Positions 1 to 64,000 of a DNA stretch of 64,000 nt are shown one piece after another; positions within the stretch are counted from its first letter, which is position 1, and every line of letters starts with the position of its first letter. The stretch spans positions 45,630 through 109,629 of the IMG/VR virus record IMGVR_UViG_3300046787_000129. One strand, written 5' to 3'. Source of the DNA: a virus. The notes below the pieces were generated by a model. The model was given only the letters and a program-made list of their open reading frames with translations. It searched no databases and was not told where the DNA came from. A program made the position numbers and the translations under genes.

Positions 1-2
1 CT

Positions 3-647
3 CTAGGAGAGACAAAGTCTGAGATTGCTGAATACAAGATGTACGAAGTAATTGCTAGATCGATCATAGATACTTTTATTAATGATGGATTCTACAACCA
101 CAAGTCAATCCTACAGGCCCAGGGTAATGGTGCAGACTACATGCCAGTATGGAGAATGGCAAACCGTGTACTAAAGGTATACGAGAACAACGTTCTTATC
201 TACGACATTGATGCTGACCCAGCAGACAACCTATACAACTTTTCTATTACCCTAGATAACTCTGCTATCCAAAAGACGACCAACCTTGAGTACAATAGAA
301 TCTCTCAGACACTGCCAGGTCTAAGCCTTCCTATATCTAGAGGCGACACTATGTACTCATTCGAGAGACCAGATGGCGGAGCCTTTAGAACTGGCTACGA
401 CTATCTATTTGTTTTGGACGAGGGCTTCCGAGCACTCCCACCAGACGTTGTACGTGCTACAACAATTCTTATAAACGACATCAAGTGTGGCAAGCTAGAC
501 TACTTCCAGCGTGGAGTTTCTTCATACGACACAGACCAGTTTAAGCTACAGTTCGACAAGGTAATTTTGAGCGGTACAGGAAACCTACTTGTAGACAAGA
601 TGCTAGAGAAGTACACTAGAGGAATCCTTAAACTAGGAGTCCTATAA
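3..647 (+). CDS. Head-tail joining (neck) protein, 5'-truncated by window edge
   Basis: The frame is open from the first bases of the window and runs through the ATG at 39 without an obvious ribosome site, so the protein probably starts upstream and this is its C-terminal part (about 214 codons visible). I do not recognise a named family. It precedes a run of neck and tail genes in standard siphovirus order and overlaps the next start by one base (TAATG), so a connector or adaptor role is inferred from position. Many Asp and Tyr residues and no membrane segment are consistent with a soluble structural protein. If the ATG at 39 is the real start the protein would be 202 residues. Confidence 0.6.
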   Translation, partial: LGETKSEIAEYKMYEVIARSIIDTFINDGFYNHKSILQAQGNGADYMPVWRMANRVLKVYENNVLIYDIDADPADNLYNFSITLDNSAIQKTTNLEYNRISQTLPGLSLPISRGDTMYSFERPDGGAFRTGYDYLFVLDEGFRALPPDVVRATTILINDIKCGKLDYFQRGVSSYDTDQFKLQFDKVILSGTGNLLVDKMLEKYTRGILKLGVL

Positions 648-1096
648 TGGCTTATTGCGAAACTACAGACTTCATGTATCCGCTACTAGCTGACGTATAC
701 TACCCATTAGTAGAGCAGTCAGCATATGGTAGTGTCAAGAAGCAGTGGATTCTAGATAGAACAATTGCTGTAGCTCTAAATCCAGCAGGCACTAGATCAA
801 AAGCTCAGGTTCAGACCAATGCAAATATAACCCTAGATAACATGCTGATCGGCAGAACCAGAAAAGACATTCTTGTTTCAACTGAAGAGTCTCCTATTGC
901 TCTAACAAACATAATCTTAACAAACATTAGAGACATTAATGGAGTGCCAATCTACACAGAGTCTTCTGGAATAAGAACTGGCAAGTCAACAATATTCGAG
1001 ATCTCTACCTTTATGCCTATTGTAGGACCCTTTGGATCTACGGAGTATTACAAGATGATCGTTGCTAGATCAGATAACCAGGCGGCTGACCTTTGA
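647..1096 (+). CDS. Putative head-tail connector/stopper protein
   Basis: A 149-residue soluble protein that overlaps both neighbours (TAATG at its start, TTGA at its end), so it is translationally coupled in the neck operon. It has no motif I can name. It lies between the upstream joining protein and an HK97 gp10-like protein, which is where siphophages encode the head-tail stopper. The sequence is rich in beta-forming residues and has an INGVPIYTESSGIRTGKS stretch near residues 97-114. Function is inferred from order only; it could equally be a second adaptor. Confidence 0.55.
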   Translation: MAYCETTDFMYPLLADVYYPLVEQSAYGSVKKQWILDRTIAVALNPAGTRSKAQVQTNANITLDNMLIGRTRKDILVSTEESPIALTNIILTNIRDINGVPIYTESSGIRTGKSTIFEISTFMPIVGPFGSTEYYKMIVARSDNQAADL

Positions 1097-1770
1097 TACT
1101 AGAGCTTGATTCAAAACAGTTTATGCGTGACATGAATAATCTCATGCAGTATTCTGTTGGGTTTCTTAATGGCGTAGAAAAGGGCAAACCTGCTTTTTTG
1201 GACAACCTGGGTAGAACAGCTATCGAAGCACTCAAGGAGTTTGTGGACTCAAACGCCAGGGTAGATCCAGAGATGCTGGCTCACGTGTATGAGTGGTATC
1301 AGGTTGGAAGCCCAGAGGCAAGACTATACGATGTAGCCTATACGGTAAATAATACTTTTGGTTTAAGTCTGCAGTCTACCTTTAGACAGTCTACTACAGT
1401 CAAGAATGGATCTAATGAGCCGTTCTACGACAAGGCAAGAATAATGGAAGATGGTATTCCAGTAACTATTCGTCCAAAGAAGTCTGGAGTCCTAGCTTTT
1501 GAGGATAACGGAGAAATGGTTTTTACAAAGTCTCCAGTCAGGATAGAGAATCCTGGAGGGGCTATGGCACAGGGTGGATACGAAAAGGTATTCAGAATAT
1601 TCTTTGAGAGATACTTCACCCAGTCATTTATGGTGTCTTCTGGAATCTTTTCTCATCTACAGAATCCTGTAGACTATAAGAGCAACCTTCAGGCTGGCAA
1701 GACTGGCGGCAAATCAACAGGTTTCAGAACGGGATATCAATGGATATCTAGAGGAGGACTATTACAATAA
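1093..1770 (+). CDS. HK97 gp10-like neck protein
   Basis: A 225-residue protein. The start is a TTG at 1093 inside the preceding stop (TTGA overlap); no ATG is available nearby. It begins with a short beta and helix segment (ILELDSKQFMRDMNNL) followed by a long helical region, as in HK97 gp10-like tail-completion proteins, and ends in a basic Gly-rich tail. Its place directly before the tail-terminator candidate and major tail protein fits that role. It ends in a TAATGG overlap with the next gene. The family call rests on layout and general appearance rather than on a clear signature. Confidence 0.5.
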   Translation: MILELDSKQFMRDMNNLMQYSVGFLNGVEKGKPAFLDNLGRTAIEALKEFVDSNARVDPEMLAHVYEWYQVGSPEARLYDVAYTVNNTFGLSLQSTFRQSTTVKNGSNEPFYDKARIMEDGIPVTIRPKKSGVLAFEDNGEMVFTKSPVRIENPGGAMAQGGYEKVFRIFFERYFTQSFMVSSGIFSHLQNPVDYKSNLQAGKTGGKSTGFRTGYQWISRGGLLQ

Positions 1771-2378
1771 TGGCCATATATCACCCACCAAGCTTTATCA
1801 ATGCATACCTACAGGATAAGGTAGCATATTTTCACGGATTCGGAATGCCGTTTTTCCCTACAATGCCAACAGACCTACAGGCAGCCACTGATGGATTCTC
1901 CTACAGCAAGCTAACTGGTAGCGACGTAGAACAGAAGTATTACTTCAACGGTGCAGCAGCAATCTATGACAGAATGTTTAAGATGAGAAGAACTGCCTTC
2001 CCATACATCAAGTGCGAGCAAGTTCTATACTACATGTACTCTATAAACGAGACTGCAGTATCAACCCTGATTGAGGCAACGCAAAGCATTCACGATCTTC
2101 TAGACAGAGGGGATGACTCTGCAAAGGACATCAATGCATGGATTCAGTCTCTCTATATTTCTCAGGGCAGACGTAAGATAGATGTTCCAGACATTGTTAC
2201 TGGAGTTACAGAGAATAAGAAGGTTGTAACCCTTAATGGACAAGACATGCTTCTTCCATACTTCCATGACATCAAGGTCTATCAGCTACAGGAAACAAGA
2301 GACATTATTGACTTTGCTACAGCAAGAACTTATGCTGGGAATAAAATAATTGTCGATTACGACTGGCACAAATCATAA
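1770..2378 (+). CDS. Putative tail terminator / minor tail protein
   Basis: A 202-residue soluble protein, coupled to the gp10-like gene by a one-base overlap. It is the last gene before the major tail protein, the position usually held by the tail terminator that caps the tube at the head side. No domain is recognisable. The N-terminus carries aromatic and Pro-rich segments (HGFGMPFFPTMPTD, residues about 22-35), the middle is helical, and the C-terminus resembles a beta strand pair. Its stop is followed by a short gap holding the major tail promoter, so it ends the neck transcription unit. Role inferred from gene order. Confidence 0.5.
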   Translation: MAIYHPPSFINAYLQDKVAYFHGFGMPFFPTMPTDLQAATDGFSYSKLTGSDVEQKYYFNGAAAIYDRMFKMRRTAFPYIKCEQVLYYMYSINETAVSTLIEATQSIHDLLDRGDDSAKDINAWIQSLYISQGRRKIDVPDIVTGVTENKKVVTLNGQDMLLPYFHDIKVYQLQETRDIIDFATARTYAGNKIIVDYDWHKS

Positions 2379-2390
2379 ATTCAAAAAGAC

Positions 2391-2399
2391 TGCTATACT
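2391..2399 (+). promoter_or_regulatory. Extended -10 promoter for the major tail gene
   Basis: TGCTATACT is an extended -10 (TGn plus TATACT) with no clear -35 box at 17 bases. Transcription would start near 2406 and give a leader of about 48 bases with a purine-rich ribosome site (GAAAGAGGTG) before the ATG at 2454. The same TGnTATA pattern recurs before other genes in this window. Confidence 0.55.
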
Positions 2400-2453
2400 T
2401 ATAACGAGGAAACACCCCCATTTTTTATTATCCTAAGAAAGAGGTGAAAAAAT

Positions 2454-3107
2454 ATGGCATATACACGTGGTAATGATAAGCAGATTATCGTTGGTGCAGC
2501 AGCACTATTCACATATGAGCCAGCAACTGGAGACAGCTTCCTAACCGATGCAGACCTACCAGATCTAGTTGAAGACGTATCTATCAAGGAGACTCTATCA
2601 TCAGACGCTGACTTCCGTAACGTTGGTTACACATCAAATGGTCTTGAGATTCAGTTCCAGCCTGACTTCGGTGAAGTTAAGGTTGACCAGTTGCTTGACG
2701 TTGCAAAGCTTTACAAGCAGGGCATGAAGGTTAACCTAAAGACAACCTTCGCAGAGGCAACTCTAGAGAACCTATTGTTCTCGCTTGCAGGTAAGAGTGC
2801 AGACCTAGATACTCCAGGAACTGGTAAGTATGCAGGCAACGATGTTCTAAACCTATCAGCTGGTGACATTGGAGAATGTCCAGTTGAGCGTGGTCTCGTA
2901 GCAGTTGGTCCAGGTACAGGTGACTGTGCAGCTGGTAACTCTATCGAGCGTATCTACGTTGCATACCGTGCACTCTCAATTGAGAGCGTTAACGTATCAG
3001 CTAAGCGTGACGCAGCAACCGAGTTCGAAGTTTCGTTCCGCTTGCTTCCAAACGGTAACGCTTCATACGGTAAGATTGTAGACCGTACAATCTCACTAGT
3101 TAGCTAA
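2454..3107 (+). CDS. Major tail protein
   Basis: A 217-residue protein expected to polymerise into the tail tube. Evidence is its place just before the tail chaperones and tape measure gene, its own promoter, a good ribosome site (AAAGAGGTGAAAAAAT before the ATG), and a strong terminator behind it, all typical of a highly expressed tail tube gene. Codon choice is more uniform than in neighbours (GTT, GCA, CGT and CTA recur), which also suggests high expression. The sequence is acidic, beta-rich and lacks membrane segments. A second Ig-like domain is not evident. The family call is by context. Confidence 0.75.
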   Translation: MAYTRGNDKQIIVGAAALFTYEPATGDSFLTDADLPDLVEDVSIKETLSSDADFRNVGYTSNGLEIQFQPDFGEVKVDQLLDVAKLYKQGMKVNLKTTFAEATLENLLFSLAGKSADLDTPGTGKYAGNDVLNLSAGDIGECPVERGLVAVGPGTGDCAAGNSIERIYVAYRALSIESVNVSAKRDAATEFEVSFRLLPNGNASYGKIVDRTISLVS

Positions 3108-3132
3108 TAACTAAATAATAACTGAATAGAAG

Positions 3133-3170
3133 CCGCTCACCTAGTTTTTCTAGGTGGGCGGTTTTGTTTT
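3133..3170 (+). terminator. Rho-independent terminator after the major tail gene
   Basis: A 12-bp stem (CCGCTCACCTAG at 3133-3144 with CTAGGTGGGCGG at 3150-3161, one G-U pair) encloses a TTTTT loop and is followed by the T-rich run TTTTGTTTT. It separates the abundant major tail transcript from the chaperone genes. Confidence 0.9.
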
Positions 3171-3174
3171 ACTG

Positions 3175-3180
3175 TACAAT
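3175..3180 (+). promoter_or_regulatory. Leaderless-type -10 element (TACAAT) for tail chaperone 1
   Basis: TACAAT ends six bases before the ATG at 3187, so initiation at the usual distance would begin the mRNA at or beside the start codon. There is no Shine-Dalgarno sequence: the space between the upstream terminator and the ATG is too short for one. This sets the start at 3187 rather than the in-frame codon at 3154, which lies inside the terminator. Confidence 0.6.
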
Positions 3181-3186
3181 AGAGTG

Positions 3187-3897
3187 ATGGCTACTCAAAT
3201 ATACAAAAGCGGAACCGTGACCACACTAGATGGTCAGAGGCTATATCTAACGCCATTAAAGATAAAGTACCTTAGACAGTTCATGACCGCATATGCAGAA
3301 GTTGGCAAAGCCGAGGGGCAGATAGAAGTTCTTTCAGCACTAGCAGAATGTGCACTGATATCAATGCAACAATATTGCCCAGATATAAGAACCCTAGAAG
3401 ACCTAGAGGACAGAATTAATCTCCCAACCATATACAAGATCATAAACATAGCAGGAGGAGTAAGTGCTGATCCAAATGAGCCAGTAGATACTTCTGAGGC
3501 AAATGATGGAAAATCAGACGAAGCAAAGGGTTCATCTTGGGATGAGTTAGATTTAGCAAAGCTAGAAGCCGAGGTATTTTTGCTGGGCATATGGAAAGAC
3601 TATGAAGAGCTAGAAACCTCGCTATCTATGCCAGAACTAGTAGCAACACTGGAGTCAAAGAGAGAGATAGACTATCAGGAAAAGAAGTTCCTGGCAGCTA
3701 TTCAGGGTGTAGACTTGGATGAGAGCACTGGCCAGAAAGATGCTAACCCTCAAAGCAAGTGGGAAGAGATGAAGGCTAGAGTGTTTAGTGGTGGAGCTGC
3801 CACTAACTCAAATGACATAGTTTCCCTGCAGGGGCCTAGTGCTCAAAAGGCAGGGTTTGGAATAGGCATGGGCCTAGACTACGTAAAACTGGGATAA
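3187..3897 (+). CDS. Tail assembly chaperone, long form
   Basis: A 236-residue protein. Residues about 5-85 match the short protein encoded at 3954 (shared pattern PLK...LR.FM, an L.EC segment, a QY.P segment, DLED and LPT.YKI). An acidic linker and an unrelated C-terminal region follow, giving the architecture of a lambda G-T fusion. In most siphophages that fusion is made by ribosomal frameshifting; here it is one uninterrupted frame. It would guide assembly of tail tube subunits around the tape measure. The ATG at 3187 is chosen because it follows a leaderless -10 element. The C-terminal domain (residues about 120-236) has no motif I recognise. Confidence 0.65.
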   Translation: MATQIYKSGTVTTLDGQRLYLTPLKIKYLRQFMTAYAEVGKAEGQIEVLSALAECALISMQQYCPDIRTLEDLEDRINLPTIYKIINIAGGVSADPNEPVDTSEANDGKSDEAKGSSWDELDLAKLEAEVFLLGIWKDYEELETSLSMPELVATLESKREIDYQEKKFLAAIQGVDLDESTGQKDANPQSKWEEMKARVFSGGAATNSNDIVSLQGPSAQKAGFGIGMGLDYVKLG

Positions 3898-3912
3898 AAT
3901 AATTAAGACCTG

Positions 3913-3921
3913 TGTTATAAT
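3913..3921 (+). promoter_or_regulatory. Extended -10 promoter for tail chaperone 2
   Basis: TGTTATAAT (TGn plus perfect TATAAT) lies in the 56-base gap before the short chaperone. Transcription from about 3928 would give a short leader with a purine-rich ribosome site (GAAAGAGAAC). A separate promoter would let the short form be made in excess of the long form. Confidence 0.55.
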
Positions 3922-3953
3922 TGTATAAACCCGTCGAAAAGAAAGAGAACAAA

Positions 3954-4271
3954 ATGACAACAACAATCAATGAAGAGAAGCAGATAGAGCTTTCAAACGG
4001 AGCCATTCTAACTGTTCGTCCACTAAAACTATCACTACTTAGACTATTTATGAAGAAGTTCGAATCTCTTTCAGCAGTAGCCGAAGATAATGACAAGTCA
4101 CTTGATGTACTCCTAGAGTGCGTAAAGATTGCACTAAAGCAGTACAACCCTGAGCTCGCAGAAGCAAAGGACTTGGAAGACATTCTAGACCTTCCTACAG
4201 TTTACAAGATTGTTGAAGAGGCTTCAGGCATTAAGCTTGGAGATACAGACCTCCTCAACAGTATTGCATAA
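3954..4271 (+). CDS. Tail assembly chaperone, short form (paralogue)
   Basis: A 105-residue protein starting at ATG 3954 (MTTTINEEKQ) after a purine-rich ribosome site; the in-frame TTG at 3921 lies inside the -10 element and is unlikely. It matches the N-terminal half of the protein encoded at 3187 through PLK, LR.FM, ECVKIALKQYNPEL and DLPTVYKI, so the two are paralogues. It corresponds to the short (lambda gpG-like) form and sits directly before the tape measure gene. No frameshift extension is visible after its stop. It probably binds the tape measure and recruits tail tube subunits together with the long form. Confidence 0.65.
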   Translation: MTTTINEEKQIELSNGAILTVRPLKLSLLRLFMKKFESLSAVAEDNDKSLDVLLECVKIALKQYNPELAEAKDLEDILDLPTVYKIVEEASGIKLGDTDLLNSIA

Positions 4272-4295
4272 TAATTAAAAAAGAGGTGTTCCTGG

Positions 4296-7200
4296 ATGGC
4301 TGATATTCAGTCCAATATTAATGTAAACATTGATACTACAAATGCATTAGCAAGTATCAAGGCTTTACAGTCACAGATATCAGCCTTCCATACATCTATG
4401 GCAAGGGGCGGAGCCCAAGCAACATCTTCGCTTGCCCAGCAACAGCAGAAGCTTCTAGATGGCATTAATGCAACTGGAAAGTTTTCGGCACAAGTACAAA
4501 ACATTAAGACTACTACCGAGTCTTTTACCACAGCACTAGAGAAGAACAAGCTCTCTCTAGGACAATACTTTAAATACTCCGTAGCATCTACCAAGTCATT
4601 TGGTAGCATGTTCAAGACAGAGATGAACGTCGTCGAGAAGGTAGCTCGTGAAAGAGTAAAGAGCCTTCAGACTCAATACATCAATCTAGGCCGTGATGCA
4701 AATGGTGCATTAAAGGCTATATCAATTAGACCGCTTCTTCTTGATCTAGATAACATGCAGACTAAGACTGCATTGGCTGCTCAAAAGCAGCAGATCCTCA
4801 ACCAGTTGCTACACCAGGGATCTACAAATCTTCTAAACTTCGGTAAGAACACTCAGTGGGCTGGTCGTCAGCTCATGGTTGGTTTTACTATTCCTCTATC
4901 TATGGCAGGTACAGCAGCAGCTAAAGCCTACATGGACATGGAAAAGGCTGCTATCAAGATCAAGCGTGTCTACGGAGACCTAAATACTAGTGTTAAAGAG
5001 ACCAACCAGGCTGTAGATGCTATCAAGAGCCTAGCTGCAGAGTATACAAAGTATGGCATTGCAGTAGCTGACACCATGGAGATGGCTGCATCTGCAGCTG
5101 CTATGGGTAAGACTGGTGCAGACCTTCTTGCACAGGTAAACCAGGCAACTCGCCTAGCCGCTTTGGGTGGGGTGGAACAAGCTCAGGCCCTAGAGACAAC
5201 AATCTCTCTAACAAGTGCATTTGGACTATCTACAGAGATGCTTGCATCTAAGATTAACTATCTTAACGCTGTTGAAAACCAGACCGTAACATCTATCGAA
5301 GACCTTACCATTGCCATTCCAAAGGCTGGTCCAGTTGTCAAGCAACTTGGTGGAGACGTAGAGGACCTAGCATTCTTCCTAACCGCTATGCGTGAAGGTG
5401 GCATTAATGCATCTGAAGGTGCTAACGCACTAAAGTCTGGTCTTGCAGCACTTATCAATCCAACTGGCAAGGCATCAGAAATGCTTGCTGGATTTGGCAT
5501 TAATATCAAGGCAATCGTTGAGGGTAACAAGGGTGACCTAAAGAAGACTGTTATTGACTTCGCTACAGCCCTAAACACCATTGACCCACTAAACCGTGCA
5601 CGTGCCATTGAGCAAATGTTTGGCAAGTTCCAGTTTGCACGTATCTCTACATTGCTTCAGAACGTAACTGCCAGCGGTAGCCAAGCATCTAAGGCTCTAG
5701 CCCTAGCAAACATGTCTTCAATTCAACTTGCTGCAATGTCACGTAAAGAGTTGGACAGAATTTCTGCATCACCAATGTACAAGTTCCAGAAGGCTATTGC
5801 AGACCTTCAGGTAAAGATTGCTCCAGTTGGAGAAGCCTTCCTAAAGGCAGTAACTCCAATTATTGGATTTGTATCTAAGATGCTGGATGGTTTCAATGGA
5901 ATGAGCGACCAGTTCAAGAACTTCACAGTTATTGGTGTTGCGGTTCTTGGTGGACTTGCTCCAGTACTTCTAATGGTTGTTGGTCTTGTTGCTAATGGTG
6001 CTGCAAACATCCTCAAGTTCCTGACCCAAATAAAGTCATTCTTTAACAAAACTTCTGCAGGACAGAAGGACCTAGGTTCAAGCACAAGCTACCTAACTAC
6101 TGAGCAGATTAAGGCCGAAGCTGTAGCAGCTTCTCTAGACCAGATTCACGGAAAGCTAAAGCAGACATTCACTTCTGAAGCAGGAGCAGTTGACTCGCTT
6201 ACTGGTGCATACCAGAGATACCTAGCCGCTACTGGAAAGTATTCGGCACCAGCAGCAAAGGCTGCCCCAGGACTATTTACGCCAGTTGTCAGCAAGGCAA
6301 AGGGCTTTGCTACTGGAGGAATGGTTCGAGGCCCAGGCAGCGGTACGTCAGACTCAATCCCTGCAAACCTATCTAATGGCGAAGCAGTAATTGATGCAGA
6401 AACAGTAGAAAAGAATCCAGCCATCATCGCAGCACTATTTGCTGGTAAGACAATCAGTATTCCTGGATACTCTAGAAACAACTCTAGAGACATTGCAAGC
6501 TCTAGAGATTATGCAAAATTTAGAACATACACCGATGCAACATCTGGATTATCTAGTGGAGCTAACTCGGCACTAAACACTGGAACGGCATCACCATCAG
6601 ATATAGCAAGAGAGTATACTACATCACCTACTAGAATTCAGGGTCCACTAATTGCCGCAGTTGCATCCGAGCTAACTGGTGCAAACACACAGTCTCAGAT
6701 AGATCAGGCTATTAAGAATAACCCAGAAATACTTTCATATGCAAAAAGCCTAAGCCTCGGTATCGCTAGTGAAGTAAGCAAGATAACTGCAAAGACTATG
6801 GGGGACCCAGAGTATACTGGTGCAGTAGCTAAGGCAAGGGCAGACATAAAGGCATCTCCAGAGATCGCAGCCGCATCTGAAAAGTTCTTTACGGAACCAA
6901 GCACATATGAAGATGACACAATCGAAAGAAAGCGTTCGAGCGGCAGATATGTCGCCGCTGGCCGTGAAAAGCTTCGTGCCATGGGGGCAAGATATACCGC
7001 ACTTTTTAAGAGGGGTATGAGAGTTGCAAAAAACTTAAACGTGGATGAGCCACAGCTAGTAGATCCATCAGCAGCACACATGACATCTCCAAGAGATATG
7101 TCCGTATCTGAAATGGATGAATCTGGAATGATGCTTGGAGAAAATGCCCAAGCAGCCCGTGACCGCAAAGCAAAGAATGAAAAGCTTGTCTACAAGCAGG

Positions 7201-10200
7201 GTCAGTCAAAGACAAAGGTAACTGTTCCAGCATCAGCTAGTCAGGCTCAAAAGGATGATGCTCTATCTGCTGCTGGAGTAGTCATGGCAGACAAGTCTCT
7301 AGAGACTATTGGCTCAGCAGCAAAGTCACGTGCCGCTATCCAGTCTCCATCAAAAGAGATGGCAAAAATTGGTGAGGATCTTGCTGAAGGTGCTATAGAG
7401 GGCATGAAGTCTAAGGCCAAGGAGTCTAAGACCGCTGGGAAAACCATATATGACGCATCAGGCTTAACATCAGTTAAGGCAGCACTTGCTTCAGGACCAA
7501 AGATGCTTGGCCCAGCAGGTGCAGCTCAGGTGGATAGCTATCCGTCTCCAAAGACTCAGTCTGAAAGAGTTGCCGCCGTCAAGTCTCCTAGAGCTGCTTC
7601 ACCATTTATGCAAGACGTACGAGCATCAGCTCAAAATGCAATGCCAAGACTACGTGTTGCTAAGCAAGAGTTCGTAGACGACATGAAGGGTGCCTTTGCC
7701 CAACTAAAGAACTTGTTCCGCAATGGCGGAAAGGATATGGTAGATGCTACTAAGTCTGGACTTATCCAGGAAACTCCTAGACTACGAGTCGCTGGTAAAG
7801 AGGCTGGCTTTGACTATGTAACTGCTCTAAAGGGCGGTAACGGTTCAATCGCTGCTGTAGTAACTGCAGGAAATCAAAAGATCGTATCTGCAGCACTAAA
7901 GGAATACTCTGAGGGTGGATTTAGAATTGCAGGAGCAGTTAGCCTTGGACTAGATAAGGGCATTGCTGGCTCTGTCGCAAAGGGTATTATTGCAGGAGAA
8001 AAGCTAGCAGACTCAGTTACCGACGGAGTAATAAAGAGAAGCAGAAAGCAAAAGAACCTTCCTATGGGCTCACAAGGCCCACTAGAGGAAGGTGGAACTA
8101 GAGGCAATGTATTCCAGCGAGCAAAGGCATCAGCCGCTGAGAAGGCTTCTGCAGCCAAAGCAGGGTATAACAAGCTTAATAGCAAGATCAACATATCATC
8201 CGATGGCTCTGGAACTTTTGCAAAGGTAGGAGCCGCAGCAACGACTGCTGCATTTGCTCTATCTGGAATGCCAGGACCTATTGGTGAAACTGTTAGCAAA
8301 CTTCTTCCTTTTATGGGAATCATGACAGCTGTCTCTGGAATAATGTCAATGTTTAATTTGCAGGTGGTTAATGGAGCAATTGCTCTAGGAGCCTTCTCAC
8401 TTCCAATCATACCTCTGACTGCAGCCATTGCAGGCCTAGCTATAGTCATTGCTGGAGTTATCTGGTGGATGAATGCTGTTAATGATGCAAAGAAGGAAGA
8501 GCTTGCTCAGATAAACAATACTACCACTGCTCAGAAGAACGCTGCTAAGTCAATTGCAGAGCTTGGAAAGCTTGCTGGAATAACTCCAGGACAAAGTCGT
8601 GGGGAAATAGCAAAGACCGCACTTGCCGCAGGTATTGGTACAAAGCAAGCCAGCGATGTAAATATACTTCTAGAGAGCGAAGAGTTCAAAGATCCAGAGT
8701 CAGCCATCAACAAGATGATTAGTGGAATCAAGGGAATGTCTAATGTAGCAGCAAAGGACTTCCTTGCTACATATGCAAACCAGTTAAAGGGATTCGGATT
8801 TGACGATAAGACTATTGAATCAATTCTAAATGCTATTAAAATTAAGGCTAACAAGACAGACTTGAAGCTCGACTTTGCAAGCGTCGATATTAACACAAAG
8901 AAGGGGCAGGCCCAGGTATCAGAGGGAATCAAGAATGCCCTTGCTGGTGTTTCAGACCAAGACGCAAAAGATGTTGCAGCAAAAAAGTCAGTCGCAGCTA
9001 ATCCAGTAATTGGTCAGGATGGAAATGGCAATGACATATATCTATCAGACATTAAAAAGAATAGGGCTAAAAATGCTGCAATAGTTGAGGACCCAACCAA
9101 AAAGGGTACAGCTGAATACGATGCAGCCAAAAAGCAACTTGCTGAGCAAGACAAAACAATAGCGGCTCAAAAAGTCATTGCCGATAACAGCATGAAGGTA
9201 ATAAACAAAGACACGAAAGTTGCTAAAACTAATGCTGCACTAAAAGAAGGTGCTACAGCAGTTACAACAACTATCGATAGTGCACTGTCTCAGTTTAGTG
9301 CCAAGACAATGACAAAGGCAAACTTTGATAAAACTATCAAAGCAACTATTGCTGGACTTAAGTCTGGCAAGGCAGCAGCAGCAACTATGGGTGCAGCACT
9401 CAAGGGCCTTGGCCCTGCCGCAACCGCAGGTGGTAGCAAGATCGCTGGACTTACGGCTAAAACTCTTGCAAATGGAACAGCCTTTGATACTACTAAGGCA
9501 CAGGTAGAGCTTTACGCCATTGTAGCTGGAAACCCAGAAATTGGTGACAAGCTATTACAGGATATTGCAAAGATTGACACCACAGCTGCAGGTGCAGCAC
9601 AGCAGATACAAAATCTTATAAACGTTGCCAAGGGTGGAAGCATTAGCACATCTGCAGGGGTCACAAATCCAGAGATCGTCACCGACACTACAGGCGGAGG
9701 AGACGGAGGCTCTGATCCAGCACAACTCCTAAAGGATACCAAGGCTGCTGTCCAGTCAAACATCATGAGCATCAACCTTATGAAGAAGGGTTACAATGCA
9801 GAGTTCATAGCCTCTATTGCTGGTGCCGATGCTGCAACTCAAAAATACTACACAACTATGAAGAATGGCATTCCAGTTCTAAATGCCCAGGGTCGTGCAC
9901 TTCTAGCTGCATATAACACCAAGGCTATCAGCGACTTCCTAATTGCTCAAAAGCAATTGGTTGCTGGAGCAGCTATGGAGCTTTCTGCGAGAAAGACCCT
10001 GTCTGCAGCAGGACTAGATGAAGAAACTGTTAAGGAGATGGCTGCCCGTGCAGACGTCCAGGCAGCTCTAGCAGCCGCAAAGGCAGCGGTAGGCAAGAAT
10101 GCACAGGCGAAGGCTATCAAGAGCGTAGTTGACGGTCTAAAGGCAGAGAAGGCAGCAGCAGATAGTCTATCAACAACAGTAGCACAAGACAAGTTCCAGA

Positions 10201-11459
10201 AGACGTACGATACTGGAACTAAGTATCTAGACATTCAGTCATCAATCATCAACAACGATTTTGAGAGAAACGAAGCAAACAAGAAGAACGCAGACGCTAT
10301 ACTAAAGGCTAACCAGGAAATTCAGGACCTACAGACTGGTGCTGGAAAGACTACTGGTTTGAACCAGTACACAAGCGGCCTAAGCAAGCTTCAGTTTGCA
10401 GAAGATGCCATTAACAAGAGATACGACGAACGTGCCAAGGCTCTTGACAAGGTTGCTACAATTAATCAAAGAATTAATGAGCAGCAAAAGGGTCAGTTAT
10501 CTCTTGCCCAGGCTTTGGCTTCTGGGGATATAGCTGCAGCTGCCCAAGCAGCAGAAAACATGAATGCTCAAAATGCAACAGCTGCCATGGCAGATCAGAA
10601 GACAAACCTTGATGCAGCTAAGCAAAAAGAGCTTGATAAGCAGGTAGTCAATGTAAACGGCAAGCTTATGACTAGAAAAGAAATTGATGAAGCCTCTAAG
10701 GTAATTCAGGAAAGAATTCTAGACATACAGATTAAGCAGCTAGATCCTGCACAGACTGCTCTAGACCTTGCTACACGTGCAAGAGACAAGAGCCTAAAGG
10801 CACTAACTGACCAGAAGGCAGATTGGGATGCTTGGAAGCTAAGTGTCGAGGCAGCAACTACAAGCTTGGCCAAGTACAACAAGGCTCTCGCAGATGCTGG
10901 GCCACAGGCCAAGAATGCGGAAGCAGAAGCCAAGGGGCTTACGGCTACAAAGGCACCAACAACTGCTCCTGGTCCAGGATCTCCAGCACTGTACAAGAGC
11001 TGGAAGGCCGCAGGATCTCCAGATCCAAAGAGATCACCAGACTCATTCTCTAAGTGGGCAGACTCAACCATAATCTACAAGTCTATGGGTGGAATGATTC
11101 CTAACTACTATGCTGCTGGAGGTTTTGCAAAGGGGACAGACACTGTTCCAGCCATGCTTACTCCAGGCGAGTTTGTTGTTCGCAAGTTTGCGGTAGACAA
11201 CTTCGGTGTAGATAAGCTAAATGCCATTAACTCTGGACAGTCTATCGGCACCGATACAGGTAACATACTGACTGCTGTAACCTCTAACACTGGGGTATCA
11301 ACAAGTTCTTCTGCATACACCGACGCTTCAGTGTATAATTATAATGTCAATGTAAATGTTAAGACAGACTCTAACCCAGACCAGATTGCAAGTGCTGTGG
11401 TTACAAGGATTAACCAGGCATCTGGACAGAATATAAGAGGAAACAGATTCTATGGCTAG
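4296..11459 (+). CDS. Tail tape measure protein
   Basis: A 2387-residue protein, by far the longest in the window, directly downstream of the chaperones. It sets tail length and is delivered through the tube during DNA entry. At roughly 0.15 nm per residue this implies a tail near 350 nm (inference). Visible regions are helical, Ala/Gln/Lys-rich segments throughout; a hydrophobic stretch near residues 545-570; a second hydrophobic block near residues 1345-1395 (PLTAAIAGLAIVIAGVIWWM) that could cross the host membrane; and two copies of a Gly/Pro motif typical of tape measures, GGMVRGPGSGTSDSIPANL near residue 675 and GGFAKGTDTVPAMLTPGEF near residue 2275. The ATG at 4296 follows AAAAAGAGGTG. 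It overlaps the next gene by eight bases. Confidence 0.95.
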   Translation: MADIQSNINVNIDTTNALASIKALQSQISAFHTSMARGGAQATSSLAQQQQKLLDGINATGKFSAQVQNIKTTTESFTTALEKNKLSLGQYFKYSVASTKSFGSMFKTEMNVVEKVARERVKSLQTQYINLGRDANGALKAISIRPLLLDLDNMQTKTALAAQKQQILNQLLHQGSTNLLNFGKNTQWAGRQLMVGFTIPLSMAGTAAAKAYMDMEKAAIKIKRVYGDLNTSVKETNQAVDAIKSLAAEYTKYGIAVADTMEMAASAAAMGKTGADLLAQVNQATRLAALGGVEQAQALETTISLTSAFGLSTEMLASKINYLNAVENQTVTSIEDLTIAIPKAGPVVKQLGGDVEDLAFFLTAMREGGINASEGANALKSGLAALINPTGKASEMLAGFGINIKAIVEGNKGDLKKTVIDFATALNTIDPLNRARAIEQMFGKFQFARISTLLQNVTASGSQASKALALANMSSIQLAAMSRKELDRISASPMYKFQKAIADLQVKIAPVGEAFLKAVTPIIGFVSKMLDGFNGMSDQFKNFTVIGVAVLGGLAPVLLMVVGLVANGAANILKFLTQIKSFFNKTSAGQKDLGSSTSYLTTEQIKAEAVAASLDQIHGKLKQTFTSEAGAVDSLTGAYQRYLAATGKYSAPAAKAAPGLFTPVVSKAKGFATGGMVRGPGSGTSDSIPANLSNGEAVIDAETVEKNPAIIAALFAGKTISIPGYSRNNSRDIASSRDYAKFRTYTDATSGLSSGANSALNTGTASPSDIAREYTTSPTRIQGPLIAAVASELTGANTQSQIDQAIKNNPEILSYAKSLSLGIASEVSKITAKTMGDPEYTGAVAKARADIKASPEIAAASEKFFTEPSTYEDDTIERKRSSGRYVAAGREKLRAMGARYTALFKRGMRVAKNLNVDEPQLVDPSAAHMTSPRDMSVSEMDESGMMLGENAQAARDRKAKNEKLVYKQGQSKTKVTVPASASQAQKDDALSAAGVVMADKSLETIGSAAKSRAAIQSPSKEMAKIGEDLAEGAIEGMKSKAKESKTAGKTIYDASGLTSVKAALASGPKMLGPAGAAQVDSYPSPKTQSERVAAVKSPRAASPFMQDVRASAQNAMPRLRVAKQEFVDDMKGAFAQLKNLFRNGGKDMVDATKSGLIQETPRLRVAGKEAGFDYVTALKGGNGSIAAVVTAGNQKIVSAALKEYSEGGFRIAGAVSLGLDKGIAGSVAKGIIAGEKLADSVTDGVIKRSRKQKNLPMGSQGPLEEGGTRGNVFQRAKASAAEKASAAKAGYNKLNSKINISSDGSGTFAKVGAAATTAAFALSGMPGPIGETVSKLLPFMGIMTAVSGIMSMFNLQVVNGAIALGAFSLPIIPLTAAIAGLAIVIAGVIWWMNAVNDAKKEELAQINNTTTAQKNAAKSIAELGKLAGITPGQSRGEIAKTALAAGIGTKQASDVNILLESEEFKDPESAINKMISGIKGMSNVAAKDFLATYANQLKGFGFDDKTIESILNAIKIKANKTDLKLDFASVDINTKKGQAQVSEGIKNALAGVSDQDAKDVAAKKSVAANPVIGQDGNGNDIYLSDIKKNRAKNAAIVEDPTKKGTAEYDAAKKQLAEQDKTIAAQKVIADNSMKVINKDTKVAKTNAALKEGATAVTTTIDSALSQFSAKTMTKANFDKTIKATIAGLKSGKAAAATMGAALKGLGPAATAGGSKIAGLTAKTLANGTAFDTTKAQVELYAIVAGNPEIGDKLLQDIAKIDTTAAGAAQQIQNLINVAKGGSISTSAGVTNPEIVTDTTGGGDGGSDPAQLLKDTKAAVQSNIMSINLMKKGYNAEFIASIAGADAATQKYYTTMKNGIPVLNAQGRALLAAYNTKAISDFLIAQKQLVAGAAMELSARKTLSAAGLDEETVKEMAARADVQAALAAAKAAVGKNAQAKAIKSVVDGLKAEKAAADSLSTTVAQDKFQKTYDTGTKYLDIQSSIINNDFERNEANKKNADAILKANQEIQDLQTGAGKTTGLNQYTSGLSKLQFAEDAINKRYDERAKALDKVATINQRINEQQKGQLSLAQALASGDIAAAAQAAENMNAQNATAAMADQKTNLDAAKQKELDKQVVNVNGKLMTRKEIDEASKVIQERILDIQIKQLDPAQTALDLATRARDKSLKALTDQKADWDAWKLSVEAATTSLAKYNKALADAGPQAKNAEAEAKGLTATKAPTTAPGPGSPALYKSWKAAGSPDPKRSPDSFSKWADSTIIYKSMGGMIPNYYAAGGFAKGTDTVPAMLTPGEFVVRKFAVDNFGVDKLNAINSGQSIGTDTGNILTAVTSNTGVSTSSSAYTDASVYNYNVNVNVKTDSNPDQIASAVVTRINQASGQNIRGNRFYG

Positions 11460-12111
11460 TAACCAGTATATATCTAATAAGAAGAGATTTCAAAGACCAC
11501 AGGCTATTCTTTGGGCAAACAACCCTGGAACCCTTGTAAATGGAACATACTCTCCAGACGGATATGAGGTTGGAACTAACCTTTCACAATCTGGAGGTAG
11601 CTCACTTGAAAATAGCTTCCTGATTTTATCTGACCATAATAGAGGACCTTTAGAGTTTAAACCAACAAGGATAGATAAGAAAGAGCGTATGATCAATGGC
11701 CGTATGCGTTCATATCACATTGCAGACAAGCTAACCCTGTCAACCTCTTGGACAATGCTTCCTTCAAGGTCATACGCTGAATTCCCAGACTTTGACTCTA
11801 CCACTGGATTATCCCTGCTAGCAGGAAAGTCTGGAAGTTTCACATCTGCTGACTCAGAGTACACTGCAGATGGTGGGGCAGGTGGAGTTGACATTCTTAA
11901 CTGGTATGAAAATCACCAAGGTCCATTCTGGGTATACCTAGCCTACGATAGACTAGATAACTTTGAAGACGCTACAAACCAGTACAACCGACTTAATCAA
12001 TACAATCAGATTGTAGAAATGTACATCTCTGACATCAGCTATAGCGTAGAGAGTCGTTCTAATAATCGTGGAGATCTCTGGAATATTTCGGTTACCCTGG
12101 AAGAGGCATAA
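11452..12111 (+). CDS. Minor tail protein (distal tail candidate)
   Basis: A 219-residue soluble protein that overlaps the tape measure gene (eight bases) and the next tail gene (one base). The gene after the tape measure in siphophages usually encodes the distal tail (Dit-like) or another tip hub component. The sequence ends in a DISYSVESRSNNRGDLWNI segment that looks like a beta-sandwich edge. No catalytic motif is seen. The role is inferred from position. Confidence 0.6.
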   Translation: MASNQYISNKKRFQRPQAILWANNPGTLVNGTYSPDGYEVGTNLSQSGGSSLENSFLILSDHNRGPLEFKPTRIDKKERMINGRMRSYHIADKLTLSTSWTMLPSRSYAEFPDFDSTTGLSLLAGKSGSFTSADSEYTADGGAGGVDILNWYENHQGPFWVYLAYDRLDNFEDATNQYNRLNQYNQIVEMYISDISYSVESRSNNRGDLWNISVTLEEA

Positions 12112-15100
12112 TGTTTTCCAACCTAGAATTAAGACAACACCTATCTTCTTCTTCAACGGTAAAGTCCCAGTCAGTAATCATCTCTGAATGGAACATGAAC
12201 CTACTAGACAACATAGTAGCCATTGGAAATTATAGATACAGGAAGAACACTGCTGGCAAGTATTCATCAATTCCAAACGTATTCGATGCCAACGATTCTG
12301 GAAACTACTATACAGACGCTACATACTCAGACATAACTGTAGATGGCGGACTAGATGATACCGATGATACGCCAGTTTTCTTTGTTAGCAAGAAGCAAAA
12401 AGAAGGCTTGCTATATTCTCTAGAGGATTGCTTTGGTAGAGTAAGGCCAAGATCTGGAATCAATAAGGCCAGGGTAGGAATAACAAAGTACCTGCACCAC
12501 TCTAACATAGACATGTTTAATCGTCCTAGATACTACATGGCTGACAAGACAGATAAGTTTAAGTACTGGACATCGTTCAGAACAGAGTCTGGCAAGGAGT
12601 ATGGAATTGCCAATAAGACCATAAATGGCAAACACTACATTGACGACGCAGCTCCTTTCGTAGTTTATAAAGAGCAAGTTCCAGTAAACAGGGTTGTAGT
12701 GAAGATGCAGACAAGTGTGGGAAACGTAAATCTTGGGCCATTCTCTACTCCTAGCGGTCAGATGGATGACCCATTCTTTGGATATCAAAATCAGACAACC
12801 CCTACCAGATGGAAGATTCAATCTCTAGACAACAAAAATAATTGGGTAGATCTAATTAAGTTTGACGAGACATCTAAGAGAAGAGACGGATCAGAAGTAA
12901 TTGGACCAGATGGATACGTTGAGATCTCTTATGGACTAGTAGTTCCAAACCAGTTTAAAGATACCTTTGTGTTTAATGGAGAGGTAACCTCTGAACTCAT
13001 ATTGCCAACCGATAGCCACGACGGACACGCATACTTGGTCAAGACCAATTCTTCAGAGATCGGGACCATGTACATTTGGTCTTCAGATAGATACCTAAAG
13101 TTTAAGCCAGTTTATAACTGGCAGCTAGAAGACTATGCAACAAGTCCAGCAACTCCATTTGTAACATCTACAACGGTACACGACTCATTCTCCGAGCCAA
13201 CTACAGGAAAGTCTAAGTTTAGAGAGTTTACCTTTATCTCTGGGCTAAGAGTTGTTGTAGATACAATGAACAAGTCAGAGTCAACCTTTGACTTAATCGA
13301 GCTATCTCCAAGACTAGCGGTAGACATGTCTGGAAAGACTCAGAACTTTTCTGTAAAGAAGCCAGCTTCAGATTTGGGTATTACTGGATTGCCAGTTGGA
13401 CAACTTCTCGCAGGTACTGGATCGCTAACTTTGTTTGACTATGACCAATCATTCAATGTTAACAATGCGTACGATGCCACAAGTAATCCAAATGGAAGCA
13501 TCGTAGCCAAGTATACGGCTAGAAACATTCAGACAAAAATCTACGAAGTTATTTGTGACGTGTTTGGCAAAGATGTATTCGTGCCAATTAAGACCATGTA
13601 TTCAGACGGATTCCCAACTATCAATAATACCGATAGAACGGTATCAATTAATCTAAGAGACCTATACTACTACCTAGAGTCTACTACTGCCCCAGAACTT
13701 CTAATCCAGGATGTATCTTTATCTTATGCAGTATCTATTCTTCTAGACTCTATTGGATTTTCAAACTACGTATTTAAGCGAGTAGAAGGAGAGAGCGATC
13801 CAATAATCCCATTCTTCTTTGTAAGTCCTAAGCAGTCTGTTGCCCAGGTTCTGCAGAGCTTGGCGGTATCCACACAGACAGCAATGTTCCTAAATGAAGA
13901 GAACACCTTTGTACTCATGAGCAAGCAGTACCTGATGCCATCAGAAACCGACAGAGACGTTGACATGACTCTATTTGGATCTCAGGATACAGAAACCTAT
14001 GACTACGATGGCGATGATAGATATTCTGTAATAAAGAATAAGAGAGCTGTAGGAAAGACAATAGCCAACATTATAGATATTGCCTCACAGGATAACAATA
14101 TTTACAACGATGGAAAGATTTCTTATACTACCAGATCTATTCAGAAGAGCTACGGGTCTCTAAAGCAGGCGTACCTTCTCGATGAGAACAAGACCTGGAT
14201 ATACAAGCCTGCAGTTCTCTGGGAAGTCTCTGGAAGCGGAAACACCAAGTCTATAAATGAAGAGGTAGGAAACCAGGGTAAGTATAACCTTGCAGCAATA
14301 CCACTAAATACAACACTATCCGATAGCCTACCAGAGGTAGTTAACGGAGTAGTCGTAAACAACATTATTGATCTTGGTGAGGCAGTATACTGGATGCCAA
14401 GATACAATGGATACTTCTATGCAAATGGCGAAATCATCAAGTATGACGCTGTAGAGTATAACGTGGCATCTATTGGAAATGTTTGGATTACAAGCATTCA
14501 GGACTACCAGAAGTACTTCTCAAAAATCTCTTTCAATGGAAAGATCTATCCAACTGGTAGAGTTAGAATCTACTCAGAGCCAAACTACGAGACTTTAAAT
14601 GGCGTAACCACTCTGAAGCTTGGAGCTGTTGCAAAGCACGGAAGAGCTCAATTTGGAACTACTATCACTACTCACAACGCTGGAATAGCTAACAACTGGA
14701 CAAGCTCTGACTATGTAGGTGGAGTTGATATGGAGTCAAAGTATCTAGTTAATCCAGCACTAACAGTCCCATCAACTACACCTGGTGCTGCAGGAGTAAG
14801 CAAGTCCAAGGCTACAGAGGCTGCTCGCTCTGGAATCATCAAGAACTTCTTAAGTGAGTCATATTCTCAGGAGTCAGACATCCTTGAGGATGCAGAAAAA
14901 GATGGTAGAACGGTTCAGTCTTCTGCTCTAGTTATAACTGGACCACAGTTTAAGACAGACGAGTCTCCACAAGACTTTGTCTCATACGTCTACAAGCCAC
15001 TTGCTCCAACCATAGTCATTTCTGCTGTATCTAAGACTGAGACTACGGTTACATACACAACATCCACAATACACGGTATCCGTGTAGGGGAAAAGGTATC

Positions 15101-16706
15101 GATTACTGGAGTAAACCCAACAGCCTACAACCTATCTAATCAGGCTGTAACAGCTGTCACAGCAACAACCTTTACTGTTTCTAAGACCATCACTCCAGCA
15201 TATGTATCTGGTGGTATGGCAAAGGTAACTAGTGCTGGCATATCATACAAGCACTTTGGAACCAGAATGAGAGTTGTCGGTAAGATTGAGAACGACAAGA
15301 ATAAGGTTCAGACAGCTGCTGGTGCCACACCAATGTACACTATTGTTCCAGCAACTGCAGATGCTCCAATCACCATCTCTGGTGGTGGAGGTGGTGTAGC
15401 GGTATTGCTAAACCCATCTACAAACGAGGGGTACTACTTTGAGATCACTGCACTATCAGAAGCCAATATGGAGCAGTACGATAAGGCAGAGAATGTAAAG
15501 AACATCATGTTCTACAAGATTCAGAAGAACGCATCATCTAACAAGGCTGTTCCTCTATTCCTCAACCAGGCTGGAACAAAAGATCCTTGGGTAGGTGGGC
15601 TAACCCAGATACTTGTTGACGACGGTAGATTTACTGGACAGTCAAGAGTTGTATCCACTGAGAAGAATACTGTATATGATATCTCTGTAGAGTATCAGGA
15701 TATTGGATCTATCAGAAGGTTCTTTCTTTATATAAATAACAATCAGGTTGCAACCCTAGACGACCTAAGTCCTCTACCAGTTTATAATAACATGGCACTA
15801 TTCGTTCGTGGTGGGTCTAAGTGTATGTTCGAGAACATCTACGCTTTGGCTGGTAACTATTCTAACAATAGCAACTACGCACTAGAGCCAGTAACCAGCT
15901 CTGCATTCGGTGATCCAAGCCTAAGTGCGAATGAGTCATTCAGAAAGTATGCCGTGAGTGGAATGATTCAGTCAACCTATCTTTCGGGGGTAAGTGCTAC
16001 TGAGCCACCAAAGCATAACCTATACTATGAAGAGTTCGGAACTATCATGAGAGAGGCATCATACTTTAATGTTAAGTACGACAAAGCCTATCCAGCACTT
16101 TATGCAAAGATTGCTCCAACATTCAACAGCATTAGAGGCTATACTGTATCAGGTTTCCACGGTGGATCATACGGGGCAGAGTTCCTAGTGTTCAATGCTA
16201 CAGACTCATCTCTAAACCTAGATGAGACATCTGGAAACTACCTACGCATTTTGGGAATCACCTTTACACAGGCTTCTCAGAATGACTACACTGTTGACGA
16301 CTACTTCTCTAAGAAGAGCGACTTCTCTAATCCAGAAATATCTACTGGGGTAGTTGCTGAGTCACCTCTCAAGGTAAAGAAAGACTTCTATGATGTAAAG
16401 AACTCTAGGTCTATGTATGGTAGAAACGAGTTCTCACTAGATGCAACCTATATTCAGAGCAGAGACTCCGCAACCGAAATGATGTCTTGGATTATTTCTA
16501 AGGTTATGAAGCCACGTAAGTCTATTGGTGTAAAGATATTTGCTAATCCAACCATTCAGCTTGGTGACCTTGTAAAGATCGACTATGTTAAAGATGGCGT
16601 ATCGCAGCTATCAAATCCAGACACTAGGTTTGTAGTGTACAATATTGAGTACAGCAAGTCTAGCAACGGACCAGAGATGACTGTTTATTTGAGTGAGGTA
16701 GTGTAG
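12111..16706 (+). CDS. Large tail tip/hub protein with inserted beta module
   Basis: A 1531-residue protein, second after the tape measure, the usual place of the tail hub or baseplate protein. The last 100 residues (IISKVMKPRKSIGVKIFANP, then IQLGDLVKIDY and RFVVYNIEYS) resemble the hub fold that closes many siphophage tip proteins. Residues about 967-1038 hold a beta module (HGIRVGEKVSITGVNPTAYN) also found in the proteins encoded at 17599 and 18987. Residues about 1150-1240 (ILVDDGRFTGQSRVVSTEK, then IYALAGNYS) look like a concanavalin/laminin-G type carbohydrate-binding sandwich. It is probably involved in host contact. No protease or hydrolase motif was recognised. Confidence 0.7.
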   Translation: MFSNLELRQHLSSSSTVKSQSVIISEWNMNLLDNIVAIGNYRYRKNTAGKYSSIPNVFDANDSGNYYTDATYSDITVDGGLDDTDDTPVFFVSKKQKEGLLYSLEDCFGRVRPRSGINKARVGITKYLHHSNIDMFNRPRYYMADKTDKFKYWTSFRTESGKEYGIANKTINGKHYIDDAAPFVVYKEQVPVNRVVVKMQTSVGNVNLGPFSTPSGQMDDPFFGYQNQTTPTRWKIQSLDNKNNWVDLIKFDETSKRRDGSEVIGPDGYVEISYGLVVPNQFKDTFVFNGEVTSELILPTDSHDGHAYLVKTNSSEIGTMYIWSSDRYLKFKPVYNWQLEDYATSPATPFVTSTTVHDSFSEPTTGKSKFREFTFISGLRVVVDTMNKSESTFDLIELSPRLAVDMSGKTQNFSVKKPASDLGITGLPVGQLLAGTGSLTLFDYDQSFNVNNAYDATSNPNGSIVAKYTARNIQTKIYEVICDVFGKDVFVPIKTMYSDGFPTINNTDRTVSINLRDLYYYLESTTAPELLIQDVSLSYAVSILLDSIGFSNYVFKRVEGESDPIIPFFFVSPKQSVAQVLQSLAVSTQTAMFLNEENTFVLMSKQYLMPSETDRDVDMTLFGSQDTETYDYDGDDRYSVIKNKRAVGKTIANIIDIASQDNNIYNDGKISYTTRSIQKSYGSLKQAYLLDENKTWIYKPAVLWEVSGSGNTKSINEEVGNQGKYNLAAIPLNTTLSDSLPEVVNGVVVNNIIDLGEAVYWMPRYNGYFYANGEIIKYDAVEYNVASIGNVWITSIQDYQKYFSKISFNGKIYPTGRVRIYSEPNYETLNGVTTLKLGAVAKHGRAQFGTTITTHNAGIANNWTSSDYVGGVDMESKYLVNPALTVPSTTPGAAGVSKSKATEAARSGIIKNFLSESYSQESDILEDAEKDGRTVQSSALVITGPQFKTDESPQDFVSYVYKPLAPTIVISAVSKTETTVTYTTSTIHGIRVGEKVSITGVNPTAYNLSNQAVTAVTATTFTVSKTITPAYVSGGMAKVTSAGISYKHFGTRMRVVGKIENDKNKVQTAAGATPMYTIVPATADAPITISGGGGGVAVLLNPSTNEGYYFEITALSEANMEQYDKAENVKNIMFYKIQKNASSNKAVPLFLNQAGTKDPWVGGLTQILVDDGRFTGQSRVVSTEKNTVYDISVEYQDIGSIRRFFLYINNNQVATLDDLSPLPVYNNMALFVRGGSKCMFENIYALAGNYSNNSNYALEPVTSSAFGDPSLSANESFRKYAVSGMIQSTYLSGVSATEPPKHNLYYEEFGTIMREASYFNVKYDKAYPALYAKIAPTFNSIRGYTVSGFHGGSYGAEFLVFNATDSSLNLDETSGNYLRILGITFTQASQNDYTVDDYFSKKSDFSNPEISTGVVAESPLKVKKDFYDVKNSRSMYGRNEFSLDATYIQSRDSATEMMSWIISKVMKPRKSIGVKIFANPTIQLGDLVKIDYVKDGVSQLSNPDTRFVVYNIEYSKSSNGPEMTVYLSEVV

Positions 16707-16707
16707 C

Positions 16708-17574
16708 ATGGCTAGCAAGGGTATCCCTAATTTTGAAACAGTTGTGTCTGCAGCCTCAAAAGCCCAAGGAGCAGTCAGAGAAGCTGGAATGGCCACCGCT
16801 GGTGCTAAGGCAGCAGCCGCAGCAACTGCAACAGGTGCAACACGTGAAGCAGGTATGGCTGCTGCAGACAAAGCCGCAGCGGCAAGAGCAAAAGCCGCAG
16901 CAGACAAGGCTAGGGCAGATGCTGCAGCAAAAGCAAAAGCGGATCAACTTAAAAAGAACTTGGCTGCAAGAGCAAACGCAGCACCAGTGTTAATGAATGA
17001 TGAGATTCTTTCTAGAAGCAAATTCCTACGGGCTGACACAGAAGCAACTCCGCCAAGCGGCAATCAGGCTGCTAGCGGCGTATCAAACGGTGGAAATGCA
17101 GGAGGCTCAGTATCTGCTGCAAACGTTGGAACGCCAACAAATTCTCCAGCAATCAAGGTAGCAACACCAGACATCATAACCATTGATCAGGAAACGCTCC
17201 CTGCAGAGCTAATGACAAGTATGATCTTTGAGAACATTGGTGGGCAAGAACTCTTAAGCATATCAAGACATGACCTGATTTCGGGTAGTAACATGGACTA
17301 TCAAGCAATTAAAAACTTGAGAGATGTCTATCTAAATAACAATCCGCTAAACATAATCCCAATGCCAGACCTTTCTAATAACTATGCAAAGAACTTCCCA
17401 ATAGTTTGGGAAAGCCACATTATAGAAGAGTTCTCCAGCTTAGACTCAACTCATATTTATCTGGACAATGCTAAGAAGGAACTGAACCTATTGGTTACAA
17501 ACATGAAGCCAGGAGAGCAAGTTGAAGTCGAGATTCTGTCATCTGTTACGGGATATAACGCTACCAAGTTTTAA
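16708..17574 (+). CDS. Minor tail protein with Ala-rich coiled coil
   Basis: A 288-residue protein in the tail tip cluster, starting one base after the preceding stop. Residues about 10-90 are an Ala/Lys/Arg-rich heptad-like helix, probably an oligomerising coiled coil, and include two GATREAGMA-like repeats. A flexible Gly/Asn/Ser linker (about 105-150) follows, then a compact C-terminal domain. The layout suggests a trimeric fibre or linker. The Ala-rich part produces long spurious frames on both strands. No family name can be given. Confidence 0.6.
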   Translation: MASKGIPNFETVVSAASKAQGAVREAGMATAGAKAAAAATATGATREAGMAAADKAAAARAKAAADKARADAAAKAKADQLKKNLAARANAAPVLMNDEILSRSKFLRADTEATPPSGNQAASGVSNGGNAGGSVSAANVGTPTNSPAIKVATPDIITIDQETLPAELMTSMIFENIGGQELLSISRHDLISGSNMDYQAIKNLRDVYLNNNPLNIIPMPDLSNNYAKNFPIVWESHIIEEFSSLDSTHIYLDNAKKELNLLVTNMKPGEQVEVEILSSVTGYNATKF

Positions 17575-17583
17575 TGGTACAAT
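17575..17583 (+). promoter_or_regulatory. Extended -10 promoter (TGGTACAAT)
   Basis: TGGTACAAT spans the stop codon region of the preceding gene and lies 15 bases before the ATG at 17599. A ribosome site (AGGAGA at 17589-17594) lies between them. No -35 box is evident. It would start transcription of the late fibre genes. Confidence 0.45.
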
Positions 17584-17598
17584 AGACTAGGAGATAAG

Positions 17599-18987
17599 AT
17601 GATTACTAATACTGGCAAGAACATTCTTGCAAAATACTTAATTGGGCAGGCCCCATCATATGCCTCACACATTGCTATTGGGTGTGGAGCAAAGCCTTTA
17701 GCATCCGACTATGTCTTTTCTAGTCCAGAGCTTACAGCATACTCAAACAAAAAGACCCTAGACTTTGAGATGTTTAGAGCACCAATTGTATCTCGTGGAT
17801 ACGTTAACGAAAACGGTACCCCTAAGATTGTTCTCACAGCAGAACTACCAACAACAGAGAGATATGAGATAACCGAGGTAGGGGTTTACTCATCTGGATC
17901 TAATCCATCTGCAGGAACAGCAGACAGCAAGGCAATCTACGTATTCTCTGAGAACGAGAACTGGGAGTACCACGCAAGCTCATCACCAACAGCTATTCCA
18001 GTTATTGCAGAGCCCCTAGCAACAGTTGATGCACCTAGAATTATTGACCAGACTTCCCCAGTTTTTATTACAAACTCTGATAACAAGACCCTGATGGACG
18101 AGACTAGAATACTTAGATATGAATCTCCTAGATACTTTAACAGAGGAATCTTTATTTCGGGGGACAATTCATCTCTTCAGAACGCAACAGCCACAATTAC
18201 TGGAGTTGTTGGAAACGGAACCACTGTCACATACACTACATCTACAAACCATGGAATTAGAGTTGGAGAAGCGGTAACCATATCTGGAGTAGACCCGTCA
18301 GCATATAACTATTCAGGTGCGACCCAAACAGTTACTGCCGTAACTCCAAAGACCTTCTCTCTAGCTAAGACAACAACCACAAGCTATGTTTCTGGCGGTA
18401 CCGTAACTACTCAAAGACTTGCAATACCTACAGGAGCAAACCACATTCACTTAGTAAACTCTAAGCTAAGTCTTTCAAGCAACCTTCCAAAGGATCAGCT
18501 AAAACTTGCATTTGCTGTTGTGAATAAAGATGCGTCTGATAGTGCAATTCCAGCAAAGGTCAGACTGGTAGTGGAGTTTGGACCAACAGATGACTCATCG
18601 TCCAGCACTGACTGGGCTAGATTTGAAGTTGACATAGCACACTCACTGACCCCGACAGGACCATATCAGCAAGACTTGTCTACCAATAGGTACGTCGTGG
18701 TAACGAAAGAGCTACAGGAGCTTTACCAGGGAGACACCTTTACCTGGAACAATGTTAGCGTGGCCAAGATCTATGCATCTGTGCTAGATTCGAACGATGA
18801 ACCTACTGGAGACTTCTATGTAGCACTAGATGCAATAAGACTAGAGAACCTTACATCCGCTAACCCTCTATATGGGCTTACAGGATACACGGTAGTAAAG
18901 AACGTTCAGTCTAAGACAGTGGTAAAACTATCAAACACTACCAACCTAGTAGAGTTTAGGTTTGCTCTTGGCGTAGAGGTGGCCTAA
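17599..18987 (+). CDS. Tail fibre/collar-like structural protein
   Basis: A 462-residue protein. The first 150 residues (TNTGKNILAKYLIGQAPSYA, then HIAIGCGAKPL and RYEITEVGVYS) resemble the N-terminal domains of phage tail-fibre attachment proteins that start with a NTGK.ll..yl pattern. Residues about 195-271 hold the beta module shared with the neighbouring tail proteins (HGIRVGEAVTISGVDPSAYN). The C-terminal 190 residues are beta-rich. It has its own promoter and an AGGAGA ribosome site, and overlaps the next gene by TAATG. It is likely exposed at the tail tip; the receptor is unknown. Confidence 0.6.
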   Translation: MITNTGKNILAKYLIGQAPSYASHIAIGCGAKPLASDYVFSSPELTAYSNKKTLDFEMFRAPIVSRGYVNENGTPKIVLTAELPTTERYEITEVGVYSSGSNPSAGTADSKAIYVFSENENWEYHASSSPTAIPVIAEPLATVDAPRIIDQTSPVFITNSDNKTLMDETRILRYESPRYFNRGIFISGDNSSLQNATATITGVVGNGTTVTYTTSTNHGIRVGEAVTISGVDPSAYNYSGATQTVTAVTPKTFSLAKTTTTSYVSGGTVTTQRLAIPTGANHIHLVNSKLSLSSNLPKDQLKLAFAVVNKDASDSAIPAKVRLVVEFGPTDDSSSSTDWARFEVDIAHSLTPTGPYQQDLSTNRYVVVTKELQELYQGDTFTWNNVSVAKIYASVLDSNDEPTGDFYVALDAIRLENLTSANPLYGLTGYTVVKNVQSKTVVKLSNTTNLVEFRFALGVEVA

Positions 18988-19649
18988 TGGCCAGCAAGAA
19001 GGTAACTATTCCAATAAAGGACTTGCCTGCACCAACTGCAGACAATACTTATTTAGTTAGATATAGAATCATTTCGGATGACCGTAATAGAATTTCTCAG
19101 TGGTCTCCGATATATACTATTCCAGTTCCTTATATAACAAAAGCTATATCTGGAATAACTGGAAGCGGAACTAAGGTTACTTTTACAACCGTTACGCCAC
19201 ATGGATTTGTTGTGGGGGATATAGTAAGCATCTCTGGAACAGACCCTGTAGAATATTCTTATACATCAGTAGCTATAACAGAAGTTGGTTCTACAACACA
19301 GTTCTCAGTTGCAAAAACAGATACTACTACATGGGTTAGTGGAGGAAGAGTTAATGCAGGAAAGCAAATACTCAAGAGCGTTGTCGTAGCATCTAATACA
19401 GCAACAGTTACCTGGTCACTACCAGACACAATAACCAATACATCGTTTGATGTCTACGCAAAAACCCAGACTGGAGATCCAGCAGTATGGGGATCGTTCG
19501 TGCACAAGGCCACGGTAAGCTCAAACTCATTCTCCATGATCGCAGATGACGAGGACCTGAAGGTTCAGTTCTTGGTCCAGGCAGTAACAGATACCAAGGT
19601 AGAGTCTCCAGGGGCAGTAATATTCTATTCGGCAGAATACGCTATCTAG
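18987..19649 (+). CDS. Minor tail protein with fibronectin-like domains
   Basis: A 220-residue beta-rich protein coupled to the preceding fibre gene by a one-base overlap. Residues 1-50 (DDRNRISQWSPIYTIPVPY) and about 125-215 look like fibronectin type III halves, and the shared module (HGFVVGDIVSISGTDPVEYS) is inserted between them at about 51-122. No enzymatic motif is seen. It probably forms part of the fibre or tip. Identity is inferred from context and the shared module. Confidence 0.6.
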   Translation: MASKKVTIPIKDLPAPTADNTYLVRYRIISDDRNRISQWSPIYTIPVPYITKAISGITGSGTKVTFTTVTPHGFVVGDIVSISGTDPVEYSYTSVAITEVGSTTQFSVAKTDTTTWVSGGRVNAGKQILKSVVVASNTATVTWSLPDTITNTSFDVYAKTQTGDPAVWGSFVHKATVSSNSFSMIADDEDLKVQFLVQAVTDTKVESPGAVIFYSAEYAI

Positions 19650-19658
19650 TGCTATAAT
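19650..19658 (+). promoter_or_regulatory. Leaderless-type extended -10 (TGCTATAAT)
   Basis: TGCTATAAT ends six bases before the ATG at 19665 and overlaps the end region of the previous gene. No Shine-Dalgarno sequence fits in the gap, so the mRNA is predicted to start at or next to the start codon. Confidence 0.65.
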
Positions 19659-19664
19659 AGACTT

Positions 19665-20108
19665 ATGTCAAAAATACCTACACCAGATAGAGGACAGCCT
19701 CTAGACGTATCCTATATCTATCAGCTAGCAGAAGCTATCAACGAAGTTGCTGCAACTACAAGTTCGGCAACATATAAGTATGCAGCCATCGATACCTCTA
19801 ACGGTGTTCAAAACTCTTTGATCACAGAGACAAAGCTTGTTGCTGGAGAAAAGGTTATCTATCAGACAGTGACCACAGTAACCGCAGACACTACTGTTCC
19901 ATTCTCATATCAGTTTAAGGGCGAGTTCAAGTACGCTCCGATTGTTACTGCAACTCCAGTTTTGCTAGAGGGCAGCGGTAGTGGACAGAACGTTACTGTA
20001 ACCCTGCAGAGCGTCACCACATCTAGAGTAGACGGAACTGTTAGATTCAACACTGCTGGATCTGTTGCTGTAAAGGTAAACCTCATAGCAGTTGGCGTAC
20101 CAGTATAA
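19665..20108 (+). CDS. Small virion-associated protein
   Basis: A 147-residue protein at the end of the tail cluster, read from a predicted leaderless transcript. The N-terminal 35 residues are helical (PLDVSYIYQLAEAINEVAAT) and the remainder is a beta-sandwich-like segment rich in Thr and Val. This resembles short phage fibre tips or collar proteins, with an N-terminal helix for trimerisation followed by a beta domain. No family was recognised. Position suggests it is structural. Confidence 0.55.
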   Translation: MSKIPTPDRGQPLDVSYIYQLAEAINEVAATTSSATYKYAAIDTSNGVQNSLITETKLVAGEKVIYQTVTTVTADTTVPFSYQFKGEFKYAPIVTATPVLLEGSGSGQNVTVTLQSVTTSRVDGTVRFNTAGSVAVKVNLIAVGVPV

Positions 20109-20120
20109 TAGGAGACTGCA

Positions 20121-20669
20121 ATGTCTGCAAAAAATGCCAGAAAGTCTATGGGCGGCGAAGGCTATAACACATCTGATGTTATTCCTGGAAATAAAAAGGT
20201 TTGGTTTTTAAACGGGGACCTAGTAAGAATTCATCATCTAAATAAGTCTAACGGTATAATGTCCGTATATAACATTATCCAAGATAGAATCGAAAGCTGT
20301 CTGATTGCTGATTTTAAAAAGAATCGTGAGAGAGCCTACACCGTAGGACAGACTGCAGAGCTAGTAAATAGACACAAGAAGTACATGCCATCGCTGATGA
20401 AGCGTGGAGTTATTCCCTTTCCAACAGGCTCTCAAAAAGGTGGAGCAACTGGATGGCAGGTAAGATCTTATTATTCAGAGTCGCAAGTTCGAGAGATTCG
20501 TGATATACTAGCTTCCTACCACATGGGAAGACCTCGTAAAGACAAGCTCATCACAAACAGTATAACTCCTTCATCACAAGAGTTGACAAGGAAGATGGGA
20601 GATGGTATGCTTACATATACGAGAACAGAAGACGGTAGATTCATTCCAATCTGGTCTGAATCAATTTAA
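20121..20669 (+). CDS. HTH (MerR/excisionase-like) DNA-binding protein
   Basis: A 182-residue basic protein preceded by AATAGGAGACTGCA. Residues about 72-105 (AYTVGQTAELVNRHKKYMPS then LMKRGVIPFPTG) match the winged-helix start of MerR or excisionase proteins, with the helix-turn-helix at the start and a wing GATGWQVRSYY. The N-terminal part (NKKVWFLNGDLVRIHHLNKS) looks like a small beta domain. It stands at the border between the tail genes and the replication genes and could be the switch regulator or an initiator of replication. DNA target unknown. Confidence 0.55.
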   Translation: MSAKNARKSMGGEGYNTSDVIPGNKKVWFLNGDLVRIHHLNKSNGIMSVYNIIQDRIESCLIADFKKNRERAYTVGQTAELVNRHKKYMPSLMKRGVIPFPTGSQKGGATGWQVRSYYSESQVREIRDILASYHMGRPRKDKLITNSITPSSQELTRKMGDGMLTYTRTEDGRFIPIWSESI

Positions 20670-20682
20670 CAAAGGTATGGGT

Positions 20683-20874
20683 ATGGAACAAACTAAGATT
20701 AATGTAATGCTCGGTTATACACTTAACATGGGCAACTTCCAATCGCTACGCATTGACGTAGGAATTGAAGACCACAAGCGTGAGGGTGAGAACACCAACG
20801 AAGCGTTTGAGCGAGTATACTCGTTTGTAGAGCAGAAGCTCACAGAGAAGATTAACGAGAACCAGGAAAAGTAA
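20683..20874 (+). CDS. Small conserved phage protein before the helicase
   Basis: A 63-residue acidic protein. ATG 20683 is chosen because AAAGG lies seven bases upstream; the in-frame codon at 20602 would lie deep within the HTH gene. The N-terminal half (YTLNMGNFQSLRIDVGIED) looks like a beta hairpin pair and the C-terminal half is a helix. It is coupled to the next gene by TAATG. It is unknown to me, though its position between the regulator and the helicase suggests a replication accessory role. Confidence 0.6.
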   Translation: MEQTKINVMLGYTLNMGNFQSLRIDVGIEDHKREGENTNEAFERVYSFVEQKLTEKINENQEK

Positions 20875-21182
20875 TGGCTGAACGCAAAGACCGCATGGCT
20901 TTGCTCAGTCGCTATAGCAAACTACATACTATTCGGTATGAGGAAAAGCCACTTTTAAATTTAAACGTAGAGCAGTGGGCAGCAGATGCCCTTATTGAAT
21001 CCTACGGTATGCCATACTGCTACGATCTACTAGAATACTATTTCGAGGCAGCACAAACCCCAGCATGGAAATACTTTGCCAACTATGCTGATAAGATTAT
21101 CGACGGCAGAGCAGATTATAAACGAGATTTAGAGGAGAGAGCAGAGCGTCGTAGGATGGCTCAGCAGTGGTTAAATGAATAA
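20874..21182 (+). CDS. Hypothetical protein, helicase-loader candidate
   Basis: A 102-residue protein whose end overlaps the DnaB-type helicase gene by eight bases, so the two are co-translated. It is helical and rich in aromatic and Arg residues (LIESYGMPYCYDLLEYYFEA). The place directly before a replicative helicase is where several phages keep a loader or helicase partner. I see no AAA+ motif, so if it is a loader it is of the small non-ATPase type. This is inference from position. Confidence 0.5.
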   Translation: MAERKDRMALLSRYSKLHTIRYEEKPLLNLNVEQWAADALIESYGMPYCYDLLEYYFEAAQTPAWKYFANYADKIIDGRADYKRDLEERAERRRMAQQWLNE

Positions 21183-22395
21183 TACAGAGTCAAAACTAAT
21201 TTCAGCGGTACTTCAGGACAAGCAGATTCACGTATTGCTTCAGGCAAACGTGGAGACGCTTCTGCGTACCCACAATGACATCTGGACATTCATTCGCAAC
21301 TACTCAGAAAACAATGGTTCTACTCCACCAGTAAACCTTGTAGTGGATAAGTTCCGTGACTTCCAGCCAGTAGAGGGTGTTGGGGCAACCAAGCACCACC
21401 TAGAAGAACTCCAGGTGGAGTACATGAACGATAGCTTGAAGGACATCATTCGTGTCGCTGCATCTGAGGTTCAGGCTGGTGAGGGTGTAAAGGCCCTTGA
21501 GGACCTTATCCAAAAGACCTCTGCACTCAAGAAGAACACCTCCACCATTCGTGACATTGATGCCACAGACCTAGAAGATGCAGTCGCATACTATGAGAAC
21601 GTGCAGCGTCAGAAAGAGCTTGGCTCACTAGGTATCAAGACTGGCCTTGGTGGATTTGACAACTATCTCCCTGCTGGAATCATGCCAGGACAGCTAGGCG
21701 TATTCCTAGCCTATCCAGGTATCGGTAAGTCGTGGATGGCCCTATACTTTGCGGTACAGGCATGGAAGCAGGGTAAGTCACCACTAGTAATCTCTCTAGA
21801 AATGAGTGAGACAGAAGTCCGTAACCGTGTATTTACTATTATGGGTGAAGGCCTGTGGTCACACCGTAAGCTTAGCGATGGCCAGATTGATATCGACGAC
21901 CTAAAGCGTTGGCACAAGAAGGACCTAGCTGGCAAGCCAGAGTTCCATATCATCTCAAATGACTCTGGTGGAGAAGTTACTCCATCTGTTATTCGTGGCA
22001 AGATTGACCAGTACAAGCCAGACCTAATCATCGTAGACTACCTACAGCTGATGAGTCCTAACCAGAAGTCAGAGAACGAGACTGTTCGTATGAAGAACCT
22101 TTCTCGTGAGCTAAAGCTTTTGGCTATCGGTGAAGAAATGCCTATCATTGCAATCTCCTCAGCGACCCCAGACGACGTTAACAAATTGGACACTGTTCCT
22201 ACCCTAGGTCAGACTGCATGGTCCCGTCAGATCGCTTATGACGCTGACTGGGTGCTAGCCTTGGGTCGTGCTACCAACAGCGATGTTATCGAGTGCGTGT
22301 TCCGAAAGAACCGTAACGGATTCATGGGTGAGTTCATGGTTCAGGCAGACTTCGATAAGGGCTGGTACAAGTACAAGGACTTTGAGGACAAGTAA
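21175..22395 (+). CDS. Replicative DNA helicase (DnaB family)
   Basis: A 406-residue RecA-fold hexameric helicase that unwinds DNA ahead of the phage replisome. Visible motifs are Walker A in LAYPGIGKSWMA near residue 180, a LEMSETEVRNR segment near 210, Walker B in DLIIVDYLQLMS near 283, and a late Arg/Gln-containing region (TAWSRQIAYDADW) near 345. The N-terminal 150 residues are a helical DnaB-like domain, shorter than in bacterial DnaB, as in other phage helicases. It is coupled to the primase gene by TAATG, forming a helicase-primase pair. Confidence 0.92.
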   Translation: MNNTESKLISAVLQDKQIHVLLQANVETLLRTHNDIWTFIRNYSENNGSTPPVNLVVDKFRDFQPVEGVGATKHHLEELQVEYMNDSLKDIIRVAASEVQAGEGVKALEDLIQKTSALKKNTSTIRDIDATDLEDAVAYYENVQRQKELGSLGIKTGLGGFDNYLPAGIMPGQLGVFLAYPGIGKSWMALYFAVQAWKQGKSPLVISLEMSETEVRNRVFTIMGEGLWSHRKLSDGQIDIDDLKRWHKKDLAGKPEFHIISNDSGGEVTPSVIRGKIDQYKPDLIIVDYLQLMSPNQKSENETVRMKNLSRELKLLAIGEEMPIIAISSATPDDVNKLDTVPTLGQTAWSRQIAYDADWVLALGRATNSDVIECVFRKNRNGFMGEFMVQADFDKGWYKYKDFEDK

Positions 22396-23327
22396 TGAAG
22401 AAGTATCCTAAGACTACCTACACTCCAGAGCAGATTAAGCGTATCCTTGTTGGCTCTGGTGTAACGATTGAGTCAGAGATTGACTCAGACTACATCATCT
22501 TTTGTCCATACCACAATAATCACCGCTCACCTGCTGGAGAAGTAGATAAGTTTAATGGAACATTCTTCTGCTTTTCTTGTCAGAAGGTAGCAGACCTGAC
22601 TGAATTTGTTATGCACATGTCTGCAAGAACTTACTTCGAGGCTGTTCGTTTTATTAAGAGCAAAGAGCAAGAAGGCAACTTTGACCAGGATATTGCTAAG
22701 CAGCTAGTTGAAAAGCCAGCATATGTTCAGTATGACCAGCTACTGATCAAGAGATTAAACCAGCAGGCATTAGAATCAGCCAGAGCAATGAGATATTATT
22801 CTGGCAGACTTATTACAGAGGCATCTGTAAAGAAGTTCCAGCTAGGCTTCTCTGAAAAGCAGGACATGGTAACTATCCCAGTACACTCTCCAGATGGAAT
22901 GGAGATTGGGTTTGTGGGTAGATCTATCGAGGGTAAAGAATTTAAGAACACTCCAGGCTTGCCAAAGAGCAAGACCCTGTTCAATCTAAACCGTGTTAAA
23001 ACATCAAGTAGGGTTTATGTGGTAGAATCGTCTTTCGATGCTATTCGCTTAGACCAGTGTGGTTTTCCAGCGGTAGCAACGTTGGGTGCTAACGTATCCA
23101 ACTTTCAAACAGACCTACTACAAAAATACTTCAATAACATTATTGTTATTGCAGACAATGATGAAGCAGGCGGTAACATGAAGGACAAGATTCTAGAACG
23201 TCTTGGCTCACGTGTTAGCGTAGTAAAACTAGATAAGCAGTACAAGGACATCGGAGACATGTCTGACGAAGCAATAAAAAACATTGACGAGTCGTTTGAC
23301 AAATCAATTGCTTCTATGCTAAACTAA
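22395..23327 (+). CDS. DNA primase (CHC2 zinc plus TOPRIM)
   Basis: A 310-residue DnaG-type primase that makes RNA primers for lagging-strand synthesis. Residues about 35-65 form the zinc-binding region (FCPYHNNHRSP, then FFCFSCQK), a C-x2-H and C-x2-C arrangement. Residues about 205-275 form the TOPRIM domain, with the acidic Glu in VVESSFDAIRL and the Asp pair in IVIADNDEAGG. It is about half the length of bacterial DnaG and lacks the helicase-binding C-terminal domain, which is usual for phages with a compact primase. It is co-translated with the helicase. Confidence 0.9.
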   Translation: MKKYPKTTYTPEQIKRILVGSGVTIESEIDSDYIIFCPYHNNHRSPAGEVDKFNGTFFCFSCQKVADLTEFVMHMSARTYFEAVRFIKSKEQEGNFDQDIAKQLVEKPAYVQYDQLLIKRLNQQALESARAMRYYSGRLITEASVKKFQLGFSEKQDMVTIPVHSPDGMEIGFVGRSIEGKEFKNTPGLPKSKTLFNLNRVKTSSRVYVVESSFDAIRLDQCGFPAVATLGANVSNFQTDLLQKYFNNIIVIADNDEAGGNMKDKILERLGSRVSVVKLDKQYKDIGDMSDEAIKNIDESFDKSIASMLN

Positions 23328-23355
23328 TAAACCAAAGAAAATATAAGGAGAAAAC

Positions 23356-24012
23356 ATGAGTATCATTCGAGGGCTAAAAGATATCAGTGCACTAATGGAT
23401 AAGCCAAAGTACGAAAACACAGGAGCAAAGGTTCGCTGGGTAAAGCTAGACGACGGCCAGTCGGTAAAGATTCGCTTCGTAGAGGAGCTAGACGCAGACT
23501 CAGCAAGCTATGCAGAAGACCGTGGTCTGTCTGTAGTTATTTCAGAGCACACCAATCCAAAGGATTACAAGCGTAAGGCAGCATGTACCATCGACTCAGA
23601 GGGTCGCTGCTTCGGTTGTGACATGGCTCGCAAGGAGCCTAAGTCAGGCTGGCGTTCACGTCTACGCTTCTACTGCAACGTAGTAGTAGACGACGGCCGT
23701 GAAGACCCATATGTAGCCGTATGGTCACAGGGTATTTCAAAGCAGTCTGCATTCAACAACATCCGTGAGTATGCTCTAGACACTGGCTCAATCTCTAACC
23801 TAGAGTGGAAGCTAAAGCGTAATGGACAGGGAACTGAGACCAACTACACCTTGCTACCAAGCAAGCCAGACTCAGAGCCATTTGCATGGAACGGTATTGA
23901 AGCATTCAACCTTGAGAAGGTTGTCCGTGATGTTCCTTATGCAGAGCAGGAAGCCTTCTACCTAGGCTTTGATGGCGGATCATCAATTACCTCAAGTAAC
24001 ACTGACTGGTAA
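23356..24012 (+). CDS. Single-stranded DNA-binding protein (gp32-like)
   Basis: A 218-residue protein with a strong ribosome site (ATATAAGGAGAAAAC). The N-terminal region is helical and basic (GLKDISALMDKPKY), an OB-like core follows, and a Cys cluster at about residues 76-89 (C, then RCFGC) probably binds zinc, as in T4 gp32. It ends in an acidic, Ser-rich tail. The place between primase and DNA polymerase and the apparent high expression fit the phage ssDNA-binding protein. It ends an operon, with a hairpin terminator behind it. Confidence 0.75.
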   Translation: MSIIRGLKDISALMDKPKYENTGAKVRWVKLDDGQSVKIRFVEELDADSASYAEDRGLSVVISEHTNPKDYKRKAACTIDSEGRCFGCDMARKEPKSGWRSRLRFYCNVVVDDGREDPYVAVWSQGISKQSAFNNIREYALDTGSISNLEWKLKRNGQGTETNYTLLPSKPDSEPFAWNGIEAFNLEKVVRDVPYAEQEAFYLGFDGGSSITSSNTDW

Positions 24013-24024
24013 TAACTAATGTGG

Positions 24025-24054
24025 GTGGGGATGGCTTATGGCTGTCCCCACTTT
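24025..24054 (+). terminator. Hairpin terminator after the ssDNA-binding gene
   Basis: GTGGGGA (24025-24031) pairs with TCCCCAC (24045-24051), extended by wobble pairs and followed by TTTC. The T run is short, so termination may be partial. Confidence 0.55.
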
Positions 24055-24064
24055 CATTTACCTA

Positions 24065-24093
24065 TTGACAACCATGACTTTTCATGTCATACT
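24065..24093 (+). promoter_or_regulatory. Sigma70-type promoter for DNA polymerase
   Basis: A perfect -35 TTGACA (24065-24070) and CATACT (24088-24093) are separated by 17 bases. A start near 24100 leaves a short leader with AAGAAGGATTTC before the ATG at 24123. Confidence 0.8.
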
Positions 24094-24122
24094 TAAACTT
24101 CAAATAAACAAGAAGGATTTCA

Positions 24123-27100
24123 ATGAATTACGCAGGACTCCACGTACACACCCACTATAGTTTGTTCGATGGAATTGCCACTCCACAGGAATATGTGGAC
24201 CGAGCAGTAGCACTAAAGATGCCAGCTATTGCAATCACCGATCACGGTTCGCTATCTGGCCACCGTGAAATGTACCGTGCTGCCAAGGAAGCAGGCATCA
24301 AGCCTATCCTGGGTATCGAGGGGTACATCACCAAGGACCGCTTCGACCACGAAGACAAGAAGGCCAAGAACGACCCACTTGACCTTAACTACAACCACCT
24401 TATTATTCTGGCTAAGAACCAGCAGGGTCTAGAGAACCTTAATAAGCTAAACGAAATTGGCTGGACTGAGGGATACTACAAGAAGCCACGTATTGATTGG
24501 GAGATTCTTGCAAAGTACAAGGATGGCCTAATTGTAACCTCTGGATGTCTATCAGGCTTTCTAGCTAAGGCTATCGAGGCAGAGAACCTTGCTGTTGCCA
24601 AGGAGCATATCGCTTGGGCAAAGAAGACGTTTGGCGAAGACTACTATGTTGAGGTAATGCCTCACAACGGTGCAGAGGTTAATAAGATACTTATTGATCT
24701 TGCAGATGAGTTCGGTATTAAGATTATCACTACTCCAGACTGCCACCACTCTGGTCCAGAGCAGAAGGAGATTCAGGAGTTCAAGCTTCTCCTAAACAGC
24801 CACGGTAACAAGGTTCAGAAGGAATCTACCTACGCTGAGTCTGCAGAGTACACAGACATGATGGAACGCCTAGACTATCTATACGGTGAAGAGCGTCCTA
24901 TGTCATTCAACAAGTTCGACATTCACCTGCTCTCATACGAGGAGATGAAGTCTGCTATGGAGGCACAGGGCATTGATCGTCCAGACATCTACTCAAACAC
25001 CCTTGAGATTGTAGACCGCATTGAAGACTATGACATCAAGGACCACCAGGACCTACTGCCTGTACAGTACAAGGATCCAGATGGAGAGCTTCTAGAGCTT
25101 GCTGTAGCAGGACTCAAAGAGCGTGGAGTGTACAACGATGAATACATGGCACGTCTAGAAGAGGAACTTCAGGTAATCAAGGACAAGAACTTTGGCCCTT
25201 ACTTCCTAGTCGTACGATCTATGATCGCATGGGCTAAGAAAGAAGACATCATGGTAGGGCCAGGACGTGGTTCTGCTGCAGGCTCACTACTCTGCTATGC
25301 CCTAGGCATTACAGACATCGACCCTATTGTTCACGGACTACTGTTCTTCCGTTTCATCAACCCTGAGCGTAATGACTTCCCAGATATCGATACAGATATC
25401 CAGGACTCACGACGTGAAGAAGTAAAGGATTACCTTGTACGCCAATACCGTCATGTTGCTTCTATTGCTACCTTTCTTTCCTTCAAGGACAAGGGCGTTG
25501 TACGTGACGTTGCTCGTGTACTTAACATTCCTCTACCAGATGTAAATAAGGTACTTAAGCTTGTAGATACTTGGGACGAGTACTGCCTATCAAAGTCAAC
25601 CGAATGGTTCCGTGAAAAGTACCCAGAGGTAGAGATTTATGGTGAGCAGCTACGTGGTCGCATCCGTGGTACTGGTATTCACGCTGCAGGTGTTGTTACT
25701 GCTAAGGAGCCTATCTTCCGCTTTGCACCAATGGAGACCCGTTCTGCAACGGGATCTAAGGAACGTATTCCAGTAGTGGCAGTAGATATGACAGAAGCAG
25801 AACGTATTGGTCTTATTAAGATTGACGCACTGGGTCTAAAGACCCTGTCAGTATTGCAAGACACCATGAAGATTATCGAACAGCGTGATGGCAAGAAGAT
25901 TGAGCTTCTTAAGCTTAATATGGAAGATGCTAACGTCTACAAGATGCTATCTGACGGTTATACCAAGGGCGTATTCCAGTGTGAAGCTACTCCTTACACC
26001 AACTTGCTAGTCAAGATGGGTGTTAAGAACTTTGCTGAACTTGCTGCATCTAACGCTCTCGTGCGTCCAGGTGCTGCTAACACCATCGGTAAGGACTACA
26101 TCGCACGTAAGCACGGTAAGCAGAACATCGCATACCACCACCAGGTGATGAAGGCCTTTACCGCAGAGACCTATGGATGCATCTTGTACCAGGAGCAGGT
26201 CATGCAGGCTTGTACCGAACTTGGTGGAATGTCTATGGCAGAAGCTGATAAAGTTCGTAAGATTATTGGTAAGAAGAAGGACGCTCGTGAATTTGACGCA
26301 TACCGTGATCAGTTCGTTAAGGGAGCATCTAGATTCCTATCTCCAAACGTCGCAGAAGAGCTGTGGACGGACTTTGAGGCCCACGCTGGGTACTCTTTTA
26401 ACAAGTCTCACGCAGTGGCTTATTCGACCTTGTCGTACTGGACAGCATGGTTGAAGTATTACTATCCAATCGAGTTCATGTACTCGCTACTTAAGAACGA
26501 GAAGGACAAGGATGCTCGCACAGAGTACTTGATTGAGGCAAAGCGTATGGGTATCTCCATTAAGCTTCCACACATCAATGACTCAGACGCTGACTTCAAG
26601 ATTGAGGGCAAGGGTATTCGCTTTGGACTAACTGCAATCAAGTACATCTCTGACAACATTGCCAGCAAGTACATGGAACAGCGTCCATTCAACTCCTACA
26701 AGGAGCTAGAAGAGTTCACCTTTACCAAGGGTAGCGGAGTCAATAGTCGTGCACTACAGGCATTACGAGTAGTCGGAGCAGCAACGTTCCCAGATAATCC
26801 TCGTAATGATGATGAGATTAAAGAGAATCTATATGAGTATCTAAATCTACCAGAGTTCAACCTATCGGTTCCATCGCACTTCCACGCCTTTATCAACGAG
26901 GTAGAAGAGTTTGAGGAAAAGGGCTCATTTATCCTTATGGGAATGATTAAGGGTATTAAGCGTGGTAACGGTTGGTCTCGTGTAGAGTTGCTAGATAAGA
27001 CTGGTAGTGTTGGTATCTTCGATGAAGAGCAGACCAAGATTGAGGCAGGTAAGACTTACATCCTACTTGCTAGCGATAACCGTATTGTTTCAGCAGTTCC

Positions 27101-27398
27101 TGTAGACGAGATTAAGACCTCGGATGCAGCGTTCCTAAAGTTCCTAAACTATCGTCAGCTACCTTACAAGGAAGACGAGAAGTTCGTGGTATCGTTTAGA
27201 CCACGAGTGACCAAGGCTGGAAAGAAGATGGCATCACTTGTGGTGGCAGACACCGACCGAGACTTGCACTCAGTTACAGTATTTCCTACGTCTTTTGCCA
27301 AGGCGTATATGAAAATTGAAGAGGGTACAGCGTATAACTTTACCTTTGGACAGACAAAAGATGGCACAGTGATTATGGAGGATGTAGAAAGTGTTTGA
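24123..27398 (+). CDS. dnaE: DNA polymerase III alpha subunit (family C, DnaE)
   Basis: A 1091-residue replicative polymerase, close to bacterial DnaE length. The N-terminal PHP domain begins with HVHTHYSLFDG (His 7 and 9) and includes AIAITDHGSL. The palm carries GPGRGSAAG near residue 378, the catalytic Asp pair in FPDIDTDI near 420, and the third Asp in LIKIDALGLKTL near 562. A helix-hairpin-helix region (LRVVGAATFPDN) and an OB-type segment (ILMGMIKGIKRGNGW, near 935) follow. Most siphophages use a family A polymerase, so a cellular-type family C enzyme is notable. It has its own promoter and overlaps the MazG-like gene by eight bases. Confidence 0.96.
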   Translation: MNYAGLHVHTHYSLFDGIATPQEYVDRAVALKMPAIAITDHGSLSGHREMYRAAKEAGIKPILGIEGYITKDRFDHEDKKAKNDPLDLNYNHLIILAKNQQGLENLNKLNEIGWTEGYYKKPRIDWEILAKYKDGLIVTSGCLSGFLAKAIEAENLAVAKEHIAWAKKTFGEDYYVEVMPHNGAEVNKILIDLADEFGIKIITTPDCHHSGPEQKEIQEFKLLLNSHGNKVQKESTYAESAEYTDMMERLDYLYGEERPMSFNKFDIHLLSYEEMKSAMEAQGIDRPDIYSNTLEIVDRIEDYDIKDHQDLLPVQYKDPDGELLELAVAGLKERGVYNDEYMARLEEELQVIKDKNFGPYFLVVRSMIAWAKKEDIMVGPGRGSAAGSLLCYALGITDIDPIVHGLLFFRFINPERNDFPDIDTDIQDSRREEVKDYLVRQYRHVASIATFLSFKDKGVVRDVARVLNIPLPDVNKVLKLVDTWDEYCLSKSTEWFREKYPEVEIYGEQLRGRIRGTGIHAAGVVTAKEPIFRFAPMETRSATGSKERIPVVAVDMTEAERIGLIKIDALGLKTLSVLQDTMKIIEQRDGKKIELLKLNMEDANVYKMLSDGYTKGVFQCEATPYTNLLVKMGVKNFAELAASNALVRPGAANTIGKDYIARKHGKQNIAYHHQVMKAFTAETYGCILYQEQVMQACTELGGMSMAEADKVRKIIGKKKDAREFDAYRDQFVKGASRFLSPNVAEELWTDFEAHAGYSFNKSHAVAYSTLSYWTAWLKYYYPIEFMYSLLKNEKDKDARTEYLIEAKRMGISIKLPHINDSDADFKIEGKGIRFGLTAIKYISDNIASKYMEQRPFNSYKELEEFTFTKGSGVNSRALQALRVVGAATFPDNPRNDDEIKENLYEYLNLPEFNLSVPSHFHAFINEVEEFEEKGSFILMGMIKGIKRGNGWSRVELLDKTGSVGIFDEEQTKIEAGKTYILLASDNRIVSAVPVDEIKTSDAAFLKFLNYRQLPYKEDEKFVVSFRPRVTKAGKKMASLVVADTDRDLHSVTVFPTSFAKAYMKIEEGTAYNFTFGQTKDGTVIMEDVESV

Positions 27399-27726
27399 TG
27401 AAGTATCAGATCACCTGCACGAAGTTGCAGTAGAAAAGGGTTTCTGGAATGTTCTGGAAGGAGCATCGCAGGAACAAAAGGATATCTTTATGACAAAGCA
27501 GTTGATGATGATTGTATCAGAGGCTGTAGAGGTTATGGAGGCTATCCGTAAGTCAAGAGGTCCAGCAGAGGTTGCCGATGAGATGGCAGACATTCTGATT
27601 CGTACCTTTGACCTATACGCTGGTCTGGTGGAGCATGAGTATACTCACGTATCGCTAGATGAGGCATTTGAAAAGAAGACTGCATTTAATAAGTCACGAC
27701 CAGAGAAGCATGGAGTAAAGTTCTAA
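27391..27726 (+). CDS. MazG-like nucleotide pyrophosphohydrolase
   Basis: A 111-residue all-helical protein with a GTG start inside the end of the polymerase gene. The metal-binding pattern of MazG/dUTPase-like helices is visible: VSEAVEVMEAIR, then EVADEMADILIRTFDL. Such enzymes hydrolyse NTPs or dNTPs to monophosphates, and in phages have been proposed to clean the dNTP pool or to lower alarmone levels. It is coupled to the NrdH gene by TAATGG, within the nucleotide and replication operon. Confidence 0.8.
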   Translation: MFDEVSDHLHEVAVEKGFWNVLEGASQEQKDIFMTKQLMMIVSEAVEVMEAIRKSRGPAEVADEMADILIRTFDLYAGLVEHEYTHVSLDEAFEKKTAFNKSRPEKHGVKF

Positions 27727-27950
27727 TGGCAATTACCGTATATACAAAGCCAGCGTGTGTCCAGTGCGACGCAACAAAGCGTTTGCTTAATAAGCTAGAG
27801 TTAGATTATGACACTGTAGACATCACAGAGGATGCTGCAGCGTTGGAGATGATTCTGTCTAAGGGCTTCCAGGCAGCTCCAGTGGTTAATGCTGGTGACG
27901 ACTGGTGGTCAGGGTTCAACCCAGAGAAGATTAATGGGTTGGTAGGCTAA
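27726..27950 (+). CDS. nrdH: NrdH-type glutaredoxin-like redoxin
   Basis: A 74-residue thioredoxin-fold protein with the redox motif CVQC near residues 11-14 and the C-terminal WWSGFNPEKI that marks NrdH redoxins. It supplies electrons to class Ib ribonucleotide reductase, which this phage encodes at 35.5-39 kb. It is separated from nrdI-nrdE-nrdF by about 8 kb, whereas bacteria usually keep all four together. It overlaps recA by one base. Confidence 0.88.
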   Translation: MAITVYTKPACVQCDATKRLLNKLELDYDTVDITEDAAALEMILSKGFQAAPVVNAGDDWWSGFNPEKINGLVG

Positions 27951-28963
27951 TGACTACTATGGAAGAGGCCCTAGCGGCACTAGACCCACGCATACGCAAG
28001 CGTCTATCAGACGGAACTGGATTCAAGACTGACTTTCAGCCAACACCAAGCTTTGGGCTAAACCGTGCATTGAATGGTGGACTACCTTATGGTCGTCAGA
28101 TTCTTATCTGGGGATCGAAGTCGTCTGCAAAGTCTTCTCTATGCCTTCAGATGATTGCCCTTGCTCAAGAAGAGGGAAAGCTTTGTGCATGGATTGATGC
28201 CGAGATGTCATACTCAGAAGAGTGGGCTCAAAAGCTTGGGGTAGATACTAAGAACCTTATTGTATCTCAAGCACGTACTATCAATGAAATGGTAGACGTT
28301 GGTACCAACCTAATGAACGCTGGAGTTGATCTAATTGTAGTTGACTCTATCACATCTCTACTACCTGCAATCTACTTCGAGAAGGACTCTGATGAACTTA
28401 AGCAACTTGAAAACACAAAGCAAATTGGAGCAGAGTCTAGAGACTTTAGTAACGCATGGAAGATGCTCAACTATGCTAATAACAAAGTTAAGCCTACGCT
28501 TTTTGTTCTTATTAGTCAATCTCGTAACAATATTAGTGCTATGTATACAAGTCAGCAGCCATCGGGTGGCCAAGCGACTAAGTTCTACAGCTCAACTGTT
28601 ATCAAACTTTTCTCGTCTGAGTCAGACAATCAGGCTATTAAAGGCAAGATTGCGGTGGGAGATAAGCTTATTGAAGAGAAGGTAGGCCGTAAGGTCCGCT
28701 GGGAGCTTCAGTTCTCTAAGACATCACCAGGCTTCCAGTCTGGAGAGTACGACTTCTACTTCAGAGGCCCTATGGTTGGCGTAGACAGCGTTGGAGACCT
28801 GGTAGATACAGCAGAGATGATGGGCATTGTAAGCCGTACAGGAGCCTGGTACATCCTACCAGATGGCTCTAAGGTTCAAGGTAGAGATGCATTCGTAAAC
28901 CGTGTAAGAGAAGATGTAGATCTTCAGGATTCAATTAAGGCTCAGGTCAATGGCGAAATATAA
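27950..28963 (+). CDS. recA: RecA recombinase
   Basis: A 337-residue strand-exchange ATPase. Walker A is GSKSSAKS near residue 54, a variant in which Ala replaces the usual Gly before Lys. Walker B is DLIVVDSITSLLPA near residue 130. A Gln-containing loop (FVLISQSRNN) and the disordered DNA-binding loop (QQPSGGQATKFY) follow. It probably serves recombination-dependent replication and repair. Its end overlaps the small zinc protein at 28950 by 14 bases. Confidence 0.9.
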   Translation: MTTMEEALAALDPRIRKRLSDGTGFKTDFQPTPSFGLNRALNGGLPYGRQILIWGSKSSAKSSLCLQMIALAQEEGKLCAWIDAEMSYSEEWAQKLGVDTKNLIVSQARTINEMVDVGTNLMNAGVDLIVVDSITSLLPAIYFEKDSDELKQLENTKQIGAESRDFSNAWKMLNYANNKVKPTLFVLISQSRNNISAMYTSQQPSGGQATKFYSSTVIKLFSSESDNQAIKGKIAVGDKLIEEKVGRKVRWELQFSKTSPGFQSGEYDFYFRGPMVGVDSVGDLVDTAEMMGIVSRTGAWYILPDGSKVQGRDAFVNRVREDVDLQDSIKAQVNGEI

Positions 28964-29126
28964 CATTTATCCAGGAACATTCAAGTGTCAGGAGTGTGGG
29001 GTAGAGGTAACATCTCTACGCTCATACCCAGATACAAAAGAGCTAACCTGGATGTGTAAGGATAAGCACCTTAGTCAGGTTAACCTGAAGATTAAAAAGA
29101 CCAAGAAAGATTATGTAAGTGAGTGA
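28950..29126 (+). CDS. Small zinc-ribbon protein
   Basis: A 58-residue basic protein nested between recA and the next gene and overlapping both (14 bases with recA, eight with the GTG-started gene). It carries C-x2-C (FKCQECG) and a later C-x3-H (MCKDKH), a zinc-ribbon arrangement, followed by a Lys-rich tail. It probably binds nucleic acid. Coupling to recA on one side and a putative nuclease on the other supports a recombination role, which is inferred. Confidence 0.65.
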   Translation: MAKYNIYPGTFKCQECGVEVTSLRSYPDTKELTWMCKDKHLSQVNLKIKKTKKDYVSE

Positions 29127-29403
29127 ACGAGGAGAGTCTAGAAGACTAGGTGCTAAGCAGCACAAAAACTCTGGTCGTGGCACACACAAGGGCGATGCTT
29201 CTTGGGAGGGATTCACCATTGACTTCAAAGAGGTTGGCAAGTCCTTTACACTTAATAAAGAGGTATGGGCTAAGGCTACTACAGATGCTATTCGTAACAA
29301 CAACGATCCAGCAATTGTAGTAGTCCTTGGTGACTCTGGAATTAAAACTAGATTAGCAATTATAGAAATGTCTATATTAGAGCAACTAATTGATGGCGAA
29401 TAG
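29119..29403 (+). CDS. Putative Holliday junction resolvase / PD-(D/E)XK-like nuclease
   Basis: A 94-residue basic protein with a GTG start that overlaps the zinc protein. The pattern SGRG, then HKGDASWEGFTIDFKEVGKS, then a helix and IVVVLGD resembles small archaeal-type or phage resolvases, in which a Gly-Asp and a D-F-K triplet hold the metal site. Location after recA and before two further recombination nucleases supports this. The canonical E-x-K is D-F-K here, so catalysis is uncertain. Confidence 0.5.
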   Translation: MSERGESRRLGAKQHKNSGRGTHKGDASWEGFTIDFKEVGKSFTLNKEVWAKATTDAIRNNNDPAIVVVLGDSGIKTRLAIIEMSILEQLIDGE

Positions 29404-29413
29404 TCAGCGGTAG

Positions 29414-29422
29414 TGCTATACT
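29414..29422 (+). promoter_or_regulatory. Extended -10 promoter (TGCTATACT)
   Basis: TGCTATACT lies 27 bases before the ATG at 29450, with an AGGAG ribosome site in the leader. No -35 box is evident. It would restart transcription of the nuclease genes. Confidence 0.6.
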
Positions 29423-29449
29423 ATTAATAGTAAAACAACAGGAGTTCTT

Positions 29450-29755
29450 ATGGAACAACAGCAAACAACACTAGATATGGTCAATGGTCTTACAGAGATC
29501 GCTGACTTTATGAATGATGAAGAGTTAACCGCAGCACTTACCTTTGTTGCTAAACTAATTATTAAACCAGATATTCCCCTACAGGTAGCAACCGTAGAGA
29601 TTGTCCGACTGCAAGCAATTGCAACTAAGATGTCTTTCAAAGCAACCTGGATGGCTAACGTAGATAAAGGAGACAGAGCGAAGAAGAACTTGTACTATAC
29701 TGCTGCAGAATCAATTAATGCACTAGTATCAGCACTCAAGTACATTACTCGCTAG
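29450..29755 (+). CDS. Hypothetical helical protein
   Basis: A 101-residue, wholly helical acidic protein behind its own promoter and an ACAGGAGTTCTT ribosome site. I see no named domain. It is the first gene of an operon that continues with a Cas4-like nuclease, a zinc protein and a RuvC-like resolvase, so a role in DNA recombination or protection is possible but unproven. Similar short helical genes are common in phage replication regions. Confidence 0.6.
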   Translation: MEQQQTTLDMVNGLTEIADFMNDEELTAALTFVAKLIIKPDIPLQVATVEIVRLQAIATKMSFKATWMANVDKGDRAKKNLYYTAAESINALVSALKYITR

Positions 29756-29762
29756 TGTTAAC

Positions 29763-30566
29763 ATGGCAAAAAGTTTATTGCAGCAGGTAATGCTGAAACC
29801 AGTTCAGAAGAAGATTGACTCTTTTCTTGACGCTGACCAGCTTATTGAAAAGATTCGTTCTGGTTATACGATTAATCGTGTAGCCAAGCACACACAGAAG
29901 AAAACATTTGCACCATCGACAATCGCATTCTCACACGGAGAGTGTGCTCGTTATTGGTACCTAGCCTTTGATGGCGGTATCTTTGAGGACAATGCAGATG
30001 CTTATGGTGGTGCTAACATGAACGCTGGTACTAAGTCTCACGAGCGTATTCAGGAGGCCATGGGCAATGTCCCAGACTTCCTAATCGACTCTGAGTTTAA
30101 GATTACCTATGAGAACCCTCCAATCTTTGGTTACGGTGACGTAATGCTTAATTGGGAGGGACAAGAACTTCTTGGCGAAATTAAAACAATGCCAAGTGAG
30201 GGATTCGAGTATAGAAAGATGCACGGTAAGGCCAAGACTGGTCACCTAGTGCAGCTACTAATCTATATGAAGATTCTAAAGAAGGATAAGGCAGTTCTGA
30301 TCTATGAGAATAAGAACAACCATGAACTACTTATCATACCAGTAGAGTTAAACGACTACTATGCTAGGTGGGTAGACCAGGCATTTGATTGGATGAGCAG
30401 TGTTCGTAAGGCATGGACAGATAGAACCTTGCCAGAGAAGAACTACCGTTCAAATTCAAAAATCTGTAAAACATGTCCTATTTCTAAGATGTGTGCAGAA
30501 GCTGGTATCGGAGACATTAAGATGAAATCTCTGGAGCCAATAGATGAAACACTGTCAATGGTGTGA
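29763..30566 (+). CDS. Cas4/RecB-like PD-(D/E)XK exonuclease
   Basis: A 267-residue nuclease. Catalytic core features are a G-D pair in FGYGDVMLNW near residue 122 and E-I-K in LLGEIKTM near residue 140. One Cys early (SHGECARYWY) and three near the C-terminus (ICKTCPISKMC) match the four-Cys iron-sulfur site of Cas4 and AddB-type nucleases. There is no CRISPR array in the window, so it most likely processes DNA ends during recombination or packaging. Its last 23 bases overlap the next gene. Confidence 0.8.
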   Translation: MAKSLLQQVMLKPVQKKIDSFLDADQLIEKIRSGYTINRVAKHTQKKTFAPSTIAFSHGECARYWYLAFDGGIFEDNADAYGGANMNAGTKSHERIQEAMGNVPDFLIDSEFKITYENPPIFGYGDVMLNWEGQELLGEIKTMPSEGFEYRKMHGKAKTGHLVQLLIYMKILKKDKAVLIYENKNNHELLIIPVELNDYYARWVDQAFDWMSSVRKAWTDRTLPEKNYRSNSKICKTCPISKMCAEAGIGDIKMKSLEPIDETLSMV

Positions 30567-30828
30567 CCACACATTCGAAACTAAAATATCTTATCAGATA
30601 TACTGTTCTGCATCTTGTAGAGAATCTGCAACTAAAGAAAAGATATCTGCCAGGTACTTGCTGACACGTAGAAGCAAGCGTACTGGTAAGGATAGAAAGT
30701 GTAAGCATTGTAGTTCACAACTATCAATATACAACGATGACGAGCTTTGCACAAAGTGCGAGGTAAATCCAAAGGATGTATTCAACGTCCTTAAAGATAT
30801 CAAAGGCTTGGCTAATGGTAAGAATTAG
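30544..30828 (+). CDS. Two-zinc-finger small protein
   Basis: A 94-residue basic protein with two four-Cys sites: C-x2-C (HCQWCDH) with C-x3-C (YCSASC) near residues 4-25, and C-x2-C (KCKHCSS) with C-x2-C (LCTKCE) near 53-72. It is embedded between a nuclease (23-base overlap) and a RuvC-like resolvase (14-base overlap). It is probably a nucleic-acid-binding partner of one of them; there is no direct evidence for that. Confidence 0.7.
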   Translation: MKHCQWCDHTFETKISYQIYCSASCRESATKEKISARYLLTRRSKRTGKDRKCKHCSSQLSIYNDDELCTKCEVNPKDVFNVLKDIKGLANGKN

Positions 30829-31387
30829 TTCATCAATAAAACCAGACAAGATCTGTGCAATTGACGCTAGTACCAATAGCCTTGCCTTTGCTATTTTCCA
30901 TGGTGGCAAGCTGCATAGCTGCGGTAAGATTAGATTCGATGGCATAAACGCCTATCAGAAGCTAGGAGATGCTGCTAGAAAGTCTCTGCCATTCTTTGAG
31001 CAGCTAGACATAGACGCAATTGTTATTGAGCATACTGTGTTTATAAACTCACCAAAGACTGCTTCAGACCTTGCCCTGATACAGGGAGCACTTCTGGGGG
31101 CAGCAAAACTTGCAGGTATTAGAACAGCAGGATCTATTAATCCTATTACATGGCAGAGCTTCATTGGTAACAATAAGCTCTCTGTAAAGGAAAAGCAGGA
31201 AATGGCTGCTGAGTTCCCAGGCAAGTCTAAGAACTGGTACCAGAACAAGTCTAGAGAAATAAGAAAGCAACGAACAATTAAGTTTGTTAATACTTATTAT
31301 GATAAGAACCTGACAGACGATGATGTTGCAGATGCAGTTGGCATTGGCCACTATGCAATTCACAATTGGGAAAAGATTGACAAATAG
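30815..31387 (+). CDS. RuvC-like Holliday junction resolvase
   Basis: A 190-residue RNase H-fold endonuclease predicted to cut branched DNA before packaging. The first acidic residue is in ICAIDASTNSLAFAI, the second in IDAIVIEHTVF, and the C-terminal Asp residues are in LTDDDVADAVGIGHYA. ATG 30815 is chosen because the fold starts right after it and overlap with the zinc-finger gene is short; an in-frame codon at 30776 lies further inside that gene. The middle is very basic, as expected for DNA contact. Confidence 0.8.
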   Translation: MVRISSSIKPDKICAIDASTNSLAFAIFHGGKLHSCGKIRFDGINAYQKLGDAARKSLPFFEQLDIDAIVIEHTVFINSPKTASDLALIQGALLGAAKLAGIRTAGSINPITWQSFIGNNKLSVKEKQEMAAEFPGKSKNWYQNKSREIRKQRTIKFVNTYYDKNLTDDDVADAVGIGHYAIHNWEKIDK

Positions 31388-31395
31388 GAGATAGT

Positions 31396-31548
31396 GTGTC
31401 AAAATTATATACTAGCGAAGTTTGGTTAAAGAAACGCTACTGGATGGACAAGAAAACTCCAGAAGAAATTGCAAAAGAATGTGGGACAAGCGTAGAGACT
31501 ATCTATGTTTATCTTGCTAAGTTTAAACTAAGACGATCGAAGCGATGA
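31396..31548 (+). CDS. Tiny HTH DNA-binding protein
   Basis: A 50-residue basic protein with a GTG start after AATAGGAGATA. The middle (TPEEIAKECGTSVETIYVYL) is a clear helix-turn-helix of the type found in resolvase tails and small phage regulators. It is coupled to the next gene by an ATGA overlap. Its target is unknown; it may be a local repressor. Confidence 0.6.
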   Translation: MSKLYTSEVWLKKRYWMDKKTPEEIAKECGTSVETIYVYLAKFKLRRSKR

Positions 31549-31709
31549 GAATTTTAAAACATTTTAAGAAAAAGCTTGTTGGGTTCTATGTAGGACTAAC
31601 ATGTAAACACGAGGCTCCCAGAGAGTCATCATGTCCCTTTACTGGGATAACCTATATTGTATGTAATAAATGCACTAAGATAATTGGTGGAAGGAAAACA
31701 AATGGCTAA
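31545..31709 (+). CDS. Small Cys-rich protein
   Basis: A 54-residue basic protein overlapping the HTH gene by ATGA and the next gene by eight bases. It has a possible zinc site from TCKHE and SSC with CNKC near residues 20-43. The pattern resembles small phage zinc ribbons (residues from C-K-H to C-N-K-C). No function is known. Confidence 0.55.
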   Translation: MRILKHFKKKLVGFYVGLTCKHEAPRESSCPFTGITYIVCNKCTKIIGGRKTNG

Positions 31710-31944
31710 AGCAACAGCACTAGAGATCACCGTGGATCAGGTTAATCACCCGTCCCACTACACGGCCCACCCAAGCGGTATTGAGGCCATTCAGATTACT
31801 AGGCACATGAACTTTAACCTTGGTAACGCTATTAAGTATATATGGAGGGCAGGACTTAAGAATGAAGGAAAGCACATCGAAGATCTCAAGAAAGCGATCT
31901 TTTACATTAATGACGAGATTAAACGAATTGAAGGACAAGCCTAA
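31702..31944 (+). CDS. DUF3310-family nucleotide kinase-like protein
   Basis: An 80-residue protein. The segment NHPSHYTAHPSGIEAIQITR, then HMNFNLGNAIKYIWRAGLKN and LKKAIFYIN, is the full DUF3310 pattern seen in many phages and sometimes annotated as nucleotide kinase-like. ATG 31702 is used because GGAAGGAAA precedes it; an earlier TTG is possible. Function is unknown despite wide occurrence. Confidence 0.8.
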   Translation: MAKATALEITVDQVNHPSHYTAHPSGIEAIQITRHMNFNLGNAIKYIWRAGLKNEGKHIEDLKKAIFYINDEIKRIEGQA

Positions 31945-32195
31945 TGACCCAACTCCTAAAAGAGCCACAGGTAACACTCCCCAGCGGAAAGATCATTGAA
32001 AAGGGAGAAATCTTTAGAGTATCTGGAGAGTATGGACTTAAGTTTAAGTTCGAGAGTTTAACCATCAACCCAGAGACTGGGTCAGAATGGGTAGATTGCT
32101 TTGAAGTATTTCGAGGCAGAGCAGGAGCGTTTAGATCATTCAGAATTGAACGAGTAAAGCGTATCCCTAAGAAGAGAATTAAGAAGGCTAAGTAA
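31944..32195 (+). CDS. Hypothetical basic beta protein
   Basis: An 83-residue protein coupled to both neighbours by one-base overlaps (TAATG). The N-terminal 55 residues look like a small beta barrel (GEIFRVSGEYGLKFKFESL) and the C-terminus is strongly basic (KRIPKKRIKKAK), suggesting nucleic-acid contact. It sits directly before the terminase genes. No family name. Confidence 0.6.
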   Translation: MTQLLKEPQVTLPSGKIIEKGEIFRVSGEYGLKFKFESLTINPETGSEWVDCFEVFRGRAGAFRSFRIERVKRIPKKRIKKAK

Positions 32196-32731
32196 TGTCA
32201 TTTGAAGACTTAACAGTTGAGCACCTGGATGAGGTGAACAAGGTTGTAGAGAAGTATCTGCAGGGCAGTGAGCCTACGCAGATATCTAAGGAACTATCCT
32301 TGCCACGTCAAAAGGTAGTTGCTCACATTCAGCAATGGCGTGAGATGGCTTCTGACAACGCAGCTATCCGTGCACGTGCTAAGGAAGCACTTGTGGGGGC
32401 AGACACCCACTACACAAAGCTAATCAGCAAGGCGTATGAGGTCATTGACGAGGCTACGACTACTGCAAATCTAAACGCTAAGACTTCTGGCATCAAGCTA
32501 GTCATGGACCTAGAGTCCAAGCGTATTGATATGCTCCAGAAGGCAGGACTCCTTGAGAACAAGGAACTTGCAGAAGAGATGGTTGAGATTGAGCGTAAGC
32601 AGGATATCCTAGTTAATATACTTAAGGATATTGCTTCAGAGCACCCACAGATTCGTGACGAAATTATGCGTAGACTTTCTTTGGTTGCCAGAGAACGAGA
32701 GGTAATCACAATTGTCAACGATGTTCAATGA
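32195..32731 (+). CDS. Terminase small subunit
   Basis: A 178-residue protein that should recognise the packaging site and regulate the large subunit. Residues about 18-45 (VEKYLQGSEPTQISKELSLP) form a helix-turn-helix of the kind seen in small terminases; a long coiled-coil region follows (about 60-130) for ring assembly, then a C-terminal helical tail. It overlaps the large subunit gene by 20 bases. Role is supported mainly by that coupling and the N-terminal HTH. Confidence 0.75.
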   Translation: MSFEDLTVEHLDEVNKVVEKYLQGSEPTQISKELSLPRQKVVAHIQQWREMASDNAAIRARAKEALVGADTHYTKLISKAYEVIDEATTTANLNAKTSGIKLVMDLESKRIDMLQKAGLLENKELAEEMVEIERKQDILVNILKDIASEHPQIRDEIMRRLSLVAREREVITIVNDVQ

Positions 32732-34496
32732 TTTCTTTGAGGTTCTCAAGGATAACAACTTTGCTGAAAGACCAGTAGACGCTCGTACATTCGTCGAGGG
32801 CACGGCATATCTAAACCAGCCACCACTGTCACAGATTCAGTATGACATCGTAGAGGCTATGAGTCAAATTTATAAGCTTGAAGATCTTATAGATCTGTTA
32901 GGTGAAGAAGAGGGTAGACGTTATTTTAAAAAGTATACAAAGAATGAAGTCATTCTTCAGCTTGGTAAGGGTAGCGGTAAGGACTTTGTCTCTACAGTGG
33001 CTTGTTCTTACATCGTATATAAGTTACTATGCCTTAAAGACCCTGCTCGCTATTTCGGTAAGCCTTCTGGCGATGCTATTGACATTATTAACGTGGCTAT
33101 CAATGCCCAACAGGCGAAAAACGTTTTCTTTAAGGGATTTAAGACAAAGATCGAAAAATCTGAATGGTTTGCTGGTAAATTCCACGCTAAGGCTGAAAGC
33201 ATTGAGTTTGATCACGCTATCACAGTTTACTCTGGACACTCTGAACGTGAAAGCCATGAGGGGCTTAACCTCATACTCGCTGTTCTTGACGAGATTTCTG
33301 GATTTGCTCAGGAAATTGGAACAGGAAACGACCAAGGCAAGACGGCTGATAATATTTACAAGGCTTTCCGTGCATCAGTTGACTCACGTTTCCCAGACCT
33401 AGGAAAGGTAGCCCTGCTATCCTTCCCACGTTATCCAGGAGACTTTATCTCTCAGAGATACGATGCAGTGATCGCAGAAAAAGAAGTTGTCACAAAGCAT
33501 CATAAGTTTATTATGAATGAGGACCTACCAGAAGATGCAGAGGGCAATACCCTAGACATCGAATGGGATGAAGACACAATCCTCTCATACAAGTTCCCAG
33601 GCATGTTTGCTATCAAGCGTCCAACCTGGGTAGTCAATCCTACAAGAAAGATTGACGATTTCAAGTTAGCGTTCTATACTGATATAGGTGACGCTATGCA
33701 ACGCTTTGCGTGTGTTCCAACTTTCTCATCCGATGCGTTTTTTAAGCAGGTAGAGAAGGTACGTGCATGTATGACTATTCGTAATCCTATTGATGGATAT
33801 AAACGAATTGATGATACATTCACTCCAGATCCAGACAAGACCTACTACGTCCATGCTGACCTTGCACAGAAACATGACAAGTGTGCTGTTGCAATCGCTC
33901 ACGTAGAGAAGTGGGTTAATGTTCAGGTAGTTAAGGATTATCAGCAGGTAATGCCTGTGGTAGTCGTAGACGCTGTAGTTTGGTGGGAGCCAAGAGTTGA
34001 AGGCCCTGTAAACCTATCAGAGGTTAAGCAGTGGATTCAAGGCCTACGCAGAAGTGGATTCAACATTGGCATGGTCTCGTTTGACCGCTGGCAGTCGTTT
34101 GATATCCAGAATGAGCTGAAGCAGGTTGGTATTCGTACTGAGACTGTTTCGGTAGCAAAGAAACACTACGAGGATATGGCAATGCTAATGTACGAAGAGC
34201 GTCTAGTTCTTCCAACAATTGAGCTGCTATTCGAAGAACTTACAGAGCTTAAGATCGTTAAGCAGAACAGGGTAGACCACCCACGTAAGTCTTCTAAGGA
34301 CCTTGCGGATGCTGTCTGTGGTGCCATATTTGGTGCCATTAGCCACACACCGAAAGATACTAACCTTGAAGTAGAGGTTCATACATTCAGAGATAGACCA
34401 AAGAAACAAGTTGACATGGGCAACGACAACGTGATACAATTAAAACCCATGACCGAAGAAGTTCGTGAATACTTACAACGATTTGATTTAATCTAA
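32712..34496 (+). CDS. Terminase large subunit
   Basis: A 594-residue DNA-packaging motor. Walker A is QLGKGSGKDF near residue 82, Walker B is LILAVLDEISGF near residue 188, and the nuclease domain carries Asp residues in YYVHADLAQKHD near 380, MVSFDRWQSF near 455 and KDLADAVCGA near 530. TTG 32712 lies nine bases from GAGAGG and is preferred; ATG 32721 is the alternative. It is about 30 kb downstream of the structural genes in this window, an unusual location. A strong promoter for the next gene lies within its last 90 bases. Confidence 0.93.
   Translation: MSTMFNDFFEVLKDNNFAERPVDARTFVEGTAYLNQPPLSQIQYDIVEAMSQIYKLEDLIDLLGEEEGRRYFKKYTKNEVILQLGKGSGKDFVSTVACSYIVYKLLCLKDPARYFGKPSGDAIDIINVAINAQQAKNVFFKGFKTKIEKSEWFAGKFHAKAESIEFDHAITVYSGHSERESHEGLNLILAVLDEISGFAQEIGTGNDQGKTADNIYKAFRASVDSRFPDLGKVALLSFPRYPGDFISQRYDAVIAEKEVVTKHHKFIMNEDLPEDAEGNTLDIEWDEDTILSYKFPGMFAIKRPTWVVNPTRKIDDFKLAFYTDIGDAMQRFACVPTFSSDAFFKQVEKVRACMTIRNPIDGYKRIDDTFTPDPDKTYYVHADLAQKHDKCAVAIAHVEKWVNVQVVKDYQQVMPVVVVDAVVWWEPRVEGPVNLSEVKQWIQGLRRSGFNIGMVSFDRWQSFDIQNELKQVGIRTETVSVAKKHYEDMAMLMYEERLVLPTIELLFEELTELKIVKQNRVDHPRKSSKDLADAVCGAIFGAISHTPKDTNLEVEVHTFRDRPKKQVDMGNDNVIQLKPMTEEVREYLQRFDLI
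34411..34440 (+). promoter_or_regulatory. Strong promoter inside the terminase gene end
   Basis: A perfect TTGACA (34411-34416), an 18-base spacer ending in TGA, and TACAAT (34435-34440) give both a -35 and an extended -10. It lies within the terminase coding sequence and would express the exported protein at 34525 with a leader of about 78 bases. Confidence 0.7.
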
Positions 34497-34524
34497 TCAA
34501 TATATAAAAGGAGAGAAACAAAAT

Positions 34525-35457
34525 ATGGCTTCATTTAAGAAGACTCTAATCGCTACTGCATCGGCAGTGGCACTTGTAACAACCGCTCTAATCGCAGCAC
34601 CTGCAAACGCTGCAGTGTCAACCGCTCTAACTGTTGCTGGCTCAGCTGCAACTGGCGGAACCACTGAGGCAACCGCAATTGCCCTACCAGTTCCTGCAGA
34701 TAACTCTGTAGACACCGTAGACACTCTAGACGTTGCTCTATCTGGCATCACCGCTGGAGAGGCCGTAGCCGTTGTTGCTACTGACGCAACCCTAGTTGCT
34801 GCTGGCACCACTGGTGCAATTACTGTAACCACTGGAGCATCTACTCTAAACATTGCAACTGGTACTGGTACCACTGCAGGCTTCCGAGTATATACTAAGA
34901 CTACTAAGGTTGGAAAGGTTGTTGTTACCGTTGGTGCTGCAACTCCAGTAACCTACTATGTCAAGGGTACTGCTGGTGCACTTAACGCTATCGCATTGAC
35001 TGCTCCTACTGCTGCTCTAGGAACCACAGCTAAGGTTACTGCTACTGGTACTGACGTATTCGGTAACGTAGTTTCTGGTGCAACTGTTGCCCTTCAGGTA
35101 ATCAGCGGTTCAGCAACCAACACCTACTCACTGACCACCACTGCTGACGGTACTGCCGTTAAGGAGCTAACTGGTCTATCGGTAGACTCATATGACCTAC
35201 TTGCAACTGCTACCGTAGCTGCACAGGTAACTGGTCTTGCAAAGCCAGTTGGCTTTGTTAAGGGTCAGCTAAAGGTTGTAGACCTGTCAGCACTTGCTGC
35301 TGGTAAGGATGCAGAGCTTGCTGTTGCTATCGCAACCATCGCAGACCTAAAGGCACAGATTGTCGCCCTAAAGGCTGCAGAAATCGCCAAGTACAACGCT
35401 CTTGCTACTCGTTGGAACAAGGCACACCCAGCTAAGAAGATTGCTCTACGCAAGTAA
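34525..35457 (+). CDS. Exported Ala/Thr-rich protein with signal peptide
   Basis: A 310-residue protein behind a very good ribosome site (AAAAGGAGAGAAAC). It starts with a basic N-region (MASFKKT), a hydrophobic core and an AxA-type cleavage site (APANAA) near residue 30, so it is predicted to be secreted. The mature part is rich in Ala, Thr, Val and Gly with Ig-like beta repeats (residues about 150-250, including TATGTDVFGNVVSGATVAL), and ends in a helical, basic tail (near 265-310). Biased codon use suggests high expression. No enzyme motif is seen. It may coat the infected cell or act as an adhesin-like or virion-associated protein. Confidence 0.75.
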   Translation: MASFKKTLIATASAVALVTTALIAAPANAAVSTALTVAGSAATGGTTEATAIALPVPADNSVDTVDTLDVALSGITAGEAVAVVATDATLVAAGTTGAITVTTGASTLNIATGTGTTAGFRVYTKTTKVGKVVVTVGAATPVTYYVKGTAGALNAIALTAPTAALGTTAKVTATGTDVFGNVVSGATVALQVISGSATNTYSLTTTADGTAVKELTGLSVDSYDLLATATVAAQVTGLAKPVGFVKGQLKVVDLSALAAGKDAELAVAIATIADLKAQIVALKAAEIAKYNALATRWNKAHPAKKIALRK

Positions 35458-35475
35458 TTAGCTAACAGATTGGCT

Positions 35476-35504
35476 AAGGGGCAGGAGGTAAAACTTCTGC
35501 CCTT
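35476..35504 (+). terminator. Hairpin between exported protein and nrdI
   Basis: AAGGGGCAG with downstream CTGCCCTT forms an imperfect stem of about 8-9 bp around a short A-rich loop. It lacks a T run, so it may be a weak attenuator or an mRNA-stabilising structure rather than a full terminator. Confidence 0.4.
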
Positions 35505-35541
35505 AAGTCTCTCTGGACTATTAAAAACGGAGGTAGAATAG

Positions 35542-35926
35542 ATGTCTATCCAAATCATATACTTCTCAAATTATTCAGGGAATACCAAGAGATTTGTAGA
35601 AAAGCTAACGGACACAGCCGTTAGAATCCCCATAAAGGGAGACAGCCCTAGGGCCAGCAGTGAGTACATCCTCTGCGTTCCTACCTATGGTGGTGGCAGT
35701 ATCAAGTCAGCCATCCCCAGGCAGGTAAAAGAGTTTTTGAATATCCCTGAGAACAGGGACCTCCTTCGTGGAGTTATAGGTTTAGGCAACACAAATTTTG
35801 GAGAAGACTTCTGCAAGGCTGCAGAGCTAATCTCACAAAAAGCTGGGGTACCAGTAATAGCCAGAGTGGAAATCTTTGGTACAGACGACGATGTAATTAA
35901 AGTAAAAGAAAGGTTAAGGTTACTGT

Positions 35927-35937
<11 letters not shown>
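35542..35937 (+). CDS. nrdI: NrdI flavodoxin-like protein
   Basis: A 131-residue flavodoxin that activates the dimanganese cofactor of NrdF in class Ib ribonucleotide reductase. The FMN phosphate loop is [16 protein letters not shown] at residues 7-22, followed by [15 protein letters not shown] and [12 protein letters not shown]. It is preceded by ACGGAGGTAGAATAG and overlaps nrdE by 11 bases, giving the conserved nrdI-nrdE order. Confidence 0.93.
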
Positions 35938-39012
<3,075 letters not shown>

Positions 39013-39029
39013 CCTAGATACATCGGCTT

Positions 39030-39060
39030 GGGGTCTACCTTTCGGGGTAGGCCCCTTTTT
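39030..39060 (+). terminator. Terminator after the nrd operon
   Basis: GGGGTCTACC (39030-39039) pairs with GGTAGGCCCC (39046-39055), with a short loop and a TTTTT run. This is a canonical intrinsic terminator. Confidence 0.92.
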
Positions 39061-39077
39061 GACGCCTAACAATATAG

Positions 39078-39083
39078 TATAAT
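39078..39083 (+). promoter_or_regulatory. -10 element (TATAAT) for the exported surface gene
   Basis: A perfect TATAAT at 39078-39083 lies upstream of the AAGGAGG ribosome site (39108-39114). TTGACG at 39059-39064 overlaps the T run of the terminator but is only 13 bases away from this hexamer, or 18 from TAGTAT at 39083, so the -35 assignment is uncertain. Confidence 0.55.
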
Positions 39084-39119
39084 AGTATTACTAGACATCC
39101 AAAACCCAAGGAGGATGAC

Positions 39120-41108
39120 ATTAATAAATTATTTAGGTTCAACCTGGCAGTATCAATAGCCTTCGGATCATTATTTTTTGCTACTCCAGCCATAGCCGTA
39201 GAGTCAACTTTAGAAGAGGCCCAGGCAGCCTTAGTCGTCGCAGAGCAGTCAGCATCAGACGCAACAGCTGCATTCTATACAGCAGCAGACAGTGCCACTG
39301 CAGCTGCCACAGCCAGAGACAATGCTGTAACTGCGTATGATCAGGCGGTAGCGGCCTGGGAGGCAACAAAAGTCACTCACCCAGGAACAACTTCAACTAG
39401 TACTCAGAACGTTGTTCAGAATGGCACCTTTGATAGTGCTTCTAACTGGACAAACGTCGTGGCAAGCAACACAGTTTATACTGGTGGTGCCAACCCTATC
39501 ATTTACAATGGAGCCCTAAAGGGATCATACACTGCTGGATACTATATTCAACAGACTGGGGTCTTCCCAAGTCCAACTAGACAAGTAACCTTTTCTGTAG
39601 ACGTTTGGAATTACGATACAAACGAGGGGAATCGAATAAACAACCCAGACTACTATCGCATTGAGTTCCGCACCTATAATGCTGCAGGTGCAAGACTAAA
39701 CTATTACAACATTGAGTGGTCTCAGTGGCATGATCTGATGACCAGATCTGCATCCTATACACTATCTGACGATGCTGTAAGGTGGGACATAGGCTTTAGA
39801 ATGGCTGACGCTGGATACTGGGCTGGAGCATTTGGTCCAGTAATCGACAACGTTCGTCTGATTGCAACGATGGGAACCACAACCCCAGAAACATATACTT
39901 ATGGTGAACCAGAAACAGCTGCAAAGGATTCAGCATATCAAGACTTCATTTCTGCACAGTCAGCATCAAGCTTAGCAGACTTAGCAAGAAGTTCGGCACA
40001 GACCGCTTTGGACACTGCAACAGCAGAAGTTTCTAGACTTACTCAGCTAGTCTACAGCCTTACCCCTGTTCCAGTAATCACTCCACCAGCCGCAGGGGAT
40101 TATTCTGCAGGTGAAGGTGGAACTATAGAGCTAACTGCTCCAGCAGGAAAGAAATTTTCTACCGTAACAGCCTGGTATGGATCACCTACAGACGTAGCTT
40201 GTGGAGGTGACGTATCTGCTCAGGTTAGCCAGATAATAAACGGGGCAACCTCTGTAATAGTTAATGCAGACAACTCTCTAGGAGATACTTGTGGAGGAGT
40301 CGTAAAGGTATTAACCCTAAGTAACCTAACATATACAGACATCCCTGCAACATCGGTTGACACTACTGATCCAGTCGTTCCACCAGTAGTCACCCCACCA
40401 GTAATTGAGCCCCAGCCCCAACCACAGCCAATTCCACTTCCAGTAGTTCCGTCACCACCAGCAGAAACTCCTGTTATAATAGAACCAACACCTACCCCTA
40501 CAGAGGAGCCAACAGTTGAGCCAACACCAGCCCCAACAGTGGATCCCACCCCAACCCCTACACCTACAGAAGAGCCAGCACCTGCACCTACGCAGAGCCA
40601 GGAACCTACTGAAGAGCCAACAGAGAATGTCGTACAGCCGTTACCAGAACCAGAGCCGTCAGCAACCACAGAAGTACAACCAGAACCTGAGCTATCTGTA
40701 GAAGAAGCGGTAGCTGAAATAGCTATCTTATCAGAGATAGTTCCAGAGAAGTTGACAGACGCACAAGCAGAAGAGCTAAAGGATGCGGCCATTACCGTAT
40801 TGGACACAGCGGTTCAAGGATCAGCAGAGTATAACCAAGCACTAGAGGCCCTTGCTATTGTTGCTGAGGCAGACGACGTCGAGCTACCAGAAGAGCTAGC
40901 AGCTATTCCAGGTGCGGCAGCAGTCCTAGATGCCTTAAATAATCTAGGTAACATCGGTGCTGACATGAGCCCAAAGCAGCGTGAAGAGTCTGAAAAAATT
41001 GTTGTATCTGCCATTGTTGTTGGACAAGTTGCTCAGATGGCAACAGCGGCAGCTGCTTCGGCAGCGGTAAGTTCAAGTGGTTCATCAGGACCAAGAAGGA
41101 GAAACTAA
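39120..41108 (+). CDS. Exported Pro/Thr/Glu-rich surface protein, apparent ATT start
   Basis: The frame gives 662 residues if read from ATT 39120, five bases after a perfect AAGGAGG. No ATG, GTG or TTG exists in frame between the upstream stop and residue 1. This start is chosen because it yields a textbook signal peptide (NKLFRFNLAVSIAF, then ATPAIAVES). Next come an Ala-rich helix (about 33-80), a jelly-roll-like domain (about 95-240, NVVQNGTFDSASNW and PVIDNVRL) resembling carbohydrate-binding modules, a second helix, a long Pro/Thr/Glu stalk (about 415-525, PTPTEEP repeats) and an Ala/Ser-rich C-terminus ending SGPRRRN. It looks like a stalked surface adhesin. A frame-shifting sequence error near the start is the alternative explanation. 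Confidence 0.7.
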   Translation: MNKLFRFNLAVSIAFGSLFFATPAIAVESTLEEAQAALVVAEQSASDATAAFYTAADSATAAATARDNAVTAYDQAVAAWEATKVTHPGTTSTSTQNVVQNGTFDSASNWTNVVASNTVYTGGANPIIYNGALKGSYTAGYYIQQTGVFPSPTRQVTFSVDVWNYDTNEGNRINNPDYYRIEFRTYNAAGARLNYYNIEWSQWHDLMTRSASYTLSDDAVRWDIGFRMADAGYWAGAFGPVIDNVRLIATMGTTTPETYTYGEPETAAKDSAYQDFISAQSASSLADLARSSAQTALDTATAEVSRLTQLVYSLTPVPVITPPAAGDYSAGEGGTIELTAPAGKKFSTVTAWYGSPTDVACGGDVSAQVSQIINGATSVIVNADNSLGDTCGGVVKVLTLSNLTYTDIPATSVDTTDPVVPPVVTPPVIEPQPQPQPIPLPVVPSPPAETPVIIEPTPTPTEEPTVEPTPAPTVDPTPTPTPTEEPAPAPTQSQEPTEEPTENVVQPLPEPEPSATTEVQPEPELSVEEAVAEIAILSEIVPEKLTDAQAEELKDAAITVLDTAVQGSAEYNQALEALAIVAEADDVELPEELAAIPGAAAVLDALNNLGNIGADMSPKQREESEKIVVSAIVVGQVAQMATAAAASAAVSSSGSSGPRRRN

Positions 41109-41296
41109 TGAAGAAAATTCTAGACGGAGTTACTAATCTAGTTAGAGATATACTCGACCAGGCCTGGACCCTTGTTGGTCTTGCAATTGGTTGGCTAGTT
41201 TTGGAGGGCAGTGCAAAGACTGTAACCGCAAACCTAGTTATAGGAACTCTACTAATATGGATAGTAACCTATCGTATTCGTAATCCAAAAGAGTAG
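41108..41296 (+). CDS. Small membrane protein (holin candidate)
   Basis: A 62-residue protein with two predicted membrane helices (WTLVGLAIGWLVLEG, near 20-35, and LVIGTLLIWIVTYRI, near 43-57) and charged ends. It is coupled to the exported protein by TAATG. Size and topology suit a class II holin, but the endolysin gene is 3 kb away, so another membrane role is possible. Confidence 0.55.
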   Translation: MKKILDGVTNLVRDILDQAWTLVGLAIGWLVLEGSAKTVTANLVIGTLLIWIVTYRIRNPKE

Positions 41297-41297
41297 T

Positions 41298-41303
41298 TAT
41301 AAT
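41298..41303 (+). promoter_or_regulatory. Leaderless-type -10 (TATAAT) for the lipoprotein gene
   Basis: TATAAT ends six bases before the ATG at 41310. There is no Shine-Dalgarno sequence in the gap, so the transcript is predicted to begin at the start codon. Confidence 0.65.
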
Positions 41304-41309
41304 AGTAAC

Positions 41310-41585
41310 ATGAAAAAAACCCTAATTTCATCAGTTCTACTTGTCGCAACCTTGTCACTATCTGGTTGCGGATGGAGCGGTTATTACCGTTATCCATGCC
41401 AAGATCCAGTGAACTGGAATGCAACAGAGTGTAAGCCACCTATCTGCACGGCCAATGGATGGTGTTCACCAGACCTTCTAGGGTTTGATCCAAATGCACC
41501 TGTAGAGACCGTAGCTCCTACAGACCCTACAGTCGTTGATGAGACAGTTGTAGATACTACCACAGGAGAAGAAACCAATGGCTAA
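41310..41585 (+). CDS. Phage-encoded lipoprotein
   Basis: A 91-residue protein with a lipoprotein signal peptide: MKKT, a hydrophobic core and the lipobox LSGC near residue 20. The mature part has Cys and Trp residues (YYRYPCQDPVNWNATECKPP then ICTANGWC) and an acidic, Thr-rich tail. From memory, a YPCQDP..W...EC.PP.C pattern recurs in small lipoproteins of marine and freshwater phages next to a two-helix membrane protein, as here; this should be verified. It overlaps the next gene by eight bases. It may act as an exclusion factor or membrane-associated virion protein. Confidence 0.7.
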   Translation: MKKTLISSVLLVATLSLSGCGWSGYYRYPCQDPVNWNATECKPPICTANGWCSPDLLGFDPNAPVETVAPTDPTVVDETVVDTTTGEETNG

Positions 41586-41859
41586 GGAAAAATATACGCC
41601 ACAAGACCTAGATGCTAGACTGAAGTTTACCATTGGTATTACTTTAGGAGCAGTTCTATTTGTAACTGTTATAGCAATCCTTTATGGTCTTATCTTTGTC
41701 ACACAGCCTATTGGTGCTCAGGCAGAGAACGATAAGATGTTCTTCAACGTTCTATCAAGCATTGCTACGTTCATCACTGGTGCACTTGCAGGACTAATGG
41801 TTGGTGCCAAGGGCCAAGACGGAGCATCGGCAGTTACAGAAGAGCCAACAGAGTTCTAA
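41578..41859 (+). CDS. Two-helix membrane protein paired with lipoprotein
   Basis: A 93-residue protein with membrane helices at about 18-45 (FTIGITLGAVLFVTVIAILY) and 62-80 (SIATFITGALAGLMVGAKG), separated by VTQPIGAQAEND. It overlaps the lipoprotein gene by eight bases. It could be a holin or a partner of the lipoprotein. The conserved pairing, if real, favours a joint envelope function. Confidence 0.6.
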   Translation: MAKEKYTPQDLDARLKFTIGITLGAVLFVTVIAILYGLIFVTQPIGAQAENDKMFFNVLSSIATFITGALAGLMVGAKGQDGASAVTEEPTEF

Positions 41860-41876
41860 AAACTTTTTAAAAACAC

Positions 41877-41905
41877 TTGACAACCCTTTCTAGGAACCGT
41901 ATACT
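41877..41905 (+). promoter_or_regulatory. Consensus promoter TTGACA-17-TATACT
   Basis: TTGACA at 41877-41882 and TATACT at 41900-41905 are 17 bases apart. The start site would lie near 41912, followed by AGAGGG and the TTG at 41935. Confidence 0.85.
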
Positions 41906-41934
41906 TGATATACAACCTAGAGAGGGTTTTCAAA

Positions 41935-42126
41935 TTGAGTGAAGATATTATTATTCTAGACAAAGAAGAAGTCTGGAAGTGGCTAGATATCGGTATTGCC
42001 AATGGCTGGATATCAGAGCCTTTCTGCTATACGCATGATGGCGATCCATACATGACAGAAGAAGAAGAAAAAGAATGGGAAGACGGCGGAGATCCGTGTG
42101 CCCCAGTAATCAAAGTTTTAGTATAG
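41935..42126 (+). CDS. Small acidic protein
   Basis: A 63-residue, strongly acidic protein (a run of Glu and Asp near residues 40-52). The TTG at 41935 is chosen because AGAGGG lies eight bases upstream; an in-frame codon at 41905 lies inside the -10 box. No motif is recognised. It is the first gene behind a consensus promoter and just before the subtilase, so it may be expressed early. An acidic small protein could be a DNA mimic, which is speculative. Confidence 0.55.
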   Translation: MSEDIIILDKEEVWKWLDIGIANGWISEPFCYTHDGDPYMTEEEEKEWEDGGDPCAPVIKVLV

Positions 42127-42127
42127 G

Positions 42128-43006
42128 ATGGGTATGAAGAAGAGTCTTGCAATTGCCACTGGTATCGTACTGCTATCAGCAATCACAGCCCCAGTACAGG
42201 CTGCAGAAAAGCCAACGGTAGCAATTATCGATAGCGGATTCAATACATCACTAATCAATAACGTAGTTGCAGAGGTATGTATTGTAAAGCTTACATATGG
42301 ATGTAACAACGGAAAGCTATTTGATGATTCAGTAGGCTCTACTGGAACCAGCATTCCAATTCTAAAGAACTGGAAGTCAGAATGGGACCATGGAACCAAG
42401 ATGGCTGGTGTAGTTAACCAAGTAAATCCAGATGCAAATGTATTGCTGATTCGAAATGCACTTGTGTTAAAGTCTGGTGCAGTTAATATGGGTGGGGAAA
42501 TTGAATTTGGCCTTGCTCTTGACTGGGTAATTGCAAACAAGCAGAAGTACAACATTCAGGCTGTTTCATTTTCTCGTGGATCAAACGTTAAGACAAAGAC
42601 TGGCGTATGTCCAATTGAAAAGGGGTTGCAGTCTAAGATTGTAAGCCTACAGTCTGCAGGAGTTCCAACGATTATTGCTGCAGGAAATGACAGGGACAAG
42701 GTTAACGTTAGTTATCCTGCTTGTATTCCAGAGGCAGTAGCTATTGGTGGCATCTTCTCTGCTAGCTACACTCCAAAGGTGTGGTCATCATATTATAAGA
42801 CGCTAGGAACAAACGACGGTGTTGCTCTAGACTTCTTTGCCTATGGTAACTTCAAGACCCCTGCTGGTCCTGTAGCAGAGTCTACATCATCTTCAGCAGC
42901 TGCATTTGCAGGGTACTGGAGTAAGGTCTCAAATGGAAATTACTTTGAAACTTATGAAAAACTTTCAAAAAGTACTAGTAATAAATTCATCAATGTGCTA
43001 AACTAG
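42128..43006 (+). CDS. Exported subtilisin-like serine protease
   Basis: A 292-residue S8-family protease with a signal peptide (MKKSLAIATGIVLLSAITAP, site near VQAAE). The triad is visible: Asp35 in VAIIDSGFN, His88 in EWDHGTKMAGV, and Ser254 or Ser255 in ESTSSSAAAFAG; Asn187 in IIAAGNDRD forms the oxyanion hole. The expected GTS-A-P around the Ser is degenerate. There is no long pro-domain. Starts at ATG 42128 or 42134 are both possible (AGG just upstream favours 42134). Exported subtilases are rare in phage genomes; it may process surface proteins or the neighbouring exported proteins. Confidence 0.85.
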   Translation: MGMKKSLAIATGIVLLSAITAPVQAAEKPTVAIIDSGFNTSLINNVVAEVCIVKLTYGCNNGKLFDDSVGSTGTSIPILKNWKSEWDHGTKMAGVVNQVNPDANVLLIRNALVLKSGAVNMGGEIEFGLALDWVIANKQKYNIQAVSFSRGSNVKTKTGVCPIEKGLQSKIVSLQSAGVPTIIAAGNDRDKVNVSYPACIPEAVAIGGIFSASYTPKVWSSYYKTLGTNDGVALDFFAYGNFKTPAGPVAESTSSSAAAFAGYWSKVSNGNYFETYEKLSKSTSNKFINVLN

Positions 43007-43016
43007 ATTAACAGTA

Positions 43017-43025
43017 TGATATACT
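43017..43025 (+). promoter_or_regulatory. Leaderless-type extended -10 (TGATATACT)
   Basis: TGATATACT ends six bases before the ATG at 43032. No ribosome site is present, so the HNH mRNA is predicted to be leaderless. Confidence 0.65.
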
Positions 43026-43031
43026 GTTAAT

Positions 43032-43463
43032 ATGAAAATATGCGTTAGATGTAATCAGGAAAAAGAATTAGAGCTTTTTGCCAAAGGTAAAAACTATAAA
43101 GATGGAAGACGTGGCACTTGTAAGCAATGTCATTCTAACTATATGGTGGAGTATTACAATAATAACGATGAACAAAGAAAAATTAAAAATAAGATAAACT
43201 CTGGCAAAGATTTTAATTGGAAAAGGCATCGTATTTCTAAAGAATTATTTGAAGAGATGGTTGCAAAATTTGATGGCAAGTGTTATACTTGTAATATAAA
43301 TAAGGCTACAAATATAGACCACGATCATTCTTGTTGTTCTGGACAAAGAAGTTGTGGTAAATGTATTCGTGGCATACTTTGTAGTCAGTGCAATACGGCT
43401 TTGGGATTAGTTAAAGATTCCAAAGAAGTATTACAAAATTTAATACAATATTTAAGCAATTAA
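43032..43463 (+). CDS. HNH endonuclease, endonuclease VII type
   Basis: A 143-residue zinc-binding nuclease. The core is CYTCNINKATNIDHDHSC (about 90-107), then RGILCSQCNTALG (about 119-131), the recombination endonuclease VII pattern. The N-terminus has an extra zinc site (CVRCNQEKELELF, then CKQCHSNY). Base composition is much more AT-rich than in the neighbours, and it sits alone between the subtilase and a tRNA cluster, which suggests a mobile or homing nuclease. It could also resolve DNA branches. Confidence 0.85.
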   Translation: MKICVRCNQEKELELFAKGKNYKDGRRGTCKQCHSNYMVEYYNNNDEQRKIKNKINSGKDFNWKRHRISKELFEEMVAKFDGKCYTCNINKATNIDHDHSCCSGQRSCGKCIRGILCSQCNTALGLVKDSKEVLQNLIQYLSN

Positions 43464-43467
43464 ATAT

Positions 43468-43538
43468 TGCCCTATAGTTAAAAGGCATAACGAGCGGCTG
43501 TTAACCGCTGATTCTTGGTTCGAGTCCAGGTGGGGCAG
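43468..43538 (+). tRNA. tRNA-Asn (GTT)
   Basis: Seven-bp acceptor (TGCCCTA with TGGGGCA), anticodon stem AGCGG/CCGCT with loop CTGTTAA, and a T arm with TTCGAGT. The D stem is short (GTT/AAC). No CCA is encoded. It is the first of the plus-strand tRNA cluster. Confidence 0.88.
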
Positions 43539-43560
43539 CTAATAACTAAATAGAGATCTT

Positions 43561-43634
43561 ATCAGAGTAGAGCAGTTAGGAAGCTCGCCAGGCTCATAAC
43601 CTGGAGGTCGTAGGTTCAAATCCTACCTCTGAAA
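43561..43634 (+). tRNA. tRNA-Met/Ile2 (CAT)
   Basis: The acceptor ATCAGAG pairs with CTCTGAA except for an A-A at position 1-72. Anticodon stem CCAGG/CCTGG with loop CTCATAA; T arm GTAGG-TTCAAAT-CCTAC. The three G-C pairs typical of initiator tRNA are not present in the anticodon stem. A CAT anticodon could also be tRNA-Ile with lysidine. A second CAT tRNA is at 57909. Confidence 0.85.
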
Positions 43635-43685
43635 CTAATGGTTCCGCTTGCACCACTTCCAGGGTATGGGATAAAAGCAAGCAAT

Positions 43686-43756
43686 GCGAATGTTGCATAG
43701 TGGTAGTGCCCCATCCTTCCAAGTTGGTGGTGCGAGTTCGATTCTCGCCATTCGCT
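43686..43756 (+). tRNA. tRNA-Gly (TCC)
   Basis: Acceptor GCGAATG/CATTCGC, D stem GCAT/GTGC, anticodon loop CTTCCAA (stem CCATC/GTTGG with one mismatch) and T arm GCGAG-TTCGATT-CTCGC. The 50 bases before it contain a separate hairpin (GCTTGC with GCAAGC). Confidence 0.85.
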
Positions 43757-43769
43757 CTATAGGCTAATC

Positions 43770-43835
43770 ACCTATACGCATGAGGAAGTTGTTAAATTTC
43801 TCGGTTCTAAGTGACTTTATACTTAGCGTGTAGGT
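43770..43835 (+). other. tRNA-like three-way junction lacking a D arm
   Basis: ACCTATACGC (43770-43779) pairs with GCGTGTAGGT (43826-43835). Inside are GAGGAA/TTTCTC around a loop that contains TTGTTAA, identical in layout to a tRNA-Asn anticodon loop, and CTAAGT/ACTTAG in the place of a T arm, but without a TTCRA T loop and without any D arm. It may be a decayed tRNA-Asn or a small structured RNA. Confidence 0.4.
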
Positions 43836-43886
43836 AATCTCACGATATAGGTTCGGGGCTGGTCACCTGTCTTACGGAACGACTCA

Positions 43887-43916
43887 GGGATATAGATCTG
43901 ATTAATCTGATATCCC
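43887..43916 (+). other. Long perfect hairpin in tRNA spacer
   Basis: GGGATAT (43887-43893) pairs with ATATCCC (43910-43916); the stem continues through AGAT/ATCT with one bulged G. No T run follows, so this is not an ordinary terminator. It lies just before the aberrant tRNA at 43921 and could be a processing element. Confidence 0.45.
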
Positions 43917-43920
43917 ACCT

Positions 43921-43987
43921 GGATAGATGGTGTAATGGCAACACAGCATTGATCAGCAAGTTGGGAGTTCGACTCTCCCTCTGTCCA
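43921..43987 (+). other. tRNA-like element with shortened anticodon region
   Basis: Acceptor GGATAGA/TCTGTCC, D arm GTGT/ACAC and T arm GGGAG-TTCGACT-CTCCC are all intact. Only 18 bases lie between the D arm and T arm, about four too few, and they do not form a 5-bp anticodon stem. No anticodon can be assigned. It is a candidate pseudo-tRNA (perhaps from tRNA-Gln). Confidence 0.55.
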
Positions 43988-44087
43988 CGACTTATGTCTG
44001 CGGTTCGTAATTGTTCAGCACCTCGAAAGAGATTAAGCCATAAGCCATCAAGGCTCGCCAGAGCCCGTGTATGCGAATCTGGCACTA

Positions 44088-44161
44088 GGCTTCATAGCTC
44101 AATTGGTTAGAGCACCGCCCTGTCACGGCGGAGGTTGACGGTTCAAGTCCGTTTGGAGTCG
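44088..44161 (+). tRNA. tRNA-Asp (GTC)
   Basis: Acceptor GGCTTCA/TGGAGTC with two wobble pairs, D stem GCTC/GAGC, anticodon stem CCGCC/GGCGG with loop CTGTCAC, and T arm GACGG-TTCAAGT-CCGTT. The 100 bases before it hold a small hairpin (GGCTC-GCCA-GAGCC). The 172 bases after it, up to 44333, contain no gene I can support. Confidence 0.92.
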
Positions 44162-44333
44162 CTCGAAGCATAGGTCTGAACAACTTATGTGTAGATCGTA
44201 TATCTGAAGATTACACTGTTCCAGCCGTGGAGTGAAGGCGTTCAGGCCCACAGACTTTGTGTTGAAGCGAGAACTAGGATATACAGCCAGTAGGAATGAA
44301 CCCTTAACCAAAAGGTGACCATGACTGGCAAAC

Positions 44334-44405
44334 GCCTCCTTAGCTCAGTGGTAGAGCAGCTCACTTGTAATGAGCAGGTCGTCAGTTCAATCCTGACAGG
44401 TGGCT
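44334..44405 (+). tRNA. tRNA-Thr (TGT)
   Basis: Acceptor GCCTCCT/AGGTGGC with one T-T mismatch, D stem GCTC/GAGC, anticodon stem GCTCA/TGAGC with loop CTTGTAA, and T arm GTCAG-TTCAATC-CTGAC. It is the last tRNA of the plus-strand cluster, 29 bases before the endolysin gene. Confidence 0.92.
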
Positions 44406-44434
44406 CTGAAACAATTAAATAGAAGGAGGAAATC

Positions 44435-45310
44435 ATGGCCAAGGCACAATTTCCAATTGACGGCAAACTCGGAAAAGATTTTAAAGTCACCTCACTAATG
44501 GGTTATAGAATTCACCCAGTTAAAAAAGTAAAGAAGCACCACAACGGTACAGACATCTGGTCTCCACATGAGCCATGCTGGATCGAAGCTCCATATGACT
44601 GTGTAGTCTTGGAGGCAAAGAAGTCAACTGCACCTGGCGGTGGCTTTGGTAACTATGTAGTTATCCTAATGAAGATCAATGGCAAGTTCTATACTTCGCT
44701 ATTTGCACACATGCAGGATGGCTCTATCAAGGTTAAGAAGGGTCAGAAGATCCCTGCAGGAACTCCACTTGGTAAGATGGGCACTACTGGTATGTCTACT
44801 GGTAAGCACCTCCACTGGGAGCTTCGTCTTGGAAAGGTTCACACCTGGAACGACACTGGCAAGGACTACATTGAGCCTATTGGCTTCTTCAAGGCTCTGA
44901 TTGCTATGGAGGCTTCTATTGCCTCTGCTCCAGTCCTTGGAAACGATACCGTAGTTGCACCAGCACCTACCCACAATGCAGCAACAGCTGCAAAGGTAGA
45001 GGCTGAACGCAAGGGTATTGCTCCAGCAGCTAAGCCTGCTGCTAAGCCTGTGGTTAAGCCAGTTGCAAAACCAGCAGCTGTAGCAAAGCCAGTAGCTGTT
45101 GCCTCTGCAAAGCCTGCCCTAAAGGGAGAGCTTAAGCTAGGAACAAAGAATGGTCTTGTAACTTACCTACAGAAGTCTCTAAAGGTGACTGGAGATGTTG
45201 CTGGAACCTTTGGGCCAAATACAGCGAAGGCAGTGTCAGCACTACAGAAGGCTAATGGGCTGAAGGCTGATGGAGTTGTTGGTCCACTAACTTGGAGTAA
45301 GATTAAATAA
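44435..45310 (+). CDS. Endolysin: M23 peptidase with peptidoglycan-binding domain
   Basis: A 291-residue cell-wall hydrolase. Residues about 20-150 form the M23 zinc metallopeptidase: HHNGTDIW (His and Asp ligands, near 38-45) and GKHLHWELRLG (near 128) carry the ligands and catalytic His. A flexible Ala-Lys-Pro repeat linker follows (about 190-230), then a C-terminal peptidoglycan-binding domain (VTYLQKSLKVTGDVAGTFGP, near 245-265; VGPLTWSKIK). It has no signal peptide, so a holin must release it. It has a strong ribosome site (AGAAGGAGGAAATC). It cuts peptide cross-links; the exact bond cannot be read from sequence. Confidence 0.93.
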   Translation: MAKAQFPIDGKLGKDFKVTSLMGYRIHPVKKVKKHHNGTDIWSPHEPCWIEAPYDCVVLEAKKSTAPGGGFGNYVVILMKINGKFYTSLFAHMQDGSIKVKKGQKIPAGTPLGKMGTTGMSTGKHLHWELRLGKVHTWNDTGKDYIEPIGFFKALIAMEASIASAPVLGNDTVVAPAPTHNAATAAKVEAERKGIAPAAKPAAKPVVKPVAKPAAVAKPVAVASAKPALKGELKLGTKNGLVTYLQKSLKVTGDVAGTFGPNTAKAVSALQKANGLKADGVVGPLTWSKIK

Positions 45311-45487
45311 ATGGCAACATATGAATACCAGTGTGTAGAATGTGAAACTAAATTAGTAGTGAGCAGAAGCATATCAGAATCAGATCCTGGATATTTTTGT
45401 GAGACTTGCGGAAATAGAATGAATAGGGTATACTCAATGAGTAACCCTGTTTTCAAGGGTAGTGGATTCTATAGAACGGATAAGTAG
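45311..45487 (+). CDS. FmdB-like zinc-ribbon protein
   Basis: A 58-residue protein starting directly after the endolysin stop. MATYEYQCVECE near the start and FCETCGNRMNRVYS near residue 30 form the two C-x2-C knuckles of FmdB-type regulators, followed by SGFYRTDK, the usual end of this family. It overlaps the next gene by one base. Phage and bacterial members are small putative regulators; the target is unknown. Confidence 0.85.
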   Translation: MATYEYQCVECETKLVVSRSISESDPGYFCETCGNRMNRVYSMSNPVFKGSGFYRTDK

Positions 45488-45720
45488 TGTCAGAGACAGT
45501 AGAGTGGGTACTTACTGCTAACGATCGTTGCGACAGTTGCGGAGCACAGGCGTACGTCCAGGTAACAGGAGTTACTGGAGACCTTGTGTTCTGCAACCAT
45601 CACTATAACAAGATTATGGACAGTACCACTGGGTACGAGAAGATGATGAATTTTGCTTATAATATTCTTGACGAGAGAGAAAGACTTGTTGAGAATAGAC
45701 TAGTAGGAAGTGACAGATAA
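45487..45720 (+). CDS. DUF7455-like zinc protein
   Basis: A 77-residue protein with a GTG start inside the preceding TAG. The segment LTANDRCDSCGAQAYVQV, then LVFCNHHYNK, gives C-x2-C and C-x-H-H ligands. This layout is common in actinobacteria and their phages (DUF7455), which supports the host assignment. Function is unknown. It overlaps the thermonuclease gene by TAATG. Confidence 0.75.
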   Translation: MSETVEWVLTANDRCDSCGAQAYVQVTGVTGDLVFCNHHYNKIMDSTTGYEKMMNFAYNILDERERLVENRLVGSDR

Positions 45721-46124
45721 TGTTTGAATATTTTGTCAAAGAAGTAACCAACGTAGTAGATGGAGATACCATTGACGTTGTAATCGATCTAGGATTCGAT
45801 ATTAGTTTTAGCTCACGTGTACGCCTAGCAGGCATTGATACTCCAGAGTCACGCACTACTGATAAGGTAGAGAAGGCCCTAGGCCTTGAGTCCAAGGAAT
45901 ATCTAAAAAAGACTATTAAGGCTGCAAAGACTGTTGTTATTAAGACTGAGAAGATGGACTCATCTGAGAAGTATGGTCGTATCCTTGGTTGGGTATATCT
46001 AGATGGTTCTGGTAACTCGATCAACAACGAAATGATTGAGAAGGGCTACGCCTGGGGGTACCTAGGAGACACCAAGGTTAAGGACTTTGAAGCACTTGCC
46101 AAAGCACGTGCACTCCACAAGTAG
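45720..46124 (+). CDS. Thermonuclease (staphylococcal nuclease family)
   Basis: A 134-residue SNc-domain nuclease that cuts DNA or RNA in a Ca-dependent way. Motifs are NVVDGDTIDVVI (Asp ligand, near residues 11-22), VRLAGIDTPESR (Arg and Asp) and SEKYGRILGWVYL (Arg). There is no signal peptide, so it acts inside the cell, possibly degrading host DNA to supply nucleotides. Confidence 0.9.
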   Translation: MFEYFVKEVTNVVDGDTIDVVIDLGFDISFSSRVRLAGIDTPESRTTDKVEKALGLESKEYLKKTIKAAKTVVIKTEKMDSSEKYGRILGWVYLDGSGNSINNEMIEKGYAWGYLGDTKVKDFEALAKARALHK

Positions 46125-46130
46125 TATAAT
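46125..46130 (+). promoter_or_regulatory. Leaderless-type -10 (TATAAT)
   Basis: TATAAT ends five bases before the ATG at 46136 and lies just behind the thermonuclease stop. No ribosome site fits in the gap. Confidence 0.6.
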
Positions 46131-46135
46131 TAATC

Positions 46136-46561
46136 ATGGAATATTTACTGGGATCACTTGTAACAGTAGCATTATTCTTTATCACTAGAAGAATCTTTAA
46201 TAGTACAGATAGCAAAGACCGTGACTTTAAGATAGTACATAGTCAGAGTTATGTGTATAGTCTAGTCAAACCACTCCTAAACCTTCAGTATATTGTAAGC
46301 AACAAGACCACTCAGGCATCTAAGTATTTAGATAGCCTATATGTCAGGGTAGTTATTGCAGAAAATAAAGCATACTGGATAACAGGAAATACATTCTTCG
46401 TAGCAGATGAAGAAGATGGTTTCGTTGACAAGGACACTGCAAAACCTGTAGACGTAATGTCTATGGATGATGTACAATTAAAGAAGATGATGTTTATTGT
46501 AGAAACACTCACGGAAGGAGCAGAAGATGAAGATCGCAATTCAGGGAACAAAAAGTTTTAA
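46136..46561 (+). CDS. Membrane-anchored hypothetical protein
   Basis: A 141-residue protein with one N-terminal membrane helix (YLLGSLVTVALFFITRRIF) and a soluble cytoplasmic domain. The soluble part is acidic towards the end (VADEEDGFVDKDT). No motif is recognised. It is read from a predicted leaderless transcript, and the start of the next gene lies within its last 35 bases. Confidence 0.6.
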   Translation: MEYLLGSLVTVALFFITRRIFNSTDSKDRDFKIVHSQSYVYSLVKPLLNLQYIVSNKTTQASKYLDSLYVRVVIAENKAYWITGNTFFVADEEDGFVDKDTAKPVDVMSMDDVQLKKMMFIVETLTEGAEDEDRNSGNKKF

Positions 46562-46877
46562 CGACTACACTATTTTTCTAAGAGCCATGGGCACAGCGAT
46601 GTCCTCTATGACTCCAGAAGATAGAGAGTTAACCATATTTTCTGCAGGACCAATGCAGATTAACTCATTCGGCATGGAGTTTTCTAACATATCTGAGCGT
46701 AGCCTAAAGGCTCGTGGTATCAGAATTAAGTTAGTTAAAGTTCCACCTAGCTGGATAAAGACAAACATTCACGATATAGATTACCTAGCATACTTCAGTA
46801 AGCCAAAGGAGCCACTGTCTGATCTAGTAGATTATGCAGAGGCCAAGGATATTGAAGTCGGAGTCTATAGATATTAA
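46527..46877 (+). CDS. Possible SLOG/Rossmann-type protein
   Basis: A 116-residue protein starting MKIAIQGTKSFNDYTIFLRA, which resembles the first strand and helix of DUF2493/SLOG nucleotide-binding proteins. The rest (LTIFSAGPMQINS, then KARGIRIKLVKVPP) is consistent with alternating strands and helices. A strong ribosome site (GGAAGGAG) lies inside the preceding gene. Members of this superfamily bind nucleotides; its role here is unknown. Confidence 0.5.
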   Translation: MKIAIQGTKSFNDYTIFLRAMGTAMSSMTPEDRELTIFSAGPMQINSFGMEFSNISERSLKARGIRIKLVKVPPSWIKTNIHDIDYLAYFSKPKEPLSDLVDYAEAKDIEVGVYRY

Positions 46878-46896
46878 ACTTAGCAAATAAAGTGTT

Positions 46897-46905
46897 TGCT
46901 ATATT
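46897..46905 (+). promoter_or_regulatory. Extended -10 promoter (TGCTATATT)
   Basis: TGCTATATT lies 26 bases before the ATG at 46932, with AAAAGGAG in between. No -35 box is evident. Confidence 0.45.
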
Positions 46906-46931
46906 CAAATAACGAATCAAAAGGAGCTATG

Positions 46932-47141
46932 ATGTTAATCAAGTCTCTAGAACAAATGGAACAGATTGTAAAGAAGAATAAGTCTTTGATCTGGGATGGC
47001 TGGACAGTAGTAAGCCTACAGCCAACACACAATGGCGTCATGTCTAAGGACGGCGTAAAGATAAACGGTCGTTGGTATCTACAGAAGCGTTACGATGCCG
47101 ATACTAATGGATGGAATATACCAGACAATATAGTAGGCTAG
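46932..47141 (+). CDS. Small hypothetical protein upstream of whiB
   Basis: A 69-residue protein. ATG 46932 is chosen because AAGGAG ends five bases upstream; ATG 46929 is too close to that site, and the upstream in-frame codon lies in the -10 element. The sequence (SLIWDGWTVVSLQPTHNG, then KINGRWYLQKRYDADTNGW) looks like a small beta fold. It is transcribed with whiB. No known family. Confidence 0.6.
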   Translation: MLIKSLEQMEQIVKKNKSLIWDGWTVVSLQPTHNGVMSKDGVKINGRWYLQKRYDADTNGWNIPDNIVG

Positions 47142-47142
47142 T

Positions 47143-47430
47143 ATGGATAAACATGAGTGGAAAGAAAACGCAGCATGTTTAGACCTTGATAGAGACCTAT
47201 TCTTTGATAAGTATGAGGAAGACCTAGAGCTTAGGCCTAAGATAGATGCCCTGTGCTCTAACTGTCCAGTACTTAGACAGTGTTTCGCTGTTGGAATCTC
47301 CCAGAAGGAATGGGGAGTCTGGGGCGGAATCTATGTAGAGAACGGTAAGATCTCTAGAGAATTTAATAGACACAGGACAAAGCAAGATTGGGCTGAAACA
47401 TGGCAAAATCTTACAATGGATTCGGAGTAA
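47143..47430 (+). CDS. WhiB-family transcription regulator
   Basis: A 95-residue iron-sulfur protein. Four Cys ligands (12, 38, 41, 47) in C, then CSNCPVLRQC, and the turn WGVWGG at 57-62 are the family marks. WhiB proteins are confined to actinobacteria and their phages, so this is good evidence for the host. Phage versions are known to bind the host sigma factor and affect transcription or superinfection. The basic C-terminus (SREFNRHRTK) could touch DNA. Confidence 0.92.
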   Translation: MDKHEWKENAACLDLDRDLFFDKYEEDLELRPKIDALCSNCPVLRQCFAVGISQKEWGVWGGIYVENGKISREFNRHRTKQDWAETWQNLTMDSE

Positions 47431-47434
47431 CAGA

Positions 47435-48448
47435 ATGCAAACTACCCAGGTAAACTTAGGGCCAGTAGATACATATAAGTTCTTTGAAGATACTCAGCAA
47501 ATTAGATTGCCAGGTGCAGGCTCATACATAGAGCTTGCTGAATGGAATGCTGCAAACCGTACAACCATAGGTAGCGAAGATAAGGTTCTAAGCCTGATCT
47601 CTGATAACAAAAAACTGGTTGCTACGATGCATGTTTCATTTTATCACTTCTATCTAGATTTTGTTGGAAGAATCATTGAGCAGATAAACAAGCATCCAGA
47701 TACGGAAATCATTATTCATAGGCCACCTAGTGTAAATGAGCCTACTTCTGGAGCCTATGTCTTTGATTCATTCTTGCAGACGCTAGACTCGAAGGGCATC
47801 AAGTATTCTGTTTATAATCTAAGTGACTATAATGTACTAGAGATTAACAATGTATACTTGTTCTCTCACAGTAACGTCCCTAAAAATTATCCATCGGCCA
47901 TCTTTGACTTCTTCTCAGACTATGTTAGAAATCCTGGAATTACTCCGCATAGAGATATATTTCTATCTAGAAGACACATGGGGAACAGGCATTTCGGCAA
48001 TGCCCCAGAGTGGGCATGGGCTAACAATGATAACAGGATAGACAATCATGACAAGATAGAAGAGTACTTTAGTTCAATTGGGTATGAAGTAATCGTTCCA
48101 GAAACCTTAAATAGTTTTGAAGAGCAAATGAATACCTTTTACGAAGCAAGAACTATAGTGTCTACTACTAGCTCTGGACTTACAAACGCTGTATTTATGC
48201 AGCCAGGACAGACTATGATAGAGCTAGTAACACCACTGATGATCCACGTTCCAAAAGAGGGTGAGCCAGCCGAGAATGAGTTTGATCGCTGGACCATCCA
48301 GGAAGAGCTTCACCATTTTTATTCTGTAATAGCACTTCACAAGAAGCACAAGTTTCTAATGCTTGGAAACAAGTATAGAAGCTCTCAGGAAGTTATAGAG
48401 CAAATAGAAAGCGATGAATTCTTGAAACGCTTTATAGTCAGAAAGTAA
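47435..48448 (+). CDS. Glycosyltransferase family 61-like protein
   Basis: A 337-residue transferase. The C-terminal half carries the GT61/DUF563 pattern: IFLSRRHMGNRHFGN near 179-193, DNHDKIEEYFSSIGYEVIVP near 210-230, FEEQMNTFYEARTIVSTTSS near 238-258, and NAVFMQPGQTMIELV. The N-terminal half includes HVSFYHFYLDFVGRI. It is first in a cassette of four overlapping genes that look like sugar-phosphate and surface-glycan functions. The acceptor is unknown. Confidence 0.75.
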   Translation: MQTTQVNLGPVDTYKFFEDTQQIRLPGAGSYIELAEWNAANRTTIGSEDKVLSLISDNKKLVATMHVSFYHFYLDFVGRIIEQINKHPDTEIIIHRPPSVNEPTSGAYVFDSFLQTLDSKGIKYSVYNLSDYNVLEINNVYLFSHSNVPKNYPSAIFDFFSDYVRNPGITPHRDIFLSRRHMGNRHFGNAPEWAWANNDNRIDNHDKIEEYFSSIGYEVIVPETLNSFEEQMNTFYEARTIVSTTSSGLTNAVFMQPGQTMIELVTPLMIHVPKEGEPAENEFDRWTIQEELHHFYSVIALHKKHKFLMLGNKYRSSQEVIEQIESDEFLKRFIVRK

Positions 48449-49077
48449 TGATGAATAAGTTAATTATTTTTGATCTAGATGGCGTACTCATAGATAGTAA
48501 AGAGATACATTTTAATGCACTAAACCTTGCACTAAAGGAATTTGGAAACGAGTTCATAATTAGCAGGGATGAGCAGAACAGCACGTTTGAAGGGTTGACA
48601 ACCAAGTCAAAGTTAAATATATTAACTAAGACTAAGAATCTTCCAGAAAGCCTGCATTATTATGTGTGGAAGCTAAAGCAGTCATATTCGTCTGCACTAT
48701 TTATGAGCGTATCTGTAGACCAGGAACTAATTAATTTATTTAAGTTTATAAGGTCAAGCGGTATAAAGATTGCAGTAGCAAGTAATAGCATTAGAGAAAC
48801 GCTAGACACTTGCCTGAAATCTCTAGGACTTCTTGACCTTATAGACTATTCATTAAGCAATGAAGATGTAGACTTGCCAAAACCTAGTCCAGAGATGTAT
48901 AATAAAGTTATAGAGCATTTCAATACAACACCAGACAAGGTTGTTATCTTTGAAGATAGTCCTATTGGTCTTATGGCAGCCCAGGCAAGTGGTGCCATGG
49001 TAGAGCCAGTGAGAAATAGATCGGACATATGGTTCGATAGAATACTTAGAGTAGTTGAGGAATTAAATGAAGCCTAA
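48448..49077 (+). CDS. HAD-family phosphatase / phosphoglucomutase-like
   Basis: A 209-residue haloacid dehalogenase-like enzyme. Motif I is IIFDLDGVLIDS near residues 6-17, motif II lies in IAVASNSIRETL near 112, motif III includes the Lys in LPKPSPEMY near 147, and motif IV is VIFEDSPIGLMAA near 168. Such enzymes act on sugar phosphates. It overlaps GT61 by one base and the nucleotidyltransferase by 11 bases, so it probably supplies or trims the sugar used by this cassette. Confidence 0.85.
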   Translation: MMNKLIIFDLDGVLIDSKEIHFNALNLALKEFGNEFIISRDEQNSTFEGLTTKSKLNILTKTKNLPESLHYYVWKLKQSYSSALFMSVSVDQELINLFKFIRSSGIKIAVASNSIRETLDTCLKSLGLLDLIDYSLSNEDVDLPKPSPEMYNKVIEHFNTTPDKVVIFEDSPIGLMAAQASGAMVEPVRNRSDIWFDRILRVVEELNEA

Positions 49078-49777
49078 CGTAGTGATACCAATGGCAGGTC
49101 TTGGGAGCAGGTTCGCTGAAAGTGGATATGCCCTACCAAAGCCATTGATAAAGATATTTGGCAAGCCAATGATTAAGTTGGTAGTCGATAGTCTGCAGCT
49201 AGATGCTAACTATATATTTATTGTTCAGAAGGAACACAGAGTAAAGTTTCATCTAGACGACGTTCTTGACGAGATTGCTCCAGGATGTAAGATTGTAGAA
49301 GTTGATGGAGTCACCGATGGTGCTGCAAGAACAGTTCTTCTTGCTAAAGATCTTATCGATAATGACACCCCACTCATAATATCAAATTCAGACCAGGTTG
49401 TAGTATGGTCGAGTTTTACTTTCGAGTCTGTACTGGCCTCACACAGCGTTGTAGCCCTATTCCGTGCAGACGATTCCAAGTGGTCATATGCTAAGATTGA
49501 TGAGCTTGGATTAATTTGCGAGGTAGCAGAGAAGAAAGTCATTAGCAACAATGCTAGTGTTGGTATTTATGGATGGAAGACTGGCTCTGACTATGTGAAG
49601 TATGCAGAGCAGATGATATCTAAGGATATCAGGACTAACAATGAGTTCTACATCGCTCCAGTCTACAATGAGGCAATCGCTGACGGAGAGAAAATCATTC
49701 CATACTTTGTAGATGAGATGCACGGACTTGGAACTCCAGAAGACATGAATAATTTTATTAAGGATAAAGTAAAGTGA
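49067..49777 (+). CDS. Sugar-phosphate nucleotidyltransferase
   Basis: A 236-residue NTP-transferase. The N-terminal signature PMAGLGSRFAESGYALPKPL (residues 8-27) and the later SNSDQVVVWSSF motif (metal-binding Asp) identify it. It activates a sugar or related phosphate to an NDP form for transfer. There is no left-handed beta-helix domain, so it lacks the acyltransferase part of GlmU. It is linked to the GDPD gene by a GTGA overlap. Confidence 0.85.
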   Translation: MKPNVVIPMAGLGSRFAESGYALPKPLIKIFGKPMIKLVVDSLQLDANYIFIVQKEHRVKFHLDDVLDEIAPGCKIVEVDGVTDGAARTVLLAKDLIDNDTPLIISNSDQVVVWSSFTFESVLASHSVVALFRADDSKWSYAKIDELGLICEVAEKKVISNNASVGIYGWKTGSDYVKYAEQMISKDIRTNNEFYIAPVYNEAIADGEKIIPYFVDEMHGLGTPEDMNNFIKDKVK

Positions 49778-50211
49778 TTAAGATAGCACATAGGGGAAAC
49801 CAGAATGGCCCAGCACAGAATGAGAATGAGCCAACGCAGCTTGTAGCAACTCTTTCAGGCGGTTTTGATATTGAGGTAGATGTCTGGAAGGTTGAGGGAG
49901 AGTTCTTCCTAGGACACGATGCCCCACAGTATCCAGTAGACGAGCAGTTCTTGAGAGACATCGGAGACAGTGCCTGGTATCACTGTAAGAACCTCGATGC
50001 ACTGGAGCACTTCAACAAGCACCTGTCAGACCTGAGATATTTCTGGCACCAGGAAGATGCCTATACACTAACTAGCAATGGCTACATCTGGACTTATCCT
50101 GGACAACAGGTTACAGATAGATCTATCCTTGTTCATCTTGGTAAGCCAGATCTATCTACATTTGACGTTATGCCATACGCTATCTGTTCAGACTACGTAA
50201 GAGAGTTCTAG
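49774..50211 (+). CDS. GDPD-like phosphodiesterase
   Basis: A 145-residue protein with a GTG start. KIAHRGNQNG at residues 3-12, FDIEVDVWKVEG near 31-42 and FLGHDAPQYPVD near 45-56 give the His, Glu/Asp and His residues of the glycerophosphodiester phosphodiesterase family. It is much shorter than full GDPD enzymes (about 230 residues or more), so the barrel is incomplete and it may have a special substrate. It ends the glycan cassette. Confidence 0.7.
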   Translation: MIKIAHRGNQNGPAQNENEPTQLVATLSGGFDIEVDVWKVEGEFFLGHDAPQYPVDEQFLRDIGDSAWYHCKNLDALEHFNKHLSDLRYFWHQEDAYTLTSNGYIWTYPGQQVTDRSILVHLGKPDLSTFDVMPYAICSDYVREF

Positions 50212-50212
50212 C

Positions 50213-50449
50213 ATGTATACAGACGCAATGAAGAGAGCCTTTCACTCGGTAACACCACCAAAGAATTTTGCGGTACAGATAATTGACGAGGACAACTTCC
50301 TTACAGTTCGTGCTAGCGAAAGAATGTTCATGAAACTACTTGACGAAGACAAGCGTAGTGCGATAGAATATATGGTAAGAGTAAAAAAGGCACTGGAAGA
50401 TAATGGTGCAATCGTACTATTAACACGTGAAGGTGGAAAAGAAGATTAA
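50213..50449 (+). CDS. Small hypothetical protein
   Basis: A 78-residue protein that starts just after the glycan cassette and overlaps the next gene by one base. A beta-forming first half (FAVQIIDEDNFLTVRASERM) is followed by a helix. No motif is recognised and no specific role can be given. Confidence 0.6.
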   Translation: MYTDAMKRAFHSVTPPKNFAVQIIDEDNFLTVRASERMFMKLLDEDKRSAIEYMVRVKKALEDNGAIVLLTREGGKED

Positions 50450-50862
50450 TGTTAGATCTAATATCGAACATCGTACTATCTAGCATAGCTGCTTTATTGG
50501 CAGGGTATGCATTTAAGTTGCGTAGAGACAAGAAGAGACTTCTCAACTCTATAACCTCTCTCACCCTAGATAACTTTATCCTAAGAGGTGAGCTAGACAA
50601 GGCAAGAGACGAAGCACAGAACAGCAGCATAGAGCAGAGCGATGGCTTTCTAAAGTTCATCTCTGAGTCTCGTGACTGGGCATTTAAGTACATTGAAGAG
50701 GTCCAGGAAGGCCTCAAGAAGTTCTCAGACAAGGTTGGGCCAACGATTAAGTACCTAGATACCTACGGTACAACTGTTGAGACTCCACATGATAACTCAA
50801 TTAAAATAGTTTCACAGGCATATAAAGAGCTTGAAAAGCTTTTGCCACAAGATGAAAAATAA
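50449..50862 (+). CDS. Membrane-anchored coiled-coil protein
   Basis: A 137-residue protein with one N-terminal membrane helix (ISNIVLSSIAALLAGYAF), a following basic patch (RRDKKRL) and a long helical region with heptads (near 40-100). The topology (short outer end, cytoplasmic coiled coil) is like i-spanins or membrane-bound accessory proteins. A spanin would not be expected for a one-membrane actinobacterium, so its role is open. Confidence 0.55.
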   Translation: MLDLISNIVLSSIAALLAGYAFKLRRDKKRLLNSITSLTLDNFILRGELDKARDEAQNSSIEQSDGFLKFISESRDWAFKYIEEVQEGLKKFSDKVGPTIKYLDTYGTTVETPHDNSIKIVSQAYKELEKLLPQDEK

Positions 50863-50906
50863 AGTGTGGTAAACTTTTAATGGGTTTGAGCCCATAGGAG
50901 GAAACC

Positions 50907-51068
50907 ATGCTTGCACTAAAAGATACAAGTGAACTAGATGAATATACCTATAAGGTGTGTGAGATATCTGCATGTGAGAATGAAGCCACAGATTTCTATG
51001 AGGAAGAATCCTTAGATTTGTGCTATAACCACTACAAATATATGCTACACCAGGAACATTTATTTTAG
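50907..51068 (+). CDS. Tiny acidic zinc-type protein
   Basis: A 53-residue protein behind a strong ribosome site (ATAGGAGGAAACC). Cys and His residues in VCEISACENEA near 18-23 and LCYNHY near 39-42 form a possible zinc site, similar in spacing to the DUF7455-like protein at 45487. The sequence is strongly acidic. Function unknown. It lies just upstream of the holin candidate. Confidence 0.6.
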   Translation: MLALKDTSELDEYTYKVCEISACENEATDFYEEESLDLCYNHYKYMLHQEHLF

Positions 51069-51089
51069 TTTTTTAAATAGGAGAAAACA

Positions 51090-51356
51090 ATGAATGAACA
51101 ACTAAAGGCACTACTCGCATCATACGGACGATCAGTTCTTGGTGCTGCACTAGCTCTATACATGGCAGGAACACCTCTAGAGGACCTTCTGTACTCGCTA
51201 GTCGCTGCATTGGTACCAGTAGCAGTGCGTTACCTTAATCCAAAGGATGCAGCCTTCGGCAAGAAGCTCCCTCCAGTAGAGGAGATTGCTGAGGCACTCA
51301 CCAACGTTAAGGTAGTTAAGGCTCCTGCAAAGAAGAAGCCAGCTGCAAAGAAGTAA
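51090..51356 (+). CDS. Holin candidate with basic tail
   Basis: An 88-residue membrane protein with two hydrophobic segments (SVLGAALALYMAGTPL near 15-30 and LLYSLVAALVPVAVRYL near 33-49) and a strongly basic C-terminus (APAKKKPAAKK). This is the best holin-like layout in the window, comparable to holins of other actinophages. It ends in a terminator. Distance from the endolysin (about 6 kb) weakens the call. Confidence 0.6.
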   Translation: MNEQLKALLASYGRSVLGAALALYMAGTPLEDLLYSLVAALVPVAVRYLNPKDAAFGKKLPPVEEIAEALTNVKVVKAPAKKKPAAKK

Positions 51357-51373
51357 CATTCTTAATAAGTTAG

Positions 51374-51401
51374 ACGGGTTGTCGATTGACAGCCCGTTTT
51401 T
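51374..51401 (+). terminator. Terminator containing a promoter -35 box
   Basis: ACGGGTTGTC (51374-51383) pairs with GACAGCCCGT (51388-51397) around a GATT loop, followed by a T run. The right half of the loop and stem also spells TTGACA, the -35 box of the next promoter. Confidence 0.88.
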
Positions 51402-51414
51402 CTTATGCTATAAT
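51386..51414 (+). promoter_or_regulatory. Consensus promoter TTGACA-17-TATAAT for hsp20
   Basis: TTGACA (51386-51391), a 17-base spacer that ends in TGC, and TATAAT (51409-51414) form a full consensus plus extended -10 promoter. The -35 box lies inside the upstream terminator hairpin. Confidence 0.85.
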
Positions 51415-51465
51415 ATATATGCCTGCCGATTGGGGGCAATTAACTCGCTGAAAAGGAGAAATAAA

Positions 51466-51873
51466 ATGGTTACTACATTTACCCTGGATCCCTTCAAGGA
51501 TCCATTTTTTGCTGACTGGAACAAAATGTTCGGTACAGCTGCATCTGCACCAGTAAAGACATACCCACCATATAACATTGTTAAGATCAATGAAGATAAG
51601 GTTGTTATGGAATTTGCGGTAGCAGGATTTAGCCGTAAGGATATTGACATCACTACTGAAAAGAGTGTCCTTACAATCAAGGGTGAGAAGCCAGAGACTG
51701 AGGAGAAGGATTACCTACACAAGGGTATTGCTGCTCGTAAGTTTACTCGCTCATTCACACTACCAGAATTCTACGAGGTAGAGTCTGCTGGGTATGAAGA
51801 CGGTATCTTGTATATTGATCTAATTAAGAATGTTCCAGAGGAAAAGAAACCAAAGAGCATTAAGATTAAGTAA
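51466..51873 (+). CDS. Hsp20/alpha-crystallin small heat shock protein
   Basis: A 135-residue chaperone. The alpha-crystallin domain spans about 35-125: VVMEFAVAGFSRKDIDITTE, LTIKGEKPE, FTRSFTLPE, and the final YEDGILYIDLIKNVPEEKK. It ends in SIKIK, the I-x-I type tail. ATG 51466 is chosen because AAAAGGAGAAATAAA precedes it; an upstream in-frame codon lies in the promoter. It may protect folding of virion proteins during infection and is expected to be strongly expressed. Confidence 0.92.
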   Translation: MVTTFTLDPFKDPFFADWNKMFGTAASAPVKTYPPYNIVKINEDKVVMEFAVAGFSRKDIDITTEKSVLTIKGEKPETEEKDYLHKGIAARKFTRSFTLPEFYEVESAGYEDGILYIDLIKNVPEEKKPKSIKIK

Positions 51874-51925
51874 TTAATCAAAGTCCTGACCATGACTTTA
51901 AACTGGTCTTTTCTAATATCTGCGG

Positions 51926-51931
51926 TATAAT
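51926..51931 (+). promoter_or_regulatory. Leaderless-type -10 (TATAAT)
   Basis: TATAAT ends five bases before the ATG at 51937. A weak hairpin (GACCA with TGGTC, then TTTT) lies upstream, near 51888-51912, and may end the hsp20 transcript. Confidence 0.6.
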
Positions 51932-51936
51932 TAACT

Positions 51937-52215
51937 ATGGCCACTTCACATAATCTATACACGCTTAGCAACGCCACTGCGACTAGGCTTACCCCTGCTG
52001 GAATTCACTCTGGTATGGATATTACCCTTCAGAACGTAAACGATAATGGATACGTTTACATTGGATCTGAGGGCGTAACAATGACAAATTACGGATATAG
52101 GCTAGCACCCAACACAGCCGTCTCCTGGGAGCTACCAGAGCGTGATTCTATATATGCAATAGCTCAAACTAATGGAATGAATCTTGCAGTTATAAAGACT
52201 GGCTTGGAGAAGTAA
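51937..52215 (+). CDS. Small beta-rich virion decoration candidate
   Basis: A 92-residue protein that looks like a single beta sandwich (HSGMDITLQNVNDNGYVYIG near 24-43). The presence of repeated Gly and aromatic residues and no signal or membrane segment is typical of capsid decoration or head fibre base proteins. It is followed immediately by another beta-rich protein. Structural role inferred. Confidence 0.5.
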   Translation: MATSHNLYTLSNATATRLTPAGIHSGMDITLQNVNDNGYVYIGSEGVTMTNYGYRLAPNTAVSWELPERDSIYAIAQTNGMNLAVIKTGLEK

Positions 52216-52216
52216 A

Positions 52217-52882
52217 ATGGCTAAATTTGGGGGAATACATCAAGACGGCTTTCAGCATATATCAAATCTAGACTATGCACAGTTTGATACAACTAATACT
52301 ACGCCTCCTGCAACAGAGGGCAGAATGGCATGGAATGGTTCTGATGGCACTATGGACATTAAGCTTCAAAACGGTGTAACGCTGCAGGTGGGTCAGGAGT
52401 TTGTTGCCAAGGTTGCTAACTATACTGGATCACTTATTCCAGAGGGTGCGGCTGTTCGGGTAGAAGGTGCACAAGGACAGCGTTTGAGCGTTGCCTTAGC
52501 AGCAGCTACCAACGATATTGCTTCTGCTACAACTCTTGGAGTGGTAACACACACTGGTGGAATAGCTCATGGATCTTCTGGATATATAACTATCTTAGGT
52601 CTTGTTCGTGAGATAGATACCTCAGACTTTGAGGACGGGGATGTTCTTTATCTTACAGCAACCCCTGGCGTTTGGTCTAACGTAAAGCCAGCTGCTCCAA
52701 CTCACACTATTCAGATAGGTTACGTTGTTAACGCTGCTAATGGCAATGCTGGCAGTATCTACGTTCACGTGCAAAATGGGTACGAGTTAGATGAACTTCA
52801 TAACGTTAAGATAACTACACCACAAGATGGTCAGACATTAAAGTATCAGGCATCTACAGGCCTATGGGTTAATTCATTCTAG
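52217..52882 (+). CDS. Head fibre/decoration-like structural protein
   Basis: A 221-residue beta-rich protein. EGRMAWNGSDGTMDIKLQNG near 34-53, then LGVVTHTGGIAHGSSGYITI near 106-125, and VQNGYELDELHNVKITTPQD near 184-203 resemble phage head fibre and long tail-fibre collar domains. The preceding gene ends two bases upstream. It is placed well away from the tail genes, which fits a capsid-surface accessory protein. Confidence 0.6.
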   Translation: MAKFGGIHQDGFQHISNLDYAQFDTTNTTPPATEGRMAWNGSDGTMDIKLQNGVTLQVGQEFVAKVANYTGSLIPEGAAVRVEGAQGQRLSVALAAATNDIASATTLGVVTHTGGIAHGSSGYITILGLVREIDTSDFEDGDVLYLTATPGVWSNVKPAAPTHTIQIGYVVNAANGNAGSIYVHVQNGYELDELHNVKITTPQDGQTLKYQASTGLWVNSF

Positions 52883-52886
52883 TCTG

Positions 52887-52895
52887 TGATATACT
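52887..52895 (+). promoter_or_regulatory. Leaderless-type extended -10 (TGATATACT)
   Basis: TGATATACT ends six bases before the ATG at 52902. It is the same hexamer and spacing as at 43017. No ribosome site is present. Confidence 0.65.
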
Positions 52896-52901
52896 TTTAC
52901 T

Positions 52902-53351
52902 ATGGATGAATTAATTAATACACTAAAAAAGCTACTTGCAGACAATATTGCTCTCAAGTTTAAGTCTCATGGATACCACTGGAATGTTGAAGGCGATGAC
53001 TTCAAGCAGTTCCACGAATTCTTTGGAGAGATCTATGAGAACTATGATGCCGCTACAGATAACTATGCGGAGTGGATCCGTATATTTAAGGCATACTCAC
53101 CTTACCGTTTGGTTGACTTCTTTGACACATCTAGTGTTGGAGAGCCAACAATTGTAGGAGATGCTCAGCCAATGCTGGCAGACCTATACATGTCTATTGA
53201 AAAGCACATTGAAGACCTTGTGGTCGCATCTGATGTTGCTAACGCTGCTAAGCAATATGGCCTAGCAAACTTCTTTGCAGACCGCCAGACGGCTTCTCAG
53301 AAGTTCTGCTGGCAGATTCGTGCAAGCATGGAACTAGAGGAGATGGACTAA
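52902..53351 (+). CDS. Dps/ferritin-like protein
   Basis: A 149-residue four-helix protein. The ferroxidase-type residues lie in FKSHGYHWNVEGDDFKQFHE (about 20-39) and YDAATDNYAEWIRI (about 48-61), as in Dps. It ends acidic rather than with the Lys-rich DNA-binding tail of many Dps proteins. It could store iron or protect DNA from oxidation during infection. It overlaps the next gene by TAATG. Confidence 0.85.
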   Translation: MDELINTLKKLLADNIALKFKSHGYHWNVEGDDFKQFHEFFGEIYENYDAATDNYAEWIRIFKAYSPYRLVDFFDTSSVGEPTIVGDAQPMLADLYMSIEKHIEDLVVASDVANAAKQYGLANFFADRQTASQKFCWQIRASMELEEMD

Positions 53352-54295
53352 TGCCAGAAGATAAAGGTCGTTACACTATAGGTGCTAAAGGCACTCACGG
53401 TTGTAAGGGGTATCCAGTAGTTGGTGGAGAAGGAACTGTTCATGGTTGCCACGCAACAGAAGCAGAGGCTCAGGCACAACAATCAGCAATCTATGCCTCT
53501 CAGTCTTCTGAAAAGTCTATGGGCTCTATAGATAAGGCATGTTGGGAAGGCTACACTCAGCGAGGCATGAAGCCTGGCAAGGGTGGAAGAATGGTTCCTA
53601 ACTGCGTACCAGTAAGCAAGGCAAACCGTCCAATCGCTGAAGGCGACTATGTAATGGGTGGAACATCCGAGGGCATCGTTGTTGGCCAGGTAGAGCACAT
53701 TATGACTGAGGGTGGAACCTATGGAACCCCAGGTACTGAATATGCCATTGAATCTACTCCAGAAAATCCTGCCATGGCTGTAAGAATGTTTGAGCAAGAA
53801 GAGGATGGAAAGTTCTGTCCAACTCCATACTCAATTGGTATGCTTTACAATAACGCAATCCCTGTAGAGATTGAGATCGCTGAGGAAGATGATGAAGACA
53901 ATATGGAGAAGGCCGATGGCTATTCTCCTCCTGCTGGTGCCAGGTCTGCTGCTCGTCGTGCTATTAAGTTTAAGGAAGACGGAAAAGCAACAGGGGCTGG
54001 AACCGCAGTTGGATGGACCAGAGCTAGACAGCTGGCTAATGGAGAGACACTCTCGCTTAGTACAGTAAAGCGTATGTACTCTTACTTCTCACGTCATGAG
54101 GTAGACAAGAAGGGCAAGGACTGGGGCAACCAGGCTAATCCATCTAATGGCTACATCATGTGGCTAGCGTGGGGTGGAGATGCAGGCTTCTCCTGGTCAC
54201 GATCAATCGTTAACCGTGAAATGGACAAGGCAATCTTTGCTGATTTTGGTAAAGATTACACAAGATCGCAAAAGTCAACTCACACAGCTGAATAA
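53351..54295 (+). CDS. Phage structural/morphogenesis protein with conserved C-terminal module
   Basis: A 314-residue protein. The N-terminal 50 residues (RYTIGAKGTHGCKGYPVVGG, then AEAQAQQSAIYAS) and the C-terminal 120 residues (DGYSPPAGARSAARRAIKFK near 190-210, LSTVKRMYSYFSRHE near 235-250, and MWLAWGGDAGFSW near 270-283) look like two conserved phage modules that, from memory, also occur in portal-, capsid- or protease-associated proteins. An acidic linker lies between. It could be a prohead or internal virion protein. It ends in a bidirectional terminator. Confidence 0.55.
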   Translation: MPEDKGRYTIGAKGTHGCKGYPVVGGEGTVHGCHATEAEAQAQQSAIYASQSSEKSMGSIDKACWEGYTQRGMKPGKGGRMVPNCVPVSKANRPIAEGDYVMGGTSEGIVVGQVEHIMTEGGTYGTPGTEYAIESTPENPAMAVRMFEQEEDGKFCPTPYSIGMLYNNAIPVEIEIAEEDDEDNMEKADGYSPPAGARSAARRAIKFKEDGKATGAGTAVGWTRARQLANGETLSLSTVKRMYSYFSRHEVDKKGKDWGNQANPSNGYIMWLAWGGDAGFSWSRSIVNREMDKAIFADFGKDYTRSQKSTHTAE

Positions 54296-54308
54296 AAGAT
54301 AAAGAAAT

Positions 54309-54332
54309 AGCCCTGGGATAACCAGGGCTTTT
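54309..54332. terminator. Bidirectional terminator between convergent genes
   Basis: AGCCCTGG (54309-54316) pairs with CCAGGGCT (54322-54329) and is followed by TTTT on the plus strand. On the minus strand the A-rich upstream bases give a T-rich run. It separates the plus-strand gene ending at 54295 from the minus-strand gene ending at 54336. Confidence 0.9.
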
Positions 54333-54335
54333 CTC

Positions 54336-56246
54336 TTACTTGTGGTGGAATGCTAATGAGTCATAAAGTATATAGACATTGCCATGTCCCAGCTCATGGA
54401 ACTTCTGGCATAGAACAACCATCTCACAATCAAACTCATTGGTAGCAGCATTGATCCAGTGATGTCTAGCACCCTTCTTAAAGGCCTCAGCACGGTATAG
54501 GCAGAGTCCATTAGATGTAGAGTAGTATTTACCGTGGCTCTTCTTCCTGTAGTCACGCTCAAGCTCTGAATGCGTTGTGACATATTCGGCGGTAGTTCTA
54601 GTAGCCCACCAATCGTAATGCAAGCCATTCTCTCTAATAGATACAGAAGACACAACATCAAAGTCGGGCTCTTTGTTGCCGAACTTAAGAAGCTTCTTCA
54701 CAGAAGATATCTCATAGGTAACGTCACCTTCGATCATGAGAACATAATCCATCTTATTTAGGAACCCACCAGCCTCAATGGCTTTGTTCCTGGCATGAGA
54801 AAGGTTCTCAACTCTTGTAGCATCCTTTACAGGGCCAAAGAACTGAGTGTTAATGTTCTCTGTAATGATTGATACACCTGAGAAGAATGACCAGTCGTGC
54901 GTGTATAACTTCTTCTTTGTATCGTCGTCGGAGTCATTCTCATAAATAGATAAATAGAAATCGTACTCTGGGCATTGCTCTACAATACTCTTTAGTTGAG
55001 AGTAGTACTGCTCAAATCGCTTACCAGTATTTCTGATAATAGAATAGATCAATACCTTTTCCTTACCAAAACTATTAGACTTAGTGTCCTTAGCGGTATC
55101 CTCTAGCAATGACTCTACAAACTGGGCATACTCAGTCTTGATTGCTTCCCAGTCATAACGCTTACTAAGGGCATAACCATTATCCGATAGTCTCTTGTAT
55201 ACCCCTGGATTTGTTAAGTCCTCTATGGCCCCCACAGCCTCGCTATCGCTACCAATAATGAACATAGTATTGGCAATCTCTTCATCAGTAAAGCCTCTAG
55301 CTCCTACTGGAGAAGATATGATAGGAATTCCATAGCTCAAAGCTCTCATAACCTTTAGGTGGGTTCCAGACCCAGAGTCCATAGGATTAATGAATGCAAA
55401 AGAATCTTTAAATAGTTCATGAAGTTTCTCATCAGAGACCTGGCCTAGAACTTGCACATTCTTTGGCAATTTGGTTTCTGCAAGGTATCCGCTGGCTCTG
55501 CCACAGATAATAAAGTTATAGTCTGGTGTAAGCTTGGCGATCTCTACGACTCTACGTGCAGCAACTCCATTTGGTGGATGTCCACTTCCTACAAAGATAA
55601 TATTATTAGACTTAATCCTTGCCTCTGGACTTGTCTGTATTTGCATAACAGTTCCATTTGGGGCATACAGAGTTTTACCTGGAACACGATATGTTTCCTT
55701 CATCTCTGCAATATCTTTTGTAGAGCAGTAGGTGATGGCGTCTGCCTTTTCAACAGCAGAGCGTTCCATCTTCTCTACAATGTTTAGCAAGAACTTGTCT
55801 TCTGGGTATAGCTGCTTGCCCATCGTCAACTCAGAGTTGTGAGAATTGTATACAATAGGAATTGATCCATAAAGATCCTCAACTAATGGAGATACCGAGA
55901 AGTGGTCTAGGATAAGGATGTCATTCTTTGCAGCCAGCTCCCTTACCTTGTTTCTAAATCCACCAAGAAATGACTTCAGGATGTGGCTGGTAGCGTCGTA
56001 GTTCTTTTTGCAGTCCTGTCTAATCAGGCTACGGTGCTTTCTAATTGCTCGCTCATCTATCCCAACACGAATGAATCTGATGTTGTCTCCAACAATTGTT
56101 GACTCACTAGAGCTGTCCCAGGAGAAGCATAGGAATGTAACGTTGTGGCCAGGGAACGCCTCAGCCAGCGTTGCAGTTCTCTCTACCCCACCACTGTTCT
56201 TGTCCCAGTTCTTTAGGTTGCCACTAACGATTAGTATGTTTGCCAT
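54336..56246 (-). CDS. Two-domain glycosyltransferase (GT4 plus CAP59-like)
   Basis: A 636-residue protein. Residues 1-395 form a GT-B (GT4-like) enzyme: NSGGVERTATLAEA near 17-30, YNSHNSELTMGKQL near 136, NNIIFVGSGHPPNG near 217, and MDSGSGTHLKVMRALSYGIP near 293. Residues about 400-636 form a second GT-A-like transferase resembling fungal CAP59/CMT1 mannosyltransferases: FYLSIYENDSDDDTKKKL and VLMIEGDVTYEI. The ATG follows AAGGAAAGACT. It is encoded divergently from the Stealth-like gene, which suggests a shared glycan pathway. Confidence 0.8.
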   Translation of the reverse strand: MANILIVSGNLKNWDKNSGGVERTATLAEAFPGHNVTFLCFSWDSSSESTIVGDNIRFIRVGIDERAIRKHRSLIRQDCKKNYDATSHILKSFLGGFRNKVRELAAKNDILILDHFSVSPLVEDLYGSIPIVYNSHNSELTMGKQLYPEDKFLLNIVEKMERSAVEKADAITYCSTKDIAEMKETYRVPGKTLYAPNGTVMQIQTSPEARIKSNNIIFVGSGHPPNGVAARRVVEIAKLTPDYNFIICGRASGYLAETKLPKNVQVLGQVSDEKLHELFKDSFAFINPMDSGSGTHLKVMRALSYGIPIISSPVGARGFTDEEIANTMFIIGSDSEAVGAIEDLTNPGVYKRLSDNGYALSKRYDWEAIKTEYAQFVESLLEDTAKDTKSNSFGKEKVLIYSIIRNTGKRFEQYYSQLKSIVEQCPEYDFYLSIYENDSDDDTKKKLYTHDWSFFSGVSIITENINTQFFGPVKDATRVENLSHARNKAIEAGGFLNKMDYVLMIEGDVTYEISSVKKLLKFGNKEPDFDVVSSVSIRENGLHYDWWATRTTAEYVTTHSELERDYRKKSHGKYYSTSNGLCLYRAEAFKKGARHHWINAATNEFDCEMVVLCQKFHELGHGNVYILYDSLAFHHK

Positions 56247-56268
56247 AGTCTTTCCTTATTTCTAATTT

Positions 56269-56292
56269 AGTATAACACAGCTCTGCTATACT
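56269..56292. promoter_or_regulatory. Divergent symmetric -10 pair
   Basis: AGTATA (56269-56274) and TATACT (56287-56292) are the minus and plus -10 hexamers of a 24-base dyad centred at 56280/56281; 10 of 12 positions are symmetric. The plus hexamer (TGCTATACT) ends six bases before the ATG at 56299 (leaderless). The minus one (TGTTATACT) leads to a transcript with a ribosome site before the ATG at 56246. Confidence 0.65.
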
Positions 56293-56298
56293 AAAAGT

Positions 56299-56991
56299 AT
56301 GGATTGCGTATATATTTGTAGGTCTGGAGATAACGAGGAGCTTCGTTACTCAATAAGATCTATTGTGAAGAACTTGCCTCACTCTAAGGTTTGGATCGTT
56401 GGCTATAAGCCAGACTGGTACACTGGAGGTTTTATTCCAGTGGAGGATATTAGCAGCAAGTTCAAGAACATTACCAATGCCCTGAGAGTCGTGTGTGACA
56501 CCGAAGACATCTCAGATGACTTTATCCTAATGAATGATGACTTCTTTGTTCTAAAACCATTAGATGCCATGCCTAATTTTGTTGGCGGTACACTTAGTGA
56601 GAAGATCGATGAGTATCGTAATATAGATCCTAGATCAAGATATGCAAACATACTAGATGATACAAACATATATCTTGTGAAGAAGGGCATAGAGACTCCT
56701 ATGGATTACGACCTGCACGTGCCAATGATTATGAATAGAAATAATTTAAAGAGTGTTATTACCGATGAAGCATTTCCAAGGTCAACGTATGGCAACTTCT
56801 TTATTTCTGGTGGGGAAAAGATTACGGATGTAAAAGCATATTCTGGATCCAGCTCTCTAAGACAACGATCTGTTAGTCTAAAGAATAGAGACCTACCTTT
56901 TATTTCTACAGAGGATGGATCATTTGATTACATTCGAAAAACTTTTCTTGTGGGTAAGTTCCCTGAGCCATCTCAGTATGAAACTATATAG
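56299..56991 (+). CDS. Stealth/capsule phosphotransferase-like protein
   Basis: A 230-residue protein. RYSIRSIVKNLPHSKVWIVG near 16-35, then DFILMNDDFFVLKPLDAMPN near 73-92, match the CR1/CR2-like region of Stealth proteins (sugar-1-phosphate transferases of capsules). The later part (IYLVKKGIETPMDYDLHVP) is also consistent with that family. It is short compared with bacterial versions. Its end overlaps the FkbM gene on the opposite strand by 19 bases. Confidence 0.7.
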   Translation: MDCVYICRSGDNEELRYSIRSIVKNLPHSKVWIVGYKPDWYTGGFIPVEDISSKFKNITNALRVVCDTEDISDDFILMNDDFFVLKPLDAMPNFVGGTLSEKIDEYRNIDPRSRYANILDDTNIYLVKKGIETPMDYDLHVPMIMNRNNLKSVITDEAFPRSTYGNFFISGGEKITDVKAYSGSSSLRQRSVSLKNRDLPFISTEDGSFDYIRKTFLVGKFPEPSQYETI

Positions 56992-57626
56992 TTTGGATTG
57001 ATCCAGATTTGATCCTGGATGCCTTCGCCCCACTGGTACTGAACATCACATAGCAAGAACCCAGAGTTAATCATAAAGTTAATAATGTGATTGTTTGTCT
57101 TGTGTTGGTGGTGGCGATAGAATGTCTCGGTTTCTAAATGAAATAGTTTTACATTCTTAATGTATTCCCCAAGGCCTTCCAAGAATTCGTGGGTATATCC
57201 TTCAATATCAACCTTAACAACATCAATGATCGTATCAGACAGACCGTTGTCCCTAATAAAGGTGTCCATTCTGGTTACAGGAACCTCTATGGTATTATAC
57301 TCAGCGTCCTTGAAGAACGAGTAGTTCTCTATTGAAGAAGATCCAGCATGATCCTTGTCCTCAGAAACTATCTGAATAAACTTAGTTGTTCCGTCATAGT
57401 TTGATATGGCTGTCTCAAAGACATTAAAGTTAGGATACTTAGCCTTTGCGTCTATGACAGCTAATGGGTTTGCATCAATGGCATAAACGTTTTCTGCAGA
57501 TAGGTGTTCACGTAAGAACTCTGCATCGTCACCATCTCTGGTACCAACATCAATAATAGTATTAGCAGTATCTCCAAAGTACTTCTTGTACTTCTCTACT
57601 ACTGGTTCCATCCATACATTTTCCAT
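56973..57626 (-). CDS. FkbM-family methyltransferase
   Basis: A 217-residue SAM-dependent methyltransferase. The SAM site is NTIIDVGTRDGDDAEFLREH near 22-41 with VYAIDANP near 46-53; the FkbM pattern continues with VPVTRMDTFIRD near 115-126 and IDVVKVDIEGYTHEFLEGLG near 133-152. These enzymes often methylate sugars of surface glycans. The ATG follows AAAGGAGAATAA. It lies 14 bases from the tRNA-Arg gene. Confidence 0.85.
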   Translation of the reverse strand: MENVWMEPVVEKYKKYFGDTANTIIDVGTRDGDDAEFLREHLSAENVYAIDANPLAVIDAKAKYPNFNVFETAISNYDGTTKFIQIVSEDKDHAGSSSIENYSFFKDAEYNTIEVPVTRMDTFIRDNGLSDTIIDVVKVDIEGYTHEFLEGLGEYIKNVKLFHLETETFYRHHQHKTNNHIINFMINSGFLLCDVQYQWGEGIQDQIWINPNYIVSY

Positions 57627-57639
57627 TTATTCTCCTTTG

Positions 57640-57713
57640 TCCCCCCAGTTGGAATCGAACCAACGACCTTAGAATTAGAAGTTCTCTGCTCTAGTCCCCT
57701 GAGCTATGGAGGG
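57640..57713 (-). tRNA. tRNA-Arg (TCT)
   Basis: Acceptor CCCTCCA/TGGGGGG, D stem GCTC/GAGC, anticodon loop CTTCTAA with stem GAGAA/TTCTA (one end mismatch), and T arm GTTGG-TTCGATT-CCAAC. It reads AGA, a codon used often in this genome. Confidence 0.88.
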
Positions 57714-57718
57714 TTGTG

Positions 57719-57804
57719 TCGGGCAAGTGGGGATCGAACCCACGATGTTTCTTATGTGTCAGATTTTAAGTCTGATGCGTTTCAACCAGCTTCGCCATTA
57801 CCCG
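57719..57804 (-). tRNA. tRNA-Leu (TAA)
   Basis: A class II tRNA with acceptor CGGGTAA/TTGCCCG, anticodon stem TCAGA/TCTGA with loop CTTAAAA, a long variable arm and T arm GTGGG-TTCGATC-CCCAC. It reads TTA. Confidence 0.9.
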
Positions 57805-57826
57805 TTATCAATATTTAATTATATAG

Positions 57827-57903
57827 TCTTCCAGCTGGGGATCGAACCCAGATGTCACCAATTACTCTTTCTACACCTTATAAGAGTGAGGAGATACTGG
57901 AAG
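57827..57903 (-). other. tRNA-like element with aberrant D/anticodon region
   Basis: Acceptor CTTCCAG/CTGGAAG (7 bp) and T arm CTGGG-TTCGATC-CCCAG are perfect. The 45 bases between them do not form normal D and anticodon arms; the main fold is a single ACTCTT/AAGAGT stem around a 12-base loop. No anticodon can be assigned with confidence. It may be a decayed tRNA or a tRNA mimic. Confidence 0.55.
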
Positions 57904-57908
57904 TAAAG

Positions 57909-57982
57909 TAGGGTGTGTGGGATTTGAACCCACGACCGTCTCGTTATGAGCGAGTTGCGCTAACCAGCTGCGCCAACACCCC
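57909..57982 (-). tRNA. tRNA-Met/Ile2 (CAT)
   Basis: Acceptor GGGGTGT/ACACCCT (G-U at the first pair), D stem GCGC/GCGC, anticodon loop CTCATAA with stem ACTCG/CGAGA (one end mismatch), and T arm GTGGG-TTCAAAT-CCCAC. It ends seven bases before thyX. A lysidine-modified tRNA-Ile is the alternative. Confidence 0.88.
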
Positions 57983-57988
57983 ATACAT

Positions 57989-58687
57989 CTATAGACCAGC
58001 TATAAATGCATTTACTGTCTTAGGAAACGCTGTCTCCGTAAGACTCTGGACTGCCTTAGCATAGTCCTGGATCTCGACCTGGGCGTCATGGCCTAGGCGT
58101 TGCTCTAGAAATGTGATAGCACCCTGTAGCGAGGTAGTCCAACGCCAACGAACATACATACCATAGGCAGGTAGGAATAGACGTGCCAACTCTGGGGCAA
58201 CGTTATCTTCCATAGCCTCGTGGTAAAGCTTTACGCCATCAATGATAGACTCACGAAGCTTGTTAGTATAGTGAGCACCATTACTAAAATGAATAGGCTC
58301 TCCGCTGCCCTGTTTGCTATTCTCTGGCTTACTACGCCAAGCAGATGCGCTAGGGATATAGAACTCTTCGTCCTCCGTGATATAGCGACGTGATGACTCA
58401 TTCCAGCCATTCTGATCATCTACATGTGTAGAACCTACAGCATACTTCCACCACTGACGTGCTACGAAGAGTGGTGCATAGACCTCAAACGTGAGCGCAG
58501 CGTGACGAAATGGTGACGTGTGACCCTCACGGATGAGGAAGTCAATGAGTTTTGCATCTCTGGCGGTAAACTCAGTAGACTCCTTATCGTACGATACACG
58601 TGCAGCATTGACAATAGATAGGTCAGTGCCAAGAGTGTCAACAAGACGTACATATCCCTTATCCAATACATTAATCTTCGATTCCAT
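57989..58687 (-). CDS. thyX: Flavin-dependent thymidylate synthase
   Basis: A 232-residue enzyme that makes dTMP from dUMP with FAD and methylenetetrahydrofolate. HTSPFRHAALTFEVYAPLFV and ARQWWKYAVGSTHVD, then NESSRRYI, belong to the ThyX motif region, but the usual RHR triad is replaced here by K-Y-A with about ten inserted residues before NE-S-x-RY. The C-terminus (YVRWRWTTSLQGAITFLEQR) matches the family. ThyX is common in actinobacteria and their phages. It is preceded by tRNAs on the same strand. Confidence 0.9.
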   Translation of the reverse strand: MESKINVLDKGYVRLVDTLGTDLSIVNAARVSYDKESTEFTARDAKLIDFLIREGHTSPFRHAALTFEVYAPLFVARQWWKYAVGSTHVDDQNGWNESSRRYITEDEEFYIPSASAWRSKPENSKQGSGEPIHFSNGAHYTNKLRESIIDGVKLYHEAMEDNVAPELARLFLPAYGMYVRWRWTTSLQGAITFLEQRLGHDAQVEIQDYAKAVQSLTETAFPKTVNAFIAGL

Positions 58688-58814
58688 ATGTTTCCTTAAT
58701 AGTTTTAATAGCGGTAGAGTTTACTTCTGCATCTAGGCCAAGTAATTCTACAATATCTTTTGCCCTATCCCTTGCGGCATAACGCTTAAAGTCTTCTAAC
58801 AGTGCACGAGACAT
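58671..58814 (-). CDS. Small hypothetical protein overlapping thyX
   Basis: A 47-residue helical protein whose end overlaps the thyX start by 17 bases, so the pair may be co-translated. The sequence (MSRALLEDFKRYAARDRAKD, then IVELLGLDAEVN) has no known motif. The ribosome site is weak, and existence is supported mainly by coupling and lack of any other gene in the gap. Confidence 0.5.
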   Translation of the reverse strand: MSRALLEDFKRYAARDRAKDIVELLGLDAEVNSTAIKTIKETYGIED

Positions 58815-58830
58815 TGTTAGTTGTTCTGAA

Positions 58831-59133
58831 TCATGACTTACTGACAAGGTCTTTTACCTCTGGGTATTCAAGATACTCTTGAACATCATCAATATTAGCT
58901 TTCATATCTCTGCCGATCTGAGCCCATAGGTCAAGCATTTGATTCCAAACACCTTCTGGTACAAATGTGGTCCATGCATCATTCATAAAGATCATTGGCT
59001 GGCCTTCAGTTGGCTTAAGGGTATATCCCCACTTAGCACCATCCTCATCTTCATAGGTGCGGAATAGTAATCCCTGTGGGTCTGGTCGTAGACCAATGCC
59101 ACGTAGCTGTCCTGGCTGTGGTTGTCCTGTCAT
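58831..59133 (-). CDS. Hypothetical phage protein
   Basis: A 100-residue protein starting after AAAAGGAATACTA. It has a Pro/Gln-rich N-terminus (TGQPQPGQLRGIGLRPDPQG), a Trp-rich middle and a helical acidic end. No family is recognised. It overlaps the next upstream gene by one base (TAATG). Confidence 0.65.
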   Translation of the reverse strand: MTGQPQPGQLRGIGLRPDPQGLLFRTYEDEDGAKWGYTLKPTEGQPMIFMNDAWTTFVPEGVWNQMLDLWAQIGRDMKANIDDVQEYLEYPEVKDLVSKS

Positions 59134-59333
59134 TAGTATTCCTTTTCTGCATGGGTAACACCATGCTTATCATCAATGTACTTATGAATCTTTCTTAATG
59201 CCTTAGCCTTAGAGATTCCAAGACCTACTACTAAAAAGATTCCATTCCAAAAGAATTCTGCAATGATATGGTCAAGACCAAACATTACTTCAAGAATTTC
59301 TTCACTACTGGACAATTGCAACCACACTTTCAA
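59133..59333 (-). CDS. Small membrane protein
   Basis: A 66-residue protein with one membrane segment (FFWNGIFLVVGLGISKAKAL near 27-46) and a basic cytoplasmic end. The start is uncertain: TTG 59333 overlaps the upstream gene by 29 bases, and an internal ATG would give a shorter protein. No function can be assigned. Confidence 0.5.
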   Translation of the reverse strand: MKVWLQLSSSEEILEVMFGLDHIIAEFFWNGIFLVVGLGISKAKALRKIHKYIDDKHGVTHAEKEY

Positions 59334-59733
59334 TACATTCGTTTACGATTCGGTGCCATGTAATGGCAGGTAGCCATGCAACATTAGAAGTAATGCCACG
59401 GCCTGAGTGCTTGTACCAAGAGATTTCAATACCAGTTTTCTTGTGTACAAAGTTTGGAGGGCAGTCTGGATCATGCCCAATGCGATTTCCATCACACCAG
59501 CAGTAACTGCACATAGCAAATACGCTATTGTCATAACCCTCTTCACCATCATTGGCTGTTAGTAAAGGTCCGTTACTATGCTTGCCCGATGGATAACCAC
59601 GATGCTCTCGGATTATCTCCGCTATGGCGTCTAGCCCAGCAGTAGCCCAGTCAGCCTCATGCTCATATGTAGGACCATTAGTCAGTACAATCTGACCAAT
59701 CTCAGTGTATGCTGGTCCGTGTTTTGATAGCAT
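59305..59733 (-). CDS. Hypothetical phage protein with Cys/His cluster
   Basis: A 142-residue protein. ATG 59733 lies seven bases after GGGAG. AMCSYCWCDGNRIGHDPDCP near 72-91 holds four Cys and a His, so a zinc site is likely. The rest contains Trp and His-rich segments (WLPAITWHRIV). It overlaps both neighbouring small genes. From experience, such Cys-rich proteins are frequent in actinophages without known function. Confidence 0.6.
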   Translation of the reverse strand: MLSKHGPAYTEIGQIVLTNGPTYEHEADWATAGLDAIAEIIREHRGYPSGKHSNGPLLTANDGEEGYDNSVFAMCSYCWCDGNRIGHDPDCPPNFVHKKTGIEISWYKHSGRGITSNVAWLPAITWHRIVNECIESVVAIVQ

Positions 59734-59860
59734 CAATAGTCTCCCTAATCTTTGCTTTCAATTTTGGTTTAGTAAAGTAGTTCCAGCTATTTAGGAACCA
59801 GTGTTTGTAGATATGCAAGGGATACTTAATCATCCCTTCACGCTTCTTGTGCTTAGCCAA
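59702..59860 (-). CDS. Tiny basic protein between groES and neighbour
   Basis: A 52-residue basic protein (MAKHKKREGMIKYPLHIYKH start). The TTG at 59860 overlaps the groES stop by eight bases; ATG 59833 is an alternative start. Its end overlaps the next gene by 32 bases. It fills what would otherwise be a gap of more than 100 bases and reads as a real Lys/Trp-rich peptide, but support is modest. Confidence 0.45.
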   Translation of the reverse strand: MAKHKKREGMIKYPLHIYKHWFLNSWNYFTKPKLKAKIRETIDAIKTRTSIH

Positions 59861-60143
59861 TTACGGCAAAGATATCACGATATGGAAGAATGACAAGGTC
59901 CTTGCCATCATGCTTAATCTCAGTGCCAGAGTACTTGGAATAGATAACCTTGTCGCCTACTGCAACATCCATACTCATCTTAGTGCCATCTGCAAAGGTT
60001 GCTCCTGCACCAACTGCAATAACAATGCCCTCGGTTGGCTTCTCTTCTGCTGAACCTGCAATGATAAGGCCTGATGAAGTTACCTTCTCAGTCTCAACAA
60101 TAGGCTCGATAACAATCTTATCTTCTAGTGGCTTCAAACTCAT
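59853..60143 (-). CDS. GroES-like co-chaperonin
   Basis: A 96-residue Cpn10. LKPLEDKIVIEPIVETEKVT near 3-22, the mobile loop SGLIIAGSAEEKP near 24-36, then VAVGDKVIYSKYSGTEIKHD near 60-79 and LVILPYRDIFAVIG at the end give the full family pattern. No GroEL gene is present in the window, so it should work with host GroEL, as T4 gp31 does. It overlaps the upstream gene by ATGA. Confidence 0.93.
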   Translation of the reverse strand: MSLKPLEDKIVIEPIVETEKVTSSGLIIAGSAEEKPTEGIVIAVGAGATFADGTKMSMDVAVGDKVIYSKYSGTEIKHDGKDLVILPYRDIFAVIG

Positions 60144-60352
60144 TTGTGCTCCTTAATTAACTGAATCGCTCTTTCGATTCCATCTGAATAATCAATGTTA
60201 CCATTGCGCAACTCTTTTTGCAATACCTTTACGAAAACTTTTTTAGCTTCTGTTAGAGCAGCGTCTGCTCCAACCTCGTAGCCACTATTCCAACCATCGT
60301 TAAATAGAGCTTCGATCTTTTGTTCACGTCTCTTCTTTATCCTGTTTATCAT
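60140..60352 (-). CDS. Hypothetical helical protein upstream of groES
   Basis: A 70-residue basic and helical protein (MINRIKKRREQKIEALFNDG). ATG 60352 is chosen because AAGGAGAGATA precedes it; a longer reading would run into the tRNA-Gln gene. It is co-translated with groES through ATGA. No known function. Confidence 0.6.
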   Translation of the reverse strand: MINRIKKRREQKIEALFNDGWNSGYEVGADAALTEAKKVFVKVLQKELRNGNIDYSDGIERAIQLIKEHK

Positions 60353-60364
60353 TATCTCTCCTTG

Positions 60365-60436
60365 CTCTCCCCCAAGGACTCGAACCTCGATAGCCAGGAC
60401 CAAAACCTGGAGTCTTGCCAATTAGACGAAGGGAGA
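60365..60436 (-). tRNA. tRNA-Gln (TTG)
   Basis: Acceptor TCTCCCT/GGGGAGA, D stem GTCT/AGAC, anticodon stem CCAGG/CCTGG with loop TTTTGGT, and T arm CGAGG-TTCGAGT-CCTTG. It ends 12 bases before the groES operon, so tRNA and mRNA may be cut from one transcript. Confidence 0.9.
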
Positions 60437-60464
60437 ATGCGGCAAAGCAGATCATTACTTTACC

Positions 60465-60556
60465 TAGTTACAGTGGGATTCGAACCCACGCCTCCCCTAG
60501 TCATCTGCTGCATACAGTTTATAGACTATGGCGTACTGCCCCTATACTATGTAACT
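60465..60556 (-). other. tRNA-like element, class II, anticodon unclear
   Basis: Acceptor AGTTACA/TGTAACT, D stem GTAT/GTAC and T arm GTGGG-TTCGAAT-CCCAC are intact, and a long variable region is present. The anticodon arm CATAGT...ACTGTATG has a bulge and a loop (CTATAA) that does not give a normal anticodon. It may be a degenerate tRNA-Tyr, since an intact tRNA-Tyr follows at once. Confidence 0.55.
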
Positions 60557-60558
60557 TG

Positions 60559-60635
60559 TGGCATGTCAGGGAATCGAACCCTTCTAACCTATGGTACAGG
60601 ATTTACAGTCCCGTGTCTGTCCCAGCAGCCATGCC
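60559..60635 (-). tRNA. tRNA-Tyr (GTA)
   Basis: The acceptor is GGCATGG/ACATGCC (last pair mismatched), the anticodon stem is CGGGA/TCCTG with loop CTGTAAA, and the T loop is TTCGATT. A medium-length variable region is present. It ends two bases from the tRNA-like element. The 110 bases up to tRNA-Trp contain no gene I can support. Confidence 0.85.
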
Positions 60636-60746
60636 TTGTGCACCTTAGCCTAACCCAGATAGGTGCCACATCTGTAATAGTTTTTACTAGTATTACTATT
60701 AAGGAGTCATAATGCTTTCGCAACATAGGACTATTCCTGGTGTTCG

Positions 60747-60817
60747 CACCACCTCAAGGAGTCGAACCTTGGCTCTCAGTTTTGGAGACTGATGTGCTAC
60801 CGTAACACTTAGGTGAT
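60747..60817 (-). tRNA. tRNA-Trp (CCA)
   Basis: Acceptor ATCACCT/AGGTGGT, D stem GTG/CAC, anticodon stem TCAGT/ACTGA with loop CTCCAAA, and T arm CAAGG-TTCGACT-CCTTG. Confidence 0.9.
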
Positions 60818-60822
60818 ATGTG

Positions 60823-60894
60823 TGACCCCACGGAGAATTGAACTCCGATTGCCAGGTTGAAAACCTGGAGTCCTAACCATTAAACGATGGGGCC
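60823..60894 (-). tRNA. tRNA-Glu (TTC)
   Basis: Acceptor GGCCCCA/TGGGGTC, anticodon stem CCAGG/CCTGG with loop TTTTCAA, and T arm CGGAG-TTCAATT-CTCCG. It is the first tRNA in the direction of transcription of the minus-strand block. Confidence 0.92.
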
Positions 60895-60900
60895 GAAAGA

Positions 60901-61038
60901 CTATTTTAGCAGAGACTTTAGCTTTTCGCAATAGCAATTTGAAGATTCATTTAGATCCATAAGGTCTTTGTAGATATACCAGGGTATTTGATACCAGGCA
61001 CCGCAAGGGCAATTATAATACATAGGTTGTTTTGCCAT
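60901..61038 (-). CDS. Tiny Cys-rich protein, leaderless
   Basis: A 45-residue protein with CPCGAW near residues 10-15 and NCYCEK near 34-39, a possible zinc ribbon. Its ATG lies five bases after a TATAAT on the minus strand (complement of 61044-61049), with no ribosome site. It ends just before the tRNA-Glu gene. Function unknown. Confidence 0.55.
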   Translation of the reverse strand: MAKQPMYYNCPCGAWYQIPWYIYKDLMDLNESSNCYCEKLKSLLK

Positions 61039-61043
61039 ACTCA

Positions 61044-61049
61044 ATTATA
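61044..61049 (-). promoter_or_regulatory. Leaderless-type -10 (TATAAT), minus strand
   Basis: The complement reads TATAAT and ends five bases before the minus-strand ATG at 61038. It may start the transcript through the tRNA and groES block. Confidence 0.6.
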
Positions 61050-61056
61050 CTACTTA

Positions 61057-61065
61057 TGATAGAAT
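61057..61065 (+). promoter_or_regulatory. Leaderless-type extended -10 (TGATAGAAT)
   Basis: TGATAGAAT ends six bases before the ATG at 61072. With the minus-strand TATAAT it makes a divergent leaderless promoter pair only about 34 bases wide between the two start codons. Confidence 0.55.
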
Positions 61066-61071
61066 TGTTAT

Positions 61072-61293
61072 ATGAATAATTGTCCAAACTGTAATCACGA
61101 CCTCGTGAACATAATTTATGGTATGCCCTCACAGAAGGCTATCGATCTTGCAAGACAAGAAGACATTGCTTTAGGGGGTTGCCTCTATGAGCCAGACCTT
61201 CCTACCCACTACTGCTATGGATGCCATGAGGCATATCCAACCATAGAGGACAAGGGTAACTATGAAGAAGTTTTGCCACTCTTCGCTGAGTGA
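61072..61293 (+). CDS. Small zinc-ribbon protein
   Basis: A 73-residue acidic protein with NCPNCNHD near residues 3-10 and YCYGCHEAY near 47-55, a C-x2-C / C-x2-C zinc ribbon. It is read from a predicted leaderless transcript. Its last 34 bases overlap a small gene on the opposite strand. Function unknown. Confidence 0.65.
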   Translation: MNNCPNCNHDLVNIIYGMPSQKAIDLARQEDIALGGCLYEPDLPTHYCYGCHEAYPTIEDKGNYEEVLPLFAE

Positions 61294-61385
61294 CATTCGC
61301 ATTCACATACAACATCAAAGCTTAGTAGCTTGCCTATGCATTCAGAATGATAATTCTTGCCAATGCACCAACCAAAGATAGCCAT
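61260..61385 (-). CDS. Tiny Cys-rich protein
   Basis: A 41-residue protein coupled to the upstream gene by TAATG. Cys residues at WC, EC and the cluster VVCECECHS suggest metal binding. It converges on the plus-strand zinc protein with a 34-base overlap. Existence rests on coupling and Cys pattern. Confidence 0.5.
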   Translation of the reverse strand: MAIFGWCIGKNYHSECIGKLLSFDVVCECECHSAKSGKTSS

Positions 61386-61642
61386 TAGAACGGTGGCTCT
61401 TCATTCTCACCCAGGAACATATCGTTAAAGTCACTAATCTCATATCGCTTTGGCGTAATGATTTCAATGGCCCACTCTGAGCAGGCTGAATCAGCTTCCT
61501 TAAGCAACTGAATATTCTTTAAATTATTTACATCAGCACCAATGAGCTTTGCTACCTCTATATAGATGCCAAACTCTGGGAATATCTTCCAGGCAAGCTG
61601 TTCACGAAAGTTTTCGGTAACATTCTTAATCCAATTGATCAT
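61385..61642 (-). CDS. Hypothetical protein
   Basis: An 85-residue protein with a helical N-terminus (NWIKNVTENFREQLAWKIFP) and an acidic Pro-rich end. It is read after AAGGAGTTAGAAG, and its start overlaps the upstream gene by 17 bases. No family is recognised. Confidence 0.6.
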   Translation of the reverse strand: MINWIKNVTENFREQLAWKIFPEFGIYIEVAKLIGADVNNLKNIQLLKEADSACSEWAIEIITPKRYEISDFNDMFLGENEEPPF

Positions 61643-61793
61643 CTTCTAACTCCTTTAAGTCTCTCTCAAGATTGGCACTACGTCTAAAGTAAGCCACAAT
61701 CTCTTCTCCACTAACCTTATATGTAAAATTGTCATATGTCAAGGTATATATTCTGTCTGGAAAAATCGGGTAGTTAAACTTATCGCTGCTCAT
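61626..61793 (-). CDS. Small hypothetical protein, leaderless
   Basis: A 55-residue protein (MSSDKFNYPIFPDRIYTLTY start) with an acidic helical end. The complement of 61800-61805 reads TACACT, six bases before its ATG, so it is probably leaderless. It overlaps the next gene by 17 bases. No known function. Confidence 0.55.
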   Translation of the reverse strand: MSSDKFNYPIFPDRIYTLTYDNFTYKVSGEEIVAYFRRSANLERDLKELEDDQLD

Positions 61794-61799
61794 AGAAAT

Positions 61800-61805
61800 A
61801 GTGTA
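61800..61805 (-). promoter_or_regulatory. Leaderless-type -10 (TACACT), minus strand
   Basis: The complement reads TACACT, ending six bases before the minus-strand ATG at 61793. No ribosome site is present in the gap. The hexamer is weaker than others in the set. Confidence 0.45.
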
Positions 61806-61814
61806 CCAGAAGTA

Positions 61815-61843
61815 TTGACATAGTCATAACAATACTCTATACT
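61815..61843 (+). promoter_or_regulatory. Consensus promoter TTGACA-17-TATACT
   Basis: TTGACA (61815-61820) and TATACT (61838-61843) are 17 bases apart, followed by an AAAAGGAGAAATC ribosome site before the ATG at 61869. It points away from the minus-strand operon. Confidence 0.85.
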
Positions 61844-61868
61844 AAATGTACAAACAAAAGGAGAAATC

Positions 61869-62093
61869 ATGGATTTCAGCAACATGGCAAACATGAAGCT
61901 GTCTGACTTTGAGAACATCGGTCAGACCAAGTATAACGAAGGCTTCAAGGCTGCACTACAAACAGTAACTAAACTACTACAGGGTCGCATCTGTGAAGAC
62001 TATAATGCAGATGGCTCATGCGAGCATGACCTATGTTCACAGAACCAGCAGTTGGTTGAAGGCCTTGATGGGGCCATTCGTAATCTCGGGTAA
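61869..62093 (+). CDS. Small hypothetical protein
   Basis: A 74-residue acidic protein behind a consensus promoter and strong ribosome site. The N-terminal half is helical (LSDFENIGQTKYNEGFKAAL); Cys and His residues in ICEDYNADGSCEHDLC could bind metal. It is the first gene of the plus-strand operon that ends with RtcB. Function unknown. Confidence 0.65.
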   Translation: MDFSNMANMKLSDFENIGQTKYNEGFKAALQTVTKLLQGRICEDYNADGSCEHDLCSQNQQLVEGLDGAIRNLG

Positions 62094-62101
62094 GGAATAA
62101 G

Positions 62102-62248
62102 ATGAGTAAGAAATCACTATACGAACTACAGTATGAGAACGCCAAGATTGAGAACGATGTAAACACTGGGTGTGCAATCATTGGCTTGGTGGGTTTTGGA
62201 ATCATTGCATTATTCATAATTGTTGCATTCTCTCTAGCGTTAGGCTAA
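62102..62248 (+). CDS. Tiny membrane protein
   Basis: A 48-residue protein with one strongly hydrophobic C-terminal helix (AIIGLVGFGIIALFIIVAFS) and a charged cytoplasmic N-terminus. It starts nine bases after the previous stop, behind AAGGAATAAG. A single-pass membrane peptide of this size could be an antiholin or an exclusion peptide; nothing specific is known. Confidence 0.6.
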   Translation: MSKKSLYELQYENAKIENDVNTGCAIIGLVGFGIIALFIIVAFSLALG

Positions 62249-62250
62249 TT

Positions 62251-62505
62251 ATGGCACAGCTACTCAAGGCAAACAAGCCTACGAGTCTTACCTGTATGCA
62301 CAACCTAGACTACGAGATGGACTGGGATGGCGATGAGTATCTATATAAAGTAGATCTGGATAAGCGTTACATTGACCACCTCGAACGATCGGGGTATCGT
62401 ATGCACAGGCTGGTACCAGAAATCCTAGTATGGAATAAGTCACTAGACTTCCAAACTATATATATTGCACGTGCAGAAGACTTTGATGAAGTGGAGATGT
62501 TTTAA
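62251..62505 (+). CDS. Small hypothetical protein
   Basis: An 84-residue protein starting at ATG 62251; an in-frame codon upstream lies inside the membrane-peptide gene. CMHNLDYEMDWDGDEYLYKV near 15-34 is acidic and aromatic. It is coupled to the metallophosphoesterase gene by a one-base overlap. No known family. Confidence 0.6.
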   Translation: MAQLLKANKPTSLTCMHNLDYEMDWDGDEYLYKVDLDKRYIDHLERSGYRMHRLVPEILVWNKSLDFQTIYIARAEDFDEVEMF

Positions 62506-62990
62506 TGACTGTATTCTTAATTAGCGATACTCACTTTGGCCACGCTAATATTGTTAAGTATGCAGAGCGTCCATTCGATACCGTTGAAGAAATGAACGAG
62601 GTAATGGTTGATAACTGGAATAGTGTTGTTAAGCAAGGTGACAAGGTATATCACCTTGGAGATGTCACTATGAACTCTAAGTCATTAGATATCCTATCAC
62701 GACTAAATGGTCGTAAGGTATTGATCAAAGGCAACCACGATATTCAGAAGCTAAAGTTTTATACTCCACACTTCTACGATATTCGTGGTAGTCACGAACT
62801 AGATAACTTTATCTTAACTCACATTCCTGTTAGCGATACCCAGAAGTTGCGGTATAGGGGAAACATTCACGGACACACTCACGAGAAGAACCTACAAGAT
62901 CCTTGGTACTTTAACGTAAGTGTAGAACAAATCAATTACACACCAACAGCATTTGATGAAATAATTAAGGATATACGATGGAACAAATAA
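62505..62990 (+). CDS. Calcineurin-like metallophosphoesterase
   Basis: A 161-residue enzyme with the two-metal motifs FLISDTHFGH (residues 4-13), HLGDVTMN near 50, IKGNHDIQK near 72, LTHIPV near 104 and GNIHGHTHEK near 118. It removes a phosphate or opens phosphodiesters of an unknown substrate. Its end overlaps rtcB by 13 bases, so a joint role in RNA end processing is possible. Confidence 0.9.
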   Translation: MTVFLISDTHFGHANIVKYAERPFDTVEEMNEVMVDNWNSVVKQGDKVYHLGDVTMNSKSLDILSRLNGRKVLIKGNHDIQKLKFYTPHFYDIRGSHELDNFILTHIPVSDTQKLRYRGNIHGHTHEKNLQDPWYFNVSVEQINYTPTAFDEIIKDIRWNK

Positions 62991-64000
62991 CCAATAAACT
63001 ATTTAACTGGGCATCTATTCTAGATGAGAAAACACTTGAGCAGGCTAAGACTACTTCGTCAATGCCGTTCATTTTCCCACACCTAGCACTGATGCCAGAT
63101 GCACACCTTGGTAAGGGGTCTACTGTTGGGTCAGTAATTCCTACACAGGGAGCCATTATGCCTGCTGCAATTGGGGTAGACATTGGCTGTGGAATGATGG
63201 CTATTAAGACTAACAAGAATGTACACGACATAGAGGGTGTAAACCTTAAGGAATTGCGTGAGTCAATTGAGTCTGCTATTCCACTATCAGCTTTTAAGCA
63301 TAATCAGACAGTTAAGCCAGATGCACTTGATGCAGCAGAGGAACTGCTTGACGCTGCCCTAGACGCTGGGTTTAATCCATCAGACTATGCGAGTAACTGG
63401 ACGCACCAGCTTGGATCTCTTGGTTCTGGCAATCACTTTATTGAGATTACAGTGGATGAGGAAAACTCTATCTGGCTATTCTTGCACTCAGGCTCTCGTG
63501 GAATTGGTAACAAGATTGCTACACATCACATTGCTGTTGCACAGGAATATGCAAAGAAGAACTTCATTACCCTGGTAGATCCAGACCTAGCGTACCTTGT
63601 AGAAGGCACTGTAGAGTTCGATCGCTACATCGCTGAGATGACTTGGGCACAAAAGTTTGCTTTTAAGAATCGTGAAGTAATGATGAGTCGTGTCAAGAAG
63701 GCATTTAAGCATCACGTTGGTGATTTCGAAATCATTGAAGAGATTAACTGTCACCACAACTTTACTCAGCCTGAGAATCATTGGGGCAAGAATCTGTGGA
63801 TAACTCGTAAGGGTGCTATCTCTGCTAATGAAGGACAGATGGGTCTTATTCCAGGTTCAATGGGTACTGCATCGTATGTAGTTGAAGGACTTGGTAATAA
63901 GCTTTCGTTCTGCACTGCACCACATGGTGCTGGGCGTGAATACTCTCGTAATGAAGCACGAAAGGTCTTTACAAAAGAGTCCTTAGATGATATGATGAGA
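62978..64000 (+). CDS. rtcB: RtcB RNA ligase, 3'-truncated by window edge
   Basis: The frame is open for 341 codons to the end of the window, so the C-terminal part is missing. RtcB joins 2',3'-cyclic or 3'-phosphate RNA ends to 5'-hydroxyl ends using GTP and Mn. Visible motifs are PDAHLGKGSTVGSVIPT near 40-56, GVDIGCGM near 66 (Cys ligand), GSLGSGNHFIE near 148, HSGSRGIGN near 168, NCHHNF near 260, and GAISANEGQMGLIPGSMG near 285-302. The phage carries many tRNAs, which are natural substrates for repair after host nuclease attack. Confidence 0.93.
   Translation, partial: MEQITNKLFNWASILDEKTLEQAKTTSSMPFIFPHLALMPDAHLGKGSTVGSVIPTQGAIMPAAIGVDIGCGMMAIKTNKNVHDIEGVNLKELRESIESAIPLSAFKHNQTVKPDALDAAEELLDAALDAGFNPSDYASNWTHQLGSLGSGNHFIEITVDEENSIWLFLHSGSRGIGNKIATHHIAVAQEYAKKNFITLVDPDLAYLVEGTVEFDRYIAEMTWAQKFAFKNREVMMSRVKKAFKHHVGDFEIIEEINCHHNFTQPENHWGKNLWITRKGAISANEGQMGLIPGSMGTASYVVEGLGNKLSFCTAPHGAGREYSRNEARKVFTKESLDDMMR

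Follow-up and report, generated by a model that had tools for sequence, protein, structure and literature searches.

The window analysed here is a stretch of 64,000 nucleotides that runs from base 45630 to base 109629 of a virus record 109,629 bp in length (IMG/VR IMGVR_UViG_3300046787_000129). The record encodes a WhiB-like gene, and its terminase finds its best matches in Streptomyces phages (about 54% identity); these sequence features point to an actinobacterial host. Between ribonucleotide reductase genes and a tRNA cluster lies a block of six genes, A to F. A sequence-only reading of the window had placed five exported or membrane proteins there, and all five are present (A, B, C, D, and F); the 73-aa gene E and its promoter come in addition to that list. 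The features considered below are, in order:

39030-39055, + strand: hairpin resembling an intrinsic terminator in the gap between nrdB and A (11-pair stem and T-run; similar in relatives L003 and L004)
39059-39088, + strand: promoter-like region 5' of A, containing TATAAT (by motif)
39108-39114, + strand: Shine-Dalgarno sequence AAGGAGG before the ATT start of A (by sequence)
39120-41108, + strand: gene A, with signal peptide, head, SUEL-type lectin domain, P/T/E stalk, juxtamembrane helices, C-terminal transmembrane (TM) helix, and RRR tail
40098-40340, + strand: SUEL / L-rhamnose-binding-lectin-type domain within A (profile against the PDB; weak Pfam SUEL_Lectin)
41108-41296, + strand: gene B, a 62-aa membrane protein with two hydrophobic helices, its start overlapping the stop of A (A-B adjacency)
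41310-41585, + strand: gene C, a lipoprotein (LSGC lipobox; motif YRYPCQDPxNWxxxECxPPxCxxxGxCxxDL)
41578-41859, + strand: gene D, a two-TM protein (phrog_25359) overlapping C, a holin candidate (C-D and D-endolysin adjacency)
41877-41905, + strand: near-consensus sigma-70 promoter before E, TTGACA-N17-TATACT (11/12 match)
41935-42126, + strand: gene E, a small cytosolic protein with the motif PFCYTHDGDPYMTEEEE, its start best placed at 41935 and often followed by a gene for an exported protein
42128-43006, + strand: gene F, an exported subtilase with signal peptide (PF00082 and intact catalytic residues)
44435-45310, + strand: gene H, an M23 peptidase with peptidoglycan-binding domain, a probable endolysin (domain match; M23 relatives adjoin A-B in loci L010-L013)

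Such clustering of exported genes had been held to be unusual, and the counts agree. By a crude heuristic, nine of the 169 gene calls of the 109,629-bp record look exported; four of these are B, C, D, and F, and A was missed only for want of an ATG. A hypergeometric estimate for five exported or membrane proteins among six neighbouring genes is about 1e-6, before any correction for position.

Architecture of A and its lectin-type domain

The reading frame of A contains no ATG, GTG, or TTG ahead of the signal peptide, and an ATT at 39120 lies five bases 3' of the AAGGAGG; judged from the sequence, this ATT (AUU) is likely the best-supported start. Seven relatives retain it (L002-L005, L007, L009, and L014, the last with a weaker ribosome site before it). 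Among 50 further A genes, ATT follows a Shine-Dalgarno sequence in 11, 10 of which have no ordinary start available, and other A genes appear to use ATA or ATC.

The AlphaFold model of A (mean pLDDT 67, pTM 0.32) is reliable locally only. The signal helix leads into a hairpin of two long helices (31-82 and 263-314, mostly with pLDDT above 90), which flank a beta-sandwich (85-260). Another beta-domain follows (328-407), then a disordered, P/T/E-rich stalk (residues ~410-525), a helical juxtamembrane domain (527-609), and the C-terminal helix (618-650). The earlier description of A as a signal-peptide protein with a carbohydrate-binding-like domain and a PTE stalk is thus matched by a beta-sandwich head, a SUEL domain, and a stalk, with the addition of the C-terminal TM helix and basic tail, which it had overlooked. 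The sandwich resembles sugar-binding beta-sandwiches of CBM11, CBM4, CBM16, and the Fbs family (Foldseek on the model), and A as a whole has the look of a surface protein that binds glycans at the end of a stalk. Copying of the heads from tail-fibre domains was also considered and set aside, as the head finds no match elsewhere in the same genome within the sensitivity of the comparison.

The fold of the second beta-domain matches known SUEL structures (Foldseek: 2jx9, TMt 0.66; 5h4s, rmsd 2.6), a match that receives independent support from a sequence profile searched against the PDB (5H4S, 1.5e-26; CSL3, 8e-9; RemA, 2e-8; latrophilin 1, 1e-4). By both profile and fold, residues ~328-407 are therefore like SUEL / L-rhamnose-binding lectins (5H4S, CSL3, the latrophilin lectin domain, and RemA), with which most members have YG and GDPCGG..KVL motifs in common. 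The likeness has its bounds: the A of the window misses the curated PF02140 cut-off (13.4 bits vs 31.4), and Pfam SUEL_Lectin gives weak matches in 10 of 12 members (E 5e-4 for the best). Animal SUEL lectins have multiple conserved disulfides, whereas the domain in A has two cysteines or none (none in L009 and L014) and sits in a membrane-anchored phage protein. It is confined to one clade of A proteins, that of this window. Some uncultured-phage entries in the viral structure library are already labelled as SUEL lectin or PA14 domain, so that databases already contain the SUEL domain itself.

The A-B pair, C-D and their linkage to lysis genes

A search of IMG/VR seeded with D showed that at least 590 stretches encode D relatives, of which the best 80 loci were kept. 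Because the D seed favours C-D, a second search was seeded with B; it also matched at least 590 stretches, and again the best 80 were kept. Both sets are thus best matches and not random samples, and near-identical contigs were retained in them. Among 81 D loci (best 80 kept of at least 590), C and D are neighbours in 80, A and B in 66, and B and C in 60. In the B-seeded set (best 80 of at least 590), a long A-like frame lies upstream of B in 69 of 80 loci (complete in 55), a contig edge in six, and nothing of the kind in five.

The genes found 5' of B share a membrane part. In the first, D-seeded set, all 65 complete ones encode a basic tail, 62 a C-terminal hydrophobic helix, 57 a signal-peptide-like start, and 55 a Pro-rich stalk. 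Heads differ between members while this membrane part persists, and the juxtamembrane motif GNIGADMSP..REE..EK is kept in those A members that can be aligned. A further argument for the pair comes from OQ999401, which was assembled from a Dishui Lake metagenome and has a predicted actinobacterial host (PMC10611076). This GenBank phage encodes a 944-aa A-like protein with signal peptide, heads, and stalks, whose C-terminus matches the B profile (4e-4) and a 55-aa PHROG family (1.8e-5). A and B appear to be fused in it, which provides modest independent evidence that the two may act as one.

The same data bear on the idea that A is an adhesive fibre of the virion and exported in appearance only. 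Foldseek does match A weakly to tail proteins of the viral structure library, and a tail-fibre-like gene lies upstream in locus L008; but the signal-peptide-like starts (57/65), the C-terminal TM helices (62/65), and the close pairing with a two-TM protein, up to apparent fusion, all speak against a virion component, and we regard this explanation as very improbable.

C and D overlap by 8 bases. The lipobox of C bears out its earlier assignment as a lipoprotein, and its mature part has four conserved cysteines; B and D each have two helices, as had been proposed for the two small membrane proteins. D has some general properties of a holin, being small, with two TM helices (within the usual one to three), and endolysin-adjacent in relatives, though not in the window. 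It matches no curated holin family: phrog_25359 is of unknown function, and no Pfam or NCBIfam holin was hit. Single-sequence Pfam and PHROG searches with A, B, and C gave nothing useful. An expectation that C-D would be common in cyanophages was not borne out on searching.

The neighbourhood of these genes is that of lysis. D lies directly 5' of a CHAP endolysin (Pfam 1e-11; PHROG endolysin 1.9e-25) in 60 of the 81 D loci, with the endolysin close by in four more (best 80 of at least 590). Among the 80 B-seeded loci, likewise the best of at least 590, a CHAP or M23 lysin occurs within 4 kb in 59, and the neighbour of B is a holin-like gene in 44, C-D in 11, and a lysin in 10. In close relatives that lack D, the slot after B is filled by a two-TM holin-like gene, two members of which match the PHROG holin phrog_443 (1.4e-4 and 1.5e-5); the best PHROG of this protein carries a nuclease label, a probable mislabel. 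The order is M23-A-B-holin-like in L010-L013 and A-B-M23-holin-like in L008. In the window itself D is not followed directly by an endolysin, and the M23 gene H, probably the endolysin of this phage, lies 2.6 kb downstream beyond the tRNAs; a search of the rest of the record, run without a positive control, found no holin-like gene. Adjacency to endolysins and holin-like genes, together with the apparent A-B fusion, indicates that A-B-C-D belongs to or borders a lysis cassette. The linkage of A-B to lysis genes is not obligate, as the pair may be separated from C-D or encoded on the opposite strand. OQ999401 is such a case: the holin-like gene, C, and D are consecutive and the A-like protein is encoded elsewhere.

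Linkage to a lysis module would also fit a shield against readsorption, in which late A would mask receptors on dying cells and debris and so spare the progeny. T5 Llp is thought to block readsorption of progeny in this way, and the exchangeable glycan-binding heads of A would suit such a task. This explanation leaves the tight link to holin-like genes unaccounted for, however, and, within the sensitivity of the comparison, no head of A is related to another protein encoded by its phage; we consider it quite unlikely.

Promoters and the E-F genes

The TATAAT 5' of A is present in all nine close loci. Several relatives of A have an extended -10 element (TGnTATAAT) without a good -35 match, an element found in 14 of 31 holin-type (HOL-type) loci vs 23 of 1100 random windows. 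For the promoter before E, a match of at least 10/12 occurs at the same place in 7/7 close loci; it is present in 63 of 79 E loci, vs 11 of 79 random windows. Because E has its own conserved promoter, E and F probably form a unit by themselves, and the five exported proteins are unlikely to share one operon; on this sequence evidence, the block probably consists of two transcription units, A-B-C-D and E-F.

That F is an exported subtilase, as first read, is supported by its signal peptide, its PF00082 match (35.4 bits, cut-off 21.8), and its catalytic residues: D35, H88, N187 (oxyanion), and S254 are invariant in 43/43 aligned sequences, several of them from near-copy contigs. F thus shares with the Peptidase S8 family both the Pfam domain and the invariant D, H, N, and S, and differs in being a small phage-encoded form whose slot is shared with unrelated exported HExxH proteases. 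A single-sequence scan of viral contigs yielded no relatives of F, which were found only via their gene neighbourhoods. In the first, D-seeded set, every locus with a gene of at least 100 aa after E shows a signal-peptide-like start there; about half of these genes are subtilases, two encode HExxH proteins, and the remainder are other exported proteins. Among 77 loci gathered with E as the seed, the gene after E encodes a subtilase in 19, an HExxH protease in 13, another exported protein in eight, and a non-exported protein in 14, and 23 have no such gene. Most of the HExxH proteins have a downstream E(G) motif as in gluzincins (several again on near-copy contigs). The occurrence of unrelated exported proteases in one slot suggests that protease export itself is selected.

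The proposal that all these genes act as a unit therefore holds in part. By the pairwise counts given above, A-B-C-D is a recurrent set and not a chance collection of morons, but F, which was to belong to the same unit, sits with E downstream of another promoter, is found with or without adjoining A-B-C-D, and occupies a slot that also takes other exported proteases. Viewed as co-occurrence, F occurs independently of A-D, whereas A-B and C-D behave as linked pairs.

The role in exclusion that had been suggested for the block fares less well. On this account A would be a surface adhesin whose lectin heads cover or occupy receptors against superinfection, C and D would assist, and F would trim surface proteins. 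The surface-display architecture of A and its exchangeable heads are compatible with it, as are the intact catalytic residues and apparently strong promoter of F, and exclusion lipoproteins are known in phages (the Ltp family; PMC3952083). Yet nothing specific to exclusion was found, and A-B-C-D adjoins endolysin and holin-like genes (CHAP after D in 60 loci) while E-F is probably transcribed separately. A search of bacterial and archaeal genomes, of limited sensitivity, also gave no A relatives and no sign of a prophage. We therefore consider exclusion unlikely.

A proposed membrane-anchored contribution to lysis

We favour the interpretation that A-B-C-D supplies the membrane and envelope functions of a lysis cassette, with E-F promoted separately, and put its probability at roughly one half. 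A would be exported and stay anchored in the cytoplasmic membrane through its C-terminal helix and through B, and its stalk would carry the lectin/CBM heads through the wall, where they would attach to glycopolymers of the host surface. During lysis, this A-B complex would weaken or displace the glycan layer, and endolysin action would then burst the cell. D would be a holin-like membrane protein partnered with the lipoprotein C, and E-F a neighbouring unit that exports a protease. The heads would be swapped as host glycans change, the membrane part remaining constant.

The closest analogue is LysZ of the Corynebacterium phages CL31 and Cog (McKitterick, Lyerly, and Bernhardt), for which, as described in PMC13056207, lysis action on membrane-anchored glycopolymers is proposed. 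LysZ is described there as a 177-aa protein with one TM helix, N-in/C-out (PMC13056207), and is, like A, an actinophage membrane protein with a large extracellular part. By that description, A is unlike LysZ in its length (~660 aa), its signal peptide, its C-terminal TM helix (N-out), its lectin/CBM heads, and its two-TM partner, so that A is not itself a LysZ by size or topology. A-B is most likely a membrane-anchored glycan-binding lysis factor comparable to it.

Other lysis systems are more distant. Mycobacteriophage LysF1a/LysF1b and the multi-TM actinophage cassettes (PMC13056207, PMC9671378) likewise have several small TM proteins by the endolysin; we found no sequence relation between them and the block, and the accessible text of these papers describes no lectin-stalk protein or lipoprotein for such cassettes. 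Spanins (Rz/Rz1) resemble C-D in combining a membrane protein with a small lipoprotein near lysis genes. C-D was rejected as a spanin pair, since the overlap is of 8 bases only and D has two TM helices without a long external part; spanins are unrelated to A-B. An actinobacterial host is expected to lack the outer membrane on which spanins act.

More tentatively, and with less than even odds in our estimation, A-B may represent a new class of lysis factor: a stalked anchored lectin with exchangeable heads and a two-TM partner, spread across uncultured freshwater actinophages, in which the AUU start (elsewhere AUA or AUC) would limit translation and make the protein late or scarce. Against 50,697 annotated phage records, A and B of the window had no matches and D had two only, one from a lake metagenome assembly and one from a spring. 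In a bacterial and archaeal genome collection, the juxtamembrane domain of A had no relative, at limited sensitivity, and D occurred on one MAG contig, which allows no host assignment from genomes. The gene set, near-absent from those annotated records, looks like an unstudied part of lysis machinery.

These phages probably prey on actinobacteria abundant in lakes, and our literature search found no description of how they open their hosts. If A-B acts as proposed, surface glycans besides peptidoglycan must be dealt with for lysis in these hosts, and the idea put forward for LysZ would be extended by recognizable lectin domains, which would open it to testing. Apart from this, the non-AUG start of A, being conserved, is a regulatory feature that can be checked in its own right.

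Holin candidates and genes beside the lysis genes

About 10 of the D-seeded loci (the best 80 of at least 590 retrieved with D, a two-helix membrane protein gene) carry an additional gene between B, also encoding a two-helix membrane protein, and the lipoprotein gene C, for example:

L017:4428-4646, ~70-aa gene between B and C (two-TM protein, VMTLVQTALGG...GGYFGAKGSKD)

Its product is a further holin candidate. The PHROG family phrog_26427 carries the label nuclease, probably in error; small holin-like proteins with two TM helices, encoded beside lysis genes, match this family. Downstream of the CHAP endolysin gene, L029, L030, L044, L047, L075, L080 and L089 encode a protein of ~175 aa (MTCIAAIIKDG...), whose similarity to proteasome subunits is very weak (Pfam 0.11, L030).

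Other genes of the window

34525-35457, predicted exported protein gene (signal peptide; Pfam Big_1 match below cut-off)
43032-43463, Endonuclease VII-type gene, directly after the subtilase gene F and ahead of the tRNA cluster

The former lies between TerL and nrdI; relatives occur in 29 loci, and in L006 the gene sits between nrdB and the lectin/stalk gene A.

Predicted expression signals of E and A

E (41935-42126) encodes a small, very highly conserved protein with the motif PFCYTHDGDPYMTEEEE, and its promoter appears strong and conserved from its sequence pattern. Gene A often lacks ATG, GTG or TTG, and judging from sequence would instead start at an ATT following a Shine-Dalgarno sequence (window 39108-39122). 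This or another non-standard start is likewise predicted in L002-L005, L007, L009, L014, L108, L112, L123 and others, ATA or ATC apparently replacing ATT in some other loci. Start codons such as ATT, ATA and ATC are restricted by IF3.
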